NCBI GenBank assembly: GCA_020444265.1
Contig: JAHLLH010000007.1
Coordinates: 1 to 64,000 of the forward strand
DNA length: 64,000 bases
Reading direction: 5' to 3'
DNA from: a bacterium
GTDB taxonomy: Bacteria; Electryoneota; Electryoneia; Electryoneales; Electryoneaceae
Shown one piece after another: positions 1-64,000 of the stretch. The position numbers and the translations under genes are program-made. The notes under the pieces are model-generated. The model saw only the letters and a list, made by a program, of their open reading frames with translations. It did not search any database and was not told the origin of the DNA. How positions within the stretch are numbered: position 1 is the stretch's first letter; each line of letters begins with the position of its first letter.

Positions 1-60
1 CTCGCAACAAGATAAGTTGCTTTTCCAAGTGTCCACCAAAACGGGGCAAGCCCAATAAGT
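1..60. other. Left-edge non-coding sequence, possible IS terminus
   Basis: No reading frame can be supported at the left edge. The stretch at about 29-52 (TGTCCACC followed by CGGGGCAAG) resembles, from memory only, the terminal sequence of some IS3-family insertion elements. Any transposase would lie outside the window, so this is a weak suggestion. Confidence 0.15.
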
Positions 61-100
61 ATACCTGTGTCAGGTCTTCGGACCTGACACAGGTATTTTT
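61..100 (+). terminator. Perfect 16-bp hairpin with T-tract
   Basis: Positions 61-76 pair perfectly with 81-96 around a TTCG loop and are followed by TTTT, so this reads as a rho-independent terminator on the plus strand. Its core is also one of the CAGGTC/GACCTG palindromes found in many intergenic spaces of the window, so terminator and dispersed repeat coincide here. Confidence 0.55.
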
Positions 101-125
101 CAGGCACCTATGTTCGTCCCTTCCC

Positions 126-218
126 TGGCCCGACACTTCAGTGTCGGGTCTCTTCGGACCTGGGCTACCGAGAAAGTGCCCCTACTCCGATGAAACCCAA
201 CACTGAACTGTTGGGCCA
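126..218. repeat. 93-bp dispersed repeat, copy A
   Basis: The unit starts with TGGCCCGACACT, contains TCTTCGG and CTCCGATGAAACC, and ends with GGGCCA. Its ends are inverted copies of each other, and each end is itself a palindrome. A second copy of the same length lies at 58269-58361. Positions 219-352, between the repeat and the first small gene, hold nothing recognised. Confidence 0.7.
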
Positions 219-352
219 GGACAAAAACCTCCAGAGCGCACGGGGAGCGTGAGGCGCGCTTAACCGTGCCGTTCTCCAGATCAACTCACCGTACCTTGCT
301 CCTCCTGAACAACCCCTTGCATCCGAGGTCTGGTCGAGTGTATTCTGAACAT

Positions 353-616
353 ATGTTCACAATAAAAGAGAGCCACCCCCTCCAGGGAGAGGAGAATCCC
401 CCGCTTCCTGTCACCCCGCAACTGGTCTGGTTGCGCGTGAGTGATGGAACCGTCCGCCGTTTCGTGCTCGACCTGGAAACGGCCGAGTTGACACGGGTCG
501 ATCCCAACCTGCCAGACCCGCAACAGGAACTTCCGTTTGACCCCAAGAAAAAGGGCGCGACACCGTTAAACGGGACCGCGCCACGTGCTGTCAAGCTGAC
601 CTCAAAAGATCAGTAA
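353..616 (+). CDS. Small hypothetical protein (87 aa)
   Basis: Function not recognised. The ATG at 353 was chosen because the in-frame extension back to 266 is rich in Arg, Ser and Leu and does not look like a protein N-terminus; no clear Shine-Dalgarno is visible at either start. The middle (VWLRVSDGTVRRFVLDLET) looks like real protein with alternating hydrophobic strands, followed by a Pro/Lys-rich tail. The stop overlaps the end of the convergent ferritin-like gene by seven bases. It may be a non-coding frame. Confidence 0.35.
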   Translation: MFTIKESHPLQGEENPPLPVTPQLVWLRVSDGTVRRFVLDLETAELTRVDPNLPDPQQELPFDPKKKGATPLNGTAPRAVKLTSKDQ

Positions 617-1098
617 TCCTCGAGGTGGTTCCACTCGGCATCTTCCAACCAACGATCCGGCTTGTTGACGAACTCGATGATGTTTTCGAGCACGAAGTAG
701 TGACGTTTCTCTTCCTCGGCAATCTGTATCAGGATGTCACGTTCCTTCTCGTCCGTGCTTTCCTTCGCCTTGTCGGCATAGAGGTTTTCACTCTTCTTCT
801 CGAGGTCCTGCGCCTTACGGTAGTAAGCGACCTGCTTTTCGACATCAAAATCGAATTTTTCGCCGCGGTCTTTCATCTCGACGAAGATGTTTTTCACATC
901 CGCCAGCAGCGTGCTCTTCGGAAGCGCTTCCACCTTGCCGCCCGCCATGCGCTTGAAGATGTTGTAATGCTTCACTTCCTCGTCAGCGAGGAAGTTGAGG
1001 ATGCGCGACAGCCCATCGTTGTTCGCAGAGTCTGCGAGCTCACGGTAGTACGCTTCGCCATCCTTCTCCATCTGCATGGCAAACTCAAAGACGTTCAT
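610..1098 (-). CDS. Ferritin-like / rubrerythrin-family diiron protein
   Basis: A 162-residue four-helix-bundle protein of the rubrerythrin diiron-domain type, probably a cytoplasmic iron or peroxide protein. Diiron-ligand motifs are visible as EKDGEAYY near the N-terminus, ADEEVKHY in helix 2, a Glu-rich helix 3, and AEEEKRHY in helix 4. The C-terminal rubredoxin domain (two CxxC pairs) of classical rubrerythrin is absent, so it belongs to the short ferritin-like group. A GAGGA motif precedes the ATG. It is monocistronic and convergent with the small gene to its left. The exact oxidase or peroxidase activity cannot be told. Confidence 0.85.
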   Translation of the reverse strand: MNVFEFAMQMEKDGEAYYRELADSANNDGLSRILNFLADEEVKHYNIFKRMAGGKVEALPKSTLLADVKNIFVEMKDRGEKFDFDVEKQVAYYRKAQDLEKKSENLYADKAKESTDEKERDILIQIAEEEKRHYFVLENIIEFVNKPDRWLEDAEWNHLEDY

Positions 1099-1348
1099 GG
1101 TTTGGTCCTCGGTTCTATGGTCGATTTGTTCTGTTCGAAACCATCACGGCTGGAAGCCGTCTGGAGCAAGGTGGAACGCAGCTTTGTAGCCCCCCCTAAC
1201 TCCTTTCCTGTCTTGCTCTTGCCTTATTGTGAAGGCTGGAACAAAATGTAGCGCAGAGGCTCCACGGGTGTCAAGCGAGGGTATCGGGGGACTGCTGATG
1301 GTGGGGCGCAGGCTTGTACCTTGTTAGACAGGTAACCCTGGAGCGACG

Positions 1349-2062
1349 ATGAGCCCCTTCTCGATGGCAGACTTTCCCTTTCAACTGGTCGATTTGACCC
1401 ACCCTTTGACCCCCGATTCTCCCCTCTGGCCGGGTGATCCGGAAACAAAGTGTCAGCCAGCAGCCGACCCAGCGACCCACGGCTTTTCGCTGCACCGCTG
1501 GACCCTCTCGGAGCATGCGGGCACCCACACGGGGGCCCCCGTCCACTTTCATCCGGGGGGGCAGAGTGTGGACCAACTCGCCCTCGACCATCTCCTTTGG
1601 CCCGCGGTTGTCCTCCCTGCACGAGCGCAGGAGTTGGCTGGCGGAGAGGTTACGGTCGACTGGATTCGAGCACGTGAGGTGGAGTGGGGGCACCTGCTGC
1701 CGAAGGGGGCGATGGTTGTGCTCGAAACGGGTTGGTCGGAGCGATGGCCAGATCGGGACCGTGTCTACGAGCGTGATGCCCGGGGGGCGTTCACCTGGCC
1801 CGGCTTTTCGGATGAGGTGGCCCAATGGTTGATCGAGGAACGTGAAATTGGCGGGTTGGGGAGCGATGCCCCCGGGATTGACCAGGGCGCTGACACCCGT
1901 TTCAAAGTCGGCCAGACGTGTGCTCGAGCAGGGTTACCCCACCTCGAAAACCTCGCCAACTTGGATCAGCTCCCCGCCGTCGGTGCATGGATTCTGGCTG
2001 CCCCCTTGCTGCTGGAAAAGGGAAGCGGCAGTCCGAGTCGTGTCGTGGGGTTGCTGCCATAA
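1349..2062 (+). CDS. Cyclase-family (kynurenine formamidase-like) hydrolase
   Basis: A 237-residue member of the cyclase/KynB-like metal-dependent hydrolases. DLTHPLTPDSPLWPGDP near residues 15-31 is the usual N-terminal signature. The metal motif normally reads HxGTHxDxPxH; here it is HAGTHTGAPVH at 56-66, so the Asp is replaced by Gly62. LGSDAPGID and the C-terminal 'ENLANLDQLP' block are also typical. A GGAG lies seven bases before the ATG. The substrate (N-formylkynurenine or another amide or lactone) is unknown. No tryptophan-catabolism genes are nearby. Confidence 0.8.
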   Translation: MSPFSMADFPFQLVDLTHPLTPDSPLWPGDPETKCQPAADPATHGFSLHRWTLSEHAGTHTGAPVHFHPGGQSVDQLALDHLLWPAVVLPARAQELAGGEVTVDWIRAREVEWGHLLPKGAMVVLETGWSERWPDRDRVYERDARGAFTWPGFSDEVAQWLIEEREIGGLGSDAPGIDQGADTRFKVGQTCARAGLPHLENLANLDQLPAVGAWILAAPLLLEKGSGSPSRVVGLLP

Positions 2063-2342
2063 AATCGCCGTCCCCGGAACGATTGCCCAGGGGGGTGGCA
2101 ATCGAAACCGGGGACGATGTCCTCCCCTCTGGGGTAGGGAGGTACAGACGACGTCCGATGCACGGACTAGGGAGACAGGTAAAGAAGCGTATCGCGTTCT
2201 TGATGTACTTCTGTGCTTCGTTTTAACAGGTAGCAACACCAATGCCAATTTTTATACGAGAACACTAAATTGCAGAGAAACAAACAGTAGTGATTCTCCA
2301 AAAGCTCCAGATATGAGGTGCTGTTTCACTCTGTGACGGAGT
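2063..2342. other. Intergenic region with imperfect hairpin
   Basis: No gene supported. Just after the cyclase stop, GTCCCCGG (2070-2077) and CGATTGCC (2080-2087) pair with GGCAATCG (2097-2104) and CCGGGGAC (2108-2115). This imperfect hairpin lacks a T-tract and may act as a weak 3' end. Nothing else is recognised before the terminator at 2343. Confidence 0.4.
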
Positions 2343-2387
2343 AAAAGAAGGCCGGAACCTGCTGGTTCCGGCCTTCGTCTCTTTTTT
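2343..2387. terminator. Bidirectional intrinsic terminator
   Basis: A perfect 13-bp stem (2347-2359 with 2364-2376, loop TGCT) is flanked by AAAA on the left and a run of T on the right. It can terminate the membrane-protein gene on the minus strand and any transcript from the cyclase side on the plus strand. Confidence 0.85.
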
Positions 2388-2405
2388 GTACACTCGCTTC
2401 GGGCA

Positions 2406-3326
2406 CTACTCGTTCGCAGCGTCCTCGCCAACTCCCGACGAGTCATGCTCCATTTCCCCTGTAGGCGCGGCTTCGCCCTCTACCTCCATCGGGTTGGCGC
2501 CTGTGGCGATTTCACCAGTCTCGTAATTGAAGGTGCTGCCTCCAAGGCTGTGGGGGATCATGTACATCCCCAGCAGAACCACCGCCGCGCCCAGCGACCA
2601 CCACCGTCCACGTTTATTGCCATTCGGTCCGCGCAGGAACCAGAGGGCAATGGCCCAGGCAATCACCGCCGCGAGGGTTTTGTTGTCGGTGTAATCTTCC
2701 CCGAAAGGCCATCCGGTCCAGTATTCCCCGAAGGCGAATTTCTGCACTACAGGACCGAGGAAGAGGCCACCAATAACCAGGCAGATAAATGCGACCCAGG
2801 CGATGGTCCGGATCTTCTCTCCGGCCAGTGCGGCAATCGCGGCACGGGTCGAGAGCAGCATCGCGATGAACATCATCAGAATGTGCGGGATCAGCACGCC
2901 AGCCGGTACGGCCCCTTTGAAACGAATGATCACATCGTCATGATCCGGCAAGGGAACCATCTGGTCGCTGCCAGCAGGACGAACCAGTAAATGGTAGGCA
3001 AGCTTGCCGGCGGGAGGCTGATGAGGCAGATCAGCCGCGAACAAGCCCTCCTCGTTCAGGACCATCTCCACCTGGTTGTAAGGCTCGTCGAGCTGGTATC
3101 GTTTCCACGCCAACACGGCCTCGTAGCCGTCGGGCAAATCGATGGTAACCGTGTGGTCACCATCGCCACCATGCGACCGATCAAAGTGGTAGGCAACCGT
3201 CTGGCCCTGAATGGTGACGGTCCCGTCGATCGGGTAGGTCGGGCCTGTTTTTCGCTGGTAGCGCGCCATTGAAAGTGTCAGGATGACAGCCAGCAGCCAG
3301 AAAAGAATCGTCCGCGCGTGTTTCAT
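2406..3326 (-). CDS. Uncharacterised multi-pass membrane protein
   Basis: No named family recognised. The ATG at 3326 was chosen because it opens directly into a hydrophobic segment (TILFWLLAVILTL) and follows a GAGGG; the longer frame to 3386 adds only a polar stretch. After the first membrane segment comes a soluble extracytoplasmic part of roughly 120 residues (Tyr/Asp-rich, beta-strand-like). Four further hydrophobic segments follow, with the motif FGEYWTGWPFGEDYTDNKT between them, and then an acidic tail. The layout suggests an inner-membrane protein with a periplasmic domain. It is divergent from proS and ends at the terminator at 2343-2387. Confidence 0.7.
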   Translation of the reverse strand: MKHARTILFWLLAVILTLSMARYQRKTGPTYPIDGTVTIQGQTVAYHFDRSHGGDGDHTVTIDLPDGYEAVLAWKRYQLDEPYNQVEMVLNEEGLFAADLPHQPPAGKLAYHLLVRPAGSDQMVPLPDHDDVIIRFKGAVPAGVLIPHILMMFIAMLLSTRAAIAALAGEKIRTIAWVAFICLVIGGLFLGPVVQKFAFGEYWTGWPFGEDYTDNKTLAAVIAWAIALWFLRGPNGNKRGRWWSLGAAVVLLGMYMIPHSLGGSTFNYETGEIATGANPMEVEGEAAPTGEMEHDSSGVGEDAANE

Positions 3327-3531
3327 CGTCCCTCTCGGGGTTGGGGGGGTGAACGTCGACTCTACCCGGCGTTTGTCGCCGGACAAGAGGTGGAAGGTGC
3401 AACCGTGAGGCGGTTTCGGTCAAGGGTGACATCGAGAGTGGTCGGAATGGGGGGTAAGCCCTGGGCCACCCGACCGGGCCACTCACCCCTATCCAAGCCT
3501 CGTTCAGATCAGGCGTGAACCCGCCTCCTGC

Positions 3532-3561
3532 TTTACTTTGCCGGAGACAAATAGGTATACT
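3532..3561 (+). promoter_or_regulatory. Candidate sigma-70-type promoter for proS
   Basis: TTTACT (3532-3537) and TATACT (3556-3561) are separated by 18 bases, about 80 bases before the proS start. The match is by eye and the -35 is weak. Confidence 0.4.
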
Positions 3562-3643
3562 TCATGCACTTGTGCGTGCGGGAAGGCGGGACCCTCACGT
3601 TGTTGCCTGTTGACCCGCGCGAAACCTGGAAAAAACGAAGACG

Positions 3644-5374
3644 ATGCGACTTTCGAAAGCCTTTATCCCCACCCTGAAAGAAGTTCCCTCGGATGCAGTT
3701 GTTACCAGTCACCGTCTGATGCTTCGGGCGGGGATGGTTCGCCCCCTGATGGCAGGTGTATACAGCTACCTCCCCTTTGGTCAGCGTGCCTCCCTGAAGG
3801 CACAGAACCTGATCCGCGAAGAGATGGACGCTATTGGCGCCCAGGAATTTTTCCTCCCCGCCATCAACCCGGTGGAGGTATGGGAAGAGACGGGACGTGC
3901 AACGGACTTCGGGCCGGAGATGTTCCACCTGAAAGACCGGAAGGATCGCGAGCTTGTGCTGGCACCGACTCATGAGGAAATTATCTGTTCGGTCGCCCGT
4001 GGAGAAGTTCGTTCCTACAAGCAACTTCCCCAGATCTGGTACCAATTCCAGACGAAATTCCGTGATGAACCACGTCCTCGTTCCGGCGAGCTGCGTACGC
4101 GTCAGTTCATCATGAAGGATGCCTATTCGCTGGATGTCAGCCAGGAAGGGTTGGATGCCAGCTATGCGAAGCATGACGGGGCGTATCGTCGCATCTTCCA
4201 GCGCGCCGGGCTGAACTATTTCGTCGTCGGTGCCTCTTCCGGCCTGATGGGTGGCACCGGATCTGAAGAGTTTATGGTCGAGTCGGATGCTGGCGAAGAT
4301 ACCTGCGCTGTCTGCCATGCATGCGGTTATGCTGCCAATGTCGAGGTGGCCACATCTAACCTGGTGGAAGAAGCAAGCACCGAAGAAAAGCAGCCTTTCG
4401 CAAAAGTGTTAACCCCGGAAAAACGGACGGTCGAAGAGGTCGCGGAGTACCTCGGACGTGGCACCGATAAATTTATCAAGTCCCTCGTTTTCATGGGCGA
4501 TAATGGTCTCGCGATGATTCTCGTGCAAGGGGATGACGAGGTCAACGAATCCAAGCTTCAGCAGTTGATGGGTGCATCGATGCGTCCCGCGCACCCCGAA
4601 GAGGTGAAAGAGGCGATTGGGGCGGAGATCGGCTTCCTCGGTCCTGTGGGACTTGAAGGCAAGCTGCCGATTTATGCCGACAACCGTCTTAAAGGCAAGG
4701 TCAACATGGTCACTGGTGCCAATGAGGACCAGTACCATGTACTTGGTGTGCAGGTGGACGACACCTTCAAACCGGACTCCTACCACGATCTCCGTGTCGT
4801 GGCAGAAGGCGAGCCCTGCCCCGACTGCGGCAAACCGCTCAGCGTGGTCCGTGCCATCGAACTGGGCCATATCTTTAAACTCGGCACCAAGTACAGCGCC
4901 GCGATGGGCGCCACTGTGCTCGATCCCAACGGCAAAGATGTGCCCATCATTATGGGGTCCTACGGCATTGGTGTAGGTCGTCTGGTTGCGGCAGTTCTCG
5001 AGACCAACGCGGACGAAAATGGCGCAGTCTGGCCGATGACCATCGCACCCTTCCATGCGGTCGTGGTGGGAATTAACGCCAAGTCGGACGAGGTTACCGC
5101 CGAATCAGAGCGTCTCTACTCCCTCCTGAAAGAAAAGGGGTTGGATGTCGCTTTGGATGACCGCGATGTCCGTGCCGGCTTTAAATTCAAAGACGCTGAT
5201 CTGCTCGGCTTCCCCTTCCAGGTAGTGGTCAGTGACCGCAACCTCGCTGAAGGGGAGCTCGAGATTAAACGTCGTCGTGACGGCGAAAAACTCCTGCTGC
5301 CCACCGATGAGGCGCTGGCCCAGCTTGATGAATGGGTCGCCGAAGAGTGGCAGCGGGTCAGTCCCGAGGCGTAA
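3644..5374 (+). CDS. proS: Prolyl-tRNA synthetase
   Basis: Class II aminoacyl-tRNA synthetase that charges tRNA-Pro with proline. The 576-residue length and the insertion of an editing (YbaK-like) domain at roughly 230-400 place it in the bacterial long form. The N-terminus (MRLSKAFIPTLKEVP) and the class II motifs FRDEPRPRSGELRTRQF (motif 2) and GSYGIGVGRLVAA (motif 3) are clear. The C-terminal anticodon-binding domain begins near 470 (APFHAVVVGI). It is the first gene of the plus-strand run leading into the serine palmitoyltransferase gene, about 85 bases upstream of that gene's chosen start. Confidence 0.97.
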   Translation: MRLSKAFIPTLKEVPSDAVVTSHRLMLRAGMVRPLMAGVYSYLPFGQRASLKAQNLIREEMDAIGAQEFFLPAINPVEVWEETGRATDFGPEMFHLKDRKDRELVLAPTHEEIICSVARGEVRSYKQLPQIWYQFQTKFRDEPRPRSGELRTRQFIMKDAYSLDVSQEGLDASYAKHDGAYRRIFQRAGLNYFVVGASSGLMGGTGSEEFMVESDAGEDTCAVCHACGYAANVEVATSNLVEEASTEEKQPFAKVLTPEKRTVEEVAEYLGRGTDKFIKSLVFMGDNGLAMILVQGDDEVNESKLQQLMGASMRPAHPEEVKEAIGAEIGFLGPVGLEGKLPIYADNRLKGKVNMVTGANEDQYHVLGVQVDDTFKPDSYHDLRVVAEGEPCPDCGKPLSVVRAIELGHIFKLGTKYSAAMGATVLDPNGKDVPIIMGSYGIGVGRLVAAVLETNADENGAVWPMTIAPFHAVVVGINAKSDEVTAESERLYSLLKEKGLDVALDDRDVRAGFKFKDADLLGFPFQVVVSDRNLAEGELEIKRRRDGEKLLLPTDEALAQLDEWVAEEWQRVSPEA

Positions 5375-5458
5375 CACAGGGGCTTGGAAGTTCGATCCAC
5401 TTTGGGGAACCCGGTGCGTGGGCGTACCGGTTTTGGTCCGAACGAGGTTTTGCGACCT

Positions 5459-6688
5459 ATGAGGCGAATTGAAGATCGGGTAAAGGACTTTACTGCCGCC
5501 AGAGAAGTGATGGCATCGGGCCTCTACCCCTATTTCCGCCCCATTGAAAGCGAGCAAGGTGCGACCGTCATGATGGATGGCAAAGATGTCATCATGATGG
5601 GGTCCAACAACTACCTCGGGTTGACCAACCATCCCGAAGTGAAAAAGGCAGCACAGAAAGCGATTGACCAGTACGGCACCGGTTGTGCCGGGTCACGTTT
5701 CCTCAACGGCACCCTCGCGGTGCACCAGGAATGTGAAGAAGTCCTCGCGGATTTCATGGGGACCGAAGCGGCCCTCGTCTTTTCCACTGGCTTTATGACG
5801 AACCAGGGGGTGATCGCCCACCTGGTTCCGCGTGAGGGGGTCCTTCTGCTGGACCGTCTCGATCACGCCAGCATCATCGATGCCGCTCGCCTCAGCTTTG
5901 GGAAGACGATCAAGTTCAACCACTCGGACATGGCGGACCTCGAGAAAAAGCTCCGTGTCCAGAAGAACAAGACGAAGCTGATCGTGGTGGATGGCGTCTT
6001 CTCGATGGAAGGCGACCTCGCGCCGTTGCCGGATATTGTCCACCTCGCGGACAAGTATGGCGCCGATGTAATCGTGGATGATGCCCATGCGGTCGGGGTG
6101 ATCGGCCCGGGTGGGCAGGGAACAGCCTCGCACTTCAGTGTCAAGGACCGCATTCTCGGCACCATCGGCACCTTCAGCAAATCCTTTGCTTCCATCGGTG
6201 GTTTCTTCGCCGGTCCTGAAGATGTTGTCCACTACCTCAAGCACCACAGCCGCGCCCTGATTTTTTCCGCCAGCCCGCCTCCCGCCAACATGGCCGCCGT
6301 GATTAAGGCGGTGGAGATCATTCGACGTGAACCGCAGCGTATCGACCGTGTCTGGGAGTTGACCAACTATTTGAAAAAAGCGCTGCTCGCCGAAGAGTTC
6401 GCCATCGGCAAGCCGGAGTCGCCCATCATTCCTGTCTATGTCGGGGATGATATGACTGTCTTCCGCGCCTGCATGATGTTGCAGGAAGAAGGGGTCTTCG
6501 TCAACCCGGTGATCAGCCCCGCTGTGCCACCCCACCACGCTTTGATCCGGCTCAGTCTGATGTCAACATTGACCGAAAAACAGCTTGACTATGCTGTTGA
6601 AAAACTGGTCAAGGTTGGCAAAGCCCTTGGTTTCGTCGGAATTCAGCCTCCCGAAGGGGTTGAGGTGGCGAAACCAGAAAGGGCGTAG
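5459..6688 (+). CDS. spt: Serine palmitoyltransferase-like alpha-oxoamine synthase
   Basis: PLP enzyme of the alpha-oxoamine synthase family (BioF, KBL, HemA, SPT). Features visible with the ATG at 5459 (409 aa): the DHAS His136, the DDAH motif with Asp207 and His210, and the PLP Lys241 in GTFSKSFASIGG. That lysine context and YGTGCAGSRFLNGT match my recollection of Bacteroidota serine palmitoyltransferases, rather than the BioF (GTLGKAFG) or KBL (GTLGKALGG) versions. Predicted reaction: serine plus acyl thioester to 3-ketosphinganine, in the cytoplasm. The start at 5384 would add 25 residues unlike the family. The following GNAT, SDR and acyl-ligase genes support a ceramide role. BioF activity cannot be strictly excluded. 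Confidence 0.8.
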   Translation: MRRIEDRVKDFTAAREVMASGLYPYFRPIESEQGATVMMDGKDVIMMGSNNYLGLTNHPEVKKAAQKAIDQYGTGCAGSRFLNGTLAVHQECEEVLADFMGTEAALVFSTGFMTNQGVIAHLVPREGVLLLDRLDHASIIDAARLSFGKTIKFNHSDMADLEKKLRVQKNKTKLIVVDGVFSMEGDLAPLPDIVHLADKYGADVIVDDAHAVGVIGPGGQGTASHFSVKDRILGTIGTFSKSFASIGGFFAGPEDVVHYLKHHSRALIFSASPPPANMAAVIKAVEIIRREPQRIDRVWELTNYLKKALLAEEFAIGKPESPIIPVYVGDDMTVFRACMMLQEEGVFVNPVISPAVPPHHALIRLSLMSTLTEKQLDYAVEKLVKVGKALGFVGIQPPEGVEVAKPERA

Positions 6689-6799
6689 CTTCCTCTTCAT
6701 TTGCTCCCCTGTCGAAGAGGTGCCACAGCTTGACGGCTTCGCGGCGCGGCACGTTCTCTAGTTGGTTTCAACGTCTGCACAATGGTTGGAGGATCTGGA

Positions 6800-7945
6800 A
6801 TGAGTTCGGTGAAGGTGGTCGAAGCACAAACCGGTAAAGCCTGGAAGGATTTCCTCAACGTTCCATTCCTCGTGCAAGGCAAGAACGAGCACTGGGTTCC
6901 ACCATTGCGGATCCAGCAGAAAGAGCTTCTCGACACGAAGAAAAACCCCTTCTACCAGAACGCAGATCGTCGCTGCTTCGTCGCCTACCTCGATGGGAAG
7001 CCGGTGGGACGCATTGCTGCGATCAAGGACAACCGCCACAACGAGTACCACAGCGAAAACACGTGCCATTTCGGCCACTTTGATGTAATCGACAATGCCG
7101 AAGTCGCCGAGGCACTGTTCAAAGCGGCTGAGGATGCAGGGCGTGAATGGGGGTTTGACCTGATTCGCGGGCCGTTTAACCCGAATATCAACGAGGATAT
7201 GGGCATTCAGATGGATGCGTATGACACGCCTCCCTATATCATGATGCCCTATAACCCCGCCTATTACCCGACGTTAATTGAAGGACTCGACTACCGGAAG
7301 TCGATGGATGTCTACTGTTACATGATCGAGCAGGAAGATATGAGCGCCAAGCTGAAACGTGGCGCGGAGGTGATCCGGAAACGGTCCCATCTGAACTTCC
7401 GCAAGCTCAACATGAAGCAGTTTTGGCGCGACGCACGGCTGGTCTGGCAGGTTCACATGAAGGCATGGGAAAAGAACTGGGGCGCCGTGCCATTTACCGA
7501 AGAGGAGTTTCACCACCTTGCGAAGAATCTGAAGACGGCAGTTGATCCGGACCAGGTCTTTTTCGCCGAGGATCCGGATACAGGGGAGACGGTTGGCTTT
7601 TCCCTCGCGCTGCCCAACATCAATGAAGCGATCATCAAGATTCGGGATGGCCGTCTCTTTCCCTTTGGCTTGCTGAAGCTGCTCTGGCTGACACGGCCCG
7701 GCAAACTGCAGAGTTCACGTGTGATTGTCATGGGTGTGATCGAAGAGTATCGCAACCGTGGGATCGATGCTCTCTTCTACTATGACCACTTTATCGAAGG
7801 TCAGAAGAAGGGAATTCAACGCGGTGAGATGAGCTGGATTCTCGAGACGAACACGATGATGAACCGTGCCGCCGAAATGATGGGCGGGAAACGATACAAG
7901 ACCTATCGCATCTACGAGAAACCGTTAGGCGGACCCTGGGAATAG
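6800..7945 (+). CDS. GNAT-fold N-acyltransferase, candidate bacterial ceramide synthase
   Basis: A 381-residue protein with a GNAT-like C-terminal half (VIVMGVIEEYRNRGIDALFY resembles the acetyl-CoA-loop motif V-x-x-x-R-x-x-G) and a long N-terminal part (LVQGKNEHWVPPLR, IRGPFNPNINEDMG). Such long GNAT proteins occur next to serine palmitoyltransferases, and the bacterial ceramide synthase of Caulobacter belongs to this superfamily. It would N-acylate the sphingoid base. The start at 6800 follows GGAGG at 6786-6790; the ATG at 6782 lies before that site. The distance to the SPT stop is 111 bases. The function is inferred mainly from neighbourhood and general architecture. Confidence 0.65.
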   Translation: MSSVKVVEAQTGKAWKDFLNVPFLVQGKNEHWVPPLRIQQKELLDTKKNPFYQNADRRCFVAYLDGKPVGRIAAIKDNRHNEYHSENTCHFGHFDVIDNAEVAEALFKAAEDAGREWGFDLIRGPFNPNINEDMGIQMDAYDTPPYIMMPYNPAYYPTLIEGLDYRKSMDVYCYMIEQEDMSAKLKRGAEVIRKRSHLNFRKLNMKQFWRDARLVWQVHMKAWEKNWGAVPFTEEEFHHLAKNLKTAVDPDQVFFAEDPDTGETVGFSLALPNINEAIIKIRDGRLFPFGLLKLLWLTRPGKLQSSRVIVMGVIEEYRNRGIDALFYYDHFIEGQKKGIQRGEMSWILETNTMMNRAAEMMGGKRYKTYRIYEKPLGGPWE

Positions 7946-8011
7946 GGGCTGGTGGCGGTCTGTTGGGTGGACAACGGGGTAGCAAGAGCCCCTTTAATCC
8001 TCGGGTGAGGG

Positions 8012-9532
8012 ATGGCCGATCTGCTGAACAGGCACAAGTTGCTGTTCTGGTGTCTCCTGACCCTGCTCTCTCTATCTGTCGTATCCTCCTGCGCACATGC
8101 CCAACCTGACACAACACTTTCTCTTCAAGCTGATCCACGAACCACGTTCGACTTTGATTCGGGCTACGAATCCGATACCCTTGCCGTGGATTCCACATTA
8201 TCCGATTCGATCCGTCCCAGATTTTCAAGGTCTTTCTACGAGGGCATGCGCCGAGCTCTGCTTTTCGGTGCCCATCAACTCGTCCTCATCGACTCCACCC
8301 TCGCCATTCCGGCGGACAGCACACGATTTGACACCACCATGGTCGGCCAGGTTGGCGGGGGGATGCTCTATGTTTCGCGCCAACTCTACAAAGGGGTGCT
8401 GCTCGCCTTCGATTATGGAGTCACCGCAGTTGAACCGGAACGCATCATCCAACTGAAGGACTATTTCGATCTGCCGGAAAGCCCCTGGGGGTGGTACCCG
8501 ATTGTAGTCGGAACCTCCTACTACCGGGTCAAACTTGGTTCAAAGGTATATTACCGTTCGAAAACGTTTGGCGGCTCGGTGAGTGGTGCTATTGCGGGGA
8601 TGGACAAGTGGACCTCCCGTGTCCGTTTTACCCTGCGTGATGCCAGCGAACGGCAGGTGCGCCAGGTGAACTTGACTCTCAGTCGCAGGCAGGATGACGA
8701 CATGCAGTTCTACGGCATCGGCTCGAATCCGCGCCGTGATCCACGCAGTCATTTTAAACCTGGGACAAAAGAAGAGTATGGCATTTTTCACCAGGACTTT
8801 CAGCAGGCGCAGTTGATTTTTGGTTTACGTGCGAGCGAATACCTGGAGTTTCGCGGGACCTGGGTGCTGCAGAAGCGGCGTCTCTTTTTAACGGGGGGCG
8901 ACGAACGAGCGTTGATCCGTGTGTTTGAGGTGGGCGATCTGGAAGGCACGCACGGAAATGTTCAAGATCTCTACCAGGAAATCGCGATCCGTTTTGATAA
9001 CACGTCGGGGTTGGAGGGGCGCGGGGCCGCCTTGGAGGTTTACGGCGGAATTGTGAACGGCATCGGGGATGACCGACGCTTTTTGCGATATGGATTTGAC
9101 GTTCATAAGTATATGCGGATATTTGGAAATCATTACTTTGTGCCCCGAATCGTAACCAATATCGTCCGTCCCTACAACTCCAGCAACCCCCTCAATTTTA
9201 CTGACTATCCGCGCCACCCCACCTTCCGCGCGGCATCCGATCGAAAATTTGTTCGCTCGGACAACATCGTCCTTGTGCCAGCGCTCGATATTCACAACCG
9301 TCTGACCAACAGTCTAACCGGACGTGTGTTTGTCGATTACCTGCTCGCAACACCATCGATCGATCAACTTCAGCCAGGCGGCGGGATGATCGGGGTGGGA
9401 GCTGGCCTGGTGGTGTACACACGCTATACCGATGTCGCAGGATTGATTGTCTCCTACAGCGAACTCGGCCCGAGGATCAGCCTCTTCATCGGCACCGAAC
9501 CAAACCGCAACGAGCGCAGCCGCTGGCGTTGA
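8012..9532 (+). CDS. Outer-membrane beta-barrel protein
   Basis: A 506-residue secreted protein. A hydrophobic signal segment (LLFWCLLTLLSLSVV) leads to SSCAHAQ, which could be cut by signal peptidase I after AHA or lipidated at the Cys. The rest alternates polar and hydrophobic residues in short strands rich in aromatic residues and Gly and ends in ISLFIGTEPN. This resembles BamA/surface-antigen or related barrels without any visible POTRA repeats. It lies 66 bases after the GNAT gene in the same direction, so it may be co-transcribed with the lipid genes. A transport or assembly role for lipids is only inferred from position. Confidence 0.65.
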   Translation: MADLLNRHKLLFWCLLTLLSLSVVSSCAHAQPDTTLSLQADPRTTFDFDSGYESDTLAVDSTLSDSIRPRFSRSFYEGMRRALLFGAHQLVLIDSTLAIPADSTRFDTTMVGQVGGGMLYVSRQLYKGVLLAFDYGVTAVEPERIIQLKDYFDLPESPWGWYPIVVGTSYYRVKLGSKVYYRSKTFGGSVSGAIAGMDKWTSRVRFTLRDASERQVRQVNLTLSRRQDDDMQFYGIGSNPRRDPRSHFKPGTKEEYGIFHQDFQQAQLIFGLRASEYLEFRGTWVLQKRRLFLTGGDERALIRVFEVGDLEGTHGNVQDLYQEIAIRFDNTSGLEGRGAALEVYGGIVNGIGDDRRFLRYGFDVHKYMRIFGNHYFVPRIVTNIVRPYNSSNPLNFTDYPRHPTFRAASDRKFVRSDNIVLVPALDIHNRLTNSLTGRVFVDYLLATPSIDQLQPGGGMIGVGAGLVVYTRYTDVAGLIVSYSELGPRISLFIGTEPNRNERSRWR

Positions 9533-9819
9533 TGAAGTCACCCTCATCGCAGGGTTCTGGTCGACAGGGCTCCGCGCCACCCGTCGCCATAGCTTTCTGG
9601 CGTGGGTGGCCCGGGCACTCCGCTGCCCGGGTTTCAAACCACCTCATAGCATCCCGCCCTTCGATCCTTCGGAACGTCGAGCTGGAGCCCGACGAGACCC
9701 CGGGACCACGCTCTCCTCTTGTCAAAACCCAGTCGGATTCGTACCCTTTGCCATGGGGAACCACCGTATCATGCACCCCATCGTGGAAAATAAACGCAGT
9801 AGCACGTGAAGGAATACAC
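9533..9819. other. Intergenic region with GGCCCGGG hairpin repeat
   Basis: Between the barrel gene and the reductase gene. Positions 9610-9617 (CCCGGGCA) pair with 9624-9631 (TGCCCGGG), a member of the GGTGGCCCGGGC-type repeats also seen near 16100, 31680, 43050, 53520, 54730 and 58220. An open frame runs through this region in phase with the reductase, but its residues look non-coding. No promoter was identified. Confidence 0.5.
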
Positions 9820-11193
9820 ATGTCGCGCACGGTACTGATTACAGGAGCGAACGGGTTTGTCGGCAGCCACATTGTTGACGCACTGCTCCGGCACGGCGAC
9901 AACGTTCGTGCGATGGTCCGTCCAACTTCCAACCTGCGTTGGCTTGAAGAAAAGCCGGTGGAGATTGTTTACGGCAACCTTCAGGATATCGAAAGCCTCA
10001 AGAAGGTGGTAAAGGGTGTGGACGTGGTGGTCCACAACGCAGGCGTGGTCAGCGCAGAAGACAAGTACCACTATTACCAGCACAACACCGAGGGGACACA
10101 CAACCTGGTGAAAGCGGTCCTCGAGGTCGCTCCGAAATTGAAACGGTTTCTCTTCGTCTCCAGCCAGGCAGCAGGAGGGCCGACAAAAGGCCACGAATTA
10201 CGCAAGGAAGAGGATCATCCGGAACCGATCACCGACTACGGCAAAAGCAAACTGCTGGCGGAGAACTGGCTGAAGCGCTACATGGACTTTCTCCCGATCA
10301 CCATCATCCGTCCCCCAGCGGTCTATGGTCCGCGTGACGATGCCTTCCTCATCCTCTTCAAGATGATTGAACGGGGGCTGAATCCCTTATTCGGGGCGGG
10401 TAGGATGGTCTCGATGGTTCATGTGCAGGACCTGGCAAGGCAGGTGGTACTGCAGCTCGAGCACGACAAGGCGATTGGGGAAATTTTTTACGCTTCACCT
10501 TTCCCACCGCATCAGCTGGAGGAGTTCAACAACACGATCGCCAAGGTTGTTGGATCGACACCACGACGTATTGTCATCCCGGACATTTTTTTGCGTGCCG
10601 TCTATCCCTTGATCTACCCGGCGCTGAACCTGTTCATGAAAAAACCACCGTTCCGTGTCGACAAACTGCCTGACATGCTGACCCCGCGCTGGACCATCAG
10701 CGGCGACAAGGCCGCCGAACGATTGGGATTCGAAGGCAAGTTCCCCCTGCTGGCAGGGGTGGGTCAGACCGCCGAATGGTACCGATGGAAAAAATGGATG
10801 ACCACCAGGCGCGACCGTCTGAAGGCACGTGGCGAAGCGCGGATGGAAACACGAATGCATAACGGTCACGCGCGCGGGTACGACCCTTCGTGCGACCTGT
10901 GCGGGTTGGCCTTTGATGGGGAACTCAAAACGACCAAGCACTACGAAGACGATGAGTTTATTATTGTTGACTGCCTGATCTGCCGTGTGCCAATGGCTGT
11001 ACTGAAAGAGCATCGTGCCAGCTTCACCGAGGATGAAAAGAAACGTCTGCTGACCATCTTCAAGGATCTTTTTGGCGACAAGCATCACCCGGACTTTGAG
11101 CAGCGGCGGATACCGGAGCACGCACACGTCCATTTCCGCACCACACAACACGCTCCTCCCTGGGTGCGTCGCACAGATGACATGAAAGCATGA
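9820..11193 (+). CDS. NAD-dependent reductase/epimerase fused to a HIT-like domain; candidate ceramide reductase
   Basis: A 457-residue two-domain protein. Residues 1 to about 330 form an extended SDR: Rossmann motif TGANGFVG (8-15), catalytic Tyr140 and Lys144 in YGKSK, and a preceding VSSQ serine. From about 355 there is a separate domain with CxxC at 358-361 and 385-388, the stretch HYEDDEFIIVD, and H-x-H-x-H at 434, 436 and 438, which resembles a histidine-triad (HIT) fold with a bound metal. The Caulobacter 3-ketoceramide reductase is an SDR encoded near its SPT gene, so that role is plausible. ATG 9820 follows a GAAGGA; the open frame extends upstream without protein-like sequence. The operon ends at the terminator at 11214. 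Confidence 0.75.
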   Translation: MSRTVLITGANGFVGSHIVDALLRHGDNVRAMVRPTSNLRWLEEKPVEIVYGNLQDIESLKKVVKGVDVVVHNAGVVSAEDKYHYYQHNTEGTHNLVKAVLEVAPKLKRFLFVSSQAAGGPTKGHELRKEEDHPEPITDYGKSKLLAENWLKRYMDFLPITIIRPPAVYGPRDDAFLILFKMIERGLNPLFGAGRMVSMVHVQDLARQVVLQLEHDKAIGEIFYASPFPPHQLEEFNNTIAKVVGSTPRRIVIPDIFLRAVYPLIYPALNLFMKKPPFRVDKLPDMLTPRWTISGDKAAERLGFEGKFPLLAGVGQTAEWYRWKKWMTTRRDRLKARGEARMETRMHNGHARGYDPSCDLCGLAFDGELKTTKHYEDDEFIIVDCLICRVPMAVLKEHRASFTEDEKKRLLTIFKDLFGDKHHPDFEQRRIPEHAHVHFRTTQHAPPWVRRTDDMKA

Positions 11194-11213
11194 TGTGAAT
11201 CGATACATCTGTG

Positions 11214-11243
11214 ACGGGACCTCGTAAAGGGGTCCCGTTTTTT
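11214..11243 (+). terminator. Intrinsic terminator after the reductase gene
   Basis: ACGGGACC (11214-11221) pairs with GGTCCCGT (11231-11238) and runs into six T. Confidence 0.9.
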
Positions 11244-11422
11244 GTTGGCAAGTGAGGGGAAACACCTACCACGAGTAGCAGTATGCTACACAACACAACC
11301 CTAATTGGCGCTGTCTTGAAGCAGAATCATAAATGAACACGAGAAGCCTTGACGGTAATAAGAATCTCTAACCGTTGTTATTACAGTGACTTCTCTTGAG
11401 CTTTATTCGTCGAGTCTGAATC

Positions 11423-11438
11423 TGGCACACCCATTGCC
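11423..11438 (+). promoter_or_regulatory. Sigma-54 (-24/-12) promoter
   Basis: TGGCAC, five bases, then TTGCC. The GG and GC dinucleotides are exactly 12 bases apart, as required for sigma-54 holoenzyme. The predicted start of transcription is near 11449, giving a leader of about 30 bases before the ATG at 11478. A sigma-54 activator is encoded at 21131-22690. No enhancer sites were identified in the 180 bases upstream. Confidence 0.8.
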
Positions 11439-11477
11439 TTTACTGGGGGTGAACAAGACAACGAATTGGAGGACAAG

Positions 11478-11816
11478 ATGAAGAAGTTTACTCTTGCCAT
11501 AATGATAGCAGGTTTTTTCGCCGTGACGGCAAACGTGCAGGCACGTCCATTCTATAATGCCAGCGCGAAAGTAAAAATGCCGCTCGAACAGCCTGTCGAC
11601 AAGGGCCCGTTCAACGAGCGCGACCAGCGCTTCAATGAGGACCCCGTCTTCATCGGCCCGTTCCAGATTCATCACTATTGGCACAACGAAGATCCGGTTT
11701 CCAAGGGTCCCTTCAACGATCGTGTTGCCTTCCCGCTGGAAGACCCGCTTGATGAAGGTCCGCAGCCACCGCATCCCTGGCTGAAGCTGGAAAAAGAACG
11801 TAGAAGCACCAGATAA
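11478..11816 (+). CDS. Small secreted protein with four 17-residue repeats
   Basis: A 112-residue protein of unknown function. Residues 1-22 form a signal peptide (MKKFTLAIMIAGFFAVTANVQA). The mature part holds four tandem repeats with consensus N-E-D-P-V-x-x-G-P-F-x-x-R; the Pro of each repeat is at 39, 56, 73 and 90, an exact period of 17. The C-terminus is Pro/His/Lys/Arg-rich. A GGAGGA sits five bases before the ATG, so the TTG start at 11466 is not needed. The gene is a single unit between the sigma-54 promoter at 11423 and the terminator at 11984, which suggests strong regulated expression. Confidence 0.8.
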   Translation: MKKFTLAIMIAGFFAVTANVQARPFYNASAKVKMPLEQPVDKGPFNERDQRFNEDPVFIGPFQIHHYWHNEDPVSKGPFNDRVAFPLEDPLDEGPQPPHPWLKLEKERRSTR

Positions 11817-11835
11817 ACTTTGGGTTGTCAGAGAC

Positions 11836-11976
11836 CCCGACACCGGATGGCCATTCGTCTTCCGATCGGATCCCCAATCCGACGAATGCCCTACCCTCAA
11901 GAAAGACCTTCCCAACCCTCTCCTATCGGACCGACCGCTGGGTCGGGTCCGATGGGGAGACGGATGACCATCCAAC
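11836..11976 (+). other. Structured 3' untranslated region
   Basis: GGATGGCCATTCGTC near 11845 pairs with GACGGATGACCATCC near 11959 with two mismatches. Inside this arm, ATCGGACCGACC and GGTCGGGTCCGAT (about 11926-11953) form a 12-bp hairpin with a bulge. It lies between the stop of the small secreted protein and its terminator. Confidence 0.5.
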
Positions 11977-11983
11977 CTGTACC

Positions 11984-12010
11984 GCCCCGCTAATGAAGCG
12001 GGGCTTTTTT
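11984..12010 (+). terminator. Intrinsic terminator of the secreted repeat protein gene
   Basis: GCCCCGCT (11984-11991) and AGCGGGGC (11997-12004) enclose AATGA and are followed by six T. Confidence 0.9.
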
Positions 12011-12017
12011 GTGGGGT

Positions 12018-13208
12018 TCAACTCTTTGCTGCAGTCTGCACGAGTTCCGGGTTACGGAGCACACTGATCAGGGAGAGGCCTGAAGCGGTTAGTCCGGCAA
12101 TAGCGGCAATCGGGAAAATAATGGTGTAGCCATACACTTCGGCCAGTTGACCAAATCCAAACGCCGCAATCACACTGCCCACATCCATCATACCTGTCAG
12201 CAACGCGATCACACTGCCGGAGTACTCACGTGGGGCACGGCTGTAGCCCAAGGCATTGACTGCCGGGAAAGCGAGAGCATGCGCGCTGCCGGACAGTAAG
12301 CCAGCCATAAAGAGCATCAGGGTGGAATAGCTGAAAAAGATGGTCGCCATCCCGGAGCCATAGAGGACAAACGCCGGGATCATGATGCGTCGTACCCCGA
12401 AACGGTCCCCCCATTTCCGTCCAATGAACCGAACGGTCATTCCGGCAATCGCATAGCCGGTGAAGTAGAGGCCAAAGCTTGCGATGCCACGATCTCGAGC
12501 GAGGGGTGCGAGGAAAAACTGGCCGGAAGAGAAACAGATAGATAGCAGCAGGCCGAGCAGATAGACCAGGATCAGGTTCCGGGCACGGAGCAGGGTCAGG
12601 GCACCACGTAAAGTAGGTGTGGAGCGTGGTCCTTCGGCCGGCTTCAGCTTGAGAAAGGCGATCACCAGGACACCAACCAGCCCGAAGATCGTTACCAGCA
12701 GGAAAAAGGCGGGCAGGCCGTACGTGTCGTAGACTGTTTCCCCGGCGAAGGGGCCGACAATGTTGGCCATCAAGCCGGAGAAGCCGAACATGGCGATCGC
12801 TTCATTCCGTCGATTCGTCGGCGCCACTTGGGCTGCGAGGGTAAAAAAGGCCGAGAAATGGGCACCGAAGCCAAATCCATGCAGGAGACGGATCACCCAC
12901 ACCCATTCGTTCAACCCCTGGTCCAGCAGCGCCCAGTACCCAAGAGAGGGGAGAGTGATAAGGAGGCTGCCGAGCAGCAGGACCGGCTTGACCCCGATAC
13001 GGTCAATCATTAACCCGATCAGCGGCCGTGAGATCACAGCAGAGAGCGCAGCCATCCCCATGAACCAGCCCACGGTCTCCGCAGAACCGCCCATCTCCTT
13101 TACGTACAAAGGATAAATGGCGTTGTTGGTGAAATTCAACGCCATGAAGAAATTGTAGGCGAACCCGAGCGCAAAGGTGCCGTTATAGAGTTCAGACCGG
13201 CTGGACAA
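12018..13208 (-). CDS. MFS transporter
   Basis: A 396-residue protein with about twelve hydrophobic segments and the MFS motif A variant SRPLIGLMIDRIGVKP after TM2, repeated weakly in the second half (IGRKWGDRFGVRR). This fits a drug/sugar-type facilitator of the inner membrane. The substrate cannot be read from sequence. It is a single gene on the minus strand, divergent from the acyl ligase at 13426 and convergent with the secreted repeat protein, and it interrupts the plus-strand lipid genes. The C-terminal TAAKS is polar. Confidence 0.9.
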   Translation of the reverse strand: MSSRSELYNGTFALGFAYNFFMALNFTNNAIYPLYVKEMGGSAETVGWFMGMAALSAVISRPLIGLMIDRIGVKPVLLLGSLLITLPSLGYWALLDQGLNEWVWVIRLLHGFGFGAHFSAFFTLAAQVAPTNRRNEAIAMFGFSGLMANIVGPFAGETVYDTYGLPAFFLLVTIFGLVGVLVIAFLKLKPAEGPRSTPTLRGALTLLRARNLILVYLLGLLLSICFSSGQFFLAPLARDRGIASFGLYFTGYAIAGMTVRFIGRKWGDRFGVRRIMIPAFVLYGSGMATIFFSYSTLMLFMAGLLSGSAHALAFPAVNALGYSRAPREYSGSVIALLTGMMDVGSVIAAFGFGQLAEVYGYTIIFPIAAIAGLTASGLSLISVLRNPELVQTAAKS

Positions 13209-13425
13209 ACCACGACCTCCTGTCAGAAGCAGGGAATATAGGCCCCCTCAAACGGCGAATTGGGCGACTCTCGGGATTTGACGCTCTCGTGCGGCCTGCT
13301 GTTGCACTCGAGGGGCTGATGGCGAAACCTTCCCCTTGCGATACAGGTGAAGCAACCCACCCGCATTCGGCATAGTTGACAGGCTGGATGGCTGGCAGGG
13401 TTCCAGGGAAGCGAGGAGGAAGAGG

Positions 13426-15171
13426 ATGAGTCGTTACTGGGATAAATTGAGGCCGGACAAAGGGGTTTTTCCGCTAAGCGAATTGGTGCAACGGACCGCA
13501 GATGAGGTTGGGGATCGTCCCGTGATGCGTACCCACAACGGGAAAGATGGGTACGACGAGATTACCTACAACCAATTGCGGGACCGGATCAACGCCATCG
13601 CAAGGTGGTTGGTGGACCAGGGGATTAGATCGGGCGACCGTGTCGCGGTACTCGGTGAAAACAGTCCCTCCTGGGCAGCAAGCTACCTCGGAATTCAGAC
13701 CGCCGGCGCCATTGTTGTCCCGGTTGACAGCTTGATGCCACCCTCCGGTATGCGTCACATCCTCTCCGATTCCGGGGCACGGATGCTTTTCATGTCGCAA
13801 CGGTTCACCACGGTGATCGAGGAGTTGGAAACCGTTTCCACCCTCGAGAAATACATCTGCTTCGCGGAAGGACAGGGGTCAGATTACCTCTACCTCGAAG
13901 ATGTTGTCAATGAAGGCATGGGGATCGAGGCCGACCTGCCGAAGCGCAGCCTCGATGAACTCGCCGCTTTTCTGTATACGTCGGGGACCACCGGCCACAG
14001 CAAGGGTGTGATGCTTTCACAGCGAAATCTCGCCTCCAATGTTGCCGCTGCAAGCCGTATCCTCGACATCGGCCCCGAAGATACCTTTATCTCGGTACTG
14101 CCGGTCCATCACAGTTTTGAAGCAACCGCAGGATTCCTGCTTCCCCTTTATTGCGGCGCATCCATCACCTATGCGCGCAGCCTGAAGAGCGCGGAAATCG
14201 TCGAAGATATCAAGAACACCGGCGTTACCCTGATGGTGGGAGTGCCGCTGCTCTATGAAAAGATGCAGCAGGGCATGATGCGTAAAGTGCGTCAACAGGG
14301 CAAGGAAAAGCTTGTCAATTCCCTGATGGGGGTTGTGAAGGCAGGCAAGAAAGTCGGCCTGAACCTGGGGGCACCCCTCTTCAAGAGCCTCCGGACAAAA
14401 GGTGGCCTCGACAAGGTGCGCATCTTTGTCAGCGGCGGTGGGCCGTTAGATCCGGTGACAGCGCACTTCTTTAACAGCCTGGGCCTGCGTCTCTTCCAGG
14501 GGTATGGCCTGACCGAGACCTCGCCGGTAACTCATGTCAACCTTCCCTTCCGGATCCGTCATGAGACCGTCGGGCCGCCGGTGCCGGGCGTTGAGTGCAA
14601 GATCATCAACCCCAACGACCAGGGTGTGGGCGAAGTCTGTGTCAAGGGACCCAACATCTTTCAGGGGTACTTCAAGAACGAGGAAGCAACCAAGGCAACC
14701 TTCACCGAGGATGGCTGGTTCAAGACCGGCGATCTCGGGTTCATCCACAAGGATGAATACCTGCAGATCACCGGACGTGCCAAAAACATGCTGGTGACCG
14801 GCGGTGGAAAAAATGTCTACCCGGAAGAGATCGAGTTCTATCTCAACCGTACTTCCTTCATCGCGGAATCGCTTGTGCTGGGAATCCCACGTGAAAAGGG
14901 GCTTGGCGATGAAGTGGCGGCGTTGATCTATCCCGACTACGAGCAGCTCGATCTCCATTTCGAGGAGCAGGGGAAGACAGCGACCGAAAAAGATGTGTTC
15001 GAACTGGTGAAGGAAACGATTCGCGAAGCTCAGAAAGAACTGGCCGACTATAAACGGATCAAAACCTTCCGTATTGTCGAAGAAGAATTCCAGAAGACAT
15101 CGAAACGTTCGATCAAGCGATTCTTGTACAACGGTGAAATGGTCAAGGTAAACGGGGAGAAAGTGGGATGA
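13426..15171 (+). CDS. AMP-forming long-chain fatty-acyl-CoA/ACP ligase
   Basis: ANL-superfamily enzyme of 581 residues that activates a carboxylic acid as acyl-adenylate and transfers it to CoA or a carrier protein. Motifs: P-loop YTSGTTGHSKG (184-194), YGLTET (360-365), WFKTGDLG, and the C-terminal Lys context KTSKRSIKR. A GAGGAGGAAGAGG precedes the ATG. The stop overlaps the start of the TPR gene (ATGA), so the two are translationally coupled. Because it is near an SPT, a GNAT and an SDR, it may supply acyl chains for sphingolipid synthesis. General fatty-acid uptake or salvage is an equally simple role. Confidence 0.88.
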   Translation: MSRYWDKLRPDKGVFPLSELVQRTADEVGDRPVMRTHNGKDGYDEITYNQLRDRINAIARWLVDQGIRSGDRVAVLGENSPSWAASYLGIQTAGAIVVPVDSLMPPSGMRHILSDSGARMLFMSQRFTTVIEELETVSTLEKYICFAEGQGSDYLYLEDVVNEGMGIEADLPKRSLDELAAFLYTSGTTGHSKGVMLSQRNLASNVAAASRILDIGPEDTFISVLPVHHSFEATAGFLLPLYCGASITYARSLKSAEIVEDIKNTGVTLMVGVPLLYEKMQQGMMRKVRQQGKEKLVNSLMGVVKAGKKVGLNLGAPLFKSLRTKGGLDKVRIFVSGGGPLDPVTAHFFNSLGLRLFQGYGLTETSPVTHVNLPFRIRHETVGPPVPGVECKIINPNDQGVGEVCVKGPNIFQGYFKNEEATKATFTEDGWFKTGDLGFIHKDEYLQITGRAKNMLVTGGGKNVYPEEIEFYLNRTSFIAESLVLGIPREKGLGDEVAALIYPDYEQLDLHFEEQGKTATEKDVFELVKETIREAQKELADYKRIKTFRIVEEEFQKTSKRSIKRFLYNGEMVKVNGEKVG

Positions 15172-15977
15172 GGCGGATGGGAAAAAGAGCCCGGGTCCTG
15201 GGAAGCCTGGCGCTGGTGCTGCTGCTTGGGATGGTTGGTGTGTGGGCCGCGACGCCGGATGGCAAGTCGCGAATTGATCCTGCAGTTGCGGACAGCCTCG
15301 TTGCCGCAGGTGATGTTGACCTGCTGAAGGCGTCCGACATCTACAGCCTCGCTTGGGAGCACGACAAATCGCTGCAGCAATTGTTGCTTTCCAGCAATAT
15401 GTCCGCCGATCTCCTCTGGAGGCAGGCACGAGCCAATATCGACAAAGGCGAAACCCTCGGGGAGGATGAGGGCGAACCCTACTTCACACAAGCGGTCAAA
15501 CTCGCCGAACAGGCGATTGAGATGGACCCGAAGAATGCCGATGCCCACCTGATGTTGGCGATTGCTTCGGGACGTATGGCGCTGTTGCGTGGCCCCTTCA
15601 AGGCAGCGGGTCTGGTGAAGCAGGCATTCCATGAAGCGCATCTTGCAGCGACCTTGGGCGACTCGATCCCGGTCGCCTTTTATGTCATTGGTCGTACCCA
15701 CAAGAAGCTGATGGAAAAATCGGGTTTGGCGAGAACGGTGGCGGGGTTGACCTTCGCCAGCGAAGATTCCATCCCCATCTATTTCGAACGGACCCTCGAG
15801 ATTTCGCACGGCAACATGATTCAATGCCATGTCGAGTACGCGGATTACCTGCTGAAGACGAAGAATGACAAGGCAGGTGCGAAGGAGCACTGTGAAGCCG
15901 CACTGGCTCTGCCGTTGCGTGACGAGCAGGATGGTAAAGCGCAGACCCGTGCGCGCGAGATGATGAAGAAGATGTAG
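15168..15977 (+). CDS. Exported TPR-like protein
   Basis: A 269-residue protein with an N-terminal membrane/signal segment (VLGSLALVLLLGMVGVWA, about 10-27) followed by helical repeats. AVKLAEQAIEMDPKNADAHLMLAIASG is a clear TPR, and the later CHVEYADYLLKTKNDKAGAKEHCEAAL is another. The overall form recalls the regulator-of-microtubule-dynamics-like TPR proteins found in Bacteroidota relatives. It starts inside the stop codon of the acyl ligase gene, so it is probably made together with it. The partner or function is unknown; periplasmic scaffolding is a guess. Confidence 0.75.
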   Translation: MRRMGKRARVLGSLALVLLLGMVGVWAATPDGKSRIDPAVADSLVAAGDVDLLKASDIYSLAWEHDKSLQQLLLSSNMSADLLWRQARANIDKGETLGEDEGEPYFTQAVKLAEQAIEMDPKNADAHLMLAIASGRMALLRGPFKAAGLVKQAFHEAHLAATLGDSIPVAFYVIGRTHKKLMEKSGLARTVAGLTFASEDSIPIYFERTLEISHGNMIQCHVEYADYLLKTKNDKAGAKEHCEAALALPLRDEQDGKAQTRAREMMKKM

Positions 15978-16382
15978 TCGCAGGACCTTGCACGTCTGCA
16001 GTCCGAAATGGGTGGCCCGACTTGCTTGTCAAGTTGGGCCACTTCATCGAAAGAAATGCGTCAGGTCGGGTGACCTGACCCAACCCTATCCGCGGCTGGG
16101 TGGTCCGGGTACTCCGTTGCCCGGGTCTCAATCCTCCCAACCTTTGTTCCAGTACCCCCATGTGTCACCCCGGACTTGATCCGGGGTCTAGCTAAACGAT
16201 CTCGCGAGGAGCGACTCGGGCAAATCCGAGGTCCTTCCCTGCGGTGGAGCGATTTCTTTTTGGCAGAGTGATTCCGACCTTATCGCCCTCCACCCCTCAC
16301 ACAGAGAGTTGAACCGGGCTGGAACGGTGTCGCTTCGCCCAGAGGAAGGATGCTGGATCCCGGGTCAGGCCCGGGATGATAG
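15978..16382. repeat. Repeat-filled intergenic region
   Basis: No gene. It holds one copy of an 82-bp composite repeat (16010-16091; other copies at 36079, 53768 and 58372), a CCGGG hairpin at about 16105-16127, and two copies of the CTGGATCCCGGGTCA-type palindrome (16164-16192 and 16353-16380). Confidence 0.7.
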
Positions 16383-16410
16383 AAAAACCCCGGCAGCGAA
16401 CTGCCGGGGT
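16383..16410 (-). terminator. Intrinsic terminator of the beta-propeller gene
   Basis: Read on the minus strand, a perfect 10-bp stem (16401-16410 with 16387-16396, loop TTCG) is followed by TTTTT. Confidence 0.9.
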
Positions 16411-16439
16411 CATGTAAAATCAAGGCTCGTCAACGAGGC

Positions 16440-19295
16440 TTACTTCACCAGCACGACGCGCTGTTGCGCGTCCATCTTGCCGGGTACCGTCGCACGGACA
16501 AAGTAGACACCACTTGCCAGACGGCTACCGTTCAGACTGAAACGATGGTCACCTGCCTGGTAATTGCCGGAAGCAAGTTTCTGGACACGACGGCCCTGGA
16601 TGTCGAAGATTTCGACGGTCAGGTCGGCACGTTCCGGCAGAGCGACAGTCACGGTCGTCGCGGCGTTAAACGGGTTCGGATATGCCGGCTTCAAGGTGTA
16701 CTCGTTCGGAGTGCCGAGGGTCGGTTCAGGGTTGACACTCACCGTGCTCAGGAAGGCGGAGTAAGTACCGCGTCCGTGGGTACCAATTGCGATAAAGCCG
16801 TCCTCGTGGCGCACATCCATTGTTGTGACCCAGACATTCCCAAGTACATCCGCACCTTCTTGTTCCCAGACGATTTCCTCGGCGTCGAGGTCAGTCGTCG
16901 AGAAGAGGCCGATGGTAGTGCCGACCAGTACAAAGGGCTCATCATTGACATAGGTCAGCTCGCTCCAGAAACAGGAGGGGCCTGCACCGCTGCCATCCGG
17001 GTTTTCCTCGAGATTGCCGCCGACATCACGCCAGGTTGTACCACCATCTTCCGTGTAGAGCAGGGAAGGAATATTGTAATTGGTGAAGGTTGCCAGAGCG
17101 ACATTCGGGTTGGTCGGGTCGATGGAAATATCGTGCAACCAGCCACCCTGCGGGAAGGTGAGCGGATCGGTCACATTGGTCACAACCGGATTGTCGCCAA
17201 GCGGATCTTCGATACGGTAGATGCGCGAAATATCCAGCGTGTTCGGGTTGTAGGCACCATAATAGGCGACACGCTGTCCCTCGATCTCCGCTGAAATATC
17301 AACCGCCGTCGTCAACCAACCCTGCACCTCGCTTCCTTGAATTTCATGGAAGTCCGGATCTGCGACCACATCCTCGCAGATGCGTGCAGAGTTCTCGTCC
17401 ACCAGGATCATGATCCTGGAATCATCCGGTGCGAGACGCAGCGGGGTGATCCAACGGACCAGGTTGCCGCCCGGATTAAACCAGTCGAAATCGACAAACT
17501 CAAAGTTTTCGTCAAGCACAATCCGGAGGAAGGTGCCGCCATATTGCGTGGTGGCATACCAGGAGCGATGGTCCGGGTCTTCCGCTGCGCCGCATTCGCA
17601 TGCCATACCATCGCCGCCATAAATGTTGTACCAGGGGTCTTCGAAATTCTCGCCCCCGGTAATCCAGGTGCCGTTGTCCTGCATACCCCCCTGAAATGCT
17701 TCACTGCCGGGAGTCAGCGGATCGAGTGCGACCCAGTAGAACTGGGTAGTTACGTACCCCTCGATATACTGCCAGGGGAAGGGATCCTCGTCGCCGGGGA
17801 TGTAAAGAGGTTCGGTGGTTTTACTCAAGCCGCCGTCATGGGAGGAATAAAAAACGGTGGGATCATCCGGGTTGAAGACCAGGTTGTGCACATCGGCATG
17901 ATGGTTCGGGTAACTGATGTCTTCACCATCCTCGCCCGGCAGCTCGCCATAGTAGTAGTTGTAGCCGCCGATCCAATGCTGGTTGTTCTGCGTCGTAAAG
18001 CCATCCATCGACCGGAAGAGGCTGGTGCCGCCAATGTAGACGACATCCTCCAGGGTCGGGTGAATAGCCACCGTCATGTTGTAGCCGCCCTGGGCTGCAT
18101 AGATCGCACCAAACCCGAGGTTCGCTTCACCACGGAAATCGGGCATATTGACGGACAGGTCGGTCCACTCGTCCTGCCCTTCACGATTGTCATACATCCA
18201 GAGACTGTATTGGTTCTCAAACCCGGACCCGGGAGTTTGACCGATCACATAGACCAGTTCGTTGTCCGCCTGGAAATAAGCGGTGACCACACGGTCCCAG
18301 TCCTGGCCCCAGCCGGCGGGGGTGACATTGTCAAAGGTTTCGTCGCCGGCCACCTTTTTCCAGATACCGCCATTGACACATTCGCTGGCGAGAGTTGCCC
18401 AGACGGTGCCATCATCGGTGATGATCACATCGGTCCATGCGGACGGCACCGTGTTCGGGCTGCCCAGCATCATCTCCCAGGTCTCGCCGCCATCCAGACT
18501 GCGGTGAATCGAGCCATAGGTTGCCGCCCACACCTCTTCCTGCTCGAGGTTGGCAGGGTTGACCGCTACTTTGAAGACAACATCGAAGGGCGAATCAAAG
18601 AAGTTGACCAGTGCGGAGGTGGATTCGAGTAGCGTCCAGGTTTCACCACCGTCGGTTGATTTAAAGATGCCATCGCCGGTGTAGGTCGGGATACGGCTGT
18701 TGATGGACCTCGATCCACTACCGGTATACTCGCCGGTGCCGTAGTACCAGGTATCGGTGTGGCCCTCGCGACGGTCCTGCGCGATGCAAGTGATGCCAGG
18801 CATGTCGGTAATCTCCGTGGTCATCGACCAGGTGTCACCCGCATCTTCGCTGATCCACAACCCGCCTGTTACTCCGCCTGCAATCACACGATCCGTATTT
18901 GCCACATCGACTGCCAGCGCACGGGTTCGTCCGCCGATATTCCAAGGCCCTCGCGCCTGCCAATCCTGGGTGGCGATCATCGATTCGTTCTGCTTCAGGG
19001 CAGAACCTCTAACCGGGAGGCTGCGAGCATACGCCAGTTCTCGAGTCCGCATGCCCCGCGGAATCTGACCGGTTTTGGGATCATGCAGACGGATCCAGTC
19101 AAATTCCTTCCGGCTCATCGGACTGTCTTCTTCCTCGCCGATGGTCATTTTCAGTTGATCAGGATCGGGAAGCTGGGCCAGCGCCTCTTCCAATGAGGGT
19201 TTTTTCTCAGGCACAATGAGGAAATACCCGAAGATCAGCACCAGTGCGACAACCATTAGCAGGGAGGCGCGAAACACCAGGCGTGAAGCAGTCAT
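16440..19295 (-). CDS. Secreted BNR/VPS10-type beta-propeller protein with C-terminal sorting domain
   Basis: A 951-residue extracellular protein. A single N-terminal hydrophobic segment (SLLMVVALVLIFGYFLIV) serves as signal or anchor. Asp-box-like sialidase/VPS10 repeats follow, for example WISEDAGDTW, FKSTDGGETW, HRSLDGGETW and LYTEDGGTTW, implying a seven- or eight-bladed propeller. The last 80 or so residues form a type IX secretion-type sorting domain (AYPNPFNAATTVTVALP, EIFDIQGRRVQKL, SRLASGVYFVRA). Glycan-binding or enzymatic activity is unknown; no clear sialidase active site was identified. It lies downstream of the kinase gene with a 159-bp gap and has its own terminator. Confidence 0.85.
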   Translation of the reverse strand: MTASRLVFRASLLMVVALVLIFGYFLIVPEKKPSLEEALAQLPDPDQLKMTIGEEEDSPMSRKEFDWIRLHDPKTGQIPRGMRTRELAYARSLPVRGSALKQNESMIATQDWQARGPWNIGGRTRALAVDVANTDRVIAGGVTGGLWISEDAGDTWSMTTEITDMPGITCIAQDRREGHTDTWYYGTGEYTGSGSRSINSRIPTYTGDGIFKSTDGGETWTLLESTSALVNFFDSPFDVVFKVAVNPANLEQEEVWAATYGSIHRSLDGGETWEMMLGSPNTVPSAWTDVIITDDGTVWATLASECVNGGIWKKVAGDETFDNVTPAGWGQDWDRVVTAYFQADNELVYVIGQTPGSGFENQYSLWMYDNREGQDEWTDLSVNMPDFRGEANLGFGAIYAAQGGYNMTVAIHPTLEDVVYIGGTSLFRSMDGFTTQNNQHWIGGYNYYYGELPGEDGEDISYPNHHADVHNLVFNPDDPTVFYSSHDGGLSKTTEPLYIPGDEDPFPWQYIEGYVTTQFYWVALDPLTPGSEAFQGGMQDNGTWITGGENFEDPWYNIYGGDGMACECGAAEDPDHRSWYATTQYGGTFLRIVLDENFEFVDFDWFNPGGNLVRWITPLRLAPDDSRIMILVDENSARICEDVVADPDFHEIQGSEVQGWLTTAVDISAEIEGQRVAYYGAYNPNTLDISRIYRIEDPLGDNPVVTNVTDPLTFPQGGWLHDISIDPTNPNVALATFTNYNIPSLLYTEDGGTTWRDVGGNLEENPDGSGAGPSCFWSELTYVNDEPFVLVGTTIGLFSTTDLDAEEIVWEQEGADVLGNVWVTTMDVRHEDGFIAIGTHGRGTYSAFLSTVSVNPEPTLGTPNEYTLKPAYPNPFNAATTVTVALPERADLTVEIFDIQGRRVQKLASGNYQAGDHRFSLNGSRLASGVYFVRATVPGKMDAQQRVVLVK

Positions 19296-19454
19296 GACAG
19301 TCTCCTTGGGGTCGACCGGTGCCGATGGGCAACGGCCTACATAATTTTCCGGCTACAAATGTGTGCTGAAACGATCCGGGATGCGGGGCCAGAACCGTCC
19401 TGTTCTAAGCTATCAATCCCCCGAACCGGTCGCAAGCAGGGAGGATCGACGGTA

Positions 19455-21152
19455 TCATTCGGTCAGGTCCACATGGAAGCGTTTCGGCTCCCCACCAGCG
19501 GTGATATCAAACGTGATAGTCTTGTTCGAAAGGGTGGGGTGGCGGAAGTTGATGCTATGCTGACCCGGACGAACAAAAACAGGCCGTCCGATCGGTGTTC
19601 GACCCAGGTATTCCCCGTCGAGATACACTTCTGCCCACGGTGTGGCATCCAGAAATTCCACCGTTCCCACTTCATCAAAGAGGTTGATCCGAATCCGCAG
19701 GGTGTCGGCCGAGGGGATGAACACCTCACGCAGAACAGGTGGAAATTCGGGATTGATCAGGGTCAACTCTACCTGTCCAGCGGGTAACGGAATGGCACGG
19801 TTGTAGGGAGTCTGGACCAGCAACTGATCGTTCCGGTAAACATTTGCCCAGGGGTGAACAGCGAGGTAGAGGTAGCCGTCGGGCAACACGACCGGCACCG
19901 GCGACGAGGTGTCGGGGGATGCATGGTTGATCGCAACCTCAATCGGCTGATCTGTTGCTGTTGTGTCCTCTGCTCCACCAGACTCGTCCACCATTTCCTT
20001 GACAGGCTCAGGTTCAGCCTCGCGCTGTTCGACAGGAGGTGAAGAAGGACGGCTTTCTTCGACTTGCGATTGAGCGGGAGAAGTCCCCGAGCGGGTGGTA
20101 TCACGGATTGTCTTTGCTACCGGTGGAGGGGTCAGAATATTAGTCGTATCGTTGATAGGCCTCGGCTCGGGGATATAGGGCGGCATAATAAAAATGACAT
20201 AGATGGTCACCAGGAACATGGCGACAAAGGCAAGAACGACATACCTCTGGTGGGGGATAGGCCGTGCTGCGGGACGAATATCAGTTTTACTCTCTTCGCG
20301 GTCCCGCGCGGTCCGCTCGATATCACTCCAGCCACGTTCCACACCGAGTATCGTCCCAAGCGCCCGAAGCTGGTTGAGGGCTTCCCGTGCGGTCGCAGGA
20401 CGCCGTTCCGGCTTTTTGTCCATCATCGCCAGCAGGAACTGGTTGAGCTGGTCGTGCACCCCCTCGAGCGGTTCGGGACGGAGGCTCATCACCAGGTTCA
20501 AGGTCTGGGACATGCTCTCGCTGCGGAAGGGGTTGACCCCGGTCAGCAGCTCGTAGACCGTCACACCCAGGTTGTAGAGGTCGCTACGGGCATCGGCAGG
20601 AATGCCGGAAATCAGTTCGGGGGCCATGTAGGCAGGAGTGCCCATCACCGTCCCCTGTTGGGTCAGGCTGGGTGCGCCTTCGAACTGGGCAAGGCCGAAG
20701 TCGGTGATCTTGATCGCGCCGCTTGTGGAGATCAGCAGGTTGCTGGGTTTGATATCCCGGTGGATAATGCCCATCTCGTGTGCGGCGGCCAACCCTTCGA
20801 GCACATCGATGCAGAGCGCCACCGCTTCACGTTCGGTGAGACGGCCATCCTTACGAACCAGCTCTTCGACTGACCCACCGCCGATCCACTCACTGACGAG
20901 GAGGATCAGATCGTTGTCAGCACGGTAATCATAGATGTGGACGACATTTTTATGCTTCAGGCGGGCAATCGCGCGCGCTTCACGTTCGAAACGCGAACGG
21001 ATTTCCTCGTCACCCACGAGCTGCGGATGGAGTCGCTTGATCAGGACCTTGCGGTCCAGCGACTCCTGGTAGCCCTCGTAGATCGAGGCAATGGTTGAAC
21101 GGGCAATCTCCCGGTCAACCCGGTACTCGCCTAATCGTTGGATGTCTGCCAC
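19455..21152 (-). CDS. Transmembrane Ser/Thr protein kinase with PEGA-like domains
   Basis: A Hanks-type kinase of 565 residues. The cytoplasmic kinase domain (about 8-270) has Lys39, Glu58, HRDIKPSN with catalytic Asp133, DFG at 151 and APE at 177. The glycine-rich loop is degenerate (EIARSTIASIYEG instead of GxGxxG), although the catalytic residues remain. One membrane helix lies at about 304-324, followed by a Pro/Glu/Ser/Thr-rich linker and two PEGA-like extracytoplasmic repeats (YLYLAVHPWANVYRNDQLL and VEFLDATPWAEVYLDGEYLG). Its start lies inside the end of the sigma-54 activator gene (22-bp overlap), so the pair is co-translated and probably acts in one signalling pathway. Confidence 0.92.
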   Translation of the reverse strand: MADIQRLGEYRVDREIARSTIASIYEGYQESLDRKVLIKRLHPQLVGDEEIRSRFEREARAIARLKHKNVVHIYDYRADNDLILLVSEWIGGGSVEELVRKDGRLTEREAVALCIDVLEGLAAAHEMGIIHRDIKPSNLLISTSGAIKITDFGLAQFEGAPSLTQQGTVMGTPAYMAPELISGIPADARSDLYNLGVTVYELLTGVNPFRSESMSQTLNLVMSLRPEPLEGVHDQLNQFLLAMMDKKPERRPATAREALNQLRALGTILGVERGWSDIERTARDREESKTDIRPAARPIPHQRYVVLAFVAMFLVTIYVIFIMPPYIPEPRPINDTTNILTPPPVAKTIRDTTRSGTSPAQSQVEESRPSSPPVEQREAEPEPVKEMVDESGGAEDTTATDQPIEVAINHASPDTSSPVPVVLPDGYLYLAVHPWANVYRNDQLLVQTPYNRAIPLPAGQVELTLINPEFPPVLREVFIPSADTLRIRINLFDEVGTVEFLDATPWAEVYLDGEYLGRTPIGRPVFVRPGQHSINFRHPTLSNKTITFDITAGGEPKRFHVDLTE

Positions 21153-22690
21153 TCTTTTAACCGGTAATGCAGCCAGCGCAGGCTGACGCCCAGCGCTTCG
21201 GCGGTCCGTGTCTTGTTGCCTTCCATCTCATCGAGCGTCTTCATCACAATTTCACGCTCGTGGTCACGCAAGGTTTTGTGGCCGGTGTCGGATGTTCTGC
21301 CGTCCACCGAAATCAACAGATCGTCCGGGAGGATGTCGGGGCGATCTCCCGACAATACCACCGCACGTTCAATCGCGTTCTCCAGCTCACGCACATTCCC
21401 CGGCCAGCCATAGGAACGCATCATCGAAAGGGCTTCCCGACTGGCTCGTTTCACCGAACCACCGGTTCGTTCCGCAGCGCGCTTCAGGAAATGATCTGCC
21501 AGCATGGGAATGTCATCCTTCCGTTCACGTAGGGAGGGAAGTCGAATAGTGATGACATTAAGCCTGTAAAAGAGGTCCTCCCGGAACCGGCCCTCATCCA
21601 CCTCGTCCTTCAATTCCTTGTTCGTCGCAGAAATAATGCGCAGGTCCACATGCACGCTGTCGGTTCCACCGACACGTCGGATGATCCCATCTTGCAGGAC
21701 ACGCAGCAGCTTGGTCTGGATGGTGGGGGAGATGTCCGCGATTTCATCGAGGAAGAAGGAGCCGTTATCCGCCACTTCCATCAGGCCGCGTTTGTCGCTG
21801 ACCGCACCGGTAAACGAACCACGTTTGTGGCCAAACAGCTCACTTTCCAGCAGCGATTCGGAAAGATTGCCGCAGAACTGGGCAACAAAGGGTTTGTCGC
21901 GACGGGGGCCATTGTAGTGTAGCGCACGTGCAACTAACTCTTTACCAGTCCCTGATTCACCCAACAGCATTACCGAAATGTCCGAGTTGAGGATCTTCCG
22001 CATCAGCGTGAAAACTTCCTGCATCGGCGGGGTGACCCCGACAATCTCCGGGAAGCCGTACATCTTCTGTACTTCCGTCTGCAGGTGCAGCTTCTCTTCC
22101 TGGAGGCGGTCGAAACGGGACGCGTTGACATAGGCGAGAGTCGCCTGGACTGCGAAGACGTTGAAAAATTTTACGTTCTCGTCCGTAAACTTTGACCGAT
22201 TACGGCGGCTGTCCACGTAAATGATGCCTACCAACTCGTCCTGCAACAGCATTGGCACCGCGATGGCGGAGGTGATCTGCTGCATGATGACCGATTCGCT
22301 CCCTTCGAAGCGCGGATCGGTCTGGGCATCATGGATCAGCAGGGGGATCCGCTCGTTCATCACGCGTCGGATGATCTGGCTGGAGGGACCGGCAATCTTG
22401 CCCGCATCCTCTTCGCTGAGGTTGTGGCTGCAGCGAACCGACCACTCGTTCTCGTCGGACATGGTGAGCACAAACCCGCGCTCAGCATATACCGCCTCGG
22501 TCGCGAGTTCGAGTACCTTGCGGAGCAGAGCATCCCCATCAACAATCGAGCTTAACACCTGGCTGATGTTCAACAGCGCCTGCAAACTGGATTCGCTAAG
22601 GCCTTCAACCGGGTTGTTGTGCTCGTTGCCGTTCTGATGCTCTGTATCGTTAGGATCGGGTTGCTGATCCCGGGTCATGGTCACATCCAC
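21131..22690 (-). CDS. Sigma-54-dependent activator with GAF domain
   Basis: A 519-residue enhancer-binding protein. The GAF sensory domain (about 38-190) is followed by an AAA+ domain with Walker A GESGTGK (244-250), the sigma-54 contact loop GSFTGA (291-296; Ala to Ser against GAFTGA), Walker B FFLDEI, and a C-terminal Fis-type helix-turn-helix (TRTAEALGVSLRWLHYRLKEW). It should open sigma-54 promoters; the one seen at 11423 is a candidate target. It has no receiver domain, so the input may be the GAF ligand or the adjacent kinase. The start is uncertain: GTG at 22690 or ATG at 22678. It follows the lipoprotein gene by 13 bases. Confidence 0.93.
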   Translation of the reverse strand: MDVTMTRDQQPDPNDTEHQNGNEHNNPVEGLSESSLQALLNISQVLSSIVDGDALLRKVLELATEAVYAERGFVLTMSDENEWSVRCSHNLSEEDAGKIAGPSSQIIRRVMNERIPLLIHDAQTDPRFEGSESVIMQQITSAIAVPMLLQDELVGIIYVDSRRNRSKFTDENVKFFNVFAVQATLAYVNASRFDRLQEEKLHLQTEVQKMYGFPEIVGVTPPMQEVFTLMRKILNSDISVMLLGESGTGKELVARALHYNGPRRDKPFVAQFCGNLSESLLESELFGHKRGSFTGAVSDKRGLMEVADNGSFFLDEIADISPTIQTKLLRVLQDGIIRRVGGTDSVHVDLRIISATNKELKDEVDEGRFREDLFYRLNVITIRLPSLRERKDDIPMLADHFLKRAAERTGGSVKRASREALSMMRSYGWPGNVRELENAIERAVVLSGDRPDILPDDLLISVDGRTSDTGHKTLRDHEREIVMKTLDEMEGNKTRTAEALGVSLRWLHYRLKEWQTSND

Positions 22691-22703
22691 GTCAATGACA
22701 GGT

Positions 22704-23783
22704 TTACTGGGGCCGGAAGGGTGTCAGCATGGACCGTGCTGAGTTTCCAAACGGGTCGTAGAGGGTGAGACGCCAATCGTAGTCCACCCCCGAGGTGAGG
22801 GTCCCCGGCCAGGTGACACGGAACGTATCAACAATTTCACTTTCCACTTCGGTTGCGAAGGAGACAGTTGTATCAATTGCTTGCTCGGAGGAACCGTCCT
22901 GGAAGACTTCAATCCGGTACCGTGCCGGATTGAACCAGAACTCGTCCCGGTTTGGAACCACTCGTCCATTCAGCCAGACAAACGTTGGGTTCACGGCACT
23001 CCCGGCATCGCCCTGTACCGGAGCAATGATATCTTCATGAAGGTGTTTGTACAGAAAAAAACTGGTGATGGAAGTAGTGGAAGAGGTACTGTCCTCAAAT
23101 TCGTCGAGCACGGTCACCCGGAGAGGTTGGTTCAGGAACTCCTTCAGGTTGTCTACATCCTCGCCCAGGTCGAATTCACGAGTGAACCAACCAGATCCGG
23201 GAAATGTTGGAAGAAGCAAATGGGAGGGATCGTCCGACGGTTCGTAATAGATAACGGATTCGATGTCGCCTAATCCATCGGGGTCCGAGACCTGGGCCTC
23301 GACCAGGTACCAGAAGCGGAAGAGGGTTTCGTCTTCCTGACGCATCTCGGTATGGACAGACAGCGAATCAATGGTCGGGGTGCCGTTTAAAGTGACGGTG
23401 GTTGCGAGTTGACGACGGAACGGGATTGTGACGCTTCGTTCGGTCGAGACAAAACCGGCATGGTGCACCATGTAGTCATGCAGGCCGGGAGTGAGGTCGA
23501 TGAATGCCTGGCCCAGGGGTGATGTATAGACGGATAGTTGTTGGCTCGGAATAATAATTTGCGCGCCTTCCAACCCTTCGCTGTCACGGTTCACCACCGT
23601 AATCAACAAGGTCCCATCCGGATCATAGACCGAACTGCCCGGGTCCGCCGGATTATCGCGCAACGGTTCGTCACCGCACCCCACGGCGAACATAAGCAGG
23701 AGCAACGGCAGCAGCCGATGCACCCTCGTGTACCATCTGGCAGGTTCTACTCCGACGGGGCTGACCCCCCTTCGGTTACCCAT
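22704..23783 (-). CDS. Lipoprotein with carboxypeptidase-regulatory-like domain
   Basis: Putative lipoprotein: a hydrophobic segment (LLPLLLLMFAVGC) ends in a lipobox-like AVGC followed by GDE. The mature part contains a domain like those of carboxypeptidase regulatory/PEGA type (LLITVVNRDSEGLEGAQIIIPSQ, about residues 58-110), then beta-rich, possibly Ig-like sequence including SDPDGLGDIESVIYY. The ATG at 23783 follows GGGAGGA at a spacing of about eight bases; the frame extending to 23813 is not needed. It is the first gene of a three-gene unit with the sigma-54 activator and kinase, so it may be an envelope sensor for that pathway. No exact family recognised. Confidence 0.7.
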   Translation of the reverse strand: MGNRRGVSPVGVEPARWYTRVHRLLPLLLLMFAVGCGDEPLRDNPADPGSSVYDPDGTLLITVVNRDSEGLEGAQIIIPSQQLSVYTSPLGQAFIDLTPGLHDYMVHHAGFVSTERSVTIPFRRQLATTVTLNGTPTIDSLSVHTEMRQEDETLFRFWYLVEAQVSDPDGLGDIESVIYYEPSDDPSHLLLPTFPGSGWFTREFDLGEDVDNLKEFLNQPLRVTVLDEFEDSTSSTTSITSFFLYKHLHEDIIAPVQGDAGSAVNPTFVWLNGRVVPNRDEFWFNPARYRIEVFQDGSSEQAIDTTVSFATEVESEIVDTFRVTWPGTLTSGVDYDWRLTLYDPFGNSARSMLTPFRPQ

Positions 23784-23977
23784 CACCCATTCCTCCCTCA
23801 CCGTCCCCAGCACAGTCCGCTGTTGGGCAGATCATGCATCCTGAAGGTAGACTCCAACTGGATGGAACGCAAAGTCTGCACGGAGCACTTTTAACGCCAC
23901 ACGGAGGAACCCTCGTGGAGGTCATGGCAGACGTGACGTTCATGCATTTCACCCGACCACACGACTCTCGGGTATAC

Positions 23978-24004
23978 AAAAAGCGCCCCGCCAAAGCAGA
24001 GCGC
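23978..24004 (-). terminator. Intrinsic terminator of the beta-helix protein gene
   Basis: On the minus strand GCGCTCTGC pairs with GCGGGGCGC (two G-U pairs, loop TTTG) and runs into TTTTT. Confidence 0.75.
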
Positions 24005-24038
24005 AAGATTTTCAGGCCTGTTCTGCCGTGGACACTGT

Positions 24039-25553
24039 TCAGCGCACGAGCACCAGTCGTTCGGTGGCCATTCGCCCATTCGCTTCGACATGAAGCAGGT
24101 AAACGCCGGACGCTACCGGACGGTCCGCAGATTGAGCGTCCCAGGTAAACGCATGACGTCCACCGGCATAGGCACCCTCTGCGATACGCTGGACGTGCCG
24201 TCCCAGGATGTCAAACACATCAACACGAAGCTGGCTGCCTTCCGCCAGTTCAACGCTGAACCGTGTGGTCGCGTTAAATGGGTTCGGGTAGGCGCGGGTT
24301 AGTTCGAACGCTTCGGGAAGAACTGCCGCTACCTCGTTGCCATTGTCCAGCATGTAGTAGGAGTAGCGACCGAGGTCTGGGTCGGAACCATCCGGATCAA
24401 GACCCGTATTGCTCGACCCGGCATTGATGCAGGGTGAGTTGACGTTGAGGTGATAGTCCCCCTGCTGTGGGTTTTGCCACATGGGGTCGTCAGTAATGAT
24501 GGATTCGCGATCCAACACCGCACCATTGAGCGGTACAAATTCACTCATGTCGTATAGGCAGGAATACGAGAGTACAACATCGGCGATGTCACCACCCTGC
24601 TGAACGTCAACTGGGTAGTTGTCGCTGATCGCATGACCAGATGTGTTGGCGATGATCGAGTTGATAACGCCGATCCGGGCCCGATCTGCGGCGAAGATTG
24701 CCGAAGCAGGCCAGCCATTGGAATCAAGATCAATTGTCAGGTGGCGAATTTCAACGATACTCCCAACCCCACGGATGACCGTAGGACGCATGCCCTGCGG
24801 AGAACCATTGGAGTTGAGGGTGACCGTGCAACGATTAATCAGGAGGTCGCTGCCTGATACAATGTTGATTGCATAGGCAGTCGGGCTGGTCTGGATGTCA
24901 AAGGATGAGTTACTGATGCTACCGGATACGTCATTCAGATTGACAGACTTGATCACCAGGTTGGGGCTGTCGTAGCTGTTGACCATTTCGAAGGTGCAAT
25001 CTTCGGCGGTAATCGTCGACCACGCACCGTCCAGCAACCGCGCGTCCGAAGATTCGGAGGTCATGTTGATGGTCAAGTCTACCAGCTTCAATGCGGACCG
25101 ATCAAAAAAGCTCAACCCACGGGTTTCTGATTCGATGTGGGACGCGCGAAGCTCAACCTCGCCGCCATCCACACGAATCCCCTGGGATGTCCGCTCGATC
25201 ATCATATTCTGGATGAAGGTCGGCTCGCGTGTTTCTACAAGCCGGATTCCCCCCCAGTGTTCATCGGGATCCAACGAGGTCAGCTTGACCTGGTCTTTTG
25301 GATCGCCCAGCACGGTCAGGTAGCCGTATACAATGATATCGACTCCTGGGTGAAGGAGAACCTCCACGCCAGGTCCAATCTCGAGGAATTCTTCCTCTGG
25401 AACAATCAGGTCACCGGTGACAATGTAGGGGTTGTCTTCGGAAGTCCACGTGCCAGTCACCGCACCTTCAGTTTCCACGAGGGCAGAGGCACTCCAAGCC
25501 GTCAACAGGACGGCAAAGAACACCAGTGTCAGTCGTGTGAGCCCAAGGCGCAT
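24039..25553 (-). CDS. Secreted right-handed beta-helix-type protein with C-terminal sorting domain
   Basis: A 504-residue protein with a signal peptide (LTLVFFAVLLTAWSASA) and a body of short irregular repeats resembling parallel beta-helix coils (GGIRLVETREPTFIQNMMIE, GIRVDGGEVELRASHIE, VINSIIANTSGHAISDN). The PCINAGSSNTGLDPDGSDPDLGR-type block is common in such surface proteins. The C-terminus is the same type of sorting domain as in the genes at 16440 and 50183 (AYPNPFNATTRFSVELA, DVFDILGRHVQRI, ASGVYLLHV). A GAGGTGGAG precedes the ATG and a candidate promoter lies at 25640-25669. Function unknown; carbohydrate binding is possible. Confidence 0.82.
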   Translation of the reverse strand: MRLGLTRLTLVFFAVLLTAWSASALVETEGAVTGTWTSEDNPYIVTGDLIVPEEEFLEIGPGVEVLLHPGVDIIVYGYLTVLGDPKDQVKLTSLDPDEHWGGIRLVETREPTFIQNMMIERTSQGIRVDGGEVELRASHIESETRGLSFFDRSALKLVDLTINMTSESSDARLLDGAWSTITAEDCTFEMVNSYDSPNLVIKSVNLNDVSGSISNSSFDIQTSPTAYAINIVSGSDLLINRCTVTLNSNGSPQGMRPTVIRGVGSIVEIRHLTIDLDSNGWPASAIFAADRARIGVINSIIANTSGHAISDNYPVDVQQGGDIADVVLSYSCLYDMSEFVPLNGAVLDRESIITDDPMWQNPQQGDYHLNVNSPCINAGSSNTGLDPDGSDPDLGRYSYYMLDNGNEVAAVLPEAFELTRAYPNPFNATTRFSVELAEGSQLRVDVFDILGRHVQRIAEGAYAGGRHAFTWDAQSADRPVASGVYLLHVEANGRMATERLVLVR

Positions 25554-25639
25554 GTGCGCACTCCACCTCTAAGGATTCTGCGGGGGTGAGGATCTCTGTG
25601 GGCTAAGCAGGGTAGGCAGAACAATCGAGTCCAGACACA

Positions 25640-25669
25640 AGTATACAATTACGCAAACGTTTTCTGCAA
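25640..25669 (-). promoter_or_regulatory. Candidate sigma-70-type promoter for the beta-helix gene
   Basis: On the minus strand TTGCAG (25669-25664) and TATACT (25645-25640) are 18 bases apart in an AT-rich patch, giving a leader of about 80 bases to the ATG at 25553. Confidence 0.5.
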
Positions 25670-26166
25670 GAAAAAAAACCGCGAGCAACAAAAGAACAGA
25701 TGATGTAAAGCCAAAATAATGCAATGTTTGACGGTTTGTTTTCGCCTTCCCTGGTGCGAAACCCTGTCCCCGGAAAGATCCTTCCCCGCTAACCCGGTCC
25801 CCTAGAGCCGGGTGGTGGTCAGGAACAACCTTTCCGCTACTGAATGGTAGCGATTTTCAGGCGCAACTACAAAGGGTTTCCCCGCATCACACAGTGAATT
25901 TCTCTTCACAAAATTGATGGTGCGTTGCCTCCTCCAAAAGGAATTGGTTTCTGTCTTGATTCAGGACATTCAACGATGTAAGCCGATAGAAACAGCGCAT
26001 CAAGAGTGGATCAGCAGTCATTGCGCCCTGATACGCTGACGACATCTTCAGAAGGCTGTCGCATGCAACGAGAGGGGTGCAGCATAAATCGTTTCTGCAG
26101 GGATCAGACGAAAAGCGCATTGTCATGTCCTGTTGCTCGAAGAGCCCGGTTTCGGAGCAGGCCACG
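25670..26166. other. Long intergenic region without a supported gene
   Basis: An AT-rich patch to about 25740 is followed by two small hairpins: ACCCGG/CCGGGT around 25794-25813 and CGCTAC/GTAGCG around 25836-25853. Short open frames on both strands overlap the downstream terminator and have no protein-like composition. No riboswitch class was recognised. Confidence 0.4.
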
Positions 26167-26196
26167 AAAAAGCCCCGGAAGCACTTCTCCCGGGGC
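26167..26196 (-). terminator. Intrinsic terminator of the peptidase operon
   Basis: On the minus strand GCCCCGG pairs with CCGGGGC (26190-26196 with 26172-26178) and is followed by TTTTT. Confidence 0.9.
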
Positions 26197-26222
26197 ATGG
26201 AACAATCCTGTTTACGTTCAAA

Positions 26223-27383
26223 CTAGACCACAACGCCATTGGCGTGATTCTCTACGATCGAAGCAACCAGGTTTGCAGCTTCTTCGAAGTCGGAGATCTT
26301 GATGTACTCGTTCGTTGAGTGAACATCCTGCATCCCGACACCGAGCACGACACAGGGGATGCCGAGGTGGGTCAGCACGCTACCGTCAGTACCGCCGCCT
26401 GAAATCTTGGTGCCCATCTCCCAGCCGAGTGTCTTCCCTGCGGAAAGGGCGAGCTTGACCAGGTAGTCATCGGTGGTGAAACTGACCGCATGGTAATCGT
26501 CGCTCCGGTCCACCTCGTACTTTGGCAGATTCTCGCCGAGCTTGTCCCGCCATTCCTTGCAGACCTCTTCAAAACAGGCGTTCATGTGCGCAACCTGCTT
26601 CTCGAGCTTTTCGGGGTTGTGGCTGCGCGCTTCGGCTTTCATCTCGACCAGCGGGGTCATGATGTTCGAGGCTGTTCCGCCCTTAATGACACCAATGTTT
26701 GCTGTCGTTTCCTCGTCGATCCGGCCAAAATTCATCCGTGCGAGGATCTCGCCGACCACCTTAATCGCGCTGATCCCTTTTTCCGGTTCCACACCCGCGT
26801 GCGAGGCTTTGCCGAAGACCTTGTAGTCGATCCGGACCGCGCTCGGGCTGCCGATGCAGACTTGACGGGGATCGTGGTCGTCCAGGATGTACCCCATCTT
26901 CGCGTGGAACTTGCCAGTGTCGACATACTTGGCGCCGAGCAGGCCAATCTCTTCGCAGATGTGGATCGAGAACTCGAGGTCACCGCGCGGCACATCGGGC
27001 TGTCCATTCGCCATACGGGCGAGGTGGAGGATGCAGGCGATGCCAGCTTTGTCGTCCGAACCGAGAATGGTCTCGCCTTTCGAACGAATCACACCATCTT
27101 CGATCACCGGCTCGATACCGTTCGCCGGCTCGACCGTGTCCATGTGGGAGCTGAAGAGAAGGGGGGCGACATCGGTGTTGCCCTTGAGGAAGACACGAAG
27201 ATTGCCAGCATTTCCGCCAACTTCTTCCCCTGCCTTATCTTCTTCGACCTCACAACCGAGTTCTTTGAACCGTGCCGTCAGCCAGTCGGCCATTGCCCGT
27301 TCATCCTTCGATGGGCTGTCGATCCGAACCATCGTCATGAAGTCATCGATCAGCTGCTGTGACTGGATGTTGTAGCTGCTCAT
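26223..27383 (-). CDS. M20-family peptidase (PepT-like)
   Basis: A zinc-dependent exopeptidase of 386 residues, cytoplasmic, of the tripeptidase/PepT-like M20 group. Metal-site motifs are visible: SSHMDTVEP (first His and Asp), LGSDDKAG (bridging Asp), CEEIGLLGAK (catalytic Glu and Glu ligand), the dimerisation-domain VFGKASHAGVEPEKG, and the C-terminal SGGGTDGSVL and VGMQDVHSTNEY (last His). The ATG overlaps the stop of mtaB by four bases (ATGA), so it is translationally coupled to it. A role in peptide turnover is expected; the exact substrate is unknown. Confidence 0.9.
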   Translation of the reverse strand: MSSYNIQSQQLIDDFMTMVRIDSPSKDERAMADWLTARFKELGCEVEEDKAGEEVGGNAGNLRVFLKGNTDVAPLLFSSHMDTVEPANGIEPVIEDGVIRSKGETILGSDDKAGIACILHLARMANGQPDVPRGDLEFSIHICEEIGLLGAKYVDTGKFHAKMGYILDDHDPRQVCIGSPSAVRIDYKVFGKASHAGVEPEKGISAIKVVGEILARMNFGRIDEETTANIGVIKGGTASNIMTPLVEMKAEARSHNPEKLEKQVAHMNACFEEVCKEWRDKLGENLPKYEVDRSDDYHAVSFTTDDYLVKLALSAGKTLGWEMGTKISGGGTDGSVLTHLGIPCVVLGVGMQDVHSTNEYIKISDFEEAANLVASIVENHANGVVV

Positions 27384-28750
27384 GAATCAATCCTTGCGTG
27401 TAAAGTACCCGTCTCTTCGTCCAGGCCGGTGATGGTCACCGCCACACGGGAACGCGGGGGTGCGTGCCCAGTTTCAAGTCTGGCACGAAGATACGCTCGT
27501 GTATATCCAGTTTGTCCATCCTGTTCGACGAGAAGTTCATCCTTTTCGCCGGCCACGCTCCGCTGATGGTGCAGCTTCTGCTTGCGCCCGGCGGAACGCA
27601 GCGCCTCGGCGCGCCGTTTGATGGTCTCGCGGTCCACTTGGTTGGGAAACTGGGCCGCGGGGGTGCCGGGACGGGGGGAATAGGGAAACACATGAAGGTA
27701 ATGAATAGGAGCGGCCTCAACAAAAGCGAGACTCTTGTTAAATGCGCCCTCGGATTCACCGGGAAAACCTGCGATCAGATCTGCGCCGATGGTCGTTCCA
27801 GGACGCAACTTGAGCAACAGGTTGATCGATTCACGGAGACGATCCAGGTCGGTCCTTCGGCCCATCACCTCAAGCAAGTCAGGGTCGGCGCTTTGCAGCG
27901 AAAGGTGGAAGTGTTCGCACCATTGTGGGATCGCAGCGAGGCGTCTGACCCGGTCCGGGGTCACCTCCCAGGGTTCAAGGCTTGACAAACGAACTCGCGG
28001 AAGCCCCGCCGCCGTTGCTTCTTCAACAAGTGTGACAAAGTCCAGCTCGCCCTCAAGGTCCTGCCCCCAAGCGGTTACATCCACTCCGGTAATCACTACC
28101 TCCTCGAAGCCGGCGTTCTTCACTCGGGATAGCGCCTGACGAACATCCTCCAACGATGCACTGCGACTTTCGCCTCGTGCTAAAGTCACCGCGCAATAGG
28201 CGCAGGCATGATCACAGCCGTCCTGCACCTTGAGAAAGGCACGGGACCGTCCACTGACACGTGTTCCGACCGCTGTTCTCACAGGTTGACTCTTGTCCGC
28301 GTCCACATGGACCTGCGGTTGGGCTGATCGTTCCATCTCCGGCAGGTACTCGAAGGGACGCGCTTTTTCGCGGATACCGAGCACCGCATCTACTTCACCC
28401 TTCTCGGCCAATTCCTGCGCCCCGACCGCCGCAAAGCAACCTGCGGCAATCACTACCGATTCCTCACTTTTACGGCGGGCACGGTGGATCAGTTGACGAG
28501 AACTGCGGTCCGCCTGGCCGGTGACGGTACAGGTGTTGATGAAGTAGACATCTGCCGTCTGGTGGAAGGGCACAATCTCCCACCCGCGAGCGGCAAACTG
28601 CTCCATCGCAGCATCCGTCTCCGCCTGGTTCAATCGGCAGCCTACCGTTGCAAAGGCAACTCTGCGATGGTTTTGCGCTGTTTGCTTTACCTCGACCGTA
28701 GGTCCAACCCTCCTCGTTCTGTATGGAACGCGATAACCTACTGTCTGCAA
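27380..28750 (-). CDS. mtaB: MiaB-like tRNA methylthiotransferase (MtaB type)
   Basis: Radical SAM methylthiotransferase expected to convert t6A37 to ms2t6A37 in ANN-decoding tRNAs. The N-terminal UPF0004 domain has three cluster cysteines (TVGCRLNQ, NTCTVTG, AAGCFA). The radical SAM domain holds CDHACAYC. The TRAM-like C-terminus runs from about 395. Length (about 456) fits the family, but the frame starts with about 30 residues more than usual, from a TTG at 28750. No alternative start codon occurs in that stretch, although a GAGGAGG lies inside it, so the true start is uncertain. It is co-transcribed with the M20 peptidase. Confidence 0.9.
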   Translation of the reverse strand: MQTVGYRVPYRTRRVGPTVEVKQTAQNHRRVAFATVGCRLNQAETDAAMEQFAARGWEIVPFHQTADVYFINTCTVTGQADRSSRQLIHRARRKSEESVVIAAGCFAAVGAQELAEKGEVDAVLGIREKARPFEYLPEMERSAQPQVHVDADKSQPVRTAVGTRVSGRSRAFLKVQDGCDHACAYCAVTLARGESRSASLEDVRQALSRVKNAGFEEVVITGVDVTAWGQDLEGELDFVTLVEEATAAGLPRVRLSSLEPWEVTPDRVRRLAAIPQWCEHFHLSLQSADPDLLEVMGRRTDLDRLRESINLLLKLRPGTTIGADLIAGFPGESEGAFNKSLAFVEAAPIHYLHVFPYSPRPGTPAAQFPNQVDRETIKRRAEALRSAGRKQKLHHQRSVAGEKDELLVEQDGQTGYTRAYLRARLETGHAPPRSRVAVTITGLDEETGTLHARIDS

Positions 28751-28786
28751 AGAACTATTTCAAGCAGAGCGTTCGGCCTATTGGTC

Positions 28787-28824
28787 AAAAGAAAACACCC
28801 CGCAAGGCGAACCCTGCGGGGTGT
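28787..28824 (-). terminator. Intrinsic terminator of rpsA
   Basis: On the minus strand a 10-bp stem (28815-28824 with 28795-28804) is followed by GTTTTCTTTT. Confidence 0.85.
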
Positions 28825-28851
28825 GGATGTGTCTGAAGATAGGGGACGAGC

Positions 28852-31323
28852 TTACTTCTTCTCGTCATCCTCGGTACCAGCGTCCTCAGCCTTTGTATCG
28901 TCGGCTTTGGCATCCGCATCGTCGGAAGCGTCGTCAGATTCCTCAGCCTTGTCGTCCTTTTTCGTGGACTTCTTCGCCTTGGTTTCCTTCTTCTCTTCCT
29001 TCTCCTCGGCCTTGTCGGAATCGTCCGCGTCATCCGCTTTCTCTTCCTTCTTGGCCTTGGCGGCGGTCTTCTTTGCCGGCTTCTTCTCTTCCTTCTCCTC
29101 GGTGTCGGCGTCGTCGGCCTTGGCGTCCTCGGCTTTCGCCTCGTCAGCTTCGTCCTTCTTCGCGGTCTTCTTCGGAGCGGACTTCTTCTCGTCCTTGTCG
29201 TCCTTCTTGGCGGCGGCTTTTTCTTCAGCCTGTGCCTTTTTCAGGGCCTTGAGGAGAGGGTTGTCCTCATCAAGAGAATCAGCAATAGTGGTACCATGGC
29301 TGTGCGCGGGACGGGAACCCTTGTCGCTGGTGCTGCCACCGCCGCCGCCACCACCACCACTACCACTGGTGCTGCCGGAGGACGCTGCGATCGGCTCATC
29401 TTTTTCAACCTGGGCGTTCGACAGGATGACCTTACGCTCTTCTTTGTCAAATTCGACAATCGCGAGGTTGATCAAGTCGCCGACCTGGATGCTGCGCTTT
29501 TTGCCATCATAGTACTTGCGCGAGATCTGGCTGTTCGGCATGAAGCCTTCGATCTTGTAGGGCAGCTCGATGATGAGGCCCTTGTCGATCAGGCGGACAA
29601 CCGTACCGGTGGTACGTGTGCCGAGCGGGTACTCGCGGGAGAACTGATCCCACGGGTTCTCTTCGATCTGCTTGTGACCGAGTGCAATACGACGCTCGTC
29701 ACGGTCGAAGCTGAGCACGACCACATCGATCTCCTGCCCCTTCTTAAGGATTTCGCCGGGGTGACGGACCTTGCGGGTCCAGGAAAGATCGGAGATGTGA
29801 ACGAGACCGTCGATCCCGTCTTCCAATTCGACAAACGCGCCGAAGGGGACGAGGTCGCGGACGATACCTTTGTGCTTGGTACCGACACGGTACTTCGCTT
29901 CGAAGGTTTCCCACGGATCCTGCTCGACCTGCTTGAGACCGAGGCTGATCTTCTTGTTCTCTTTGTCGATGTTCAGGATAACGACCTGGACATACTCGCT
30001 CTCGCGAACGACCTGGTTCGGGTGCTTGATGTGCTGGGTCCAGCTCATCTCGCTGATGTGGACCAGACCCTCGATGCCGGGTTCGATCTCGACAAAGGCG
30101 CCGTACTTGGCGAGGCTGACCACACGGCCCTGGACCTTCTGACCGACGGTGTACTTGGTGTCGATATCGTCCCAGAGGTGCGCGTAGAGCTGCTTGAGGC
30201 CAAGGCTGATCCGCTTACGCTCTTTGTCGTAATTGAGGACCATGACCTTGATCTTCTGATCGAGCTGAACCACTTCGCTCGGGTGGCCAACACGGCCCCA
30301 GCTGAGGTCTGTGATGTGCAGCAGGCCGTCAACGCCGCCGAGGTCAACAAAGACACCGAAGTCGGTGATGTTCTTGACCGTACCTTCGAGCACCTGGTTG
30401 ACTTCGAGGTTGGAGAGGAGCTTCTCGCGTACTTCGCGCAAGCTCTCTTCCTTGAGCACCTTGTGGCTGACGACGATGTTTTTCCGCAGATCGTTGATCT
30501 TGAGGATCTTGAAGTCCATTTCGGTGCTGATGATCGCATCGAAATCACGGACCGGGCGGACATCAATCTGGCTGCCGGGCAGGAAGGCGTCCACACCACC
30601 CAGGTCGACCACCATACCGCCCTTGATGCGACGGACACAGCGACCACGGATGATGCCATCGGAAGCGTAGACGTTCTTGACACGGTCCCAGACGCGCATA
30701 AAGTCTGCCTTGCGCTTCGAGAGCGACAGCATGCCTTCACTATCCTCGACGCTGTCGAGGAAAACGTCAATCGTGTCGCCGACCTTCAGCGACGCGGGAT
30801 CGTCAAATTCTTCAATTGGCACCGAACCTTCGGATTTGAAACCGATGTCAACCGCAACCTCTTTTTCACTGATCGCGATGATCTTACCGGTAACAATCTC
30901 GTTCTCGTTGATCTCGGTCAAGGACTCGTTATAGAGTGTTTCGAGATCGGCGAAGGCTTCATGCGCCTCTTTTTCCGCCTCTTCGAGATCAGCAAGGCTG
31001 ATCCATTTTTCACCGTTCTTCTCGGTGATCTTTGCGGAGGAGAGGGTGGGGTCGAGGTTTTCCAGCTTGGTCTCGTCCACCATCGGCTTGACCCGGTCAG
31101 TCGGAGCAGCGACCTCATCCGGCTCGTCGCCTTCAGCGTCGGTCGGTTCAGGGAGCTCGACATCCTTCTCGGCGGCCTTTTCCACAGCGGCCTTTGCCGG
31201 AACCTTTGTCTCGTCCTTTTCGGGGGTCTCGTCTGCCTTGGCTTCGGTCTCGGGCGCCTTCTCTTCGGCGGCGTCCTTCTTGGCCTTTTCCTCAGCGGCG
31301 GGGGTTTTCTTCTCTTCTGCCAT
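28852..31323 (-). CDS. rpsA: 30S ribosomal protein S1 with long charged tails
   Basis: An RNA-binding ribosomal protein that helps mRNA bind to the 30S subunit. Six S1 (OB-fold) domains are visible at about 143-205, 223-288, 310-377, 395-464, 482-551 and 568-637. At 823 residues it is much longer than the usual 550-600. An acidic, Ala/Glu/Lys-rich N-terminal tail of about 140 residues and a C-terminal tail of about 185 residues account for the extra length. The C-terminal tail contains an uninterrupted run of Gly (about 655-663) and then alternating Lys- and Asp/Glu-rich blocks with Ala. It lies downstream of cmk and plsC, a common arrangement, but a 677-bp repeat-rich gap separates it from plsC. 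Confidence 0.95.
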   Translation of the reverse strand: MAEEKKTPAAEEKAKKDAAEEKAPETEAKADETPEKDETKVPAKAAVEKAAEKDVELPEPTDAEGDEPDEVAAPTDRVKPMVDETKLENLDPTLSSAKITEKNGEKWISLADLEEAEKEAHEAFADLETLYNESLTEINENEIVTGKIIAISEKEVAVDIGFKSEGSVPIEEFDDPASLKVGDTIDVFLDSVEDSEGMLSLSKRKADFMRVWDRVKNVYASDGIIRGRCVRRIKGGMVVDLGGVDAFLPGSQIDVRPVRDFDAIISTEMDFKILKINDLRKNIVVSHKVLKEESLREVREKLLSNLEVNQVLEGTVKNITDFGVFVDLGGVDGLLHITDLSWGRVGHPSEVVQLDQKIKVMVLNYDKERKRISLGLKQLYAHLWDDIDTKYTVGQKVQGRVVSLAKYGAFVEIEPGIEGLVHISEMSWTQHIKHPNQVVRESEYVQVVILNIDKENKKISLGLKQVEQDPWETFEAKYRVGTKHKGIVRDLVPFGAFVELEDGIDGLVHISDLSWTRKVRHPGEILKKGQEIDVVVLSFDRDERRIALGHKQIEENPWDQFSREYPLGTRTTGTVVRLIDKGLIIELPYKIEGFMPNSQISRKYYDGKKRSIQVGDLINLAIVEFDKEERKVILSNAQVEKDEPIAASSGSTSGSGGGGGGGGSTSDKGSRPAHSHGTTIADSLDEDNPLLKALKKAQAEEKAAAKKDDKDEKKSAPKKTAKKDEADEAKAEDAKADDADTEEKEEKKPAKKTAAKAKKEEKADDADDSDKAEEKEEKKETKAKKSTKKDDKAEESDDASDDADAKADDTKAEDAGTEDDEKK

Positions 31324-32000
31324 CGTACAAACTACCTCTCGGGCATCACGGCCGCGACCTTGAAAGGGTGGGGGTCACGGGGTTTGTGAGGGTGCTGGAT
31401 GGGCAAACCACCAGGATTGCCAGCAGGCGGGTTGAGGTTGCCGGGGATGCCTTACCCGGACCATCAAGCGACCACCCACGAACTCGCCGAAACGCCCTTT
31501 CCCGCAGGAGAAAAAGCACGGTTCCACGTGTTCCAGTCCAACACCTTACCAATTCACTCTGCATCGCACGGGGCCTGCCCCCGCCGGCACTGCGATGAAG
31601 TACTTCGTTGTTCAGCAAACGTGACCAGGCGTCCCTTGCCGGACATGGGCGTGGCCACGACAGCTAGCTTTTATCCATCTGGCCCGGGCCTGCGGCCCGG
31701 GTCTAACCTGTATTCACACCATTTCGCGCCGTTGGCGCGATGAGGAACGCAAGCCAGCGGCTTGCATCGCCGGATTCGGAGAATCCGGCCTACTCTCGGT
31801 GAATACTGCGTTGTGTCAGATCCTCAGATCTGACACACAATTCGCGCCGTTGGCGCGATAAGCCGTCAGGTCTTCGCTTCGCTAAGGACCTGACGGAACG
31901 TCTGCTACACTTCCCAAACATGCAACGCCCTCCAGCCGGTTCCCGCTACCGCCGGGACACTCGGTGGAGGCGCAAAAGGGTCGTGCAACTGCAAGAAACC
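31324..32000. repeat. Repeat-rich gap between rpsA and plsC
   Basis: 31324 to about 31670 has no recognised content beyond the rpsA leader. 31676-31900 is packed with short palindromes: a GGCCCGGGCC hairpin (about 31681-31704), TCGCGCCGTTGGCGCGAT (twice), GCCGGATTCGGAGAATCCGGC, TGTCAGATC/GATCTGACA, and CCGTCAGGTC/GACCTGACGG (31863-31896). A very similar set occurs at 33385-33520. A short plus-strand frame at 31399-31743 is not convincing. Confidence 0.65.
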
Positions 32001-32612
32001 TTATAGAGCGCGAATGTGCGACATTACACGCTGTGCAATCAAGTGGTAGGCCTCCCGTCTCGGGAGCTCCTCGTCCAAAACCTCTGACAGTCGTACAACC
32101 TTGCCAAAGGTGATCTTCATCGTGCCGCGATGGAAGATGGACCAGGGAGTACGGCCCGTGCCATCCACACGCACCGGCATCACATCGGCTCCGCCCATCA
32201 TCGCGAGCATCCCGACCCCTGCTTTGATCTTCGCGTCATCCGGGTTCAGCGTCCGGGTTCCTTCCGGGAAAATCAGTACCGCCTTGCCCTCTTTCAGGCT
32301 GGCAGCGAGAGCTTTGATCGCTTCCTTGTCCGACCCGGTCCGTCGGATCGGAATCGCGTTCGCGTAGCGTAGAATGACACCCAGCGGACCTACGAGGAGT
32401 TGTTGTTTGGCGGCGAAATACATTTCCCGCGGAACAACACTGCCCACCATCGGCGGTTCGGATAGGGTGCGGTGGTTACAGGCGACAATAAGTGGTCCTT
32501 CAAGAGGTATATTTTCGATCCCCACCACTTTCATGCCAAAGACGATCTTGTAGTACCAGCGAACCACAAACTGGATAAATCGGTACCCCGGACGACGATA
32601 GGCATACTTCAT
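32001..32612 (-). CDS. plsC: 1-acyl-sn-glycerol-3-phosphate acyltransferase family protein
   Basis: A 203-residue membrane-associated PlsC-family acyltransferase of phospholipid synthesis, which adds the second acyl chain to lysophosphatidic acid. The block I motif is usually NHxxxxDxP; here it is NHRTLSEPP with His47 and Glu52, so the catalytic-dyad Asp is replaced by Glu. Block III FPEGTRT (115-121) is intact, and VMPVRVDGTG-type sequence follows. The ATG overlaps the end of cmk by four bases, giving the widespread cmk-plsC arrangement. A relaxed or different acceptor cannot be excluded given the Glu. Confidence 0.87.
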   Translation of the reverse strand: MKYAYRRPGYRFIQFVVRWYYKIVFGMKVVGIENIPLEGPLIVACNHRTLSEPPMVGSVVPREMYFAAKQQLLVGPLGVILRYANAIPIRRTGSDKEAIKALAASLKEGKAVLIFPEGTRTLNPDDAKIKAGVGMLAMMGGADVMPVRVDGTGRTPWSIFHRGTMKITFGKVVRLSEVLDEELPRREAYHLIAQRVMSHIRAL

Positions 32613-33295
32613 CGGGAGGAGCCTCCAAAACGGTCCAGCGCCACATCCATCACCGCCTGAATCTGTTCTTCCATGTTCATCTCGGTGGTGTCGATAACCA
32701 CAGCATCCTCGGCGACCTGCAATGGGCTCTCTTTGCGACCCATGTCACGTTTGTCGCGCTCGATCACATCGGCGATGACTTCCTCGATGTTCATCGTGTG
32801 GCCTTGGACAGTGTAGTCATGGAGGCGACGTTTCGCACGAACTTCGACGCTGCCGTCCACATAGATCTTCAGCCCTGCATCGGGGAAGATGACGGTGGTT
32901 GTGTCCCGTCCTTCGAGCACACAGGGCTGCTTGATGCCGATGGCACGTTGCAGCTCAACCATCCGTTTCCGCACCAGTCCGTGGGTGCTCACCTGGCTGG
33001 CCGCCTGGCCCGCTTCCGGGGTACGGATCAGCTCGGATACATCCTCGCCGTTGAGCAGCACCGCAGGAGGAAACCCGGTCCCAAACCCGATTTCGACCTT
33101 GTCGAGTAACGGTTCGACATCATTGAGCTCTTCCGGGTTGCCACCCGCACGATGGACCGCAAGCCCGAGTGCGCGATACATCGCACCGGTATCCAGGTAG
33201 GTCCAGCCGAGCCGCTTCGCGACTTCTTTCGCGGTTGTCGACTTCCCCGATCCCGCAGGACCATCAATAGCGATGACTTTCAGCAGTTTTGGCAC
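32609..33295 (-). CDS. cmk: Cytidylate kinase
   Basis: Phosphorylates CMP and dCMP with ATP. A 228-residue protein with P-loop IAIDGPAGSGKST (8-20) and the signature LDTGAMYRALGLA after the first helix, then the NMP-binding region and the ERDKRDMGRKESPL segment with its lid arginines. Length matches the family. It is the first gene of the cmk-plsC pair, with a stop/start overlap of four bases. The upstream gap to the IscU-like gene is filled with palindromic repeats and no clear promoter was identified. Confidence 0.95.
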   Translation of the reverse strand: MPKLLKVIAIDGPAGSGKSTTAKEVAKRLGWTYLDTGAMYRALGLAVHRAGGNPEELNDVEPLLDKVEIGFGTGFPPAVLLNGEDVSELIRTPEAGQAASQVSTHGLVRKRMVELQRAIGIKQPCVLEGRDTTTVIFPDAGLKIYVDGSVEVRAKRRLHDYTVQGHTMNIEEVIADVIERDKRDMGRKESPLQVAEDAVVIDTTEMNMEEQIQAVMDVALDRFGGSSR

Positions 33296-33528
33296 AAGTT
33301 CTCTTGATGCTGATGAAGGGTGCCCCGGCTTGTCTTGCCAGGCCGGGTTTCTGTATCCAATTCAAATGTCCGATCTTGATCGGACACCTCTTCGCGCCTT
33401 TGGCGCAATTCTCTGTCAGGTCTCCGCTACGCTACAGACCTGACAGATCGTGAAGAACATGAATGAACGTCCGGCGTTGCCGGACCTCGCCGGATTCGGA
33501 GAATCCGGCCTACACTCGATACCCAGCG
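33296..33528. repeat. Palindromic repeat cluster between the IscU-like gene and cmk
   Basis: It contains TTCGCGCCTTTGGCGCAAT, a CTGTCAGGTC/GACCTGACAG hairpin (33413-33446) and GCCGGATTCGGAGAATCCGGCCTACACTCG (the last as a hairpin around 33488-33510). These are the same kinds of elements as at 31720-31900. Confidence 0.65.
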
Positions 33529-33891
33529 CTACATCGCCTCTTGAGCCGCTTTGCGTACCGCTTCGGCAGCGAGCTCGACCGAGTGACGTTTCCGTTCTGG
33601 GACACCGCCCAGATAATCGGTCAGCATCTCGGCGGTGAAGGCCGCCGCTTCCTCAAGGGTCTTGCCAGTCAGCCACTCGGTCGCAGCCGAAGAGGCGGCG
33701 ATGGTGCCGCTGCAGGCACGTGCCTTGAACATCGCCCGTTCCACAACACCCTTGCTCACCTTCAGGGTAAGACGGAGCTTATCAAAACAGCCCCCGCCCT
33801 GGTGTTCTACCTCCACAAGGGTTCTCGGTGGCTCGAGTTCGCCCACGTTCTTCGGGGCTTGGAAATGCTCGAGGTAGGTGTCGCTGTACAT
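33529..33891 (-). CDS. IscU/NifU-like scaffold paralogue lacking the third cysteine
   Basis: A 120-residue IscU-fold protein downstream of the scaffold fusion gene. The first two cluster positions are present: Cys35 in GGGCFDKL (with Asp37) and Cys60 in ARACSGTIAASSAATEWL. The place where IscU/SufU has its third Cys (C-x-x-L-A) reads S-V-E-L-A, that is Ser104. It could bind a cluster with fewer cysteine ligands or be a regulatory paralogue. The start is three bases after the preceding stop, so it is co-transcribed. Truncation is not apparent, because the C-terminal helix is complete. Confidence 0.75.
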   Translation of the reverse strand: MYSDTYLEHFQAPKNVGELEPPRTLVEVEHQGGGCFDKLRLTLKVSKGVVERAMFKARACSGTIAASSAATEWLTGKTLEEAAAFTAEMLTDYLGGVPERKRHSVELAAEAVRKAAQEAM

Positions 33892-33894
33892 GGA

Positions 33895-34563
33895 TCAAAG
33901 CCCCTTGGTGATCGGCTTGTCGTTCAGCTTGATCGTCGCATCAAATGCGCCCGGCAATCCTTCGAGGTGCTCACGGGTTTCCTCTTCGATGTTCTCGTAG
34001 AACATCTCGTCCGTCTCTCCCATCAGCAACTCGACAAAGATTTTGCCATCATCGACTTCGATGGTTCGCACCATGTTCATCTTGACAATGCTGATGCCGG
34101 TTTCCGGGTGGATGACATTGCGAAGTTCACGCAGGATGGTTTCCTTATCGAGCGCTTCGGCATCGTCGCCATCCTTGCGCAGACCCTGCTTCTTTTCCCA
34201 CTCGCGAATGGCAGCCTTCAGGCCATTAATCGCCAGCACGCTGCAGTGAATCTTCACCGCTGGCAAGCCATCGAGTTCCTCGGTCACTGCTTTCGGGGTC
34301 AGCTTTTTGATCTCTTCAATGGTCCGCCCTTTTGCGATCTTGGTCGCTACCGAGGCGGTCGCGATGTTGGACGCGCAACCATACGAACGGAACTTCACAT
34401 CGTTGATGATGTGGGTTTCCGGGTCGATGATCATGTTGTAGGTGATCATGTCACCGCAGGCGGGGCTTCCTTCGGTTGCCACCGCATCGGCACCCTCGAT
34501 CTCGCCGACGTTTTCCGGGTTGGTGAACTCTTCGATCACCTTCTGCGAGTACTTGATGGCCAT
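33895..34563 (-). CDS. Fe-S scaffold: IscU/NifU N-domain fused to a MIP18/DUF59-like domain
   Basis: A 222-residue two-domain protein. Residues 1 to about 125 are an IscU/NifU-N scaffold with all three cysteines (Cys36 and Asp38 in PACGD, Cys63 in YGCASNIA, Cys107 in KIHCSVLA). Residues about 141-222 resemble the MIP18/DUF59 fold (ILRELRNVIHPETGISIVKM), but the Cys-Pro motif of that family is replaced (MGETDEMF). It assembles nascent clusters from sulfur supplied by IscS, encoded just upstream. No Shine-Dalgarno touches the ATG: the nearest (GGAGGTG) lies immediately beyond a 27-bp palindrome at 34574-34600. Expression is therefore probably regulated at that site. Confidence 0.8.
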   Translation of the reverse strand: MAIKYSQKVIEEFTNPENVGEIEGADAVATEGSPACGDMITYNMIIDPETHIINDVKFRSYGCASNIATASVATKIAKGRTIEEIKKLTPKAVTEELDGLPAVKIHCSVLAINGLKAAIREWEKKQGLRKDGDDAEALDKETILRELRNVIHPETGISIVKMNMVRTIEVDDGKIFVELLMGETDEMFYENIEEETREHLEGLPGAFDATIKLNDKPITKGL

Positions 34564-34573
34564 GTTACGTACG

Positions 34574-34600
34574 GATAATTAGTGACAGTTACTAATTATC
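34574..34600. promoter_or_regulatory. 27-bp palindrome, proximal site
   Basis: Near-perfect palindrome GATAATTAGT...ACTAATTATC with a seven-base centre. On the minus strand the order is GGAGGTG, this palindrome, ten bases, ATG (34563). It could be a repressor operator or an RNA hairpin that brings the ribosome site to normal distance from the ATG. Confidence 0.75.
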
Positions 34601-34636
34601 CACCTCCAACGTAAAGTGTTTACTGAGAGCTGTGCT

Positions 34637-34663
34637 GATAATTAGTAACTGTCACTAATTATC
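34637..34663. promoter_or_regulatory. 27-bp palindrome, distal site
   Basis: The exact reverse complement of the proximal site, 36 bases further upstream of the scaffold gene. Two identical sites in the IscS-scaffold gap suggest dimer binding of an Rrf2-type or similar regulator, which is not encoded in this window. The pair could also fold into one 27-bp stem with a 36-base loop. Confidence 0.75.
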
Positions 34664-34679
34664 TGGCCTCTCGTGAATG

Positions 34680-35918
34680 TCAGTCGTTTTTCTTCTTGTA
34701 AAACGTGGTCGCGTGCTCGCTTTCACGTTCGCTGTGCTCTTCCGGGATGAAGGCGGTCATCGCACGTAACCGTTCCACCGCCGCCTTGGTCACCTCAATC
34801 GCCTTGGTCACATCTGCTTCGGTGTTGAGACGGGATAAGGTAAAGCGGATCGAGCCGTGCGCCTCCTCATGCAGCAGGCCGATGGAGGTGAGCACGTGGC
34901 TGGGGGTCAGGGCACGGCTGGAGCAGGCAGAGCCACTCGAAACATAGACCCCCTGGTAATTCAGGCTCATCAGAATCGCCTCGCCCTCGATGTACTTGAA
35001 GGTGAGGTTCAGGTTGCCCGGCAAACGTTCCGAGCTGTTGATCGCCGGACCGTTCAAGCGCACATGCGGAATCGCCATCAAGCCGTCTGCGAGCTTTTGC
35101 GTCAGGTCGTTGACGTGTGCCGTGACCTTGTCCATGTCACGCACCGCAATTTCTGCCGCTTTGGCGAAGCCGACAATCGCCGGGACATTTTCGGTGCCGG
35201 GACGGACATTACCTTCCTGCGGGCCACCCTCGAATTGACGGCGGATCTTGACCCGTTTCCGGATGTAAAGAGCACCGACGCCTTTTGGACCGTGCAGCTT
35301 GTGAGCGTTGAAGGAGGCGAGGTCGACCGGCAGCTCGTGCAGGTTTAATGGAATTTTCCCGAGGGTCTGCGCGGCATCGATGTGCAACGGTACCTCCGCC
35401 TCACGGCAGATGGCACCGAGGGTCTCGATATCCTGAATTGTACCGATCTCATTGTTGCCATGGATGATGGAAACGGCGAGGGTGTCGGGACGCAGCGCTT
35501 GCTTCAGGCTTTCCGGGTTGACGCGCCCTTCATCATCGACCTCAAGTTCGGTCAGCTCGAGGAAGCCCTTCTTGGCCCAGTGCTTCGCGAGATTGCGGAC
35601 ACTCGAGTGCTCGATGGGCGAGATGATGAGGTGCTTCTTATCCGGGTTGACCGCACGCAGGCCGGCCAGCGCGAGGTTGTTGGATTCTGTTGCGCTGCTG
35701 GTAAAGACGAGTTCGGAAGCGGCACAGCCAAGGGAAGTGGCAAGCGATTCACGTGCCTCATCCAGGGCTTCTTCGGCGGCCAGACCCAGCTGGTGCAGTG
35801 AGGCGGGGTTGCCATAGCTCTCGGTGAAATAGGGCAGCATTGCCTCGAGAACCTCGGGTAGCACCTGGGTGCCATCGCCATTGTCGAGATAGGCGTACTC
35901 GTGCGTCGTATCGCTCAT
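34680..35918 (-). CDS. iscS: Cysteine desulfurase (IscS/NifS)
   Basis: PLP enzyme that removes sulfur from cysteine and passes it as persulfide to the scaffold. With the ATG at 35918 it has 412 residues. PLP Lys lies in SFNAHKLHGPKG, and the catalytic persulfide Cys332 lies in SSGSACSSRAL, as in class I (IscS/NifS) enzymes. NGDGTQVLPEVLEAM at the N-terminus replaces the usual D-N-A-A-T-T-x-x. The longer frame to 35975 adds 19 polar residues and has no better ribosome site; GAAGGA precedes 35918. It lies upstream of the scaffold genes, separated by the two palindromes. Confidence 0.93.
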   Translation of the reverse strand: MSDTTHEYAYLDNGDGTQVLPEVLEAMLPYFTESYGNPASLHQLGLAAEEALDEARESLATSLGCAASELVFTSSATESNNLALAGLRAVNPDKKHLIISPIEHSSVRNLAKHWAKKGFLELTELEVDDEGRVNPESLKQALRPDTLAVSIIHGNNEIGTIQDIETLGAICREAEVPLHIDAAQTLGKIPLNLHELPVDLASFNAHKLHGPKGVGALYIRKRVKIRRQFEGGPQEGNVRPGTENVPAIVGFAKAAEIAVRDMDKVTAHVNDLTQKLADGLMAIPHVRLNGPAINSSERLPGNLNLTFKYIEGEAILMSLNYQGVYVSSGSACSSRALTPSHVLTSIGLLHEEAHGSIRFTLSRLNTEADVTKAIEVTKAAVERLRAMTAFIPEEHSERESEHATTFYKKKND

Positions 35919-35975
35919 CAGACCAGCTTCCTTCAGACGTCTCGTTGTGCCGCTCTGTTCTGCACTTGCGTGCAT

Positions 35976-36206
35976 TCAGGCTTGGCAAGACAAACAAGGT
36001 ACGAAAGCAGGAGCGGAGCTTCAATTGGTCCCCGGAGCGGGTGGAGGGGGTGGGTGGAGAGAATAATTCACCTGGTGGGGTGGCCCGACTTGCTGGTCAA
36101 GCCAGGTTTATTCATCAAATGAAATGCGTCAGGTCTCCCGACCTGACGCAACCTCATACATCTTCATGTCATGCCGGGCTTGACCCGGGATGAAGTCCGA
36201 ACAACT
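35976..36206. repeat. Composite repeat upstream of iscS
   Basis: 36079-36159 is a copy of the 82-bp composite repeat (GGTGGCCCGACTTGCT ... GCGTCAGGTC ... GACCTGACGCAACCTCAT). It is directly followed by a GTCATGCCGGGCTTGACCCG palindrome (36168-36192). The part next to iscS (35976-36070) shows nothing recognised. Confidence 0.65.
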
Positions 36207-36208
36207 CC

Positions 36209-36508
36209 TCATCCTTCCCGGCTGGCGATCCTGCCGTAGAAGAGTTGCGCCATCTTGGTAGTTTCCTCGCGAACATCCTGAAAGTTGCGTGCGAGGTAAT
36301 CCTCGAACTGCTCTTTACTGATCTCGACCCGGAGCTCTTCCTCGAGGATCATCTCGATCAACGTCAGCCGTTCCAAGTACTGTTCCGTCACCACCGCCAG
36401 TGATTCAGGGGTGGCATTGCGGAACAATTGCTGCAAAATGGTACGGGCCGGAGAGCCCCCGTAGGGATCGTCCTCCGGCCCCAGAACCTTGTCGAGCTTA
36501 TCGGTCAT
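36209..36508 (-). CDS. Small hypothetical protein downstream of the MIP18-type factor
   Basis: A 99-residue, acidic, mostly helical protein that I do not recognise. The segment ATPESLAVVTEQYLERLTLIEMILEEELRVEIS is strongly helical with heptad-like leucines, and the C-terminus is YGRIASREG. It begins three bases after the stop of the MIP18-type gene and probably belongs to the same transcript as mrp. Its place suggests an accessory role in Fe-S assembly or repair, but this rests only on position. Confidence 0.65.
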   Translation of the reverse strand: MTDKLDKVLGPEDDPYGGSPARTILQQLFRNATPESLAVVTEQYLERLTLIEMILEEELRVEISKEQFEDYLARNFQDVREETTKMAQLFYGRIASREG

Positions 36509-36511
36509 TGG

Positions 36512-36820
36512 TTACCCCAGCCCGAGGCTGTCCTTCGCGAAGTCGGACATCATGTTGATGCCCCAGGGCGGCTCAAAGGTGATCTCGATCAGCACATCCT
36601 TGACACCCTCAATGTTCATCACGGCCTGTTCCGCTTCACGGGCAATGGATTCACCCATCGGGCATCCCATTGAGGTGAGGGTCATCAGCACGTGGACTTC
36701 GTTTTCCTCGTTGATCTTCACATCGTAGATCAGGCCGAGGTCAACAATATTGAGATGGAGCTCGGGGTCAATGACCTCGCTGATGGCATCCATCACTCTA
36801 TCTTCGTTCAGCTGGCTCAT
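36512..36820 (-). CDS. MIP18/PaaD/SufT-type Fe-S assembly factor
   Basis: A 102-residue DUF59 protein. VIDPELHLNIVDLGLIYDV is the family signature and TLTSMGCPMGE holds the conserved Cys-Pro. These proteins help mature Fe-S targets and often accompany SUF or Mrp genes. It lies nine bases after the mrp stop and just before a small hypothetical gene, in one minus-strand operon. The second DUF59-like copy in this window is fused to the IscU domain at 33895 and lacks the Cys-Pro. Confidence 0.9.
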   Translation of the reverse strand: MSQLNEDRVMDAISEVIDPELHLNIVDLGLIYDVKINEENEVHVLMTLTSMGCPMGESIAREAEQAVMNIEGVKDVLIEITFEPPWGINMMSDFAKDSLGLG

Positions 36821-36829
36821 CGTGTTGTC

Positions 36830-37888
36830 CTATCCGTTCTTGCTCTGGGTCTCAATCCCATTCCAGACACTTTCAGCGATCGACTTGAAAATCTCCGCTG
36901 CGGGACTGTCGGTTGCTGCAACCGGTTTGCCGGCATCGCTGCCTTCACGAATGTCGCCCTGCAACGGAATCTCGCCGAGGAAGGGGACTCGTTGACGCAG
37001 TGCCTCACGCCTGGCACCACCACTACTGAAGATTTCGTAGCGAACGCCTGTATCCGGCGCGAGGAAGAAGCTCATATTCTCGACGAGGCCCAGCACAGGC
37101 ACTTCGACCTTCTGGAACATCGCGATGCCCTTTCGGGCGTCTATCAGGGCCAATTCCTGGGGGGTGGTCACAATGACCGACCCGGTTAGTTTCACCTTCT
37201 GCGCAACCGTCAGCTGAATGTCGCCGGTGCCCGGGGGCATGTCGAGGACGAGAATGTCCAGGTCGCCCCAGACGACATCACGCAGCAGCTGCTCGACCGC
37301 GCTGGAGACCATCGGGCCACGCCAGACCAGCGGGGTGTCGGCATCAACCAGTACACCCATGGACATGGCTTTGACACCAAAGGCTTCCATCGGCTTGAGC
37401 TTGTTCTGACCTTCAGCCGGTTCCGGTTCGTCGGACAATCCGAGCAGCATTGCGACGGACGGGCCGTAGATATCCGCATCCAACAAGCCGACTTTCAGCC
37501 CAATACGACTCAAAGCAATTGCGAGGTTGGCTGCAACGGTGCTCTTGCCAACGCCACCTTTGCCGGAGGCGACCGCCACAATGTGTTTGACGGTGGGTAC
37601 CAGGTCTTCGGTCTCAGGTTTTTCCGCTTTCTGCTTCTGCGGGTCTTTATGGTCAGCCTTCACCGCCACCTGTTCGACTCCCTGCTCTTTCAACAGGGCT
37701 TTGATATCCTGCTCCACCTTGTCCGAAATGGAGGTGTCGCTGGTGGAAAACTCGAGATGCAGGCTGACTTGAGGGCCTTCCGCCTCAATACCACGAACGA
37801 TACCGAAGGAGACGATGTCACGGCTGAAGCCGGGGTATTTGACTTGCTTCAGCAAGTCTTCGATCTGCTTGGCATTTAACTGCGCCAT
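36830..37888 (-). CDS. mrp: Mrp/ApbC-type P-loop Fe-S carrier
   Basis: ATP-dependent Fe-S carrier of the Mrp/NBP35 family. An N-terminal DUF59 domain (to about 85) is followed by the deviant Walker A VASGKGGVGKST, then DADIYGPSV and DMPPGTGD. The C-terminal CxxC that bridges clusters in many members is absent: ENMSFF is followed by LAPDTG. I recall such variants in other bacteria, so this is not by itself inactivation. ATG 37888 was chosen because GGGAG lies ten bases before it but only one base before the ATG at 37897. It is the first gene of an operon with the MIP18-type factor. Confidence 0.92.
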   Translation of the reverse strand: MAQLNAKQIEDLLKQVKYPGFSRDIVSFGIVRGIEAEGPQVSLHLEFSTSDTSISDKVEQDIKALLKEQGVEQVAVKADHKDPQKQKAEKPETEDLVPTVKHIVAVASGKGGVGKSTVAANLAIALSRIGLKVGLLDADIYGPSVAMLLGLSDEPEPAEGQNKLKPMEAFGVKAMSMGVLVDADTPLVWRGPMVSSAVEQLLRDVVWGDLDILVLDMPPGTGDIQLTVAQKVKLTGSVIVTTPQELALIDARKGIAMFQKVEVPVLGLVENMSFFLAPDTGVRYEIFSSGGARREALRQRVPFLGEIPLQGDIREGSDAGKPVAATDSPAAEIFKSIAESVWNGIETQSKNG

Positions 37889-38184
37889 GTCGCGCATACT
37901 CCCTTTTTAGGACCGGGCTGGGGCGAAGCGGAAGCCCGGATCGTTTCTGGGCACATGTGGATCCAACCGGATGGCTGAATCCACAACTTCAAAAGTATCA
38001 TACACAGAGGGGGGATAAAACCGTCCACTCGGAGTCGTCGAGCACCATGGAGGCACATTGGAAATCACGCTCAGAACTAGCGATAACGGTATGTTTCCTG
38101 TACCTTTTCGAGGTCGGGGCTGTGCGAGTCCTTCTTGCTGCAAGCCCCCTTGTGCAAGGTTGTGGACGAGTCGGGGAGTAAAGT
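37889..38184. other. Divergent intergenic region between mrp and the hybrid kinase
   Basis: About 300 bases containing the promoters of two divergent genes. On the minus strand TATGAT around 37993-38000 could be a -10 for mrp with only a poor -35. On the plus strand TTGGAA near 38056 followed by GATAAC 18 bases later is a weak candidate for the kinase. No palindromic repeat family is present. Confidence 0.35.
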
Positions 38185-41100
38185 ATGGGCAGATCATCCT
38201 GCCAGATACTGCTCGCGTGCAAACCAGACAACGAACTACCAATCATCAGGAAAGCGCTGGGCCAATCGCAGGCGGCATCGTTCTCCCTGATAACGGTCGA
38301 GAATGTTCGCGAGCTGCGTAAGCAGCTGAAGCAGGGGTGGGATGGCCTGCTGTTGATGAGCGAAGGCTTTTCGCGCAGACCGCTGGCCGAACTTCTGAAA
38401 GACATCTCCGAAGAATACGACCTGCCCCCCGTGCTGCTCCTGCTGAATACATCCAACCCGGGGCACCGGGCCATCGCCTATCAGCGCGGAGCCTATGCGT
38501 GGTTCACCCTCGAGGATTTCCAGACGGACACGATTGGCGATTTTATCGTAGCGATTGAGCAGCGTGCCTTACAGGACCGGGCTTCCTACGAAGAGATTGC
38601 CGCCTACCAGACCGTTCTGGGCAGTTTGGGCGATGGGGTAGGTATTGTGGATACCGAGCGGCGTCTTACCTATGCCAACCAGGCGCTGGCCCGTATGACC
38701 GGGATGGATGCTAAAGTATTGTTTGGAAAAAGGCCGGAAGATGTTCTGCCTCCAGAGGAACAACAGGTTGTCCTCGAGCAGTTCAAACGGGCCAGTCGGG
38801 GTGAAACCGGCGCTATCGAACTGAATGTAAAACGTCCTGATGGAGAAGAACGCAAGCTGCATCTTACCGTGACACCCAGGTTTTCAGGCAAAGGAAGATT
38901 TGAAGGGGTTGCTTTTGTTGCCCATGATATCACCGCGATTGCCAGGACCTCCCAACAGACAAAAACGCAACTTGAACTTGCGAAGCTGCTAAGTGTCACC
39001 AATGATCCTGACCTGGCGCTGAACCGTGCCCTCGATGTCTCCATGGACATCGCGGGTTATCACTCCGGGGCGGTCTATCTCTTCCAGGAACCGAATCAAT
39101 TTGTTCTCCTGCGTCAAAAGCGACTGAAAGATGCCCCCGCCCAGATTGAAATTTCACCCAAGCTTTCCCTGCTTTTACGGGAAAGCGGCATCCTGCATCA
39201 TGTCGAGAATCGTACCTGCCCGACCGAGCTTGTACATCTCTGCACTCACGATTCCATCATGGTGCCAATCAAGCAGAGTGACCATGCGTCCGCCTTCCTG
39301 ATTCTCAAAGGTGTTCCTCTTGAATTGCTGAAAGAGGATCAGACACGCGCCCTCAGTTCCCTCGCTTCGGTCGTAGCAAATAGTCTGGGGCGGATTTACG
39401 CGGATGAGAACCTGCGGCGAACGGCTCAGTATCTGCAGGGGGTGGTTAATTCACAGGATGACATGGTTGTCCGGATTGACAAGGATGGCTACTACACCTT
39501 TGCCAACGATGCCTTCTGTCGCATGTTCGACAAACCACGCGATGAATTGCTTGGCAATCGTTTTATTCCCCCCGTTCACCCGAAGGATTACCGTCGCACC
39601 CTGCGTGCTGTCACCAGGATGTCCCGTCCACCGTACCGGGTGTCTGTCGCGCATCGCGTACGGGTAAAAGGCGAATGGCGCTGGTTGTCCTGGGAAAACT
39701 CGGCCATATTCGACGAGAATGGACAAGTCATTGAGATCCAGGGTGTCTGCCGCGACATTACCAGCCAGGAACAGGTCCGCCGTGCCCTTCAGGAATCCGA
39801 AGCGAAACTGAAGGCCATTTTCAACAGCACACTCCAGGCATTTGTCCTCTTTGACAACGAAACCCGCATCCTCGCGTTGAATCGCCTTGCTGAATGGGAC
39901 CGTGAACAGACTATTGGCGGCAAGATGCAGGAAGGGGCGTCAATTCTTGACTATGCCCTGCCTGAAGAAATGGAGCGTTTCAGTGATTCGGTCAAACGAG
40001 TCCTGCGTGGCGAGACAATTAAGTACGAGAGCCGTACCGAATTCCTCAGCGGTGAAATCCGTTGGTTCGAAATCCAGTTGATCCCGGTGCATGATGATCA
40101 CGGTGGCATTATTGGCGGTTTGCTGACCACGATTGATATCAATGACCGGAAGCTGGCCCAGCAGGCGATTGAACGTAGCGAGCAGCGGTTCCGTTCGCTC
40201 GTTCAGAACTCGTCCGACCTGATCAGCATTTTCACTGCCGACGCAAAACTGATCTATCAGACAGTTTCTGTCGAACGTGTCCTCGGGTATCAATTCGACG
40301 AGATGCTTGGCAAGAGCATTTTCGACATGATCCACCAGGAAGATCTGGATGAGGTGGTCAATCGTTTCCAGGAAACCCTCCGTAACCCGGATACCGGTGT
40401 TCCCATCGAGTTCCGCATCCGGCACAAAGAAGGCCACTGGGTCTACCTCGAGTCGATCGCAAGCAACCGTCTGGACGACCCCAATGTGGAAGGGGTGGTG
40501 CTGACTTCGCGTGACATCACCGAACGCCGTCGCAGCGAACAGCAGCTTCGTCTGCTGGCCACAGCGATCGGAAATGCGGAAGAAGCCGTGGTGATTACGG
40601 ATTCGGAGCTGGAAAAACCCGGACCTCGGATTGTTTTCGTCAACGAGGGCTTCAGCCGGATCAGCGGCTATGCGCCGCGAGAGGTGCTCGGACAAACGCC
40701 TCGCATTCTTCAGGGACCGAAGACGAACCGGGAGATGCTGAAGGAGCTGAAAATCGACCTGGCCAGCGGAAAATCGTTTGTCGGGGAGACAGTCAATTAT
40801 CGGAAGGACGGCACAGAGTATACCGTTGAATGGCGCATTTCCCCGGTCTTTGATGCGAGTGGACGGGTGACCCATTTTGTTTCGATTCAGCGTGATATCA
40901 CCGACCGTAAGGCTGCCGAGGAACGGGTTAAAAAGACGACAAACGAACTGGCTCAGCGAAACGAGCAGCTCGAAGTGGCGAAACGTGAAGCAGAAAAGTC
41001 ACGTGTTGCTGTCGAACATGCTGCCGAAGAGTTGCGTCGGGCCTATGAAGATGCCGCGGTGGCGAGGCGAATTGCGGAAGAGGCCAACGAGGCCAAGTCG

Positions 41101-42519
41101 CAGTTCCTCGCCAGCATGAGCCATGAAATCCGCACCCCGTTAACCGCCATCCTCGGGTTTGCACGGCTGTTGAATGATCAGGATGCGGATGACGAGACCC
41201 GTTCCTTTGTTTCCCAGATTCTCTCCGCAGGGGATCACCTGCTCAGCCTGATCAACGACATCCTCGACTTGAGCCGGATTGAAGCGGGACGTTTGGTGAT
41301 TGAACCGGAAGAAATAGACATTCGTCAGCTGAGCAACGAGGTCGCCAACCTCTATCGTCCCCTGGCAGAGAAAAAACAGCTTCAGCTCGTTGTCGAACTG
41401 GGTGCTCTGCCCGGCGGAGTTCTGCTCGACCGCGCACGCTTAAGGCAGGTGATGACCAACCTGGTTGCTAATTCAATCAAGTTCACCGAGACAGGTCGAG
41501 TCACCATTCGCGTCCAATCGACTGGGGCAAAAGATGGTATCCGCATTGAAGTGGAGGATACTGGACGTGGTATCCCGGAGGAGCTTGGGAAACAGATCTT
41601 TGAACCCTTCTATCAGGTGACCGAACCGCAACGTCCTAAGCTCGAAGGTACCGGGCTGGGTCTGGCGATCAGCAACCGGATTGTGGAAGCAATGGACGGT
41701 TCGATCAGCTTTAAAAGCAAGGTCGGGCAGGGAACAACGTTCACGGTTGAGGTTCCCTGTGAATACATCAAGATTGCTGCTCCGAAGGTCGTGCAGTCTT
41801 CGCATCCCAAGCAGGTAGACAGCGAAAACAGCCTGCGTGTGCTGGTTGCCGATGACCACCCACCCAACCGCACGTTGATCAAGCATGTGCTGACAGCGCG
41901 AGGACATGAAGTCGTGCTGGCGGAAGATGGGCAGGAAGCGGTAGAGCTCTACCTGGAGCAAGCGTTCGATGTGCTTGTGCTCGATGTTCAGATGCCACGT
42001 ATGGATGGTCACCAGGCCATCCGTCAAATTCGAGCGACCCCGGGAGGGGATCGTATCCCCATTCTCACCCTGACTGCTTATGCGATGCGCGGAGACCGCG
42101 AACGTAACCTCGCGGTGGGGGCGGATGATTATGTCGCCAAACCGTTTGACCCGAAACAGCTGGCAGACAAAATTGAACAACTTGGACGAGGAGGTTCGGA
42201 ACCCGCGATGCGAACATCAGTGGACCCGGAAATGGAAGCACTGCGCCTGGAATACATCGAGGACCTGGTAAAACGGACGACCACTCTGCTGGAAGAGGAA
42301 CAAGATGCCTCGAAGATGCGCCTCTATGGCCATCGTGTCGCAGGAAGCGGCGGGACCTTCGGGTTCGAGGTGTTGACAATCCTGGGACGAAAACTTGAAA
42401 AGATGGCTTCCGAGGAAGCAACGTTTGAGTGGGATGCTGGTAAGCAGGTCGTTGAAAAGATTCTCGGCATTGCCAAAGAAAAACTGCAGGAAATGAATCA
42501 GGCTGACAACAACCGCTAG
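38185..42519 (+). CDS. Hybrid histidine kinase with PAS/GAF array, REC and Hpt
   Basis: A 1444-residue phosphorelay sensor without membrane segments. Order: receiver-like domain lacking a clear phospho-Asp (about 1-125), PAS (143-255), GAF (270-400), four more PAS/PAC units (415-915), coiled coil (915-975), HisKA with His980 in SMSHEIRTPL, HATPase (to about 1200; DTGRGIPEE, GTGLGLAI), receiver with Asp1267 in LDVQMPRMDG, and an Hpt-like C-terminus with His1383 in GHRVAGSGGTFG. A multi-step relay inside one cytoplasmic protein is expected; the final regulator is not adjacent. GGGGAG precedes the ATG. The small gene at 42531 follows within 12 bases. Confidence 0.93.
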   Translation: MGRSSCQILLACKPDNELPIIRKALGQSQAASFSLITVENVRELRKQLKQGWDGLLLMSEGFSRRPLAELLKDISEEYDLPPVLLLLNTSNPGHRAIAYQRGAYAWFTLEDFQTDTIGDFIVAIEQRALQDRASYEEIAAYQTVLGSLGDGVGIVDTERRLTYANQALARMTGMDAKVLFGKRPEDVLPPEEQQVVLEQFKRASRGETGAIELNVKRPDGEERKLHLTVTPRFSGKGRFEGVAFVAHDITAIARTSQQTKTQLELAKLLSVTNDPDLALNRALDVSMDIAGYHSGAVYLFQEPNQFVLLRQKRLKDAPAQIEISPKLSLLLRESGILHHVENRTCPTELVHLCTHDSIMVPIKQSDHASAFLILKGVPLELLKEDQTRALSSLASVVANSLGRIYADENLRRTAQYLQGVVNSQDDMVVRIDKDGYYTFANDAFCRMFDKPRDELLGNRFIPPVHPKDYRRTLRAVTRMSRPPYRVSVAHRVRVKGEWRWLSWENSAIFDENGQVIEIQGVCRDITSQEQVRRALQESEAKLKAIFNSTLQAFVLFDNETRILALNRLAEWDREQTIGGKMQEGASILDYALPEEMERFSDSVKRVLRGETIKYESRTEFLSGEIRWFEIQLIPVHDDHGGIIGGLLTTIDINDRKLAQQAIERSEQRFRSLVQNSSDLISIFTADAKLIYQTVSVERVLGYQFDEMLGKSIFDMIHQEDLDEVVNRFQETLRNPDTGVPIEFRIRHKEGHWVYLESIASNRLDDPNVEGVVLTSRDITERRRSEQQLRLLATAIGNAEEAVVITDSELEKPGPRIVFVNEGFSRISGYAPREVLGQTPRILQGPKTNREMLKELKIDLASGKSFVGETVNYRKDGTEYTVEWRISPVFDASGRVTHFVSIQRDITDRKAAEERVKKTTNELAQRNEQLEVAKREAEKSRVAVEHAAEELRRAYEDAAVARRIAEEANEAKSQFLASMSHEIRTPLTAILGFARLLNDQDADDETRSFVSQILSAGDHLLSLINDILDLSRIEAGRLVIEPEEIDIRQLSNEVANLYRPLAEKKQLQLVVELGALPGGVLLDRARLRQVMTNLVANSIKFTETGRVTIRVQSTGAKDGIRIEVEDTGRGIPEELGKQIFEPFYQVTEPQRPKLEGTGLGLAISNRIVEAMDGSISFKSKVGQGTTFTVEVPCEYIKIAAPKVVQSSHPKQVDSENSLRVLVADDHPPNRTLIKHVLTARGHEVVLAEDGQEAVELYLEQAFDVLVLDVQMPRMDGHQAIRQIRATPGGDRIPILTLTAYAMRGDRERNLAVGADDYVAKPFDPKQLADKIEQLGRGGSEPAMRTSVDPEMEALRLEYIEDLVKRTTTLLEEEQDASKMRLYGHRVAGSGGTFGFEVLTILGRKLEKMASEEATFEWDAGKQVVEKILGIAKEKLQEMNQADNNR

Positions 42520-42530
42520 ATGGGGAGACG

Positions 42531-42974
42531 ATGGACCAGGAAGAGACCAAACCGACAGCTCGCGACCAGCGTTTCGACCGGATCCTTTTCGCAGGGCTCG
42601 CCCTTGTGCTGCTCGCCGCAGCCATCGCGGTCACCGTCCAGATGATCAAGCCGAGCAGCCGACAGGCGGTCGAGGCCTCGTTGATCCAGGATGGACTCGG
42701 CATCATCTCGGCTGCCCAGACCTGGGTGGCCGCCATACCAGAAGAGGCGACGGAAAGCGATGGTCCCTTTGCTCAGCTTCGGTTCGACCGGATTGGCTAT
42801 TTCGATGGTGTGTTAGCTGATGGGCGGTCGATGGTTAACGAGCATGGACGGTTCAGCCTGATTGTCGCCCCCGATAACACCTCGTTTACCCTCGAAGCTG
42901 TCGGCCCGGATGAAATCACGGTCGAATGGCGGGGTGTTGGAACGGTAGGTGTTCCCGACCCTCGCAAACAGTGA
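42531..42974 (+). CDS. Small single-pass membrane protein, pilin-like shape
   Basis: A 147-residue protein that I do not recognise. A charged N-terminus of about 17 residues is followed by one hydrophobic helix (ILFAGLALVLLAAAIAVTVQM) and an amphipathic helix (AVEASLIQDGLGIISAAQTWVA). A beta-rich C-terminal domain follows (RFSLIVAPDNTSFTLEAVG). This layout is like a type IV pilin or pseudopilin, but there is no prepilin cleavage site. It begins 12 bases after the hybrid kinase stop, so it is probably co-transcribed with it. A GGGGAG precedes the ATG. Confidence 0.7.
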   Translation: MDQEETKPTARDQRFDRILFAGLALVLLAAAIAVTVQMIKPSSRQAVEASLIQDGLGIISAAQTWVAAIPEEATESDGPFAQLRFDRIGYFDGVLADGRSMVNEHGRFSLIVAPDNTSFTLEAVGPDEITVEWRGVGTVGVPDPRKQ

Positions 42975-43134
42975 CAACATCCCCCCGGGGAGCCTGCCTT
43001 GCCCGCTTGAAACAGCGAGTGTATCTTGCCGATTCAGCAATATCGTGGCCTGGGTGCTCCGCTACCCAGGCGTGCAATTTAGCACACCCTAAGTCAGGCG
43101 AAGAACGACAAACGGTGATCCAGGAGATGGTGGC
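42975..43134. repeat. Short intergenic region with CCTGGGT hairpin
   Basis: 43049-43070 forms a hairpin (CCTGGGTG...TACCCAGG) of the GGTGGCCCGGGC repeat type. The rest up to the ftcD ribosome site shows nothing recognised. Confidence 0.5.
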
Positions 43135-44820
43135 ATGAAGAAGATCGTGGAATGTGTTCCGAACATCAGTGAAGGTCGTGACCAGGCAGTGATCGATGCT
43201 TGCGCGAACGCTGCAGCAGCGGTGGAGGGTGTTACGCTGCTGGATGTCGATCCTGGTGCCGACACCAACCGTACCGTCATCACCTTCGCCGGAGAACCGG
43301 ATGCGGTCGTCGAGGCGGCCTTCCGCCTGATCGAGGTCTCCACCCAGCTCATCGACATGACCAGGCAAACCGGCGCACACCCACGTGCCGGTGCCACCGA
43401 TGTCTGCCCCTTTGTGCCGGTCGCCAACATGACGATGGATGAGTGTGTGGAACTGGCGAAACAGCTTGGGGAACGAGTCGGCAAGGAACTTGATGTACCG
43501 GTCTACCTCTACGAATTCGCCGCCAGCAAAGAAGAGTGGCGCAACCTCGCCGTGGTCCGAAAAGGCGAGTACGAGGCGCTTCCGCAGAAAATGAAGGACC
43601 CGGAATGGAAACCGGACTTCGGCCCGCACGAGTTCCGACCCAAATTCGGCGCGATACATATCAGCGCACGGAAATTCCTCAGCGCCTACAACATTAATCT
43701 GAACACCCGCCACGCCCGGATCGCGAAGGACATCGCCCTGATCATCCGTGAAAAGGGGCATGTGAAGCGTGACGATAAGCGCGAAATTATCCGTGATGAA
43801 AACGGAAAAACGACCAAGATTCCGGGCCTGTTTCAGCACTGTAAAGCGGCGGGTTGGTACCTGGAGGAGTGGAAGCAGGCGCAGGTGACCATGAACCTGA
43901 CAGACTCCGACATCACCGCGCCTCACCAGGTCTTCGACAAGGTCTGCGACATCGCGGGCGAGATGGGTTGCCGTGTCACCGGAAGTGAAATTGTTGGCCT
44001 GATTCCGCTCAAGCCGATGCTCGATGCGGGTCGTTTTTTCCTCGCCAAGCAGGGCCGTTCAACAGCTGTAGAGGAACGAGAGCTGGTCCGTGTCGCGATC
44101 GAATCGATGGGCTTGAACGATATGACCGAGTTCGATCCCGACAAGAAAATTGTCGAATATGCGATTGCAGAGAAACGGTCGGATCGTCTCGTCGATATGA
44201 CGATCACCAGGTTCAACAATGTCCTCGCCTCAGAATCCCCTGCCCCGGGCGGTGGGTCGGTCGCCGCGCTGGCAGGATCGCTCGGTGCCAGCCTCGCGAC
44301 GATGGTTTCAAACCTGACGCATGGCAAAATCGGCTATGAAGAGGTCTGGGCGGAGATGGAAGAGGTCGGCGTCAAAGGTCAAAGTCTAAAGGACCGCCTG
44401 CTGAAAGCGATCGATGATGACACCGATAGCTTCAATGCGGTCATGGCAGCAATGCGTTTGCCGAAGAAGACGGACGAAGAAATTGAGGCGCGTGACCTCG
44501 CGATCGACGAGGCGAACAAGGCGGCGACCCTGATTCCGTATACCGTCTGCGAAATGTCCCTCGAATGTTTCGACCTGATCGATGTGGTTGCAGCAAAGGG
44601 GAATGTGAACAGCGTGTCGGATGGTGGTGTGGCGGCACTCTGCGCCCATGCTGGTGTCTATGGGGCGGCGTTAAATGTGCGCATCAACGTTCCCGGTATC
44701 CAGGACAAGGTCTTTGTCAAGAAGATGCTGGATGGTATCGACAGCATGATGAAGCAGGCCGATGAGCGACGCGACGCTGTGCTTGCCCAGGTTGACAAAG
44801 TTCTGGCTGCAAGCGAATAG
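43135..44820 (+). CDS. ftcD: Bifunctional glutamate formimidoyltransferase / formimidoyl-THF cyclodeaminase
   Basis: A 561-residue fusion of the two last steps of histidine degradation to glutamate and methenyl-THF. The N-terminal transferase (to about 300) shows VECVPNISEGRD, the HPRAGATDVCPFVP motif and GPHEFRPKFGA. The C-terminal cyclodeaminase shows ESPAPGGGSVAALAGSLGASLA and a helical bundle to the end. Bifunctional forms are known from animals and some bacteria. No other hut gene is in the window, so the substrate may come from elsewhere. It has its own ribosome site (GGAG) and is not obviously in an operon. Confidence 0.93.
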   Translation: MKKIVECVPNISEGRDQAVIDACANAAAAVEGVTLLDVDPGADTNRTVITFAGEPDAVVEAAFRLIEVSTQLIDMTRQTGAHPRAGATDVCPFVPVANMTMDECVELAKQLGERVGKELDVPVYLYEFAASKEEWRNLAVVRKGEYEALPQKMKDPEWKPDFGPHEFRPKFGAIHISARKFLSAYNINLNTRHARIAKDIALIIREKGHVKRDDKREIIRDENGKTTKIPGLFQHCKAAGWYLEEWKQAQVTMNLTDSDITAPHQVFDKVCDIAGEMGCRVTGSEIVGLIPLKPMLDAGRFFLAKQGRSTAVEERELVRVAIESMGLNDMTEFDPDKKIVEYAIAEKRSDRLVDMTITRFNNVLASESPAPGGGSVAALAGSLGASLATMVSNLTHGKIGYEEVWAEMEEVGVKGQSLKDRLLKAIDDDTDSFNAVMAAMRLPKKTDEEIEARDLAIDEANKAATLIPYTVCEMSLECFDLIDVVAAKGNVNSVSDGGVAALCAHAGVYGAALNVRINVPGIQDKVFVKKMLDGIDSMMKQADERRDAVLAQVDKVLAASE

Positions 44821-45351
44821 ACTGTTCCGTCAGGTCCTTAGCGAAGCGGAGACCTGACGGTGGGTGGCCCGAGATTTCAGTCCCGGGTTTCATTCTGATT
44901 GGTCTGACGCGGAAGGACACTGTGTCATGCCCAGGTCCCATGTCCACCGCAGATGGGCAATGAAGTTGGTGTTGGGGCCGTCGGGCATCCCCGATGGCGG
45001 TGCGAGGAGGAAGGGGATCCCCGACGCGCTGGTGGCAGCCTGCGGCTGCAAGGCCGTTGACACGGCCTGTCGCGCTGGGGATGACAGACCCGTTCCGTCA
45101 GGTCTTTAGCGAAGCGGAGACCTGACGGGGACTCGGCGCTGGCTGTGTCGTTCGGATTCAAGGTTTCGTTTTCATAGACAACTCTAGATGCTGGATTCCG
45201 GGTCAAGCCCGGAATGACAAGCAACGTTCCATCAGGCCCCCGAGCCTGACGGTCTTTCGCGCGCAAGCGCACGATCTTGCGTCAGACGTGGGCGTCTGAC
45301 GCAACCGTACTACAACAGTTCCGGTTCAAAAAACGATAGACGGAGGCAATT
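44821..45351. repeat. Repeat-rich intergenic region upstream of the M29 peptidase gene
   Basis: No gene. Two near-identical hairpins, CCGTCAGGTC...GACCTGACGG with a TTAGCGAAGCGGA loop, occur at 44827-44860 and 45095-45128. Also present are a GGTGGCCCGAGATTTCAGT element (about 44862-44888), a CTGGATTCCGGGTCAAGCCC palindrome (about 45191-45218), and two more small inverted repeats up to 45304. Confidence 0.65.
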
Positions 45352-46476
45352 GTGCACGATCCACGGCATGACAAGCTGGCAGAGCTCCTGGTCACCTATT
45401 CGACCGAAGTCAAGCCGGGCGAGAAAGTGTTGATCGAGGCGTACGACACCCCGATCGAGTTCATCGACTCCCTGATTAAAGCGGTCTACAAGGCTGGCGG
45501 CTACCCGCTGCTCGAACTCAAGTACAACCACCTGCTGCGCAGCCTGCTGATGGGTGCCTCGAAGGAATCCCTTGCGGCGATGCAGGACACCGAGCTGCAC
45601 CGGATGAAGAATATGGATGCCTTCATCGGTGTCCGCGGCTACAGCAATGCTAAAGAGCTGTCGGACCTGCCGAGCGAAAAGAACGCCCTGTGGGGCACCG
45701 AGGTCTTCCAGCCGGTACATGCCAACGAGCGAGTTCCCAACACCAAGTGGGTCGTCCTGCGTTACCCGACCCCCTCGATGGCGATGATGGCCAACATGTC
45801 CACCGAAGCGTTTGAAGAGTACTACTTCAACGTGACCGCCGGGGTCGACTACAAAAAGATGTCCGAGATGATGGACCCGGCCGCCGATTTTATGCGCAAT
45901 GCCGACAAGGTCCACATCAAGGGTCCGGGTACTGACTTGACCTTCTCGATCAAGGGTATTGGCGCGGTGAAGTGCGATGGTCAGCGCAATATTCCGGACG
46001 GCGAAGTTTACTCTTGCCCCGTGCGCGATACGGTCAACGGCACCATCTCCTACAACACGCCTTCGACCTACCACGGTTTCACCTTCAAGGATGTGGTGCT
46101 GCGGTTTGAGAACGGCAAAATTGTCGAGGCAACCTCCAACGATACCAAACGGATCAACGAGGTTTTCGACACGGATGAGGGCGCACGCTACATCGGCGAG
46201 TTCGCGCTGGGCTGCAACCCCTACATCAACTTCGCGATGGACGAGATCCTCTTTGACGAGAAGATCGGCGGCTCGTTCCACTTTACCCCGGGCAATGCGT
46301 ACGACGATACCGACAATGGCAACCGTTCCGCGGTCCATTGGGACCTCGTCTGCAACCAGACCCCGGAGTACGGCGGCGGCGAGATCTGGATTGACGATCA
46401 GCTGATCCGCAAAGATGGCGTCTTTGTCCACGACTCGTTCAAGGGCCTCAACCCCGAGAACCTGATCGCGAAGTAA
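45352..46476 (+). CDS. M29-family aminopeptidase
   Basis: A metal-dependent aminopeptidase of 374 residues (aminopeptidase T/AmpS family), probably cytoplasmic. NIPDGEVYSCP, IGEFALGCNP, FHFTPGNAYDD and VHWDLVC carry the expected Glu, Glu, His and Asp/His metal ligands in order. The GTG start at 45352 follows GGAGG at a spacing of five bases; no ATG fits nearby. The C-terminus (DSFKGLNPENLIAK) is normal. The gene is monocistronic and ends before the terminator hairpin at 46513. Confidence 0.9.
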   Translation: MHDPRHDKLAELLVTYSTEVKPGEKVLIEAYDTPIEFIDSLIKAVYKAGGYPLLELKYNHLLRSLLMGASKESLAAMQDTELHRMKNMDAFIGVRGYSNAKELSDLPSEKNALWGTEVFQPVHANERVPNTKWVVLRYPTPSMAMMANMSTEAFEEYYFNVTAGVDYKKMSEMMDPAADFMRNADKVHIKGPGTDLTFSIKGIGAVKCDGQRNIPDGEVYSCPVRDTVNGTISYNTPSTYHGFTFKDVVLRFENGKIVEATSNDTKRINEVFDTDEGARYIGEFALGCNPYINFAMDEILFDEKIGGSFHFTPGNAYDDTDNGNRSAVHWDLVCNQTPEYGGGEIWIDDQLIRKDGVFVHDSFKGLNPENLIAK

Positions 46477-46480
46477 AAGA

Positions 46481-46602
46481 CATTGCGAGGCGGCTCATTG
46501 CACCAACGAATCAACCCCCTTCCTTGTGGCAGCATTCTGCCGGCGGAAGGGGGTTGCTTTGTCATCCGGCGACGCTTTGCGCCGGGGCGATTCCTCGCAA
46601 TG
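46481..46602. repeat. Inverted-repeat element enclosing a terminator
   Basis: CATTGCGAGG at 46481-46490 and CCTCGCAATG at 46593-46602 are exact inverted repeats, the same ends as the 141-bp elements at 53607 and 54783. The interior differs and contains the terminator hairpin of the peptidase gene. Confidence 0.55.
46513..46560 (+). terminator. Intrinsic terminator of the M29 peptidase gene
   Basis: An 11-bp stem (46513-46523 with 46545-46555) with a long loop, followed by GCTTTGT. The T-tract is short. Confidence 0.6.
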
Positions 46603-46687
46603 ACTTAGCTGTCCAATAAGGTGTGCCTGATCACACATTCTCCGTTCTCTACCTCGCTATTTTCCTTCACCCATGAAGGAGAACCCG

Positions 46688-47302
46688 ATGACCGCTGACA
46701 TCCTGATCGCCGAAACCCCACGTCTGCAACTGGTGGTTCCTTCGCCGGAACGGGCGGAGGAGTTCTGCGCCTATGTGGAGCGTAATCTTGACTTCCATCG
46801 CTCGTCCATGCCCTCGCCACCCAAAGGATTTGAAACAAGCGCCTTCTGGCGGGATCGTCTCGCAGAAAGGTTTCACCATCACAAAGCGGGCCGTCTCCAC
46901 GGTTTCGCGATTCTCTGCGATGGGCAGCTGGTCGGGGATATGAGCTTCACCCAGATTATGGGCGAACCCCAGCATTCAACGGTGCTCGGCTACAAGCTGG
47001 ATCGTTCAGTGGAAGGCAGGGGGTATATGCAGGAAGCGCTCGGCGCGGCGTTGGCGTGGATGTTTGACGAGCGGAAACGTCACAGGATCGAAGCGAATGT
47101 CCGTCCGAATAACAAGCGATCCCTCGCCCTGCTCGAACGGTTGGGCTTCATCATCGAGGGGTATTCCCACAGCTACCTTCGTCTCGATGGCCGATGGTGC
47201 GACCATGTCCGTCTTGCCCTCTTTAATCCTCGCGAGGTTCAGGTGATACCATCTTCGCTTGACCTTTCCCTTGCGTTAGGCAAATCGATGTCCCAAGCTT
47301 AA
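46688..47302 (+). CDS. RimJ/RimL-type GNAT acetyltransferase
   Basis: A 204-residue GNAT protein of the ribosomal-protein N-acetyltransferase type (RimJ/RimL/YdaF). TPRLQLVVPSPERAEEF begins the fold, LGYKLDRSVEGRGYMQEALGAALAW is the acetyl-CoA-binding motif A, and IEANVRPNNKRSLALLERLGF is motif B. The ATG at 46688 follows AAGGAG at 46676-46681; the ATG at 46673 lies on that site. The substrate is unknown. It lies four bases before the DUF72 gene, in the same transcript. Confidence 0.9.
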   Translation: MTADILIAETPRLQLVVPSPERAEEFCAYVERNLDFHRSSMPSPPKGFETSAFWRDRLAERFHHHKAGRLHGFAILCDGQLVGDMSFTQIMGEPQHSTVLGYKLDRSVEGRGYMQEALGAALAWMFDERKRHRIEANVRPNNKRSLALLERLGFIIEGYSHSYLRLDGRWCDHVRLALFNPREVQVIPSSLDLSLALGKSMSQA

Positions 47303-47306
47303 CACC

Positions 47307-48188
47307 ATGCAGAGTCATCTTTTCACCGCGAAACCGGAACATGATCCGGATGATATTGTCTGGTTCGGTTCCTCCTCCTTCTCCGAAAAGGACTGGGTCG
47401 GACCCTTTTACCCGCCCGGCACCAAACCGGCCGACTACCTCTCTTTCTATGCGCAGCATTACCGGACTGTCGAGATCGATGCCACCTACTATGCCGTTCC
47501 CAGCGCACGGACCGTGCAAGGATGGGCGGACAAGGTGCCGGAGGGGTTCATCTTCTCGGCGAAGTTCCCGAAGCAGATTGTCCACTGCGGTGAGGGACCG
47601 AAGCCGGATGGCAGCAAGATCCTGATGCCCGATGCCACCTACGCCGTGCGGGACCGTTTTCTGGAAGTGATGAGTTTGCTCGGTGCCAAGGCGGGACCGC
47701 TGCTGATCCAGTTCCCCTATCTGGCGAAGGCGGCCTTTTCATCCGTTGATGAGTTTATCGAACGATTGGACCGTTTCCTCGAGGATCTACCCCGTGATTT
47801 CGAATTTGCTGTTGAAATCCGCAACAAGTGGTGGCTGAAGGAACCGTTTATCGAGCTGCTGCGACGTCACAAGGTTGCCCTGACCCTGGTGGATCAGGCT
47901 TGGATGCCGATGGCGGACGAGCTGGCAGAAAAGCATGATCCGTGGACGGTGAACTGGGGGTATATCCGTCTCCTGGGCGACCGCAAAGAGATCGAGGAGG
48001 TCACGACCTCCTGGGACAAAGAAGTGATCAACCACGATGATCGCTTGGAGCGCTGGGCGCGATTCATGGCTCAGCAAGAGGGACGTGCGGAACGTCTCTA
48101 CATATACAGCAACAACCACTATGCCGGTCACAGCCCCACAACCATCGCAAAGTTGCGCGCGATGTATGCGAGGGAGTTGGGACTGTAG
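47307..48188 (+). CDS. DUF72-family protein
   Basis: A 293-residue TIM-barrel protein of the YecE/DUF72 family with no established biochemical role. FGSSSFSEKDWVGPFYPPGT and YRTVEIDATYYAVPS are the signature N-terminal blocks. FAVEIRNKWWL and RLYIYSNNHYAGHSPTTI match the later conserved strands with His and Asn residues lining the pocket. It is co-transcribed with the GNAT gene before it (gap of four bases) and is convergent with the toxin gene at 48277. Confidence 0.9.
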   Translation: MQSHLFTAKPEHDPDDIVWFGSSSFSEKDWVGPFYPPGTKPADYLSFYAQHYRTVEIDATYYAVPSARTVQGWADKVPEGFIFSAKFPKQIVHCGEGPKPDGSKILMPDATYAVRDRFLEVMSLLGAKAGPLLIQFPYLAKAAFSSVDEFIERLDRFLEDLPRDFEFAVEIRNKWWLKEPFIELLRRHKVALTLVDQAWMPMADELAEKHDPWTVNWGYIRLLGDRKEIEEVTTSWDKEVINHDDRLERWARFMAQQEGRAERLYIYSNNHYAGHSPTTIAKLRAMYARELGL

Positions 48189-48276
48189 AGGTGGGTGGAC
48201 CGACCTGCAATTAAAATGGGGCCTCATGGCCCCCGACCATCCTGATAAGGAATGTCCGGCTGCCGCCGGCCTACAT

Positions 48277-48546
48277 CTAATCCCCCGCCGTTGGCTCCAC
48301 CAACCGACGCAAATCCTCATTCCCGGCGACCTTCAATACGAGAATCTGCTGCTGCTGGTGCAACTCCAGGATGACCAGCCGCTGGTCGTCGACACGTAAC
48401 CGTCGCAAACGTTTTGTCTTGTCGCCCTCCGGCACAGCAAGCGCGGCTTCCTTTTCGATCTGCTGGATGACACGGCGCTGACGGCGCAGGTCGAGACGCG
48501 CGAGCTGTTCGTGGGCGGTCGGGCCGAATTGGACACTGTAGGCCAT
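48277..48546 (-). CDS. RelE/ParE-type toxin
   Basis: An 89-residue toxin of the RelE superfamily, normally an mRNA interferase or gyrase inhibitor. SVQFGPTAHEQLARLD at the N-terminus, KTKRLRRLRVDDQRLVILEL in the core and ILVLKVAGNEDLRRL at the end fit the fold. The usual Y-R-x-R-V-G-D-Y-R segment is reduced, and the final His/Tyr of many RelE proteins is missing, so catalytic activity is uncertain. The gene is ten bases after the antitoxin gene, in the antitoxin-first order. Confidence 0.85.
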   Translation of the reverse strand: MAYSVQFGPTAHEQLARLDLRRQRRVIQQIEKEAALAVPEGDKTKRLRRLRVDDQRLVILELHQQQQILVLKVAGNEDLRRLVEPTAGD

Positions 48547-48556
48547 GATCTCCCCC

Positions 48557-48811
48557 TCACAGACCGAGCTGTTGTTTCAGTTCTTCCAGCGAGACAGTTC
48601 CCTGTTCCTGCGCCTCTTTCAGCGCGTTACGGGCATCGTCCAGGTCGATCCGTGTCTCGAGATCATTCAGCAGGGAGAGGTCGCCCATCGGGACGACTGC
48701 GGCCAGCTCTTTGCCGTGACGATGGATCATGACCCGTTCCCCGCCAAAGGCAACCTGGTTAATCAACTCCGCGAAATTCTGACGGGCTTCGCTCGCCGTC
48801 TTCTCAATCAT
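48557..48811 (-). CDS. Phd/YefM-type antitoxin
   Basis: An 84-residue antitoxin with the N-terminal Phd/YefM DNA-binding fold (TASEARQNFAELINQVAFGGERVMIHRHGKELAAVVPM) and a C-terminal toxin-neutralising helix (LDDARNALKEAQEQG). ATG 48811 follows GGAGGG; the longer frame to 48904 would add residues unlike the family. It is expected to bind its own promoter and repress the pair. The inverted repeats at 48919-49058 lie just upstream but belong to a dispersed family. Confidence 0.88.
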   Translation of the reverse strand: MIEKTASEARQNFAELINQVAFGGERVMIHRHGKELAAVVPMGDLSLLNDLETRIDLDDARNALKEAQEQGTVSLEELKQQLGL

Positions 48812-48918
48812 GCACCCTCCAACGACACGGTTCTGTTCGTTTTGTACAAAAGAAAGGTAGAGTGAGCGAGGCAGGGGGACAAGAGCTGGAGGCTGGATGG
48901 CCACAATCGCAGGGAGAT

Positions 48919-49058
48919 GTCATCCCGGGCTTGACCCGGGATCCAGCTGAGACTCTTGGGCAGGGGGAGAGAGTGCCATCCGGGTTCGTAATGCAGGGGT
49001 CGAGGGATCTTCTCCTGTGTCACTCGGATTCTGGATCCCGGATCAAGCCCGGGATGAC
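48919..49058. repeat. Inverted pair of CTGGATCCCGGGTCA palindromes
   Basis: GTCATCCCGGGCTTGACCCG at 48919 and its inverted counterpart ending GCCCGGGATGAC at 49058 face each other across about 84 bases. Each is also a palindrome. They lie between the antitoxin gene and the radical SAM gene. Confidence 0.65.
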
Positions 49059-49078
49059 ACCTCAGGCCACACTTCCCC

Positions 49079-50098
49079 TTACATCTCCTTCCGCGGTTCC
49101 CACTTCCGCACGGTATGGGGCGCACGAAACTTCTGCATCCAGCCATTGGTCAAGCCGTAGTGGTGCATCGCTTTGATGGCGCGGCCGTACTCGATCGCGC
49201 TGAGGGGACGGCCCAGGGCGGGGTGGTCGCTGACCGGTTCGATGGGGAAGTACTGGCACATCAGGCTAACCGCGGTATCTTGTCCGACTTGTTCGGAGAT
49301 TGTTTGCAACACATGGTCGGTGTCGCTCAACCCGCCGGGCAGGACAAGATGCCGCACGATCAACCCCTGTTTGGCAACGCCTTCTTCGTCCAGCGCAAGC
49401 GGCCCTACTTGACGTTTCATCTCGTGGATCGCCGCCAGGCTCCGAGTGAAATGATCTTTGGGACCGGAGAGTCTGCCCGCATCATCGCTGCCGTATTTCA
49501 GGTCGGGGAGGTAGACATCAATCAGGCCGTCCAGCAGACGAAGCGTCTCGACATTTTCATACCCACCGCAGTTGTAGATGATCGGCAGGTCGAGGCCCTC
49601 GTCCCAGGCGAGGATCAACGCCTCCAGAACTGGTGCAATCTGGGGAGTTGGGGTGACCAGGTTGATGTTATGCGCTCCCTCGCGTGCGAGACGGATCATC
49701 TTCGCCGCGAGGGTTTTCGGTGTGACCGGGCGTCCGTGATGCAGCTTGCTGAACATGAAGTTCTGGCAGAAGGGACAGTGCAGGTTGCAACCGGTGAAAA
49801 AGACGGTCCCGCTACCACGTTCCCCACTGATGACCGGCTCTTCGCCATGGTGCAACGAGGTGCTGGAAAGGTAGAGTCGTCCATCGAGCCCACACTCGCC
49901 CAAGTCACCCCGCAGGCGACGGGCTTCGCACTCCCACGCGCAGAGACGGCAACTCGCAAGGAGACGCTTCAAGCTCGGGAGCCGTTTACGAGCCTCGGTG
50001 GCTCTCTGTGTGAACGGGATCAACTCACGGTCTCCAAAAGATACCCACATTCTTTTGTAAGGACTGAAATTACGAGATTCTGGGGTTCCCAACATCAT
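49079..50098 (-). CDS. Radical SAM protein (PflA/PflX-like, COG1313 type)
   Basis: A 339-residue iron-sulfur enzyme. An N-terminal Cys-containing segment (CRLCAWECEARRLRGDLGEC) precedes the radical SAM motif GCNLHCPFCQN (CxxxCxxC), after which the barrel continues (INLVTPTPQIAP, IIYNCGGYE, YLPDLKYG). This matches the uncharacterised pyruvate-formate-lyase-activase-like group found in many anaerobes and mixed lineages. The substrate is unknown. It is a single gene on the minus strand, divergent from the secreted metallopeptidase with only 84 bases between. Confidence 0.87.
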   Translation of the reverse strand: MMLGTPESRNFSPYKRMWVSFGDRELIPFTQRATEARKRLPSLKRLLASCRLCAWECEARRLRGDLGECGLDGRLYLSSTSLHHGEEPVISGERGSGTVFFTGCNLHCPFCQNFMFSKLHHGRPVTPKTLAAKMIRLAREGAHNINLVTPTPQIAPVLEALILAWDEGLDLPIIYNCGGYENVETLRLLDGLIDVYLPDLKYGSDDAGRLSGPKDHFTRSLAAIHEMKRQVGPLALDEEGVAKQGLIVRHLVLPGGLSDTDHVLQTISEQVGQDTAVSLMCQYFPIEPVSDHPALGRPLSAIEYGRAIKAMHHYGLTNGWMQKFRAPHTVRKWEPRKEM

Positions 50099-50182
50099 GC
50101 TTGCTCCCCTCCGGGCGACCCTCTACATTGTAAGACTTGGCCAACAATGGGGAATGGCCGACCTACATAACAGGGCTGACCG

Positions 50183-53100
50183 ATGATTTTGAGACGTTTT
50201 TCAACACGGCTCACCGCACTCTTGCTTGCCGTGGCAGTATTCGCCTTTACCCATACAACCCTGTATGCGAAGAAGGCCCCGGAAGCGCCAGCAACGCTGC
50301 AAGTGCAGCAGATCAGCGAACGCGCTTCGTTTTCAACCGCCAACAAGCGGATCGACAGCACCACCGGCGAAACCCTCGCCTGGTATGGCGTGAACCAGCC
50401 GACCTCACAGGCTACCCCGGAGCTGGCAGCGCGCGGATTTGTTCAGGACAATGCAGCGCAATTCGGCAAAACCGCCGTTTCCGATATGCGGCTTCTAATG
50501 GTAAAGAACAGCCGTGGCGGACACCATGTCCACCTGCAGCAGACCTTCCAGGGCATTCCGGTGTACAACGCGCTCTTCAATGTTTCGATGAACCGTGACC
50601 GTGACATCACCATGGTTTCGGCGAACCCGTATTCCGGCTTCTCACTTGCGACCACGTCGCCTTCGATCAGCAGCAGCACCGCCCTGACCAGCACCGAGGT
50701 GCTGCTTGGCGCGAAAGAATGCCTCGAAGAGATTCCCGTGGTCCGCTTGAACGGTTTCCGCAGCGACCATGGGTCGGACCACCTCGCCTGGGTCGTCAAC
50801 TACCCGACCCTCGAGCCGATGGGCGACTGGATTGTGATCTGGGATGCCACCACCGGGGAGCACCTGGCGACCTACGACCAGATGCGCTACGAAGATGGAA
50901 CCGGGCATGCGTTTAACCCGGATCCAGTCACCACAGCCGGGGTCAATTATGGGGGAAGCTACTCGGACAACAACGATGGCGACAATACGCAATTGAACGC
51001 GGAACGGGTCGAAGTGGACCTTCTCGACCTCACCTTCAGCAATGGTGCGTATCGTCTAACCGGCCCCTTTGTCAACATCTTCAACTTTGAATCCCCGAAC
51101 GACACGCCCGTGTCGAGCCCGACGTTGGATGGCTTCTCTTTCACGCGCGCTGAGCAGGGCTTCGAAGATGTGAACGTCTACTACCACATTGACACCTGGC
51201 AGCGTCACATCCAGTCGCTTGGGTTCATGGACTTGCAGAATAACTCGATCGTCGCCGACCCGCACGGACTCAACGGCGATGATAACTCCCACTACATCCC
51301 GTCGCAAAATCGTATCGCATGGGGTGAAGGTGGTGTCGACGATGCTGAAGATGCCGACGTGGTCATCCACGAGTATGGCCATGCGCTGCACCATGCGGCG
51401 ACTCCGGGAAACTGGAGCTTCGACATGCGCAGCATCTCGGAAGGATTTGGTGACTACGAAGCGGTGACCTACAGCGCCCGCCTCTCAGATTACCACAACA
51501 CGTGGGTCTTTAACTGGGACGGTCACAACAGCTTCTGGAATGGGCGTACGGTGATCACCGGATCAACCTATCCGGGTGGTTGGGGCAATTCCAACATTTA
51601 CACCAACGGGACCATCTGGTCGAACGCTCTTTGGTTGATGCGTGAATCGCTCGATCCGGACACCGCAGACGCGATTGTCTTCCAGGGTCTCTATTACCAG
51701 AGTGCCAGCGGAACCGTGGTTGACGCTGCACAGGGCTTGCTCCAGGGCGAGCTGGATCTCTTTGATGGACGGTACCGGAGCGAAGTTTACGCCGCGCTTG
51801 CCGCCAAGGGATTTGTCGAGCCTGCCGGTGATATTACTGGTACGGTGACCGACATCATCACGGAAGAGCCGATTGCCGGAGCGCTGATCGAGTTGGAAGG
51901 GGATGATTCATTCACGACCGCTTCCGATGATGAAGGCATCTTCGGCTTCCAGTCGATTGTCGCGGGTGATTACACGATCACCATCAGCGCGGACGGCTAC
52001 GGTTTCTACACCGACTTTATCACCGTCACATCCGGCGGGTTGATCGAGATTGACGCGGAGCTTGGGAATGTGGAAGCGGAACTCGATCCGACTGCGATCG
52101 AGGTGACCGTCCCGACCAATGCGGTTCTCGATACAAGCTTCACCATCAACAACCTTGGCGGTCCGCTGGAGTGGGGTTCGAAACTTCGCCCCGCTGGTGT
52201 GGAACCCTTCGAGCCGTTCGAGAATTACGGCGAGTTTGGTGTTCAGGATGTCACCGGGGACAACCGGATTGCTGGTGTGACCATGTTCAATGGCATGCTG
52301 CTGGTGTCCGGTGGCAATGGTTCTGAACAACCAAACAAGATCTACAAGCTGACGGCCGATGGTACCCTGCTGGGCAGCTTCGATCAACCTTCGACCTCGT
52401 CCAGCGGCTACTACGATCTCACTACAGATGGCACCCTGATCTACGGGTCAGAAGGAACGGATATTGTCGGGTTCGATATGAATGGCGTCCCACAGGATAC
52501 CATTCCCGGCCCATTCAATCCGAACCGTGCCCTCGCCTATGATTCCGATCATGACTGGTTCTGGGCAGCGGACAACTCCTCCGGCCTGGCCGCGGTCAAT
52601 CGTGACGGCGAGGTGCAGGTCGAGATTCCCTTTGGCACACTGGTCAAGGGTATGGGCTACTTCCCGAGCGCACCGGGTGGCTACAAGCTGTATGTCAGCA
52701 GTGCCGCCACCGGCCAGCTTTGCCGCATGTCCTTCTTCGACCCGGAATCGGGCGAGTATGGCGGCTACGAGGATCTGCCCTACAACGCTACGGTCTACGG
52801 CAGCGAAGTGATTGCCGGCCTCGAAGATGCGGAAGACCTCTGGCTGAACGCTGCGATCACCTATTCGATCCAGGATGGCTACCGTCTGACCCTCGAGAAA
52901 CTCGACTGGGCGGTTCCCTATATCACCCTGTCCCCGGCGTCTGGCACGATCGAGACCCAGGGAGAGGCGTTGATTTCGATGAGTATTGACGGCAGAATGC
53001 TGCCGGGCGATGTGGACTATGAGGTCGACCTGCTGATTGACTACATGAATGGCGACGGCAGCATCACCATGCCGATCACCGTCCACTCGCAACTGGTGAG

Positions 53101-53392
53101 TGCACCGGAAGTGAATCTTCCGACCGAGTTCGGGCTTGATCCGGCTTATCCGAACCCCTTCAACCCTTCGACTGTCCTCACGCTGCATCTGCCGCAGGCG
53201 AGCGATGTCAAGGTGGCGGTGTTCGATATCCTGGGTCGCCAGGTGGACAACCGCACCCTGCGTGCGATGCAGGCCGGTACCCACAAGATCGAGTGGGCCG
53301 CCCCGGCGAGCCTCGCTTCGGGGGTCTACTTCCTGACACTTGATGCTGGTGCCGGACGGACCGCTGCACAGAAGTTGGTCCTGATGAAGTGA
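50183..53392 (+). CDS. Secreted M36-type metallopeptidase with C-terminal sorting domain
   Basis: A 1069-residue extracellular protease. A signal peptide (LTALLLAVAVFAFTHTTLYA) and an FTP-like propeptide (RGGHHVHLQQTFQGIPVYNALFN, about 110-135) precede the zinc domain. HEYGH at 396-400 with Glu420 in SEGFGDY gives the 24-residue spacing of gluzincins. A carboxypeptidase-regulatory-like domain (GTVTDIITEEPIAGALIELEG, about 550-630) and a beta-propeller-like region (about 690-880) follow. The end is the sorting domain (AYPNPFNPSTVLTLHLP, VFDILGRQVDNR, SLASGVYFLTL). The gene ends at a strong terminator (53479-53507). Substrate unknown; environmental protein degradation is likely. Confidence 0.9.
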   Translation: MILRRFSTRLTALLLAVAVFAFTHTTLYAKKAPEAPATLQVQQISERASFSTANKRIDSTTGETLAWYGVNQPTSQATPELAARGFVQDNAAQFGKTAVSDMRLLMVKNSRGGHHVHLQQTFQGIPVYNALFNVSMNRDRDITMVSANPYSGFSLATTSPSISSSTALTSTEVLLGAKECLEEIPVVRLNGFRSDHGSDHLAWVVNYPTLEPMGDWIVIWDATTGEHLATYDQMRYEDGTGHAFNPDPVTTAGVNYGGSYSDNNDGDNTQLNAERVEVDLLDLTFSNGAYRLTGPFVNIFNFESPNDTPVSSPTLDGFSFTRAEQGFEDVNVYYHIDTWQRHIQSLGFMDLQNNSIVADPHGLNGDDNSHYIPSQNRIAWGEGGVDDAEDADVVIHEYGHALHHAATPGNWSFDMRSISEGFGDYEAVTYSARLSDYHNTWVFNWDGHNSFWNGRTVITGSTYPGGWGNSNIYTNGTIWSNALWLMRESLDPDTADAIVFQGLYYQSASGTVVDAAQGLLQGELDLFDGRYRSEVYAALAAKGFVEPAGDITGTVTDIITEEPIAGALIELEGDDSFTTASDDEGIFGFQSIVAGDYTITISADGYGFYTDFITVTSGGLIEIDAELGNVEAELDPTAIEVTVPTNAVLDTSFTINNLGGPLEWGSKLRPAGVEPFEPFENYGEFGVQDVTGDNRIAGVTMFNGMLLVSGGNGSEQPNKIYKLTADGTLLGSFDQPSTSSSGYYDLTTDGTLIYGSEGTDIVGFDMNGVPQDTIPGPFNPNRALAYDSDHDWFWAADNSSGLAAVNRDGEVQVEIPFGTLVKGMGYFPSAPGGYKLYVSSAATGQLCRMSFFDPESGEYGGYEDLPYNATVYGSEVIAGLEDAEDLWLNAAITYSIQDGYRLTLEKLDWAVPYITLSPASGTIETQGEALISMSIDGRMLPGDVDYEVDLLIDYMNGDGSITMPITVHSQLVSAPEVNLPTEFGLDPAYPNPFNPSTVLTLHLPQASDVKVAVFDILGRQVDNRTLRAMQAGTHKIEWAAPASLASGVYFLTLDAGAGRTAAQKLVLMK

Positions 53393-53413
53393 CAATCGCC
53401 GTGGCGATTGTCA
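53391..53413. repeat. Inverted repeat at the end of the metallopeptidase gene
   Basis: GACAATCGCC and GGCGATTGTC form a ten-base perfect stem immediately at the stop codon, without a T-tract. It may stabilise the mRNA end. Confidence 0.5.
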
Positions 53414-53478
53414 TCCAGAAGGGCGTGCGATGCATGTCCTGAAGGATCTAAGCCACGGAGATATTGGCCATTGATATG

Positions 53479-53507
53479 ACGGGGCTGCTTTGGCAGCCCC
53501 GTTTTTT
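53479..53507 (+). terminator. Intrinsic terminator of the metallopeptidase gene
   Basis: ACGGGGCTGC (53479-53488) pairs with GCAGCCCCGT (53493-53502) around TTTG and ends in six T. Confidence 0.95.
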
Positions 53508-53937
53508 GAGTGGTACGTCCGGGTGGCCCGGGCAGTCCCCTGCCCAGGCTTGCCCGCCTGGGGCGGGTTTCACTCCCTCCCGTCCACTCGCACTTTGTCT
53601 CCACCACGTCATTGCGAGGACCGTAGCGCAGCAAAGGTACGTGGCAATCTGCTTTGAAACGGTGTCGCAGACACCGATGCTGTGCAGCGTGGGTGGGGGT
53701 TGTCACCCCCAATCAAAAGCAGATTGCCTCGCTTCGCTCGCAATGACAAGAGGCCACCCTATCTCAGGGTGGCCCGACTTGCTTGTCAAGTCGGGTCTGT
53801 TCATCCAAAGGGAAACGCGTCCGGTCGGCAGACCGGATGCAACCTCATCCCCTCCCTCGCAATACCGCCACATTCGGCCTACATTTAGACGCCGTAACCA
53901 GAAATCCGTCAACCAACCAACCAGCGTGGGACCAACC
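53508..53937. repeat. Intergenic region with MITE-like element and composite repeat
   Basis: No gene. It contains a GGCCCGGGCAGT hairpin (about 53523-53545), a 141-bp element with inverted ends GTCATTGCGAG and CTCGCAATGAC (53607-53747; second copy at 54783-54924), and an 82-bp composite repeat (53768-53850). The open frame that runs in phase into the methyltransferase gene from 53464 passes straight through these repeats and is not coding. Confidence 0.75.
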
Positions 53938-54690
53938 ATGAGCGAACCAACCCACTGGTGGCAGGAGTTTTTCGAGGGGCTCTGGGAAGAATTCCATCTG
54001 AACCACATGAATGCCCAAGACTACGATCAGCAAGTCAGCCGGATGATCCCCCTGCTCGACGTGGGGGAGGGGACACGTCTCCTTGACATTCCCTGCGGTA
54101 TTGGCGGACAGGCAGTTGCGCTCGCGGAACGTGGCTGCGATGTGACCGGTGTCGATCTGCATCCGGGACTGTTGAAGGTCGCCGGAGATCGTGCCGAAGC
54201 GACGGGTGTCATGCTGAACCTGGTCGAGGAGGATATGCGCAGCTTCGACGGCAAAGCCGCATTTGATGCCGCCATTTGCCTTTGGGGATCCTTTGGCTAT
54301 TTCGACGAGACGGGAAATCGCGCCCAGCTCGATGCGGTCTACCGTTCGCTTCGTCCCGGTGGACGGTTTCTGCTTGAATGTTATCCACTGGAAACCATCG
54401 TCGGGCATTTTCAGCCACGGGATTGGCGCCGCGGCGGCGAGGTCATGGCGGTCGAGGAGCGTTCCTGGGTGGCCTCCTCCAGTACGGTGCACAGTCACTG
54501 GACCTTTTCCGGTCATGGACGGGTGGAAGAGAAAGAGTCCCACATGCGGATGTATACGGTTCGCGAGTTGAGCGAGCTGTTTCGCCATGTCGGCTTCGCC
54601 CAGCCAGTCTTCTTCGACAGTGACACCCTTGGTCCCTGGTCGATCCAATCCGGCGGTGCATGGGTCTTGGCCGCCAAACCGGAAGAGTGA
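53938..54690 (+). CDS. Class I SAM-dependent methyltransferase
   Basis: A 250-residue methyltransferase of the UbiE/Methyltransf_25 type. Motif I is TRLLDIPCGIGGQAVAL, followed by VTGVDLHPGLLKVA (acidic residue binding the ribose) and AAICLWGSFGYF with SLRPGGRFLLECY. The ATG at 53938 starts the conserved fold directly; upstream in-frame sequence to 53464 is repeat DNA. No strong Shine-Dalgarno is visible. The substrate is unknown, and neighbours on both sides are separated by repeat-filled gaps. Confidence 0.88.
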   Translation: MSEPTHWWQEFFEGLWEEFHLNHMNAQDYDQQVSRMIPLLDVGEGTRLLDIPCGIGGQAVALAERGCDVTGVDLHPGLLKVAGDRAEATGVMLNLVEEDMRSFDGKAAFDAAICLWGSFGYFDETGNRAQLDAVYRSLRPGGRFLLECYPLETIVGHFQPRDWRRGGEVMAVEERSWVASSSTVHSHWTFSGHGRVEEKESHMRMYTVRELSELFRHVGFAQPVFFDSDTLGPWSIQSGGAWVLAAKPEE

Positions 54691-55048
54691 ACCGTTTGGT
54701 GACAGTCATGTAATGAAGGATAAACGGGTGGCTCGGACAGTCCCTTGTCCGGGTTTTATTCCCCCTGTCGGTTCGCACCTCACGTCATTGCGAGGAGCGT
54801 AGCACAGCGCAGGGTCGCGGCAATCTGCCTTGAACGGTGTCGCAGACATGGATGCAATGCTGCGGGGGTGGTGGCTGTTGCCCCCAATAGAAAAGTAGAT
54901 TGCTTCGCTTCGCTCACAACGACGTGAGGGTCACGCCGAGGCTTGGCCCGGTGATCAGGTCGATGGTATGGGAGAGAAACCCGCCCCAGGCGGGCAAGAC
55001 CGGGCAAAGGAGTGCCCGGCCCGCCCACAAGTGAAGACAGGAAAGTAG
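54691..55048. repeat. Intergenic region with second MITE-like copy
   Basis: It holds a GGTGGCTCGGACAGT hairpin (about 54728-54752), the second copy of the roughly 141-bp element (54783-54924), and a GCCCGCC/GGGCGGG-type inverted pair between about 54980 and 55025. No gene is supported. Confidence 0.7.
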
Positions 55049-55447
55049 ATGGCGAAAAAAGAGACACCCAGCAGGAAACCTCGCACCCAAAAACTGGGCG
55101 TCAAACCGGGCCATCGTGTCGGCCTGTTGGGGTTTGAGGACCCCGATTTTGTCGTCGAGTTGATCGAGGCGGGCGCGGAAGTGGTCGAGACCAAAACAAC
55201 GGGCCTATTTGATCATCTCTTTGTTTACATGGACTGCGAAGAACACACCTTTGCTTTCAACCTGCTACGGTCACGATTAAAGCCTAACGGTGCGATCTGG
55301 GCGCTCTGGCCGAAGGGGATGAAGGAGTTCAATGGAAACCATGTGCGGGAACGCGGGCTGGAGGCAGGGGTGGTTGATGTGAAGGTGGTTTCCTTCTCTG
55401 ACGCCTTGAGCTCGCTGAAATTTGTGATCCGCCTGAAGGATCGCTGA
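55049..55447 (+). CDS. DUF3052-family protein
   Basis: A 132-residue protein of the DUF3052 type, function unknown. KLGVKPGHRVGLLG is the start of the family fold, and AIWALWPKGMKEFNGNHVRERGLEAGVVDVKVVSFSDALSSLKFVIR is the conserved C-terminal block. The N-terminus carries a basic tail (KKETPSRKPRTQK). A GAAAGTAG lies before the ATG. It is followed 97 bases later by the copper-chaperone-like gene, without clear evidence of co-transcription. Confidence 0.85.
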   Translation: MAKKETPSRKPRTQKLGVKPGHRVGLLGFEDPDFVVELIEAGAEVVETKTTGLFDHLFVYMDCEEHTFAFNLLRSRLKPNGAIWALWPKGMKEFNGNHVRERGLEAGVVDVKVVSFSDALSSLKFVIRLKDR

Positions 55448-55544
55448 ACCGGAGGGAAGCAACCAACTTCCCCTTTTGCGATGGGGGAGAATGGTGCTAC
55501 GTTCCGGGTGCAACAGAATGTAAGATTGAGCAGAGGAGCATCAG

Positions 55545-55769
55545 ATGTCGGACAGAAGCATCACACTGAAGGTAGAAGGAATGTCCTGCAACGGTTGTGC
55601 GATGAACGTGCAAGCCACCCTCGAAGAGGATACAGCAGGCGTGTCGAAGGCCGAGGTGGACCTTGGTAAAAACCAGGTTACGGTCACCTACGATCCAGAC
55701 CAGGTGTCGCTTCATGCGATGGAGAAAGCGGTCAAGGAGGCGGGGTACACGCTGGTACTGCCGGAATAG
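55545..55769 (+). CDS. copZ: Copper chaperone-like heavy-metal-associated (HMA) protein
   Basis: A 74-residue single HMA domain with the metal site GMSCNGC (Cys15 and Cys18) and the ferredoxin-like fold ending KAVKEAGYTLVLP. It should carry Cu(I), or another soft metal, to the CopA pump encoded 204 bases downstream, whose own N-terminal HMA domain is similar. GAGGAG precedes the ATG. A terminator-like hairpin at 55796 lies between the two genes, so they may be expressed at different levels. Confidence 0.85.
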   Translation: MSDRSITLKVEGMSCNGCAMNVQATLEEDTAGVSKAEVDLGKNQVTVTYDPDQVSLHAMEKAVKEAGYTLVLPE

Positions 55770-55795
55770 TCAGCACGGCATCAGTTAAGAATTCG

Positions 55796-55823
55796 GGCGG
55801 GGGGATCATTCCACCGCCTTTTT
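55796..55823 (+). terminator. Intrinsic terminator between the HMA protein gene and copA
   Basis: GGCGG (55796-55800) pairs with CCGCC (55814-55818), with possible extension, and runs into TTTTT. The stem is short. Confidence 0.55.
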
Positions 55824-55973
55824 GCGTTTTTTGCTGACATTACCGGCCTGCAATACGGTGACAACTGGATTGTGACCACAGGGAACCTGCAGGCAACAGG
55901 AATCCCCTGTGATGGATCACATCACTGGCGCATCCTGTTGCGCTGGGAATGACATAATTGTTTTGGAGAGACC

Positions 55974-58202
55974 ATGTCCACCAAAGAATTGGACCTTCCT
56001 GTTGTCGGGATGCACTGCGCAGGATGCGCGAGTGCCGTGCAACGGGCGCTGCTGAAAAAGACCGAGGGGGTCCAGGAGGCGGACGTGAACCTCGCCACCG
56101 ATTCGGTCCGGGTCCGGTTCGATCCATCAGTGGTCTCTCTCGATACGATGGCCCAATCGGTGGAAGCCTTCGGGTACCAGCTCGTTCTGCCTTCGGTTGG
56201 CGATGACGCCGAGGACCCGGAAGCAAAAGCACGTCGAATCGAGGTGAGCAAGCAACGGCGTGCGTTGCTGGTGGGGATTGTCTTTTCGATTCCGCTGGTC
56301 ATTCTTTCCATGGGACGGGATGCCGGGCTATACGGCTCGTGGTCGTTCCAACCCTGGGTCAATTACCTGCTGCTCCTGCTGGCGTCGCCGGTTCAGTTCT
56401 ACACTGGCGCAGGGTACTACAAGGGTGCATGGCGCAGCCTGACCAGCGGATCGGCAAACATGGACGTGCTGGTGGCGCTGGGTTCCACTACCGCCTATGT
56501 CTATTCGGTCGCTATTCTGCTGCTGGGCAGCGGTGGGCATGTCTATTTCGAGACCGCCGCCCTGATCCTCACCCTGATCAAGATCGGCAAGTGGCTGGAA
56601 GCACGTGCCAAGGGACGGACCGGAGAAGCGATCCGTGCCCTGATGAATCTCGCCCCCAAGACAGCGACCCTGGTCGAGGAAGACGGTTCGACCAAGGTGG
56701 TCCCGGTCGGAATGGTGCAGGAGGGGAGCGTGGTGCTGGTCCGTCCCGGCGAAGCCTTCCCGATCGATGGTGAGATCATCCAGGGTAGCTCCTCCGCAGA
56801 TGAAAGCGCGCTTACCGGGGAGTCGGTTCCGGTGGACAAGGAAGCGGGGAGCGAGGTATTCGGTGCAACAGTGAACCTCACCTCGGCGGTGCAGGTCCGG
56901 GCGACCAATGTTGGCAGCGATACAGCAATGGCACGTATCATCGCGCTGGTCCGCAAGGCGCAAGGCAGTAAAGCGCCGATCCAACGGATCGCGGACCGAA
57001 TCTCAGCTGTCTTCGTTCCAGTGATTGTCGCCATTGCTCTGGTGACTTTGGCCATCTGGTGGATTGTTGGCGGTACGCTTGAGCCGGCCTTGATCCGCAT
57101 GGTGGCTGTGCTGGTGATCGCCTGCCCCTGCGCACTCGGGCTGGCGACCCCGACGGCGGTCATGGTCGGGATGGGGCTCGGCGCACGGAAAGGGGTTCTC
57201 TTCCGGGACGCCGAAGCGGTCGAAGCTGCCGGGCGCATCGATACGATCCTGCTCGACAAGACGGGAACGTTGACCCGCGGGCAGCCACGAGTTACCGGCA
57301 TCCTCCCGGTCGAGGGCGGGGATGAGACAGACCTGCTGACCCTCGCTGCCAATGCGCAGCTTCCATCCAAACACCCCCTCGCCCAAGCCGTGGTCCGTGA
57401 GGCAAAGGATCGAGACCTCGCACTGCACCAACCCGAGGAACATACCGCATTGGCTGGTATTGGGGTGCGAAGTGTGGTGGATGGCTCGACGATTGAAGTG
57501 GGCCGCCCCGAAGAGGGCGATGATCTACCTGATCCAATCCAGAAAGCGATTCAGCAGAGTCGTGAACGGGGAGAGTCGGTCATGTTGGTCAAGCAGGACG
57601 GTACCCTGCTCGGCCTGATCACCGCCCGGGACGAGCTGCAAGCAGATGCGAAACGGGTTATCGAACGGCTTGTTGCGCTCGGGACCGAGCCGGTGATGGT
57701 GACCGGGGACCATGAACGAGCTGCACGAGCGATTGCCGAGGAGATCGGCCTGAAACGTGTTATTGCTGGTGTATTACCCGAAGGCAAGGAAGCGGTGGTT
57801 CGGGAAGAGCAGGCGAAGGGAAAACGTGTCGCGATGGTCGGGGATGGCATCAATGATGCGCCCGCGCTGGCTCGTGCCGATGTCGGCATCGCGATGGGCA
57901 GTGGTACTGATGTGGCGCTCGAGACGGCGACCATCACCCTGGTCGGCGGTGAACTGCATGGCCTGCCGCGAGTGGTGCGTCTGTCACGCAAAATGATGCG
58001 CACAGTCCACGAGAACCTCTTCTGGGCCTTCGCTTACAATGTCGCCCTGATCCCCGTTGCAGCAGGTGTGTTGGCCCTGTTCCCCTCCGTGCCCGAAGCG
58101 CTGCGTCACCTGCACCCCGCGATGGCTGCCGGGGCAATGGCTTTTTCGAGTGTAACCGTGGTCCTCAACTCCCTGCGCCTGGGACGGATGAAGGTGGATT
58201 GA
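55974..58202 (+). CDS. copA: Copper-translocating P1B-type ATPase
   Basis: Inner-membrane ATPase of 742 residues exporting Cu(I) or Ag(I). An N-terminal HMA domain has CAGC at Cys15-Cys18. Actuator motif LTGESVPVD, membrane CPC at 384-386, phosphorylation motif DKTGT at Asp428, and [10 protein letters not shown] in the hinge are all intact; HP occurs in [10 protein letters not shown]. The Tyr-Asn of TM7 is present in [11 protein letters not shown], supporting Cu(I) specificity. The ATG follows GGAGAG. With the HMA chaperone gene it makes a small copper-resistance module; no CueR, CopY or CsoR gene is in the window. Confidence 0.95.
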
Positions 58203-58464
58203 TCGGTTGGCTATCTGTGTGGCCCGGGCCTGCGGCCCGGGTCTATCCTTTCTTTACACCTTTCAGGGTGGCCCGACACTGCAGTGTCGGGTCTCTTCGG
58301 TGCGGGGGTACTTTCTCGGTACAGGTAATCCGATGAAACCCGACACTGAAGTGTCGGGCCAGTCCAAAACGGTTGCGTCAGGTCCTCAGACCTGACGCAT
58401 TTTCCTATGAATAAACCCGACTTGACGAGCCAGTCGGACCACCCAATTTCACACCAGTATTTTC
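58203..58464. repeat. Cluster of three dispersed repeats
   Basis: A GGCCCGGGCCTGCGGCCCGGG hairpin near 58221-58243 is followed by copy B of the 93-bp repeat (58269-58361) and a reversed copy of the 82-bp composite repeat (58372-58443). No gene. Confidence 0.75.
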
Positions 58465-59001
58465 CTACAAATACCCCAGGTTCTCCAGACGCTTTCGGAT
58501 TTCCTCATCCTCCACCGGCGCATCTCCTTGCACTGCTTCGCCACCCAGCCAGCCCATCTTCTCCAGGCCGCCGACGACAAGGCTGACATCCGTGTGAATC
58601 TGTTCGATGCCCTGATCGTCCATCGAGGTGGTGTGGTCGATGCGTACCGTCGGGGTGGGAGGATCGGCGTTGATCGGATCGCCATCCAGCACCACATCCA
58701 GCCTCCGCTGCGGACGATATTTACCCCAATTGAAGCCGGAAGAGGGGCCTTTGGCGGAGCGGACAATGACATGGATACCATGCTTGTTCAAACGGTTTGT
58801 CGTAAACCCGACCGCCATCGTCAACCCAAACCAGCTCGCCTTCTCTTCGTAAGACTTCCGAGCGATGGAAGCGGCGTTGATTTCCTCGAAGGGCAGCCCC
58901 TTCTCCTCGAAGGCTGCGCGCAGGGAATCACAGCAAGCGGCGATGGTTTCATCGCCGCTGTGGCCGTACACCCAAATCGTACATCCAGTGCCTGTAGGCA
59001 T
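58465..59001 (-). CDS. APS-kinase-like protein with a broken P-loop
   Basis: A 178-residue protein resembling adenylylsulfate kinase (CysC). TIWVYGHSGDETIA (8-21) aligns with T-L-W-x-x-G-L-S-G-A-G-K-S-T-I-A but has lost the Gly-Lys of the Walker A; the following helix LRAAFEEKGLPFEEINA and GIHVIVRSAKGPSS correspond to later family blocks. The C-terminal 70 residues (HTTSMDDQGIEQIHTDVSLVVGGLEKMG) are unlike CysC. It probably does not phosphorylate APS and may be a binding or regulatory protein. It follows the hydroxyacyl-CoA dehydrogenase gene by 14 bases. Assignment rests on motif resemblance only. Confidence 0.6.
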   Translation of the reverse strand: MPTGTGCTIWVYGHSGDETIAACCDSLRAAFEEKGLPFEEINAASIARKSYEEKASWFGLTMAVGFTTNRLNKHGIHVIVRSAKGPSSGFNWGKYRPQRRLDVVLDGDPINADPPTPTVRIDHTTSMDDQGIEQIHTDVSLVVGGLEKMGWLGGEAVQGDAPVEDEEIRKRLENLGYL

Positions 59002-59015
59002 AAGGAAAAATCCTG

Positions 59016-59960
59016 TCAGTCGTCGCGCTTCTGGATCAATCGGCCCGTATCGTCATAACGGAAGAAGCCTTTGCCGGTTTTAACACCGAGGTCGCCGGCT
59101 CGGACCAGCTTGCGTAGCAGCGGGCAGGGACGGTACTTCGCTTCGCCGGTTTCACGGAACATCACTTCCAGCCAGGACATCACTTCATCGAGTCCCATCT
59201 GGTCGGCGAGCTGCAACGGGCCGTAGACAAAATCATAGCCCAGCTTGACCGCCGTGTCGATCCCTTCCGCACTGGCGACACCTTCCATCAGGGCATACAT
59301 CGCCTCGTTCAACATCGGCAGCATGACACGAGTGGTCACATAACCTGGCGACTCATACACTTCGACACAGGTCTTGCCGATGCTGGCGGCGAAACCCTTA
59401 ACAAAGTTAACCGTCTCGTCCGAAGTCTTCAGGCCGCGAACGATTTCCACCAGCGGCCGTTTCGGTACCGGGTGGAGGAAGTGCATCCCGATTACCTGTT
59501 CGGTGCGAATGGTTCCTTCGGCGAGTTCGGTGACCGACAGCACGGAAGTGTTGGTCACAAAGACAGCATGCTTCGAAGCATACATGTCGAGGCGGCTGAA
59601 GAGATCTTTCTTCACCTGCAGCACATCCGGGACCGCCTCGATGATGAGGCGATAGCCCTCAATCTCCGCCAGGTCGGTCGTGCCCTTGATGCGGCTCAGG
59701 ACAGCGCGTTTGTCCGACTCGGTCATGCCCCAGCGGGCGATCTCACGGTCCAGGTTCGTCCCGAGATGCTCGAGGTTCATTTTCAGGCTGGCTTCATCTT
59801 TCTCTACCAGCAGTACTTCCAGGCCCTTTGCCGATACAGCATGGGCAATACCAAGCCCCATCGTACCCGCACCAATCACCGCGATTCGATTAATCGAATC
59901 GTCCTCTACAGGGAGGGCCCCCTCACCCCGCAGCAGATCCTGAAGAGTTTCTTCCGCCAT
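59016..59960 (-). CDS. 3-hydroxyacyl-CoA dehydrogenase
   Basis: NAD-dependent 3-hydroxyacyl/3-hydroxybutyryl-CoA dehydrogenase of 314 residues with the ATG at 59960. The Rossmann motif IGAGTMGLGIA, NTSVLSVTELA (catalytic Ser), GMHFLHPVPKRPLVEIV (His and Glu) and the C-terminal GVKTGKGFFRYD are clear. The usual P-G-F-x-x-N-R near the substrate reads SPGYVTTRVMLPMLNEA, so the conserved Asn is Thr. An N-terminal extension of about 25 residues precedes the fold. It forms an operon with the APS-kinase-like gene. A role in butyrate-type or fatty-acid oxidation is likely. Confidence 0.9.
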   Translation of the reverse strand: MAEETLQDLLRGEGALPVEDDSINRIAVIGAGTMGLGIAHAVSAKGLEVLLVEKDEASLKMNLEHLGTNLDREIARWGMTESDKRAVLSRIKGTTDLAEIEGYRLIIEAVPDVLQVKKDLFSRLDMYASKHAVFVTNTSVLSVTELAEGTIRTEQVIGMHFLHPVPKRPLVEIVRGLKTSDETVNFVKGFAASIGKTCVEVYESPGYVTTRVMLPMLNEAMYALMEGVASAEGIDTAVKLGYDFVYGPLQLADQMGLDEVMSWLEVMFRETGEAKYRPCPLLRKLVRAGDLGVKTGKGFFRYDDTGRLIQKRDD

Positions 59961-60033
59961 CGTAGGTAATCCTTGAATCAAGCAGGTTTGGCTAGATGTC
60001 AGGCAAGCCCAACATTTTCACCCAAGTACAACA

Positions 60034-60060
60034 GCGCCGGTACCCTGTGGGCACCGGCGC
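60034..60060. other. Hairpin after ndk
   Basis: GCGCCGGT (60034-60041) pairs with ACCGGCGC (60053-60060), just beyond the ndk stop on the minus strand. A T-tract is lacking, so termination is uncertain. Confidence 0.5.
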
Positions 60061-60072
60061 CGGAATGGTTCG

Positions 60073-60495
60073 CTACCGCTGGGCAATCAATTCGGTTTCG
60101 GTGAAGAATTTACTGATCTCCAACCGTCCGTTTTCGACTGAATCACTTCCGTGAACCACGTTCTCGGAAATGTCTTTCCCGTACAGCTTCCGGATGGTGC
60201 CCTCGTCCGCGTCCTGCGGATTGGTGGCACCGATCACGGTTCGCCAGTGGTTGACCGCGCTCTCATGCTCGAGGGCGATGACAACGACCGGGCCGCTGGT
60301 CATGTAGTCCACCAGCTCGCCGAAGAAGGGGCGTTCGCTGTGGATCGAATAAAAATCCTGGGCCATCGCTTCGGTCAGACGGATGCGCTTCATGCCGAGG
60401 ATGGTGAACTGCTCGTCCTCGATCCGGCTGACGATCTTACCGATAACCTTGTTCCGGACGCCGTCCGGTTTGATGATGCAAAGAGTCCGTTCCAT
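60073..60495 (-). CDS. ndk: Nucleoside diphosphate kinase
   Basis: Transfers the terminal phosphate of ATP to other nucleoside diphosphates through a phospho-His. With the ATG at 60495 it has 140 residues, the normal length. MERTLCIIKPDGVRN is the family start, and NVVHGSDSVENGRLEI contains the catalytic His followed by the family's GSDS signature. The longer frame to 60558 adds 21 residues without family similarity, and AGGA precedes 60495. The gene is separate from the lipoprotein gene upstream (gap of about 200 bases). Confidence 0.95.
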   Translation of the reverse strand: MERTLCIIKPDGVRNKVIGKIVSRIEDEQFTILGMKRIRLTEAMAQDFYSIHSERPFFGELVDYMTSGPVVVIALEHESAVNHWRTVIGATNPQDADEGTIRKLYGKDISENVVHGSDSVENGRLEISKFFTETELIAQR

Positions 60496-60695
60496 CGTAT
60501 CCTGTGCTCGTGAAAAGGTCCGGCCAGCGCAGGCAGGCCGGACAATCGTTACCCGCACGTTTTATCCAGCAACAGTGCGGCGTTTCTCGTCTGCTTAAGG
60601 TCGCCGTCAAAGTAACAACCAGCGTTGCCTGCGTCCACCCCGTACCAGGGTTGACGGAGCCCGTGGTGTTCCAGCGAAACGGCTTTCATACCCCA

Positions 60696-61220
60696 TTATT
60701 CGGCGAGATGGACCTTGATCTTTTTCACCGTGGCGTGGGCCGCGTACTGAATCGCGCCTTCCAGGTCCATGGTTCCGCCGCTGGATACCGCCGCATCGGT
60801 CGACTTCGCGCTGCCGTCCGCGAACTGGGCACCATCGCTGGCACGGTTCAGCGTGAAAGTGTAGCGCAAGTCATAGCTGTTTTCCATCCCGCCCATCGTC
60901 GGCAGGAAGGTTACCTCGATGTTCAGGATCACCAGGTTCTCCGGGGTGACTCCGGGCTCGTCCAGATCGCGTTGACGCACGAAGCGGATATCATCCGTAT
61001 AGAAGGCGTCCTCGAGGTGCTGCACAATCAAGCGCTCGAGGTCATCCTGCTTCAGCATGCCCTGCCCCTGGGTGTAGGCGATAATTTCTCCTACCGCCAC
61101 ATGGGTTGGCTTGTACCCTTCTTCGGTTTTTATGACGCTGCGAGACCCGGCACATCCGGTCAGTGATACCAGCGCAACCATCAGCAGTGCGACAAAAACA
61201 ATCTTCGAAAAAGTGCGCAT
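60696..61220 (-). CDS. Hypothetical lipoprotein
   Basis: A 174-residue exported lipoprotein. The signal segment FVALLMVALVSLTGC ends in a perfect lipobox (L-T-G-C) followed by AGS, which is not the inner-membrane-retention Asp. The mature part is an alpha/beta domain (LERLIVQHLEDAFYTDDIRFVR, LVILNIEVTFLP, AIQYAAHATVKKIKVHLAE) that resembles small envelope lipoproteins of the DUF4136 or LptE kind, without certainty. It lies after the glutamine synthetase gene with a 95-bp gap. Confidence 0.8.
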   Translation of the reverse strand: MRTFSKIVFVALLMVALVSLTGCAGSRSVIKTEEGYKPTHVAVGEIIAYTQGQGMLKQDDLERLIVQHLEDAFYTDDIRFVRQRDLDEPGVTPENLVILNIEVTFLPTMGGMENSYDLRYTFTLNRASDGAQFADGSAKSTDAAVSSGGTMDLEGAIQYAAHATVKKIKVHLAE

Positions 61221-61315
61221 GTTTCCCTCCGAAACAGGTGACGTGATTGTTGATGTCCAAAGTAGGTGTCCAAATGGAGGGGGTCAAGAAATCCCCATTG
61301 ATTCGACACCTGTAA

Positions 61316-62752
61316 TTATTCGATTGTCTTCAAATTCTCGATCAGGCGATCAATGACATGTTCCGGGAAAACCTTACCCGCTTCGAACAGCCCCCGGGTC
61401 TCAGTCAGCGCGGTGGCTACTTCTCCAAAGGAACGCGGCACCTTGACCAGTGCTTCCGGATGTTTCTCGGCAGTCAGCGCGGCGGTTTGTTCGAGACGGT
61501 CATCCAGATCGTCCAACGAATGCCCGGCGATCATCCCCTGCGCGATGCCGGCCAGCAGCAGGTGCGGGTGCGCCGAACCATCCGGGAGACGGAACTCCAC
61601 GGTTGGCGGGCTGACATAGCGGCCGTTCTCATCCGTGGCGAGGATCGGGATACGGATCAACGCTTTACGGTTGAACTGGCCCCAGGTTACCGTATTCGGT
61701 GCTTCCTTGCCCTGGCTCAAGCGAACAAAGCTGCTCGGGACACGGTTGCCGAAGGTCATCAGGGCACCGCCGACATGCGAGAGACCCGCGATCAGCCACT
61801 TCGCCGGTTCGTCCGGCTTGCCATCCTCATCGAACCCGCCGACATGCTCGCCGTCCACTACCGGCGAGGTGTGGAAGTGCATCCCACTGCCGGCATGGCC
61901 CGCACGAACCACCGGCGCGAAGGAACAGCGCATCCCCTTCTGGTGGGCGAGGTTGCGCAAGGTCCACATGGTCAGGGCGACCGCTTCGGCCGCGAGGGGC
62001 AACGGCTGCAATGCCAGCTCGATTTCGTGCTGCTCCCAGATGGTGTTGTCTTCCTCGCTCGCCTCGATGAAGCCCACTTCGCTGTGGGAATACTTGATCG
62101 GTACACCCATTTCTGCAAGCAGGACCATCGCCTCGCGACGCAGGGTTTCACCGAAGACAAATGGGCTGGTCGTATGGTAGCCACGGTCATTGGAGGCGTA
62201 GACATCTTCCGCTTCCGGGGTTTTGCCGAGGAAGTATTCGACCTCGCCCAGGGCGTGCAACTCGACACCGGTCTGGCTGCGAGCACGTTCATAGGCATAA
62301 CGAACGATCGTATCCGGAGATTCCGGCAAGGGTAATCCGTTCGGCCCGAAATGCCCGCATAGAAGCGACAAGGTTGGGACCGGGGAGAAGGGGTTTAGGA
62401 AGGCAGATCGGACACGTGGACGCAGCACGATATCCGATTTCCCGGTTTGAATGCCCATCATCCCGAAGAGGCTTGAACCATCGGCACGTTCCCCGCCAGT
62501 GATGACGTCACGCAGATGCATGAAGTCGCGCGGGACAAAATCAAGCGTCTTTAAATCGCCGTCCCCACCAATGTGCATCAGGCTGACGACACGGATGCGG
62601 TGTTCACGGACAAACTCGATCAGATCGTCTGCCGTCCACTGGTCTGGAGACTTGCCGAACATGCGTTCGAGACGGGACGAGGGAAGGAGCTGACCTTCAT
62701 CGGCGAGGATGCCGGGGTGGAGCAATGCGGAATAGGGAGTGTCTTGTGGCAT
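61316..62752 (-). CDS. Glutamine synthetase homologue, divergent
   Basis: A 478-residue protein of the glutamine synthetase fold. The N-terminal beta-grasp part includes DLKTLDFVPRD and ADGSSLFGMM. Catalytic-domain blocks are ALGEVEYFL, AGSGMHFHTS (ammonium/ATP region), and RLSQGKEAPNTVTWGQFNRKALIRIP. The block that usually reads S-A-N-P-Y-L is SAHPHLLLAGIAQGMIAG, so Asn and Tyr are both His. No adenylylation loop is evident. It may be a true GS of a divergent subfamily or a ligase for another amine such as a polyamine. It is divergent from the phosphatase gene at 63036; a GlnB or glutamate synthase gene is not nearby. Confidence 0.85.
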   Translation of the reverse strand: MPQDTPYSALLHPGILADEGQLLPSSRLERMFGKSPDQWTADDLIEFVREHRIRVVSLMHIGGDGDLKTLDFVPRDFMHLRDVITGGERADGSSLFGMMGIQTGKSDIVLRPRVRSAFLNPFSPVPTLSLLCGHFGPNGLPLPESPDTIVRYAYERARSQTGVELHALGEVEYFLGKTPEAEDVYASNDRGYHTTSPFVFGETLRREAMVLLAEMGVPIKYSHSEVGFIEASEEDNTIWEQHEIELALQPLPLAAEAVALTMWTLRNLAHQKGMRCSFAPVVRAGHAGSGMHFHTSPVVDGEHVGGFDEDGKPDEPAKWLIAGLSHVGGALMTFGNRVPSSFVRLSQGKEAPNTVTWGQFNRKALIRIPILATDENGRYVSPPTVEFRLPDGSAHPHLLLAGIAQGMIAGHSLDDLDDRLEQTAALTAEKHPEALVKVPRSFGEVATALTETRGLFEAGKVFPEHVIDRLIENLKTIE

Positions 62753-62872
62753 AGTTGCAACTCTTGGTAACCTGTTTTGGCGTTTTTTCCTGTTGACGAG
62801 TTCCGGTCACAGGGATCGTCAATGTAGGCTCCTGCGGGCAATTTCCGCAAAGAGAGGGGGAGAACGTGAAAC

Positions 62873-62903
62873 TTCCCACAAGAGGTGTGGGAATTGTTGT
62901 TTT
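62873..62903 (+). terminator. Hairpin with T-rich tail in the leader of the phosphatase gene
   Basis: TTCCCACA (62873-62880) and TGTGGGAA (62886-62893) enclose AGAGG and are followed by TTGTTGTTTT. On the plus strand there is no gene before it, because the glutamine synthetase gene runs the other way. It may be an attenuator in the leader of the gene at 63036 or a 3' end of an unannotated transcript. Confidence 0.45.
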
Positions 62904-63035
62904 AGAATGAAGTGATTGTTACTCCGCTCGCCCTCGTCTCCCGGTGCGCGATGCTTTCCCTTGTCGTACCCTGTCCCATCCAACATCTTGCCTGCGCCGC
63001 AGGCATCCTGCGGTCAGCCCATAAAACCACGAGTC

Positions 63036-64000
63036 ATGATGAACCTCCGTACCCTTTCAACCTCGCACCAGGAGCAGCTGGTCCAGCTGATGCGAGATGT
63101 CTCCGCGATGACACTGCGAGTGCAGCAAGACCTTGGTCGCAAGACCGCGTGGCGTAAAAAGGACCACAGCTTTGTCACCATTGCCGATCTGGCAGGGCAG
63201 GTTTTAATTCTGCACACTCTCGCGGAAGTGGTACCGGGCGAACGGATCTATGCTGAAGAGGAAGCGACTTCCCTGAAGAACACTCGTCGTCTTGGACTTG
63301 TACGTGAACTGGTTGAAGACCAATTACAGCGGACCGTTTCCATTGGTGAAGTGGTAGATTTGATCGGGTATCGTGGTGACATGGACTCGGATCGCACCTG
63401 GTTGCTCGATCCGATTGACGGGACGAAAGGATTTATTCGCACAGGGCATTATGCGGTTACCCTTGCCACGCTTGAGCAAGATCAGGTCACGCGCGGATGG
63501 CTCGCGGTTCCGGGTCCGAAAGAGAAAGCGCCGGATGTAAGCGGCTACCTCTTTGCTTCCCAGCGTGATGGGGGTGCAAAAAAAATCGACCTTGCAACTG
63601 GAACCGCATCAGCGCTTCCAGCCCCAGCCGACTTGCCGCTGCATGGTGGTGAGGTGAAGATCGCAGTGACTAAGGCGCACTACATTGACCTTCCACCCAC
63701 CGTTGATCCGAGTCAATGGAAAGCCGAACCCTATGCGATAGACAGCATCGCCAAGTATGCCGCTCTCGCGGTCGGTGCGGCCCACATCTACCCACGTAAG
63801 CCGAGCCGTTGGACCGGGCCCTTCTACTGTTGGGATCATGCAGCAGGGGTGCTACTGCTCAGGGAGACCGGAGGAGTAGCAACAGACCTGGCAGGTAAAC
63901 CATTGGATTGGAGCGCAGGTGTTCGTCTGACGAACAATCGTGGCATCTTCGCCGCGTCCCATCCCGATCTCCACGAACAACTCCAACCTCTTTTCGCGGA
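63036..64000 (+). CDS. 3'(2'),5'-bisphosphate nucleotidase-like phosphatase, 3' truncated
   Basis: Open from the ATG at 63036 to the window edge (321 codons, no stop). It belongs to the inositol-monophosphatase superfamily: DHSFVTIADLAGQ is the first block (Asp and Thr), YAEEEA the Glu ligand block, WLLDPIDGTKGFIRTGHYAVTLA the lithium-sensitive D-P-I-D-G-T motif, and WDHAAGVLLLRETGG the last Asp. Together with G-T-K-G-F it is closest to HAL2/SAL1-like nucleotidases, which remove PAP. The stop lies beyond 64000. PAP turnover may be linked with the APS-kinase-like gene at 58465, but that is a guess. A second ATG at 63039 is equally possible. Confidence 0.85.
   Translation, partial: MMNLRTLSTSHQEQLVQLMRDVSAMTLRVQQDLGRKTAWRKKDHSFVTIADLAGQVLILHTLAEVVPGERIYAEEEATSLKNTRRLGLVRELVEDQLQRTVSIGEVVDLIGYRGDMDSDRTWLLDPIDGTKGFIRTGHYAVTLATLEQDQVTRGWLAVPGPKEKAPDVSGYLFASQRDGGAKKIDLATGTASALPAPADLPLHGGEVKIAVTKAHYIDLPPTVDPSQWKAEPYAIDSIAKYAALAVGAAHIYPRKPSRWTGPFYCWDHAAGVLLLRETGGVATDLAGKPLDWSAGVRLTNNRGIFAASHPDLHEQLQPLFA

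Follow-up and report, generated by a model that had tools for sequence, protein, structure and literature searches.

A likely ceramide backbone locus of an Electryoneota bacterium, with a HIT-like domain fused to its CerR-like reductase

The genes spt, cerS and cerR are ceramide genes of Caulobacter (PMC11324152). In Caulobacter crescentus, spt, acpR, cerR and aasR occupy CC_1162-1165, while cerS is found at CC_1154 (PMC11324152). Serine palmitoyltransferases (SPTs) of Bacteroidetes use acyl-CoA, and rhodobacterial SPTs prefer AcpR (PMC11324152). CerR has been placed in the Caulobacter periplasm, where the source of its reducing power is unexplained (PMC11087976) and free NADH is lacking (PMC11087976, PMC11324152). 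In a Black Sea study, the combination of Spt, bCerS and CerR marks likely producers, and Spt-like genes are reported from 38 phyla (PMC11334938); the main text of that study does not name AABM5-125-24, which is Candidatus Electryoneota of the FCB group (PMC10439189). Because Spt-like genes have been reported so widely, the type of ceramide locus described here is, on that account, already known, and what is new is the fusion of a CerR-like reductase with a HIT-like domain.

The window, a stretch of 64,000 nucleotides, is part of contig C6 of a 4.33 Mb genome that is 94% complete. Positions 5459-11193 most probably constitute a ceramide backbone locus of an Electryoneota bacterium, composed of Spt, a bCerS-type GNAT and a CerR-like SDR, a reading that the sequence evidence places at a probability of roughly 0.88. 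The observations behind it concern protein families, folds and how the genes associate across genomes. The gene set is the standard bacterial three-enzyme ceramide set and is unusual only in the HIT-like fusion to the reductase. It shares with Caulobacter an Spt, a GNAT N-acyltransferase and an SDR reductase, and differs in that it has no dedicated ACP or acyl-ACP synthetase, the cerS-type gene adjoins spt, and the reductase carries the HIT-like domain. With the Bacteroidota (Sphingobacterium SPT 3a2b; Reichenbachiella loci L066 and L069) it has in common a CFB-type Spt and a bCerS-type GNAT, as well as an SDR in L069; the Reichenbachiella loci, in contrast, have the order GNAT-SPT(-SDR), and their genomes are devoid of the HIT-like domain. 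Clusters of Gemmatimonadota, Myxococcota, Zixibacteria and others (L046, L079, L089, L044) also keep the three core genes close together, many as SPT-GNAT-SDR, but their SDR has no HIT-like domain.

The sequence-only reading had proposed a ceramide locus from an SPT-type enzyme, a GNAT, an SDR and a ligase, and all four are present on the plus strand, at 5459-6688, 6782-7945, 9820-11193 and 13426-15171, respectively. The proposal stands for the core of Spt, GNAT and SDR; it is not supported for the ligase and an outer-membrane barrel as members or for a gene order of the lineage's own. The C-terminal domain of the SDR, and the minus-strand MFS gene and hairpin that set the ligase apart, are features beyond that reading.

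Spt (5459-6688, plus strand), a PLP enzyme of 409 aa, is an alpha-oxoamine synthase of CFB (Bacteroidota) type. Pfam and NCBIfam searches assign it to aminotransferase class I/II, with NF047600 (SerpalmtaseCFB) as the top NCBIfam model at 569.5 bits, leading by about 160 bits over the next-best models, the BioF/Kbl subfamily (407 bits), Kbl (390) and BioF (379). The score lies below the curated NF047600 cutoff of 640, which restricts use of the 'CFB equivalog' name and leaves the SPT assignment standing. Among PDB entries, the Sphingobacterium SPT (3a2b/8guh) matches at 444 bits, against 305 for the next kind (BioF/Kbl). The PLP-lysine motif GTFSKSFASIGG aligns with 3a2b, YGTGCAGSRFLNGT is near-identical to the Sphingobacterium SPT in the alignment with 3a2b, and the lysine stretch TFSKS.ASxGG is also common to both enzymes. 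A tree of 77 rows was built that included E. coli kbl and bioF, plasmid-borne hemA, bioF and kbl, and proven SPTs. Branching of the PLP enzyme with BioF or KBL had been named as the outcome that would count against an SPT; the window enzyme falls instead in the SPT clade (SH-aLRT 100), with SPTs of Sphingobacterium, Parabacteroides and rhodobacteria and apart from KBL, BioF and ALAS, whose identities the tree rules out. The quick tree method and the long BioF branches blur fine detail and not the split between SPT and KBL. A paralog from the same genome, L002, groups with KBL outside the SPT clade. The genome carrying locus L071 has an Spt within the Electryoneota Spt clade of the tree and an RpoB identity of 66-70%, compared with 80-82% inside the family and 63-71% inside the phylum; RpoB identity by itself does not delimit the phylum, as another named genome (L049) reached 65%.

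The second core gene (6782-7945, plus strand) encodes a 387-aa tandem GNAT of the bCerS/YghO family. Pfam and NCBIfam return only a weak GNAT match, and the AF2 model (pLDDT 88) has tandem GNATs as its structure matches (2wpw, E 6e-15). The gene is found in 36 of 39 Electryoneota genomes; this near-phylum-wide presence of a ceramide-synthase-type gene adds support to sphingolipid production by an FCB phylum that is uncultured and inhabits anoxic waters. Named genomes yielded no match to the GNAT sequence used singly; queried with the GNAT alignment, they gave at least 587 encoded relatives, and the top 80 were retained. An SPT lies within 10 kb of the GNAT in 49 of these 80, so the clustering is not due to chance. 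Across the GNAT family, 67 of 104 rows, from many phyla, have an SPT within 5 kb; no SPT was seen near another 36, some of them on short contigs, and family membership alone is therefore insufficient proof of function. Failure of the GNAT to cluster with ceramide synthases had likewise been set as an adverse outcome. In the tree it groups with SPT-linked GNATs, and both YghO from an E. coli plasmid cluster and a Roseomonas cluster gene, to which it has 36-38% identity, fall inside its family. These bCerS and CerR references are genes from clusters of the same type in Roseomonas and E. coli and not assayed enzymes; the two clusters carry an SPT, an ACP, an SDR and a fatty acyl-AMP ligase, in agreement with the five Caulobacter ceramide genes of PMC11324152. 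The comparisons support the GNAT as a putative N-acyltransferase of the bacterial ceramide synthase type. In genomes G002 and G006, the GNAT is directly preceded by a related gene encoding about 400 aa, whose start (LHGLRGVGKT) is ATPase-like (L119:5642-6832; L120:11366-12577), and in G001 a second, short piece of a GNAT with 78% identity over 72 residues lies downstream of the intact gene (L121:10549-10866).

The third core gene has its real start at ATG 9820 and ends at 11193. Positions 9820-10870 (plus strand) encode a CerR-like extended SDR domain, an NAD(P)-dependent reductase (PF01370, E 1e-34) that keeps the GxxGxxG cofactor motif (TGANGFVGS), SSQ and YxxxK. With Roseomonas CerR as query, the window SDR comes out modestly ahead of every other protein of the genome (62.9 vs 50.7 bits). 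It shares only about 35% identity with proteobacterial CerR, along part of its length, and the deep branches of the SDR tree are too weakly resolved to demonstrate strict orthology between the two. An SDR of the same type lies within 6 kb of Spt or the GNAT in 46 of 49 locus rows. Assignment as a probable CerR-like reductase of the Spt/bCerS cluster is thus supported. A terminator-like hairpin, an 11-pair stem followed by a T run (11213-11239, plus strand), comes directly after the SDR stop and closes the unit.

The reading frame of the SDR extends about 100 aa beyond the reductase (about 10885-11193, plus strand) into a domain with the pattern CxLC...CxxCxxPMxVLKxH...QRxIPxHAHxHxR, in which the HxHxH histidines H78/H80/H82 are invariant. 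Pfam and NCBIfam hold no credible family for it, and a PDB profile search placed a HIT protein on top without significance (E 0.2). The leading structure matches of its AF2 model (pLDDT 79) are HIT proteins, the best being 6d6j (E 5.6e-4, TM about 0.6). With the predicted fold and the HxHxH triad both present, the domain can be described as HIT-like. It resembles HINT-type HIT hydrolases (6d6j, 5uvm, human HINT1) in this fold, in the triad and in a CxxC near the N-terminus (5uvm), and differs from them in its low identity (~13-20%), an extra CxxC, and its fusion or adjacency to an SDR.

The domain is present in 14 of 39 Electryoneota genomes. In the window's own family, all seven members carry it fused to the SDR, and six other genomes of the phylum encode it separately, as a gene or ORF directly after an SDR of this type; in G033 it directly follows the GNAT instead. 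Of the 50 genomes to which loci from the scan of named genomes led, 49 are devoid of it, the sole exception being that of L071, which belongs to the same phylum. The association of the HIT-like domain with the reductase is therefore strong. The Roseomonas sphingolipid cluster contains an unrelated-looking HIT family protein beside LptF/LptG (L173:21159-21626); a common origin with the window domain was rejected for want of meaningful similarity. A literature search found no paper that connects HIT proteins to SPT or to bacterial ceramide synthesis, although such a paper may exist.

HIT proteins act on nucleotides as hydrolases or transferases and often form dimers, which suggests two options for the domain, the handling of a nucleotide cofactor or by-product and the scaffolding of a complex. 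Tentatively, and at somewhat less than even odds, the HIT-like protein may in either capacity be an undescribed component of ceramide reduction in Electryoneota and a partner of CerR. The fusion of a cytosolic nucleotide-binding domain to CerR suggests that reduction is probably cytoplasmic here, which, if the partner reading is true, would differ from the periplasmic placement reported for Caulobacter. Fused or neighbouring, the domain offers a handle on the open problem of how and where bacterial CerR obtains reducing equivalents.

From the sequences we infer substrates, products and sphingolipid production by the organism as follows. Spt would form 3-ketosphinganine from L-serine and an acyl thioester, which is most probably acyl-CoA; the bCerS-type tandem GNAT would add a second acyl chain to the amine; and the CerR-like SDR, with the HIT-like domain as its candidate dedicated partner, would use NAD(P)H to reduce the 3-keto group, yielding dihydroceramide. 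For the order of N-acylation and reduction we follow Caulobacter, in which this point is under continuing debate. These two steps could instead serve an analogue, either a sulfonolipid built from cysteate or a 1-deoxy-ceramide built from alanine. In favour of this, 1-deoxysphingolipids have been linked to SPT-like enzymes of anoxic marine bacteria (PMC11334938), and sulfonolipid synthesis has been postulated to be similar to the sphingolipid pathway (PMC9304779). The window enzyme, however, matches the solved cysteate acyltransferase 28eh at 216 bits, less than half of its score with the Sphingobacterium SPT, and its sequence is compatible with the use of alanine; an analogue is considered unlikely and a ceramide backbone remains the preferred product. 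Head-group genes are probably located elsewhere in the genome. In G003, a genome of a sister genus, the GNAT is followed by genes for a CDP-alcohol phosphotransferase and a nucleotidyltransferase (L124:3129-4749); their orthologs in the window genome, with 58% and 51% identity, form a pair on contig C12 near 102 kb (L189). This C12 pair is a candidate lead and is no evidence of head-group chemistry.

The remaining genes of the region appear to lie outside the conserved set. Between the GNAT and the SDR, a 506-aa secreted, probable outer-membrane protein (8012-9532, plus strand) has a signal peptide and no Pfam or NCBIfam family, so that 'barrel' stays a description of the sequence-only reading. 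Of 40 relatives only 2 have homologs of it, and these lie on contigs other than that of the locus; this distribution removes it from the set as an accessory and also disposes of a role as conserved lipid exporter. Downstream of the hairpin are a small secreted ORF with imperfect EDPVxxGPF-like repeats and no family match (11466-11816) and an MFS transporter gene on the minus strand (12018-13208; PF07690, E 1.9e-43), which forms a boundary outside the unit. Beyond it lies the AMP-binding ligase (13426-15171, plus strand; PF00501, E 4.5e-86), and further on a 951-aa secreted protein (16440-19295, minus strand) with BNR-like repeats and, by eye, a C-terminal PNPFN sorting-type tail.

The ligase could be a dedicated acyl activator, the counterpart of AasR, in which case the locus would be the rhodobacterial five-gene set minus its ACP. 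It lies on the same strand 2.2 kb downstream, and an acyl-activating gene belongs to the Roseomonas and E. coli clusters. Yet its best Pfam and NCBIfam matches are long-chain acyl-CoA ligases, the E. coli cluster ligase matches several ligases of this genome about equally weakly, and the MFS gene and terminator-like hairpin intervene. Its orthologs (59-69% identity) are on contigs other than that of the GNAT in 6 of 6 family genomes, whose assemblies are fragmented, and a ligase-like gene accompanies only 2 of 64 SPT loci. On this lack of synteny the ligase is rejected as part of the cluster, and an AasR counterpart is considered unlikely. Since the outer-membrane protein and the ligase are unlinked in relatives and the hairpin directly follows the SDR stop, the ceramide locus is bounded at 5459-11193. 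That no ACP gene had been seen was borne out: the window contains none, a hidden ACP near the locus was also looked for and not found, and the dedicated ACP beside Spt that marks the rhodobacterial AcpR/AasR-dependent set is thus missing. This is expected of a Bacteroidota-type, acyl-CoA-using SPT. A single free-standing ACP is encoded in the entire genome, on contig C4; the other PP-binding domains lie in NRPS/PKS-like ORFs of 1100-2500 aa, several of them in an NRPS/PKS-like cluster on contig C11 at about 295-323 kb.

Far less probable still is a KBL or BioF of threonine or biotin metabolism among unrelated neighbours, for although the superfamily is shared and the Kbl and BioF models also score, the SPT model scores far higher, the tree places the enzyme with SPTs and the genome has its separate KBL-type paralog, neither tdh nor biotin genes adjoin, and a GNAT and an SDR accompany Spt across phyla. 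SPT-GNAT-SDR is the commonest complete order among the 64 SPT loci, which come from many phyla, so the arrangement of the ceramide locus in the window is ordinary and the idea of a gene order peculiar to this lineage is not upheld. Sister genera keep the order ProS, Spt, GNAT, SDR where their contigs reach, with differing, unrelated genes in the gaps. The prolyl-tRNA synthetase gene proS (3644-5374, plus strand) lies directly upstream of Spt, a position conserved in many loci of the phylum, including L071.
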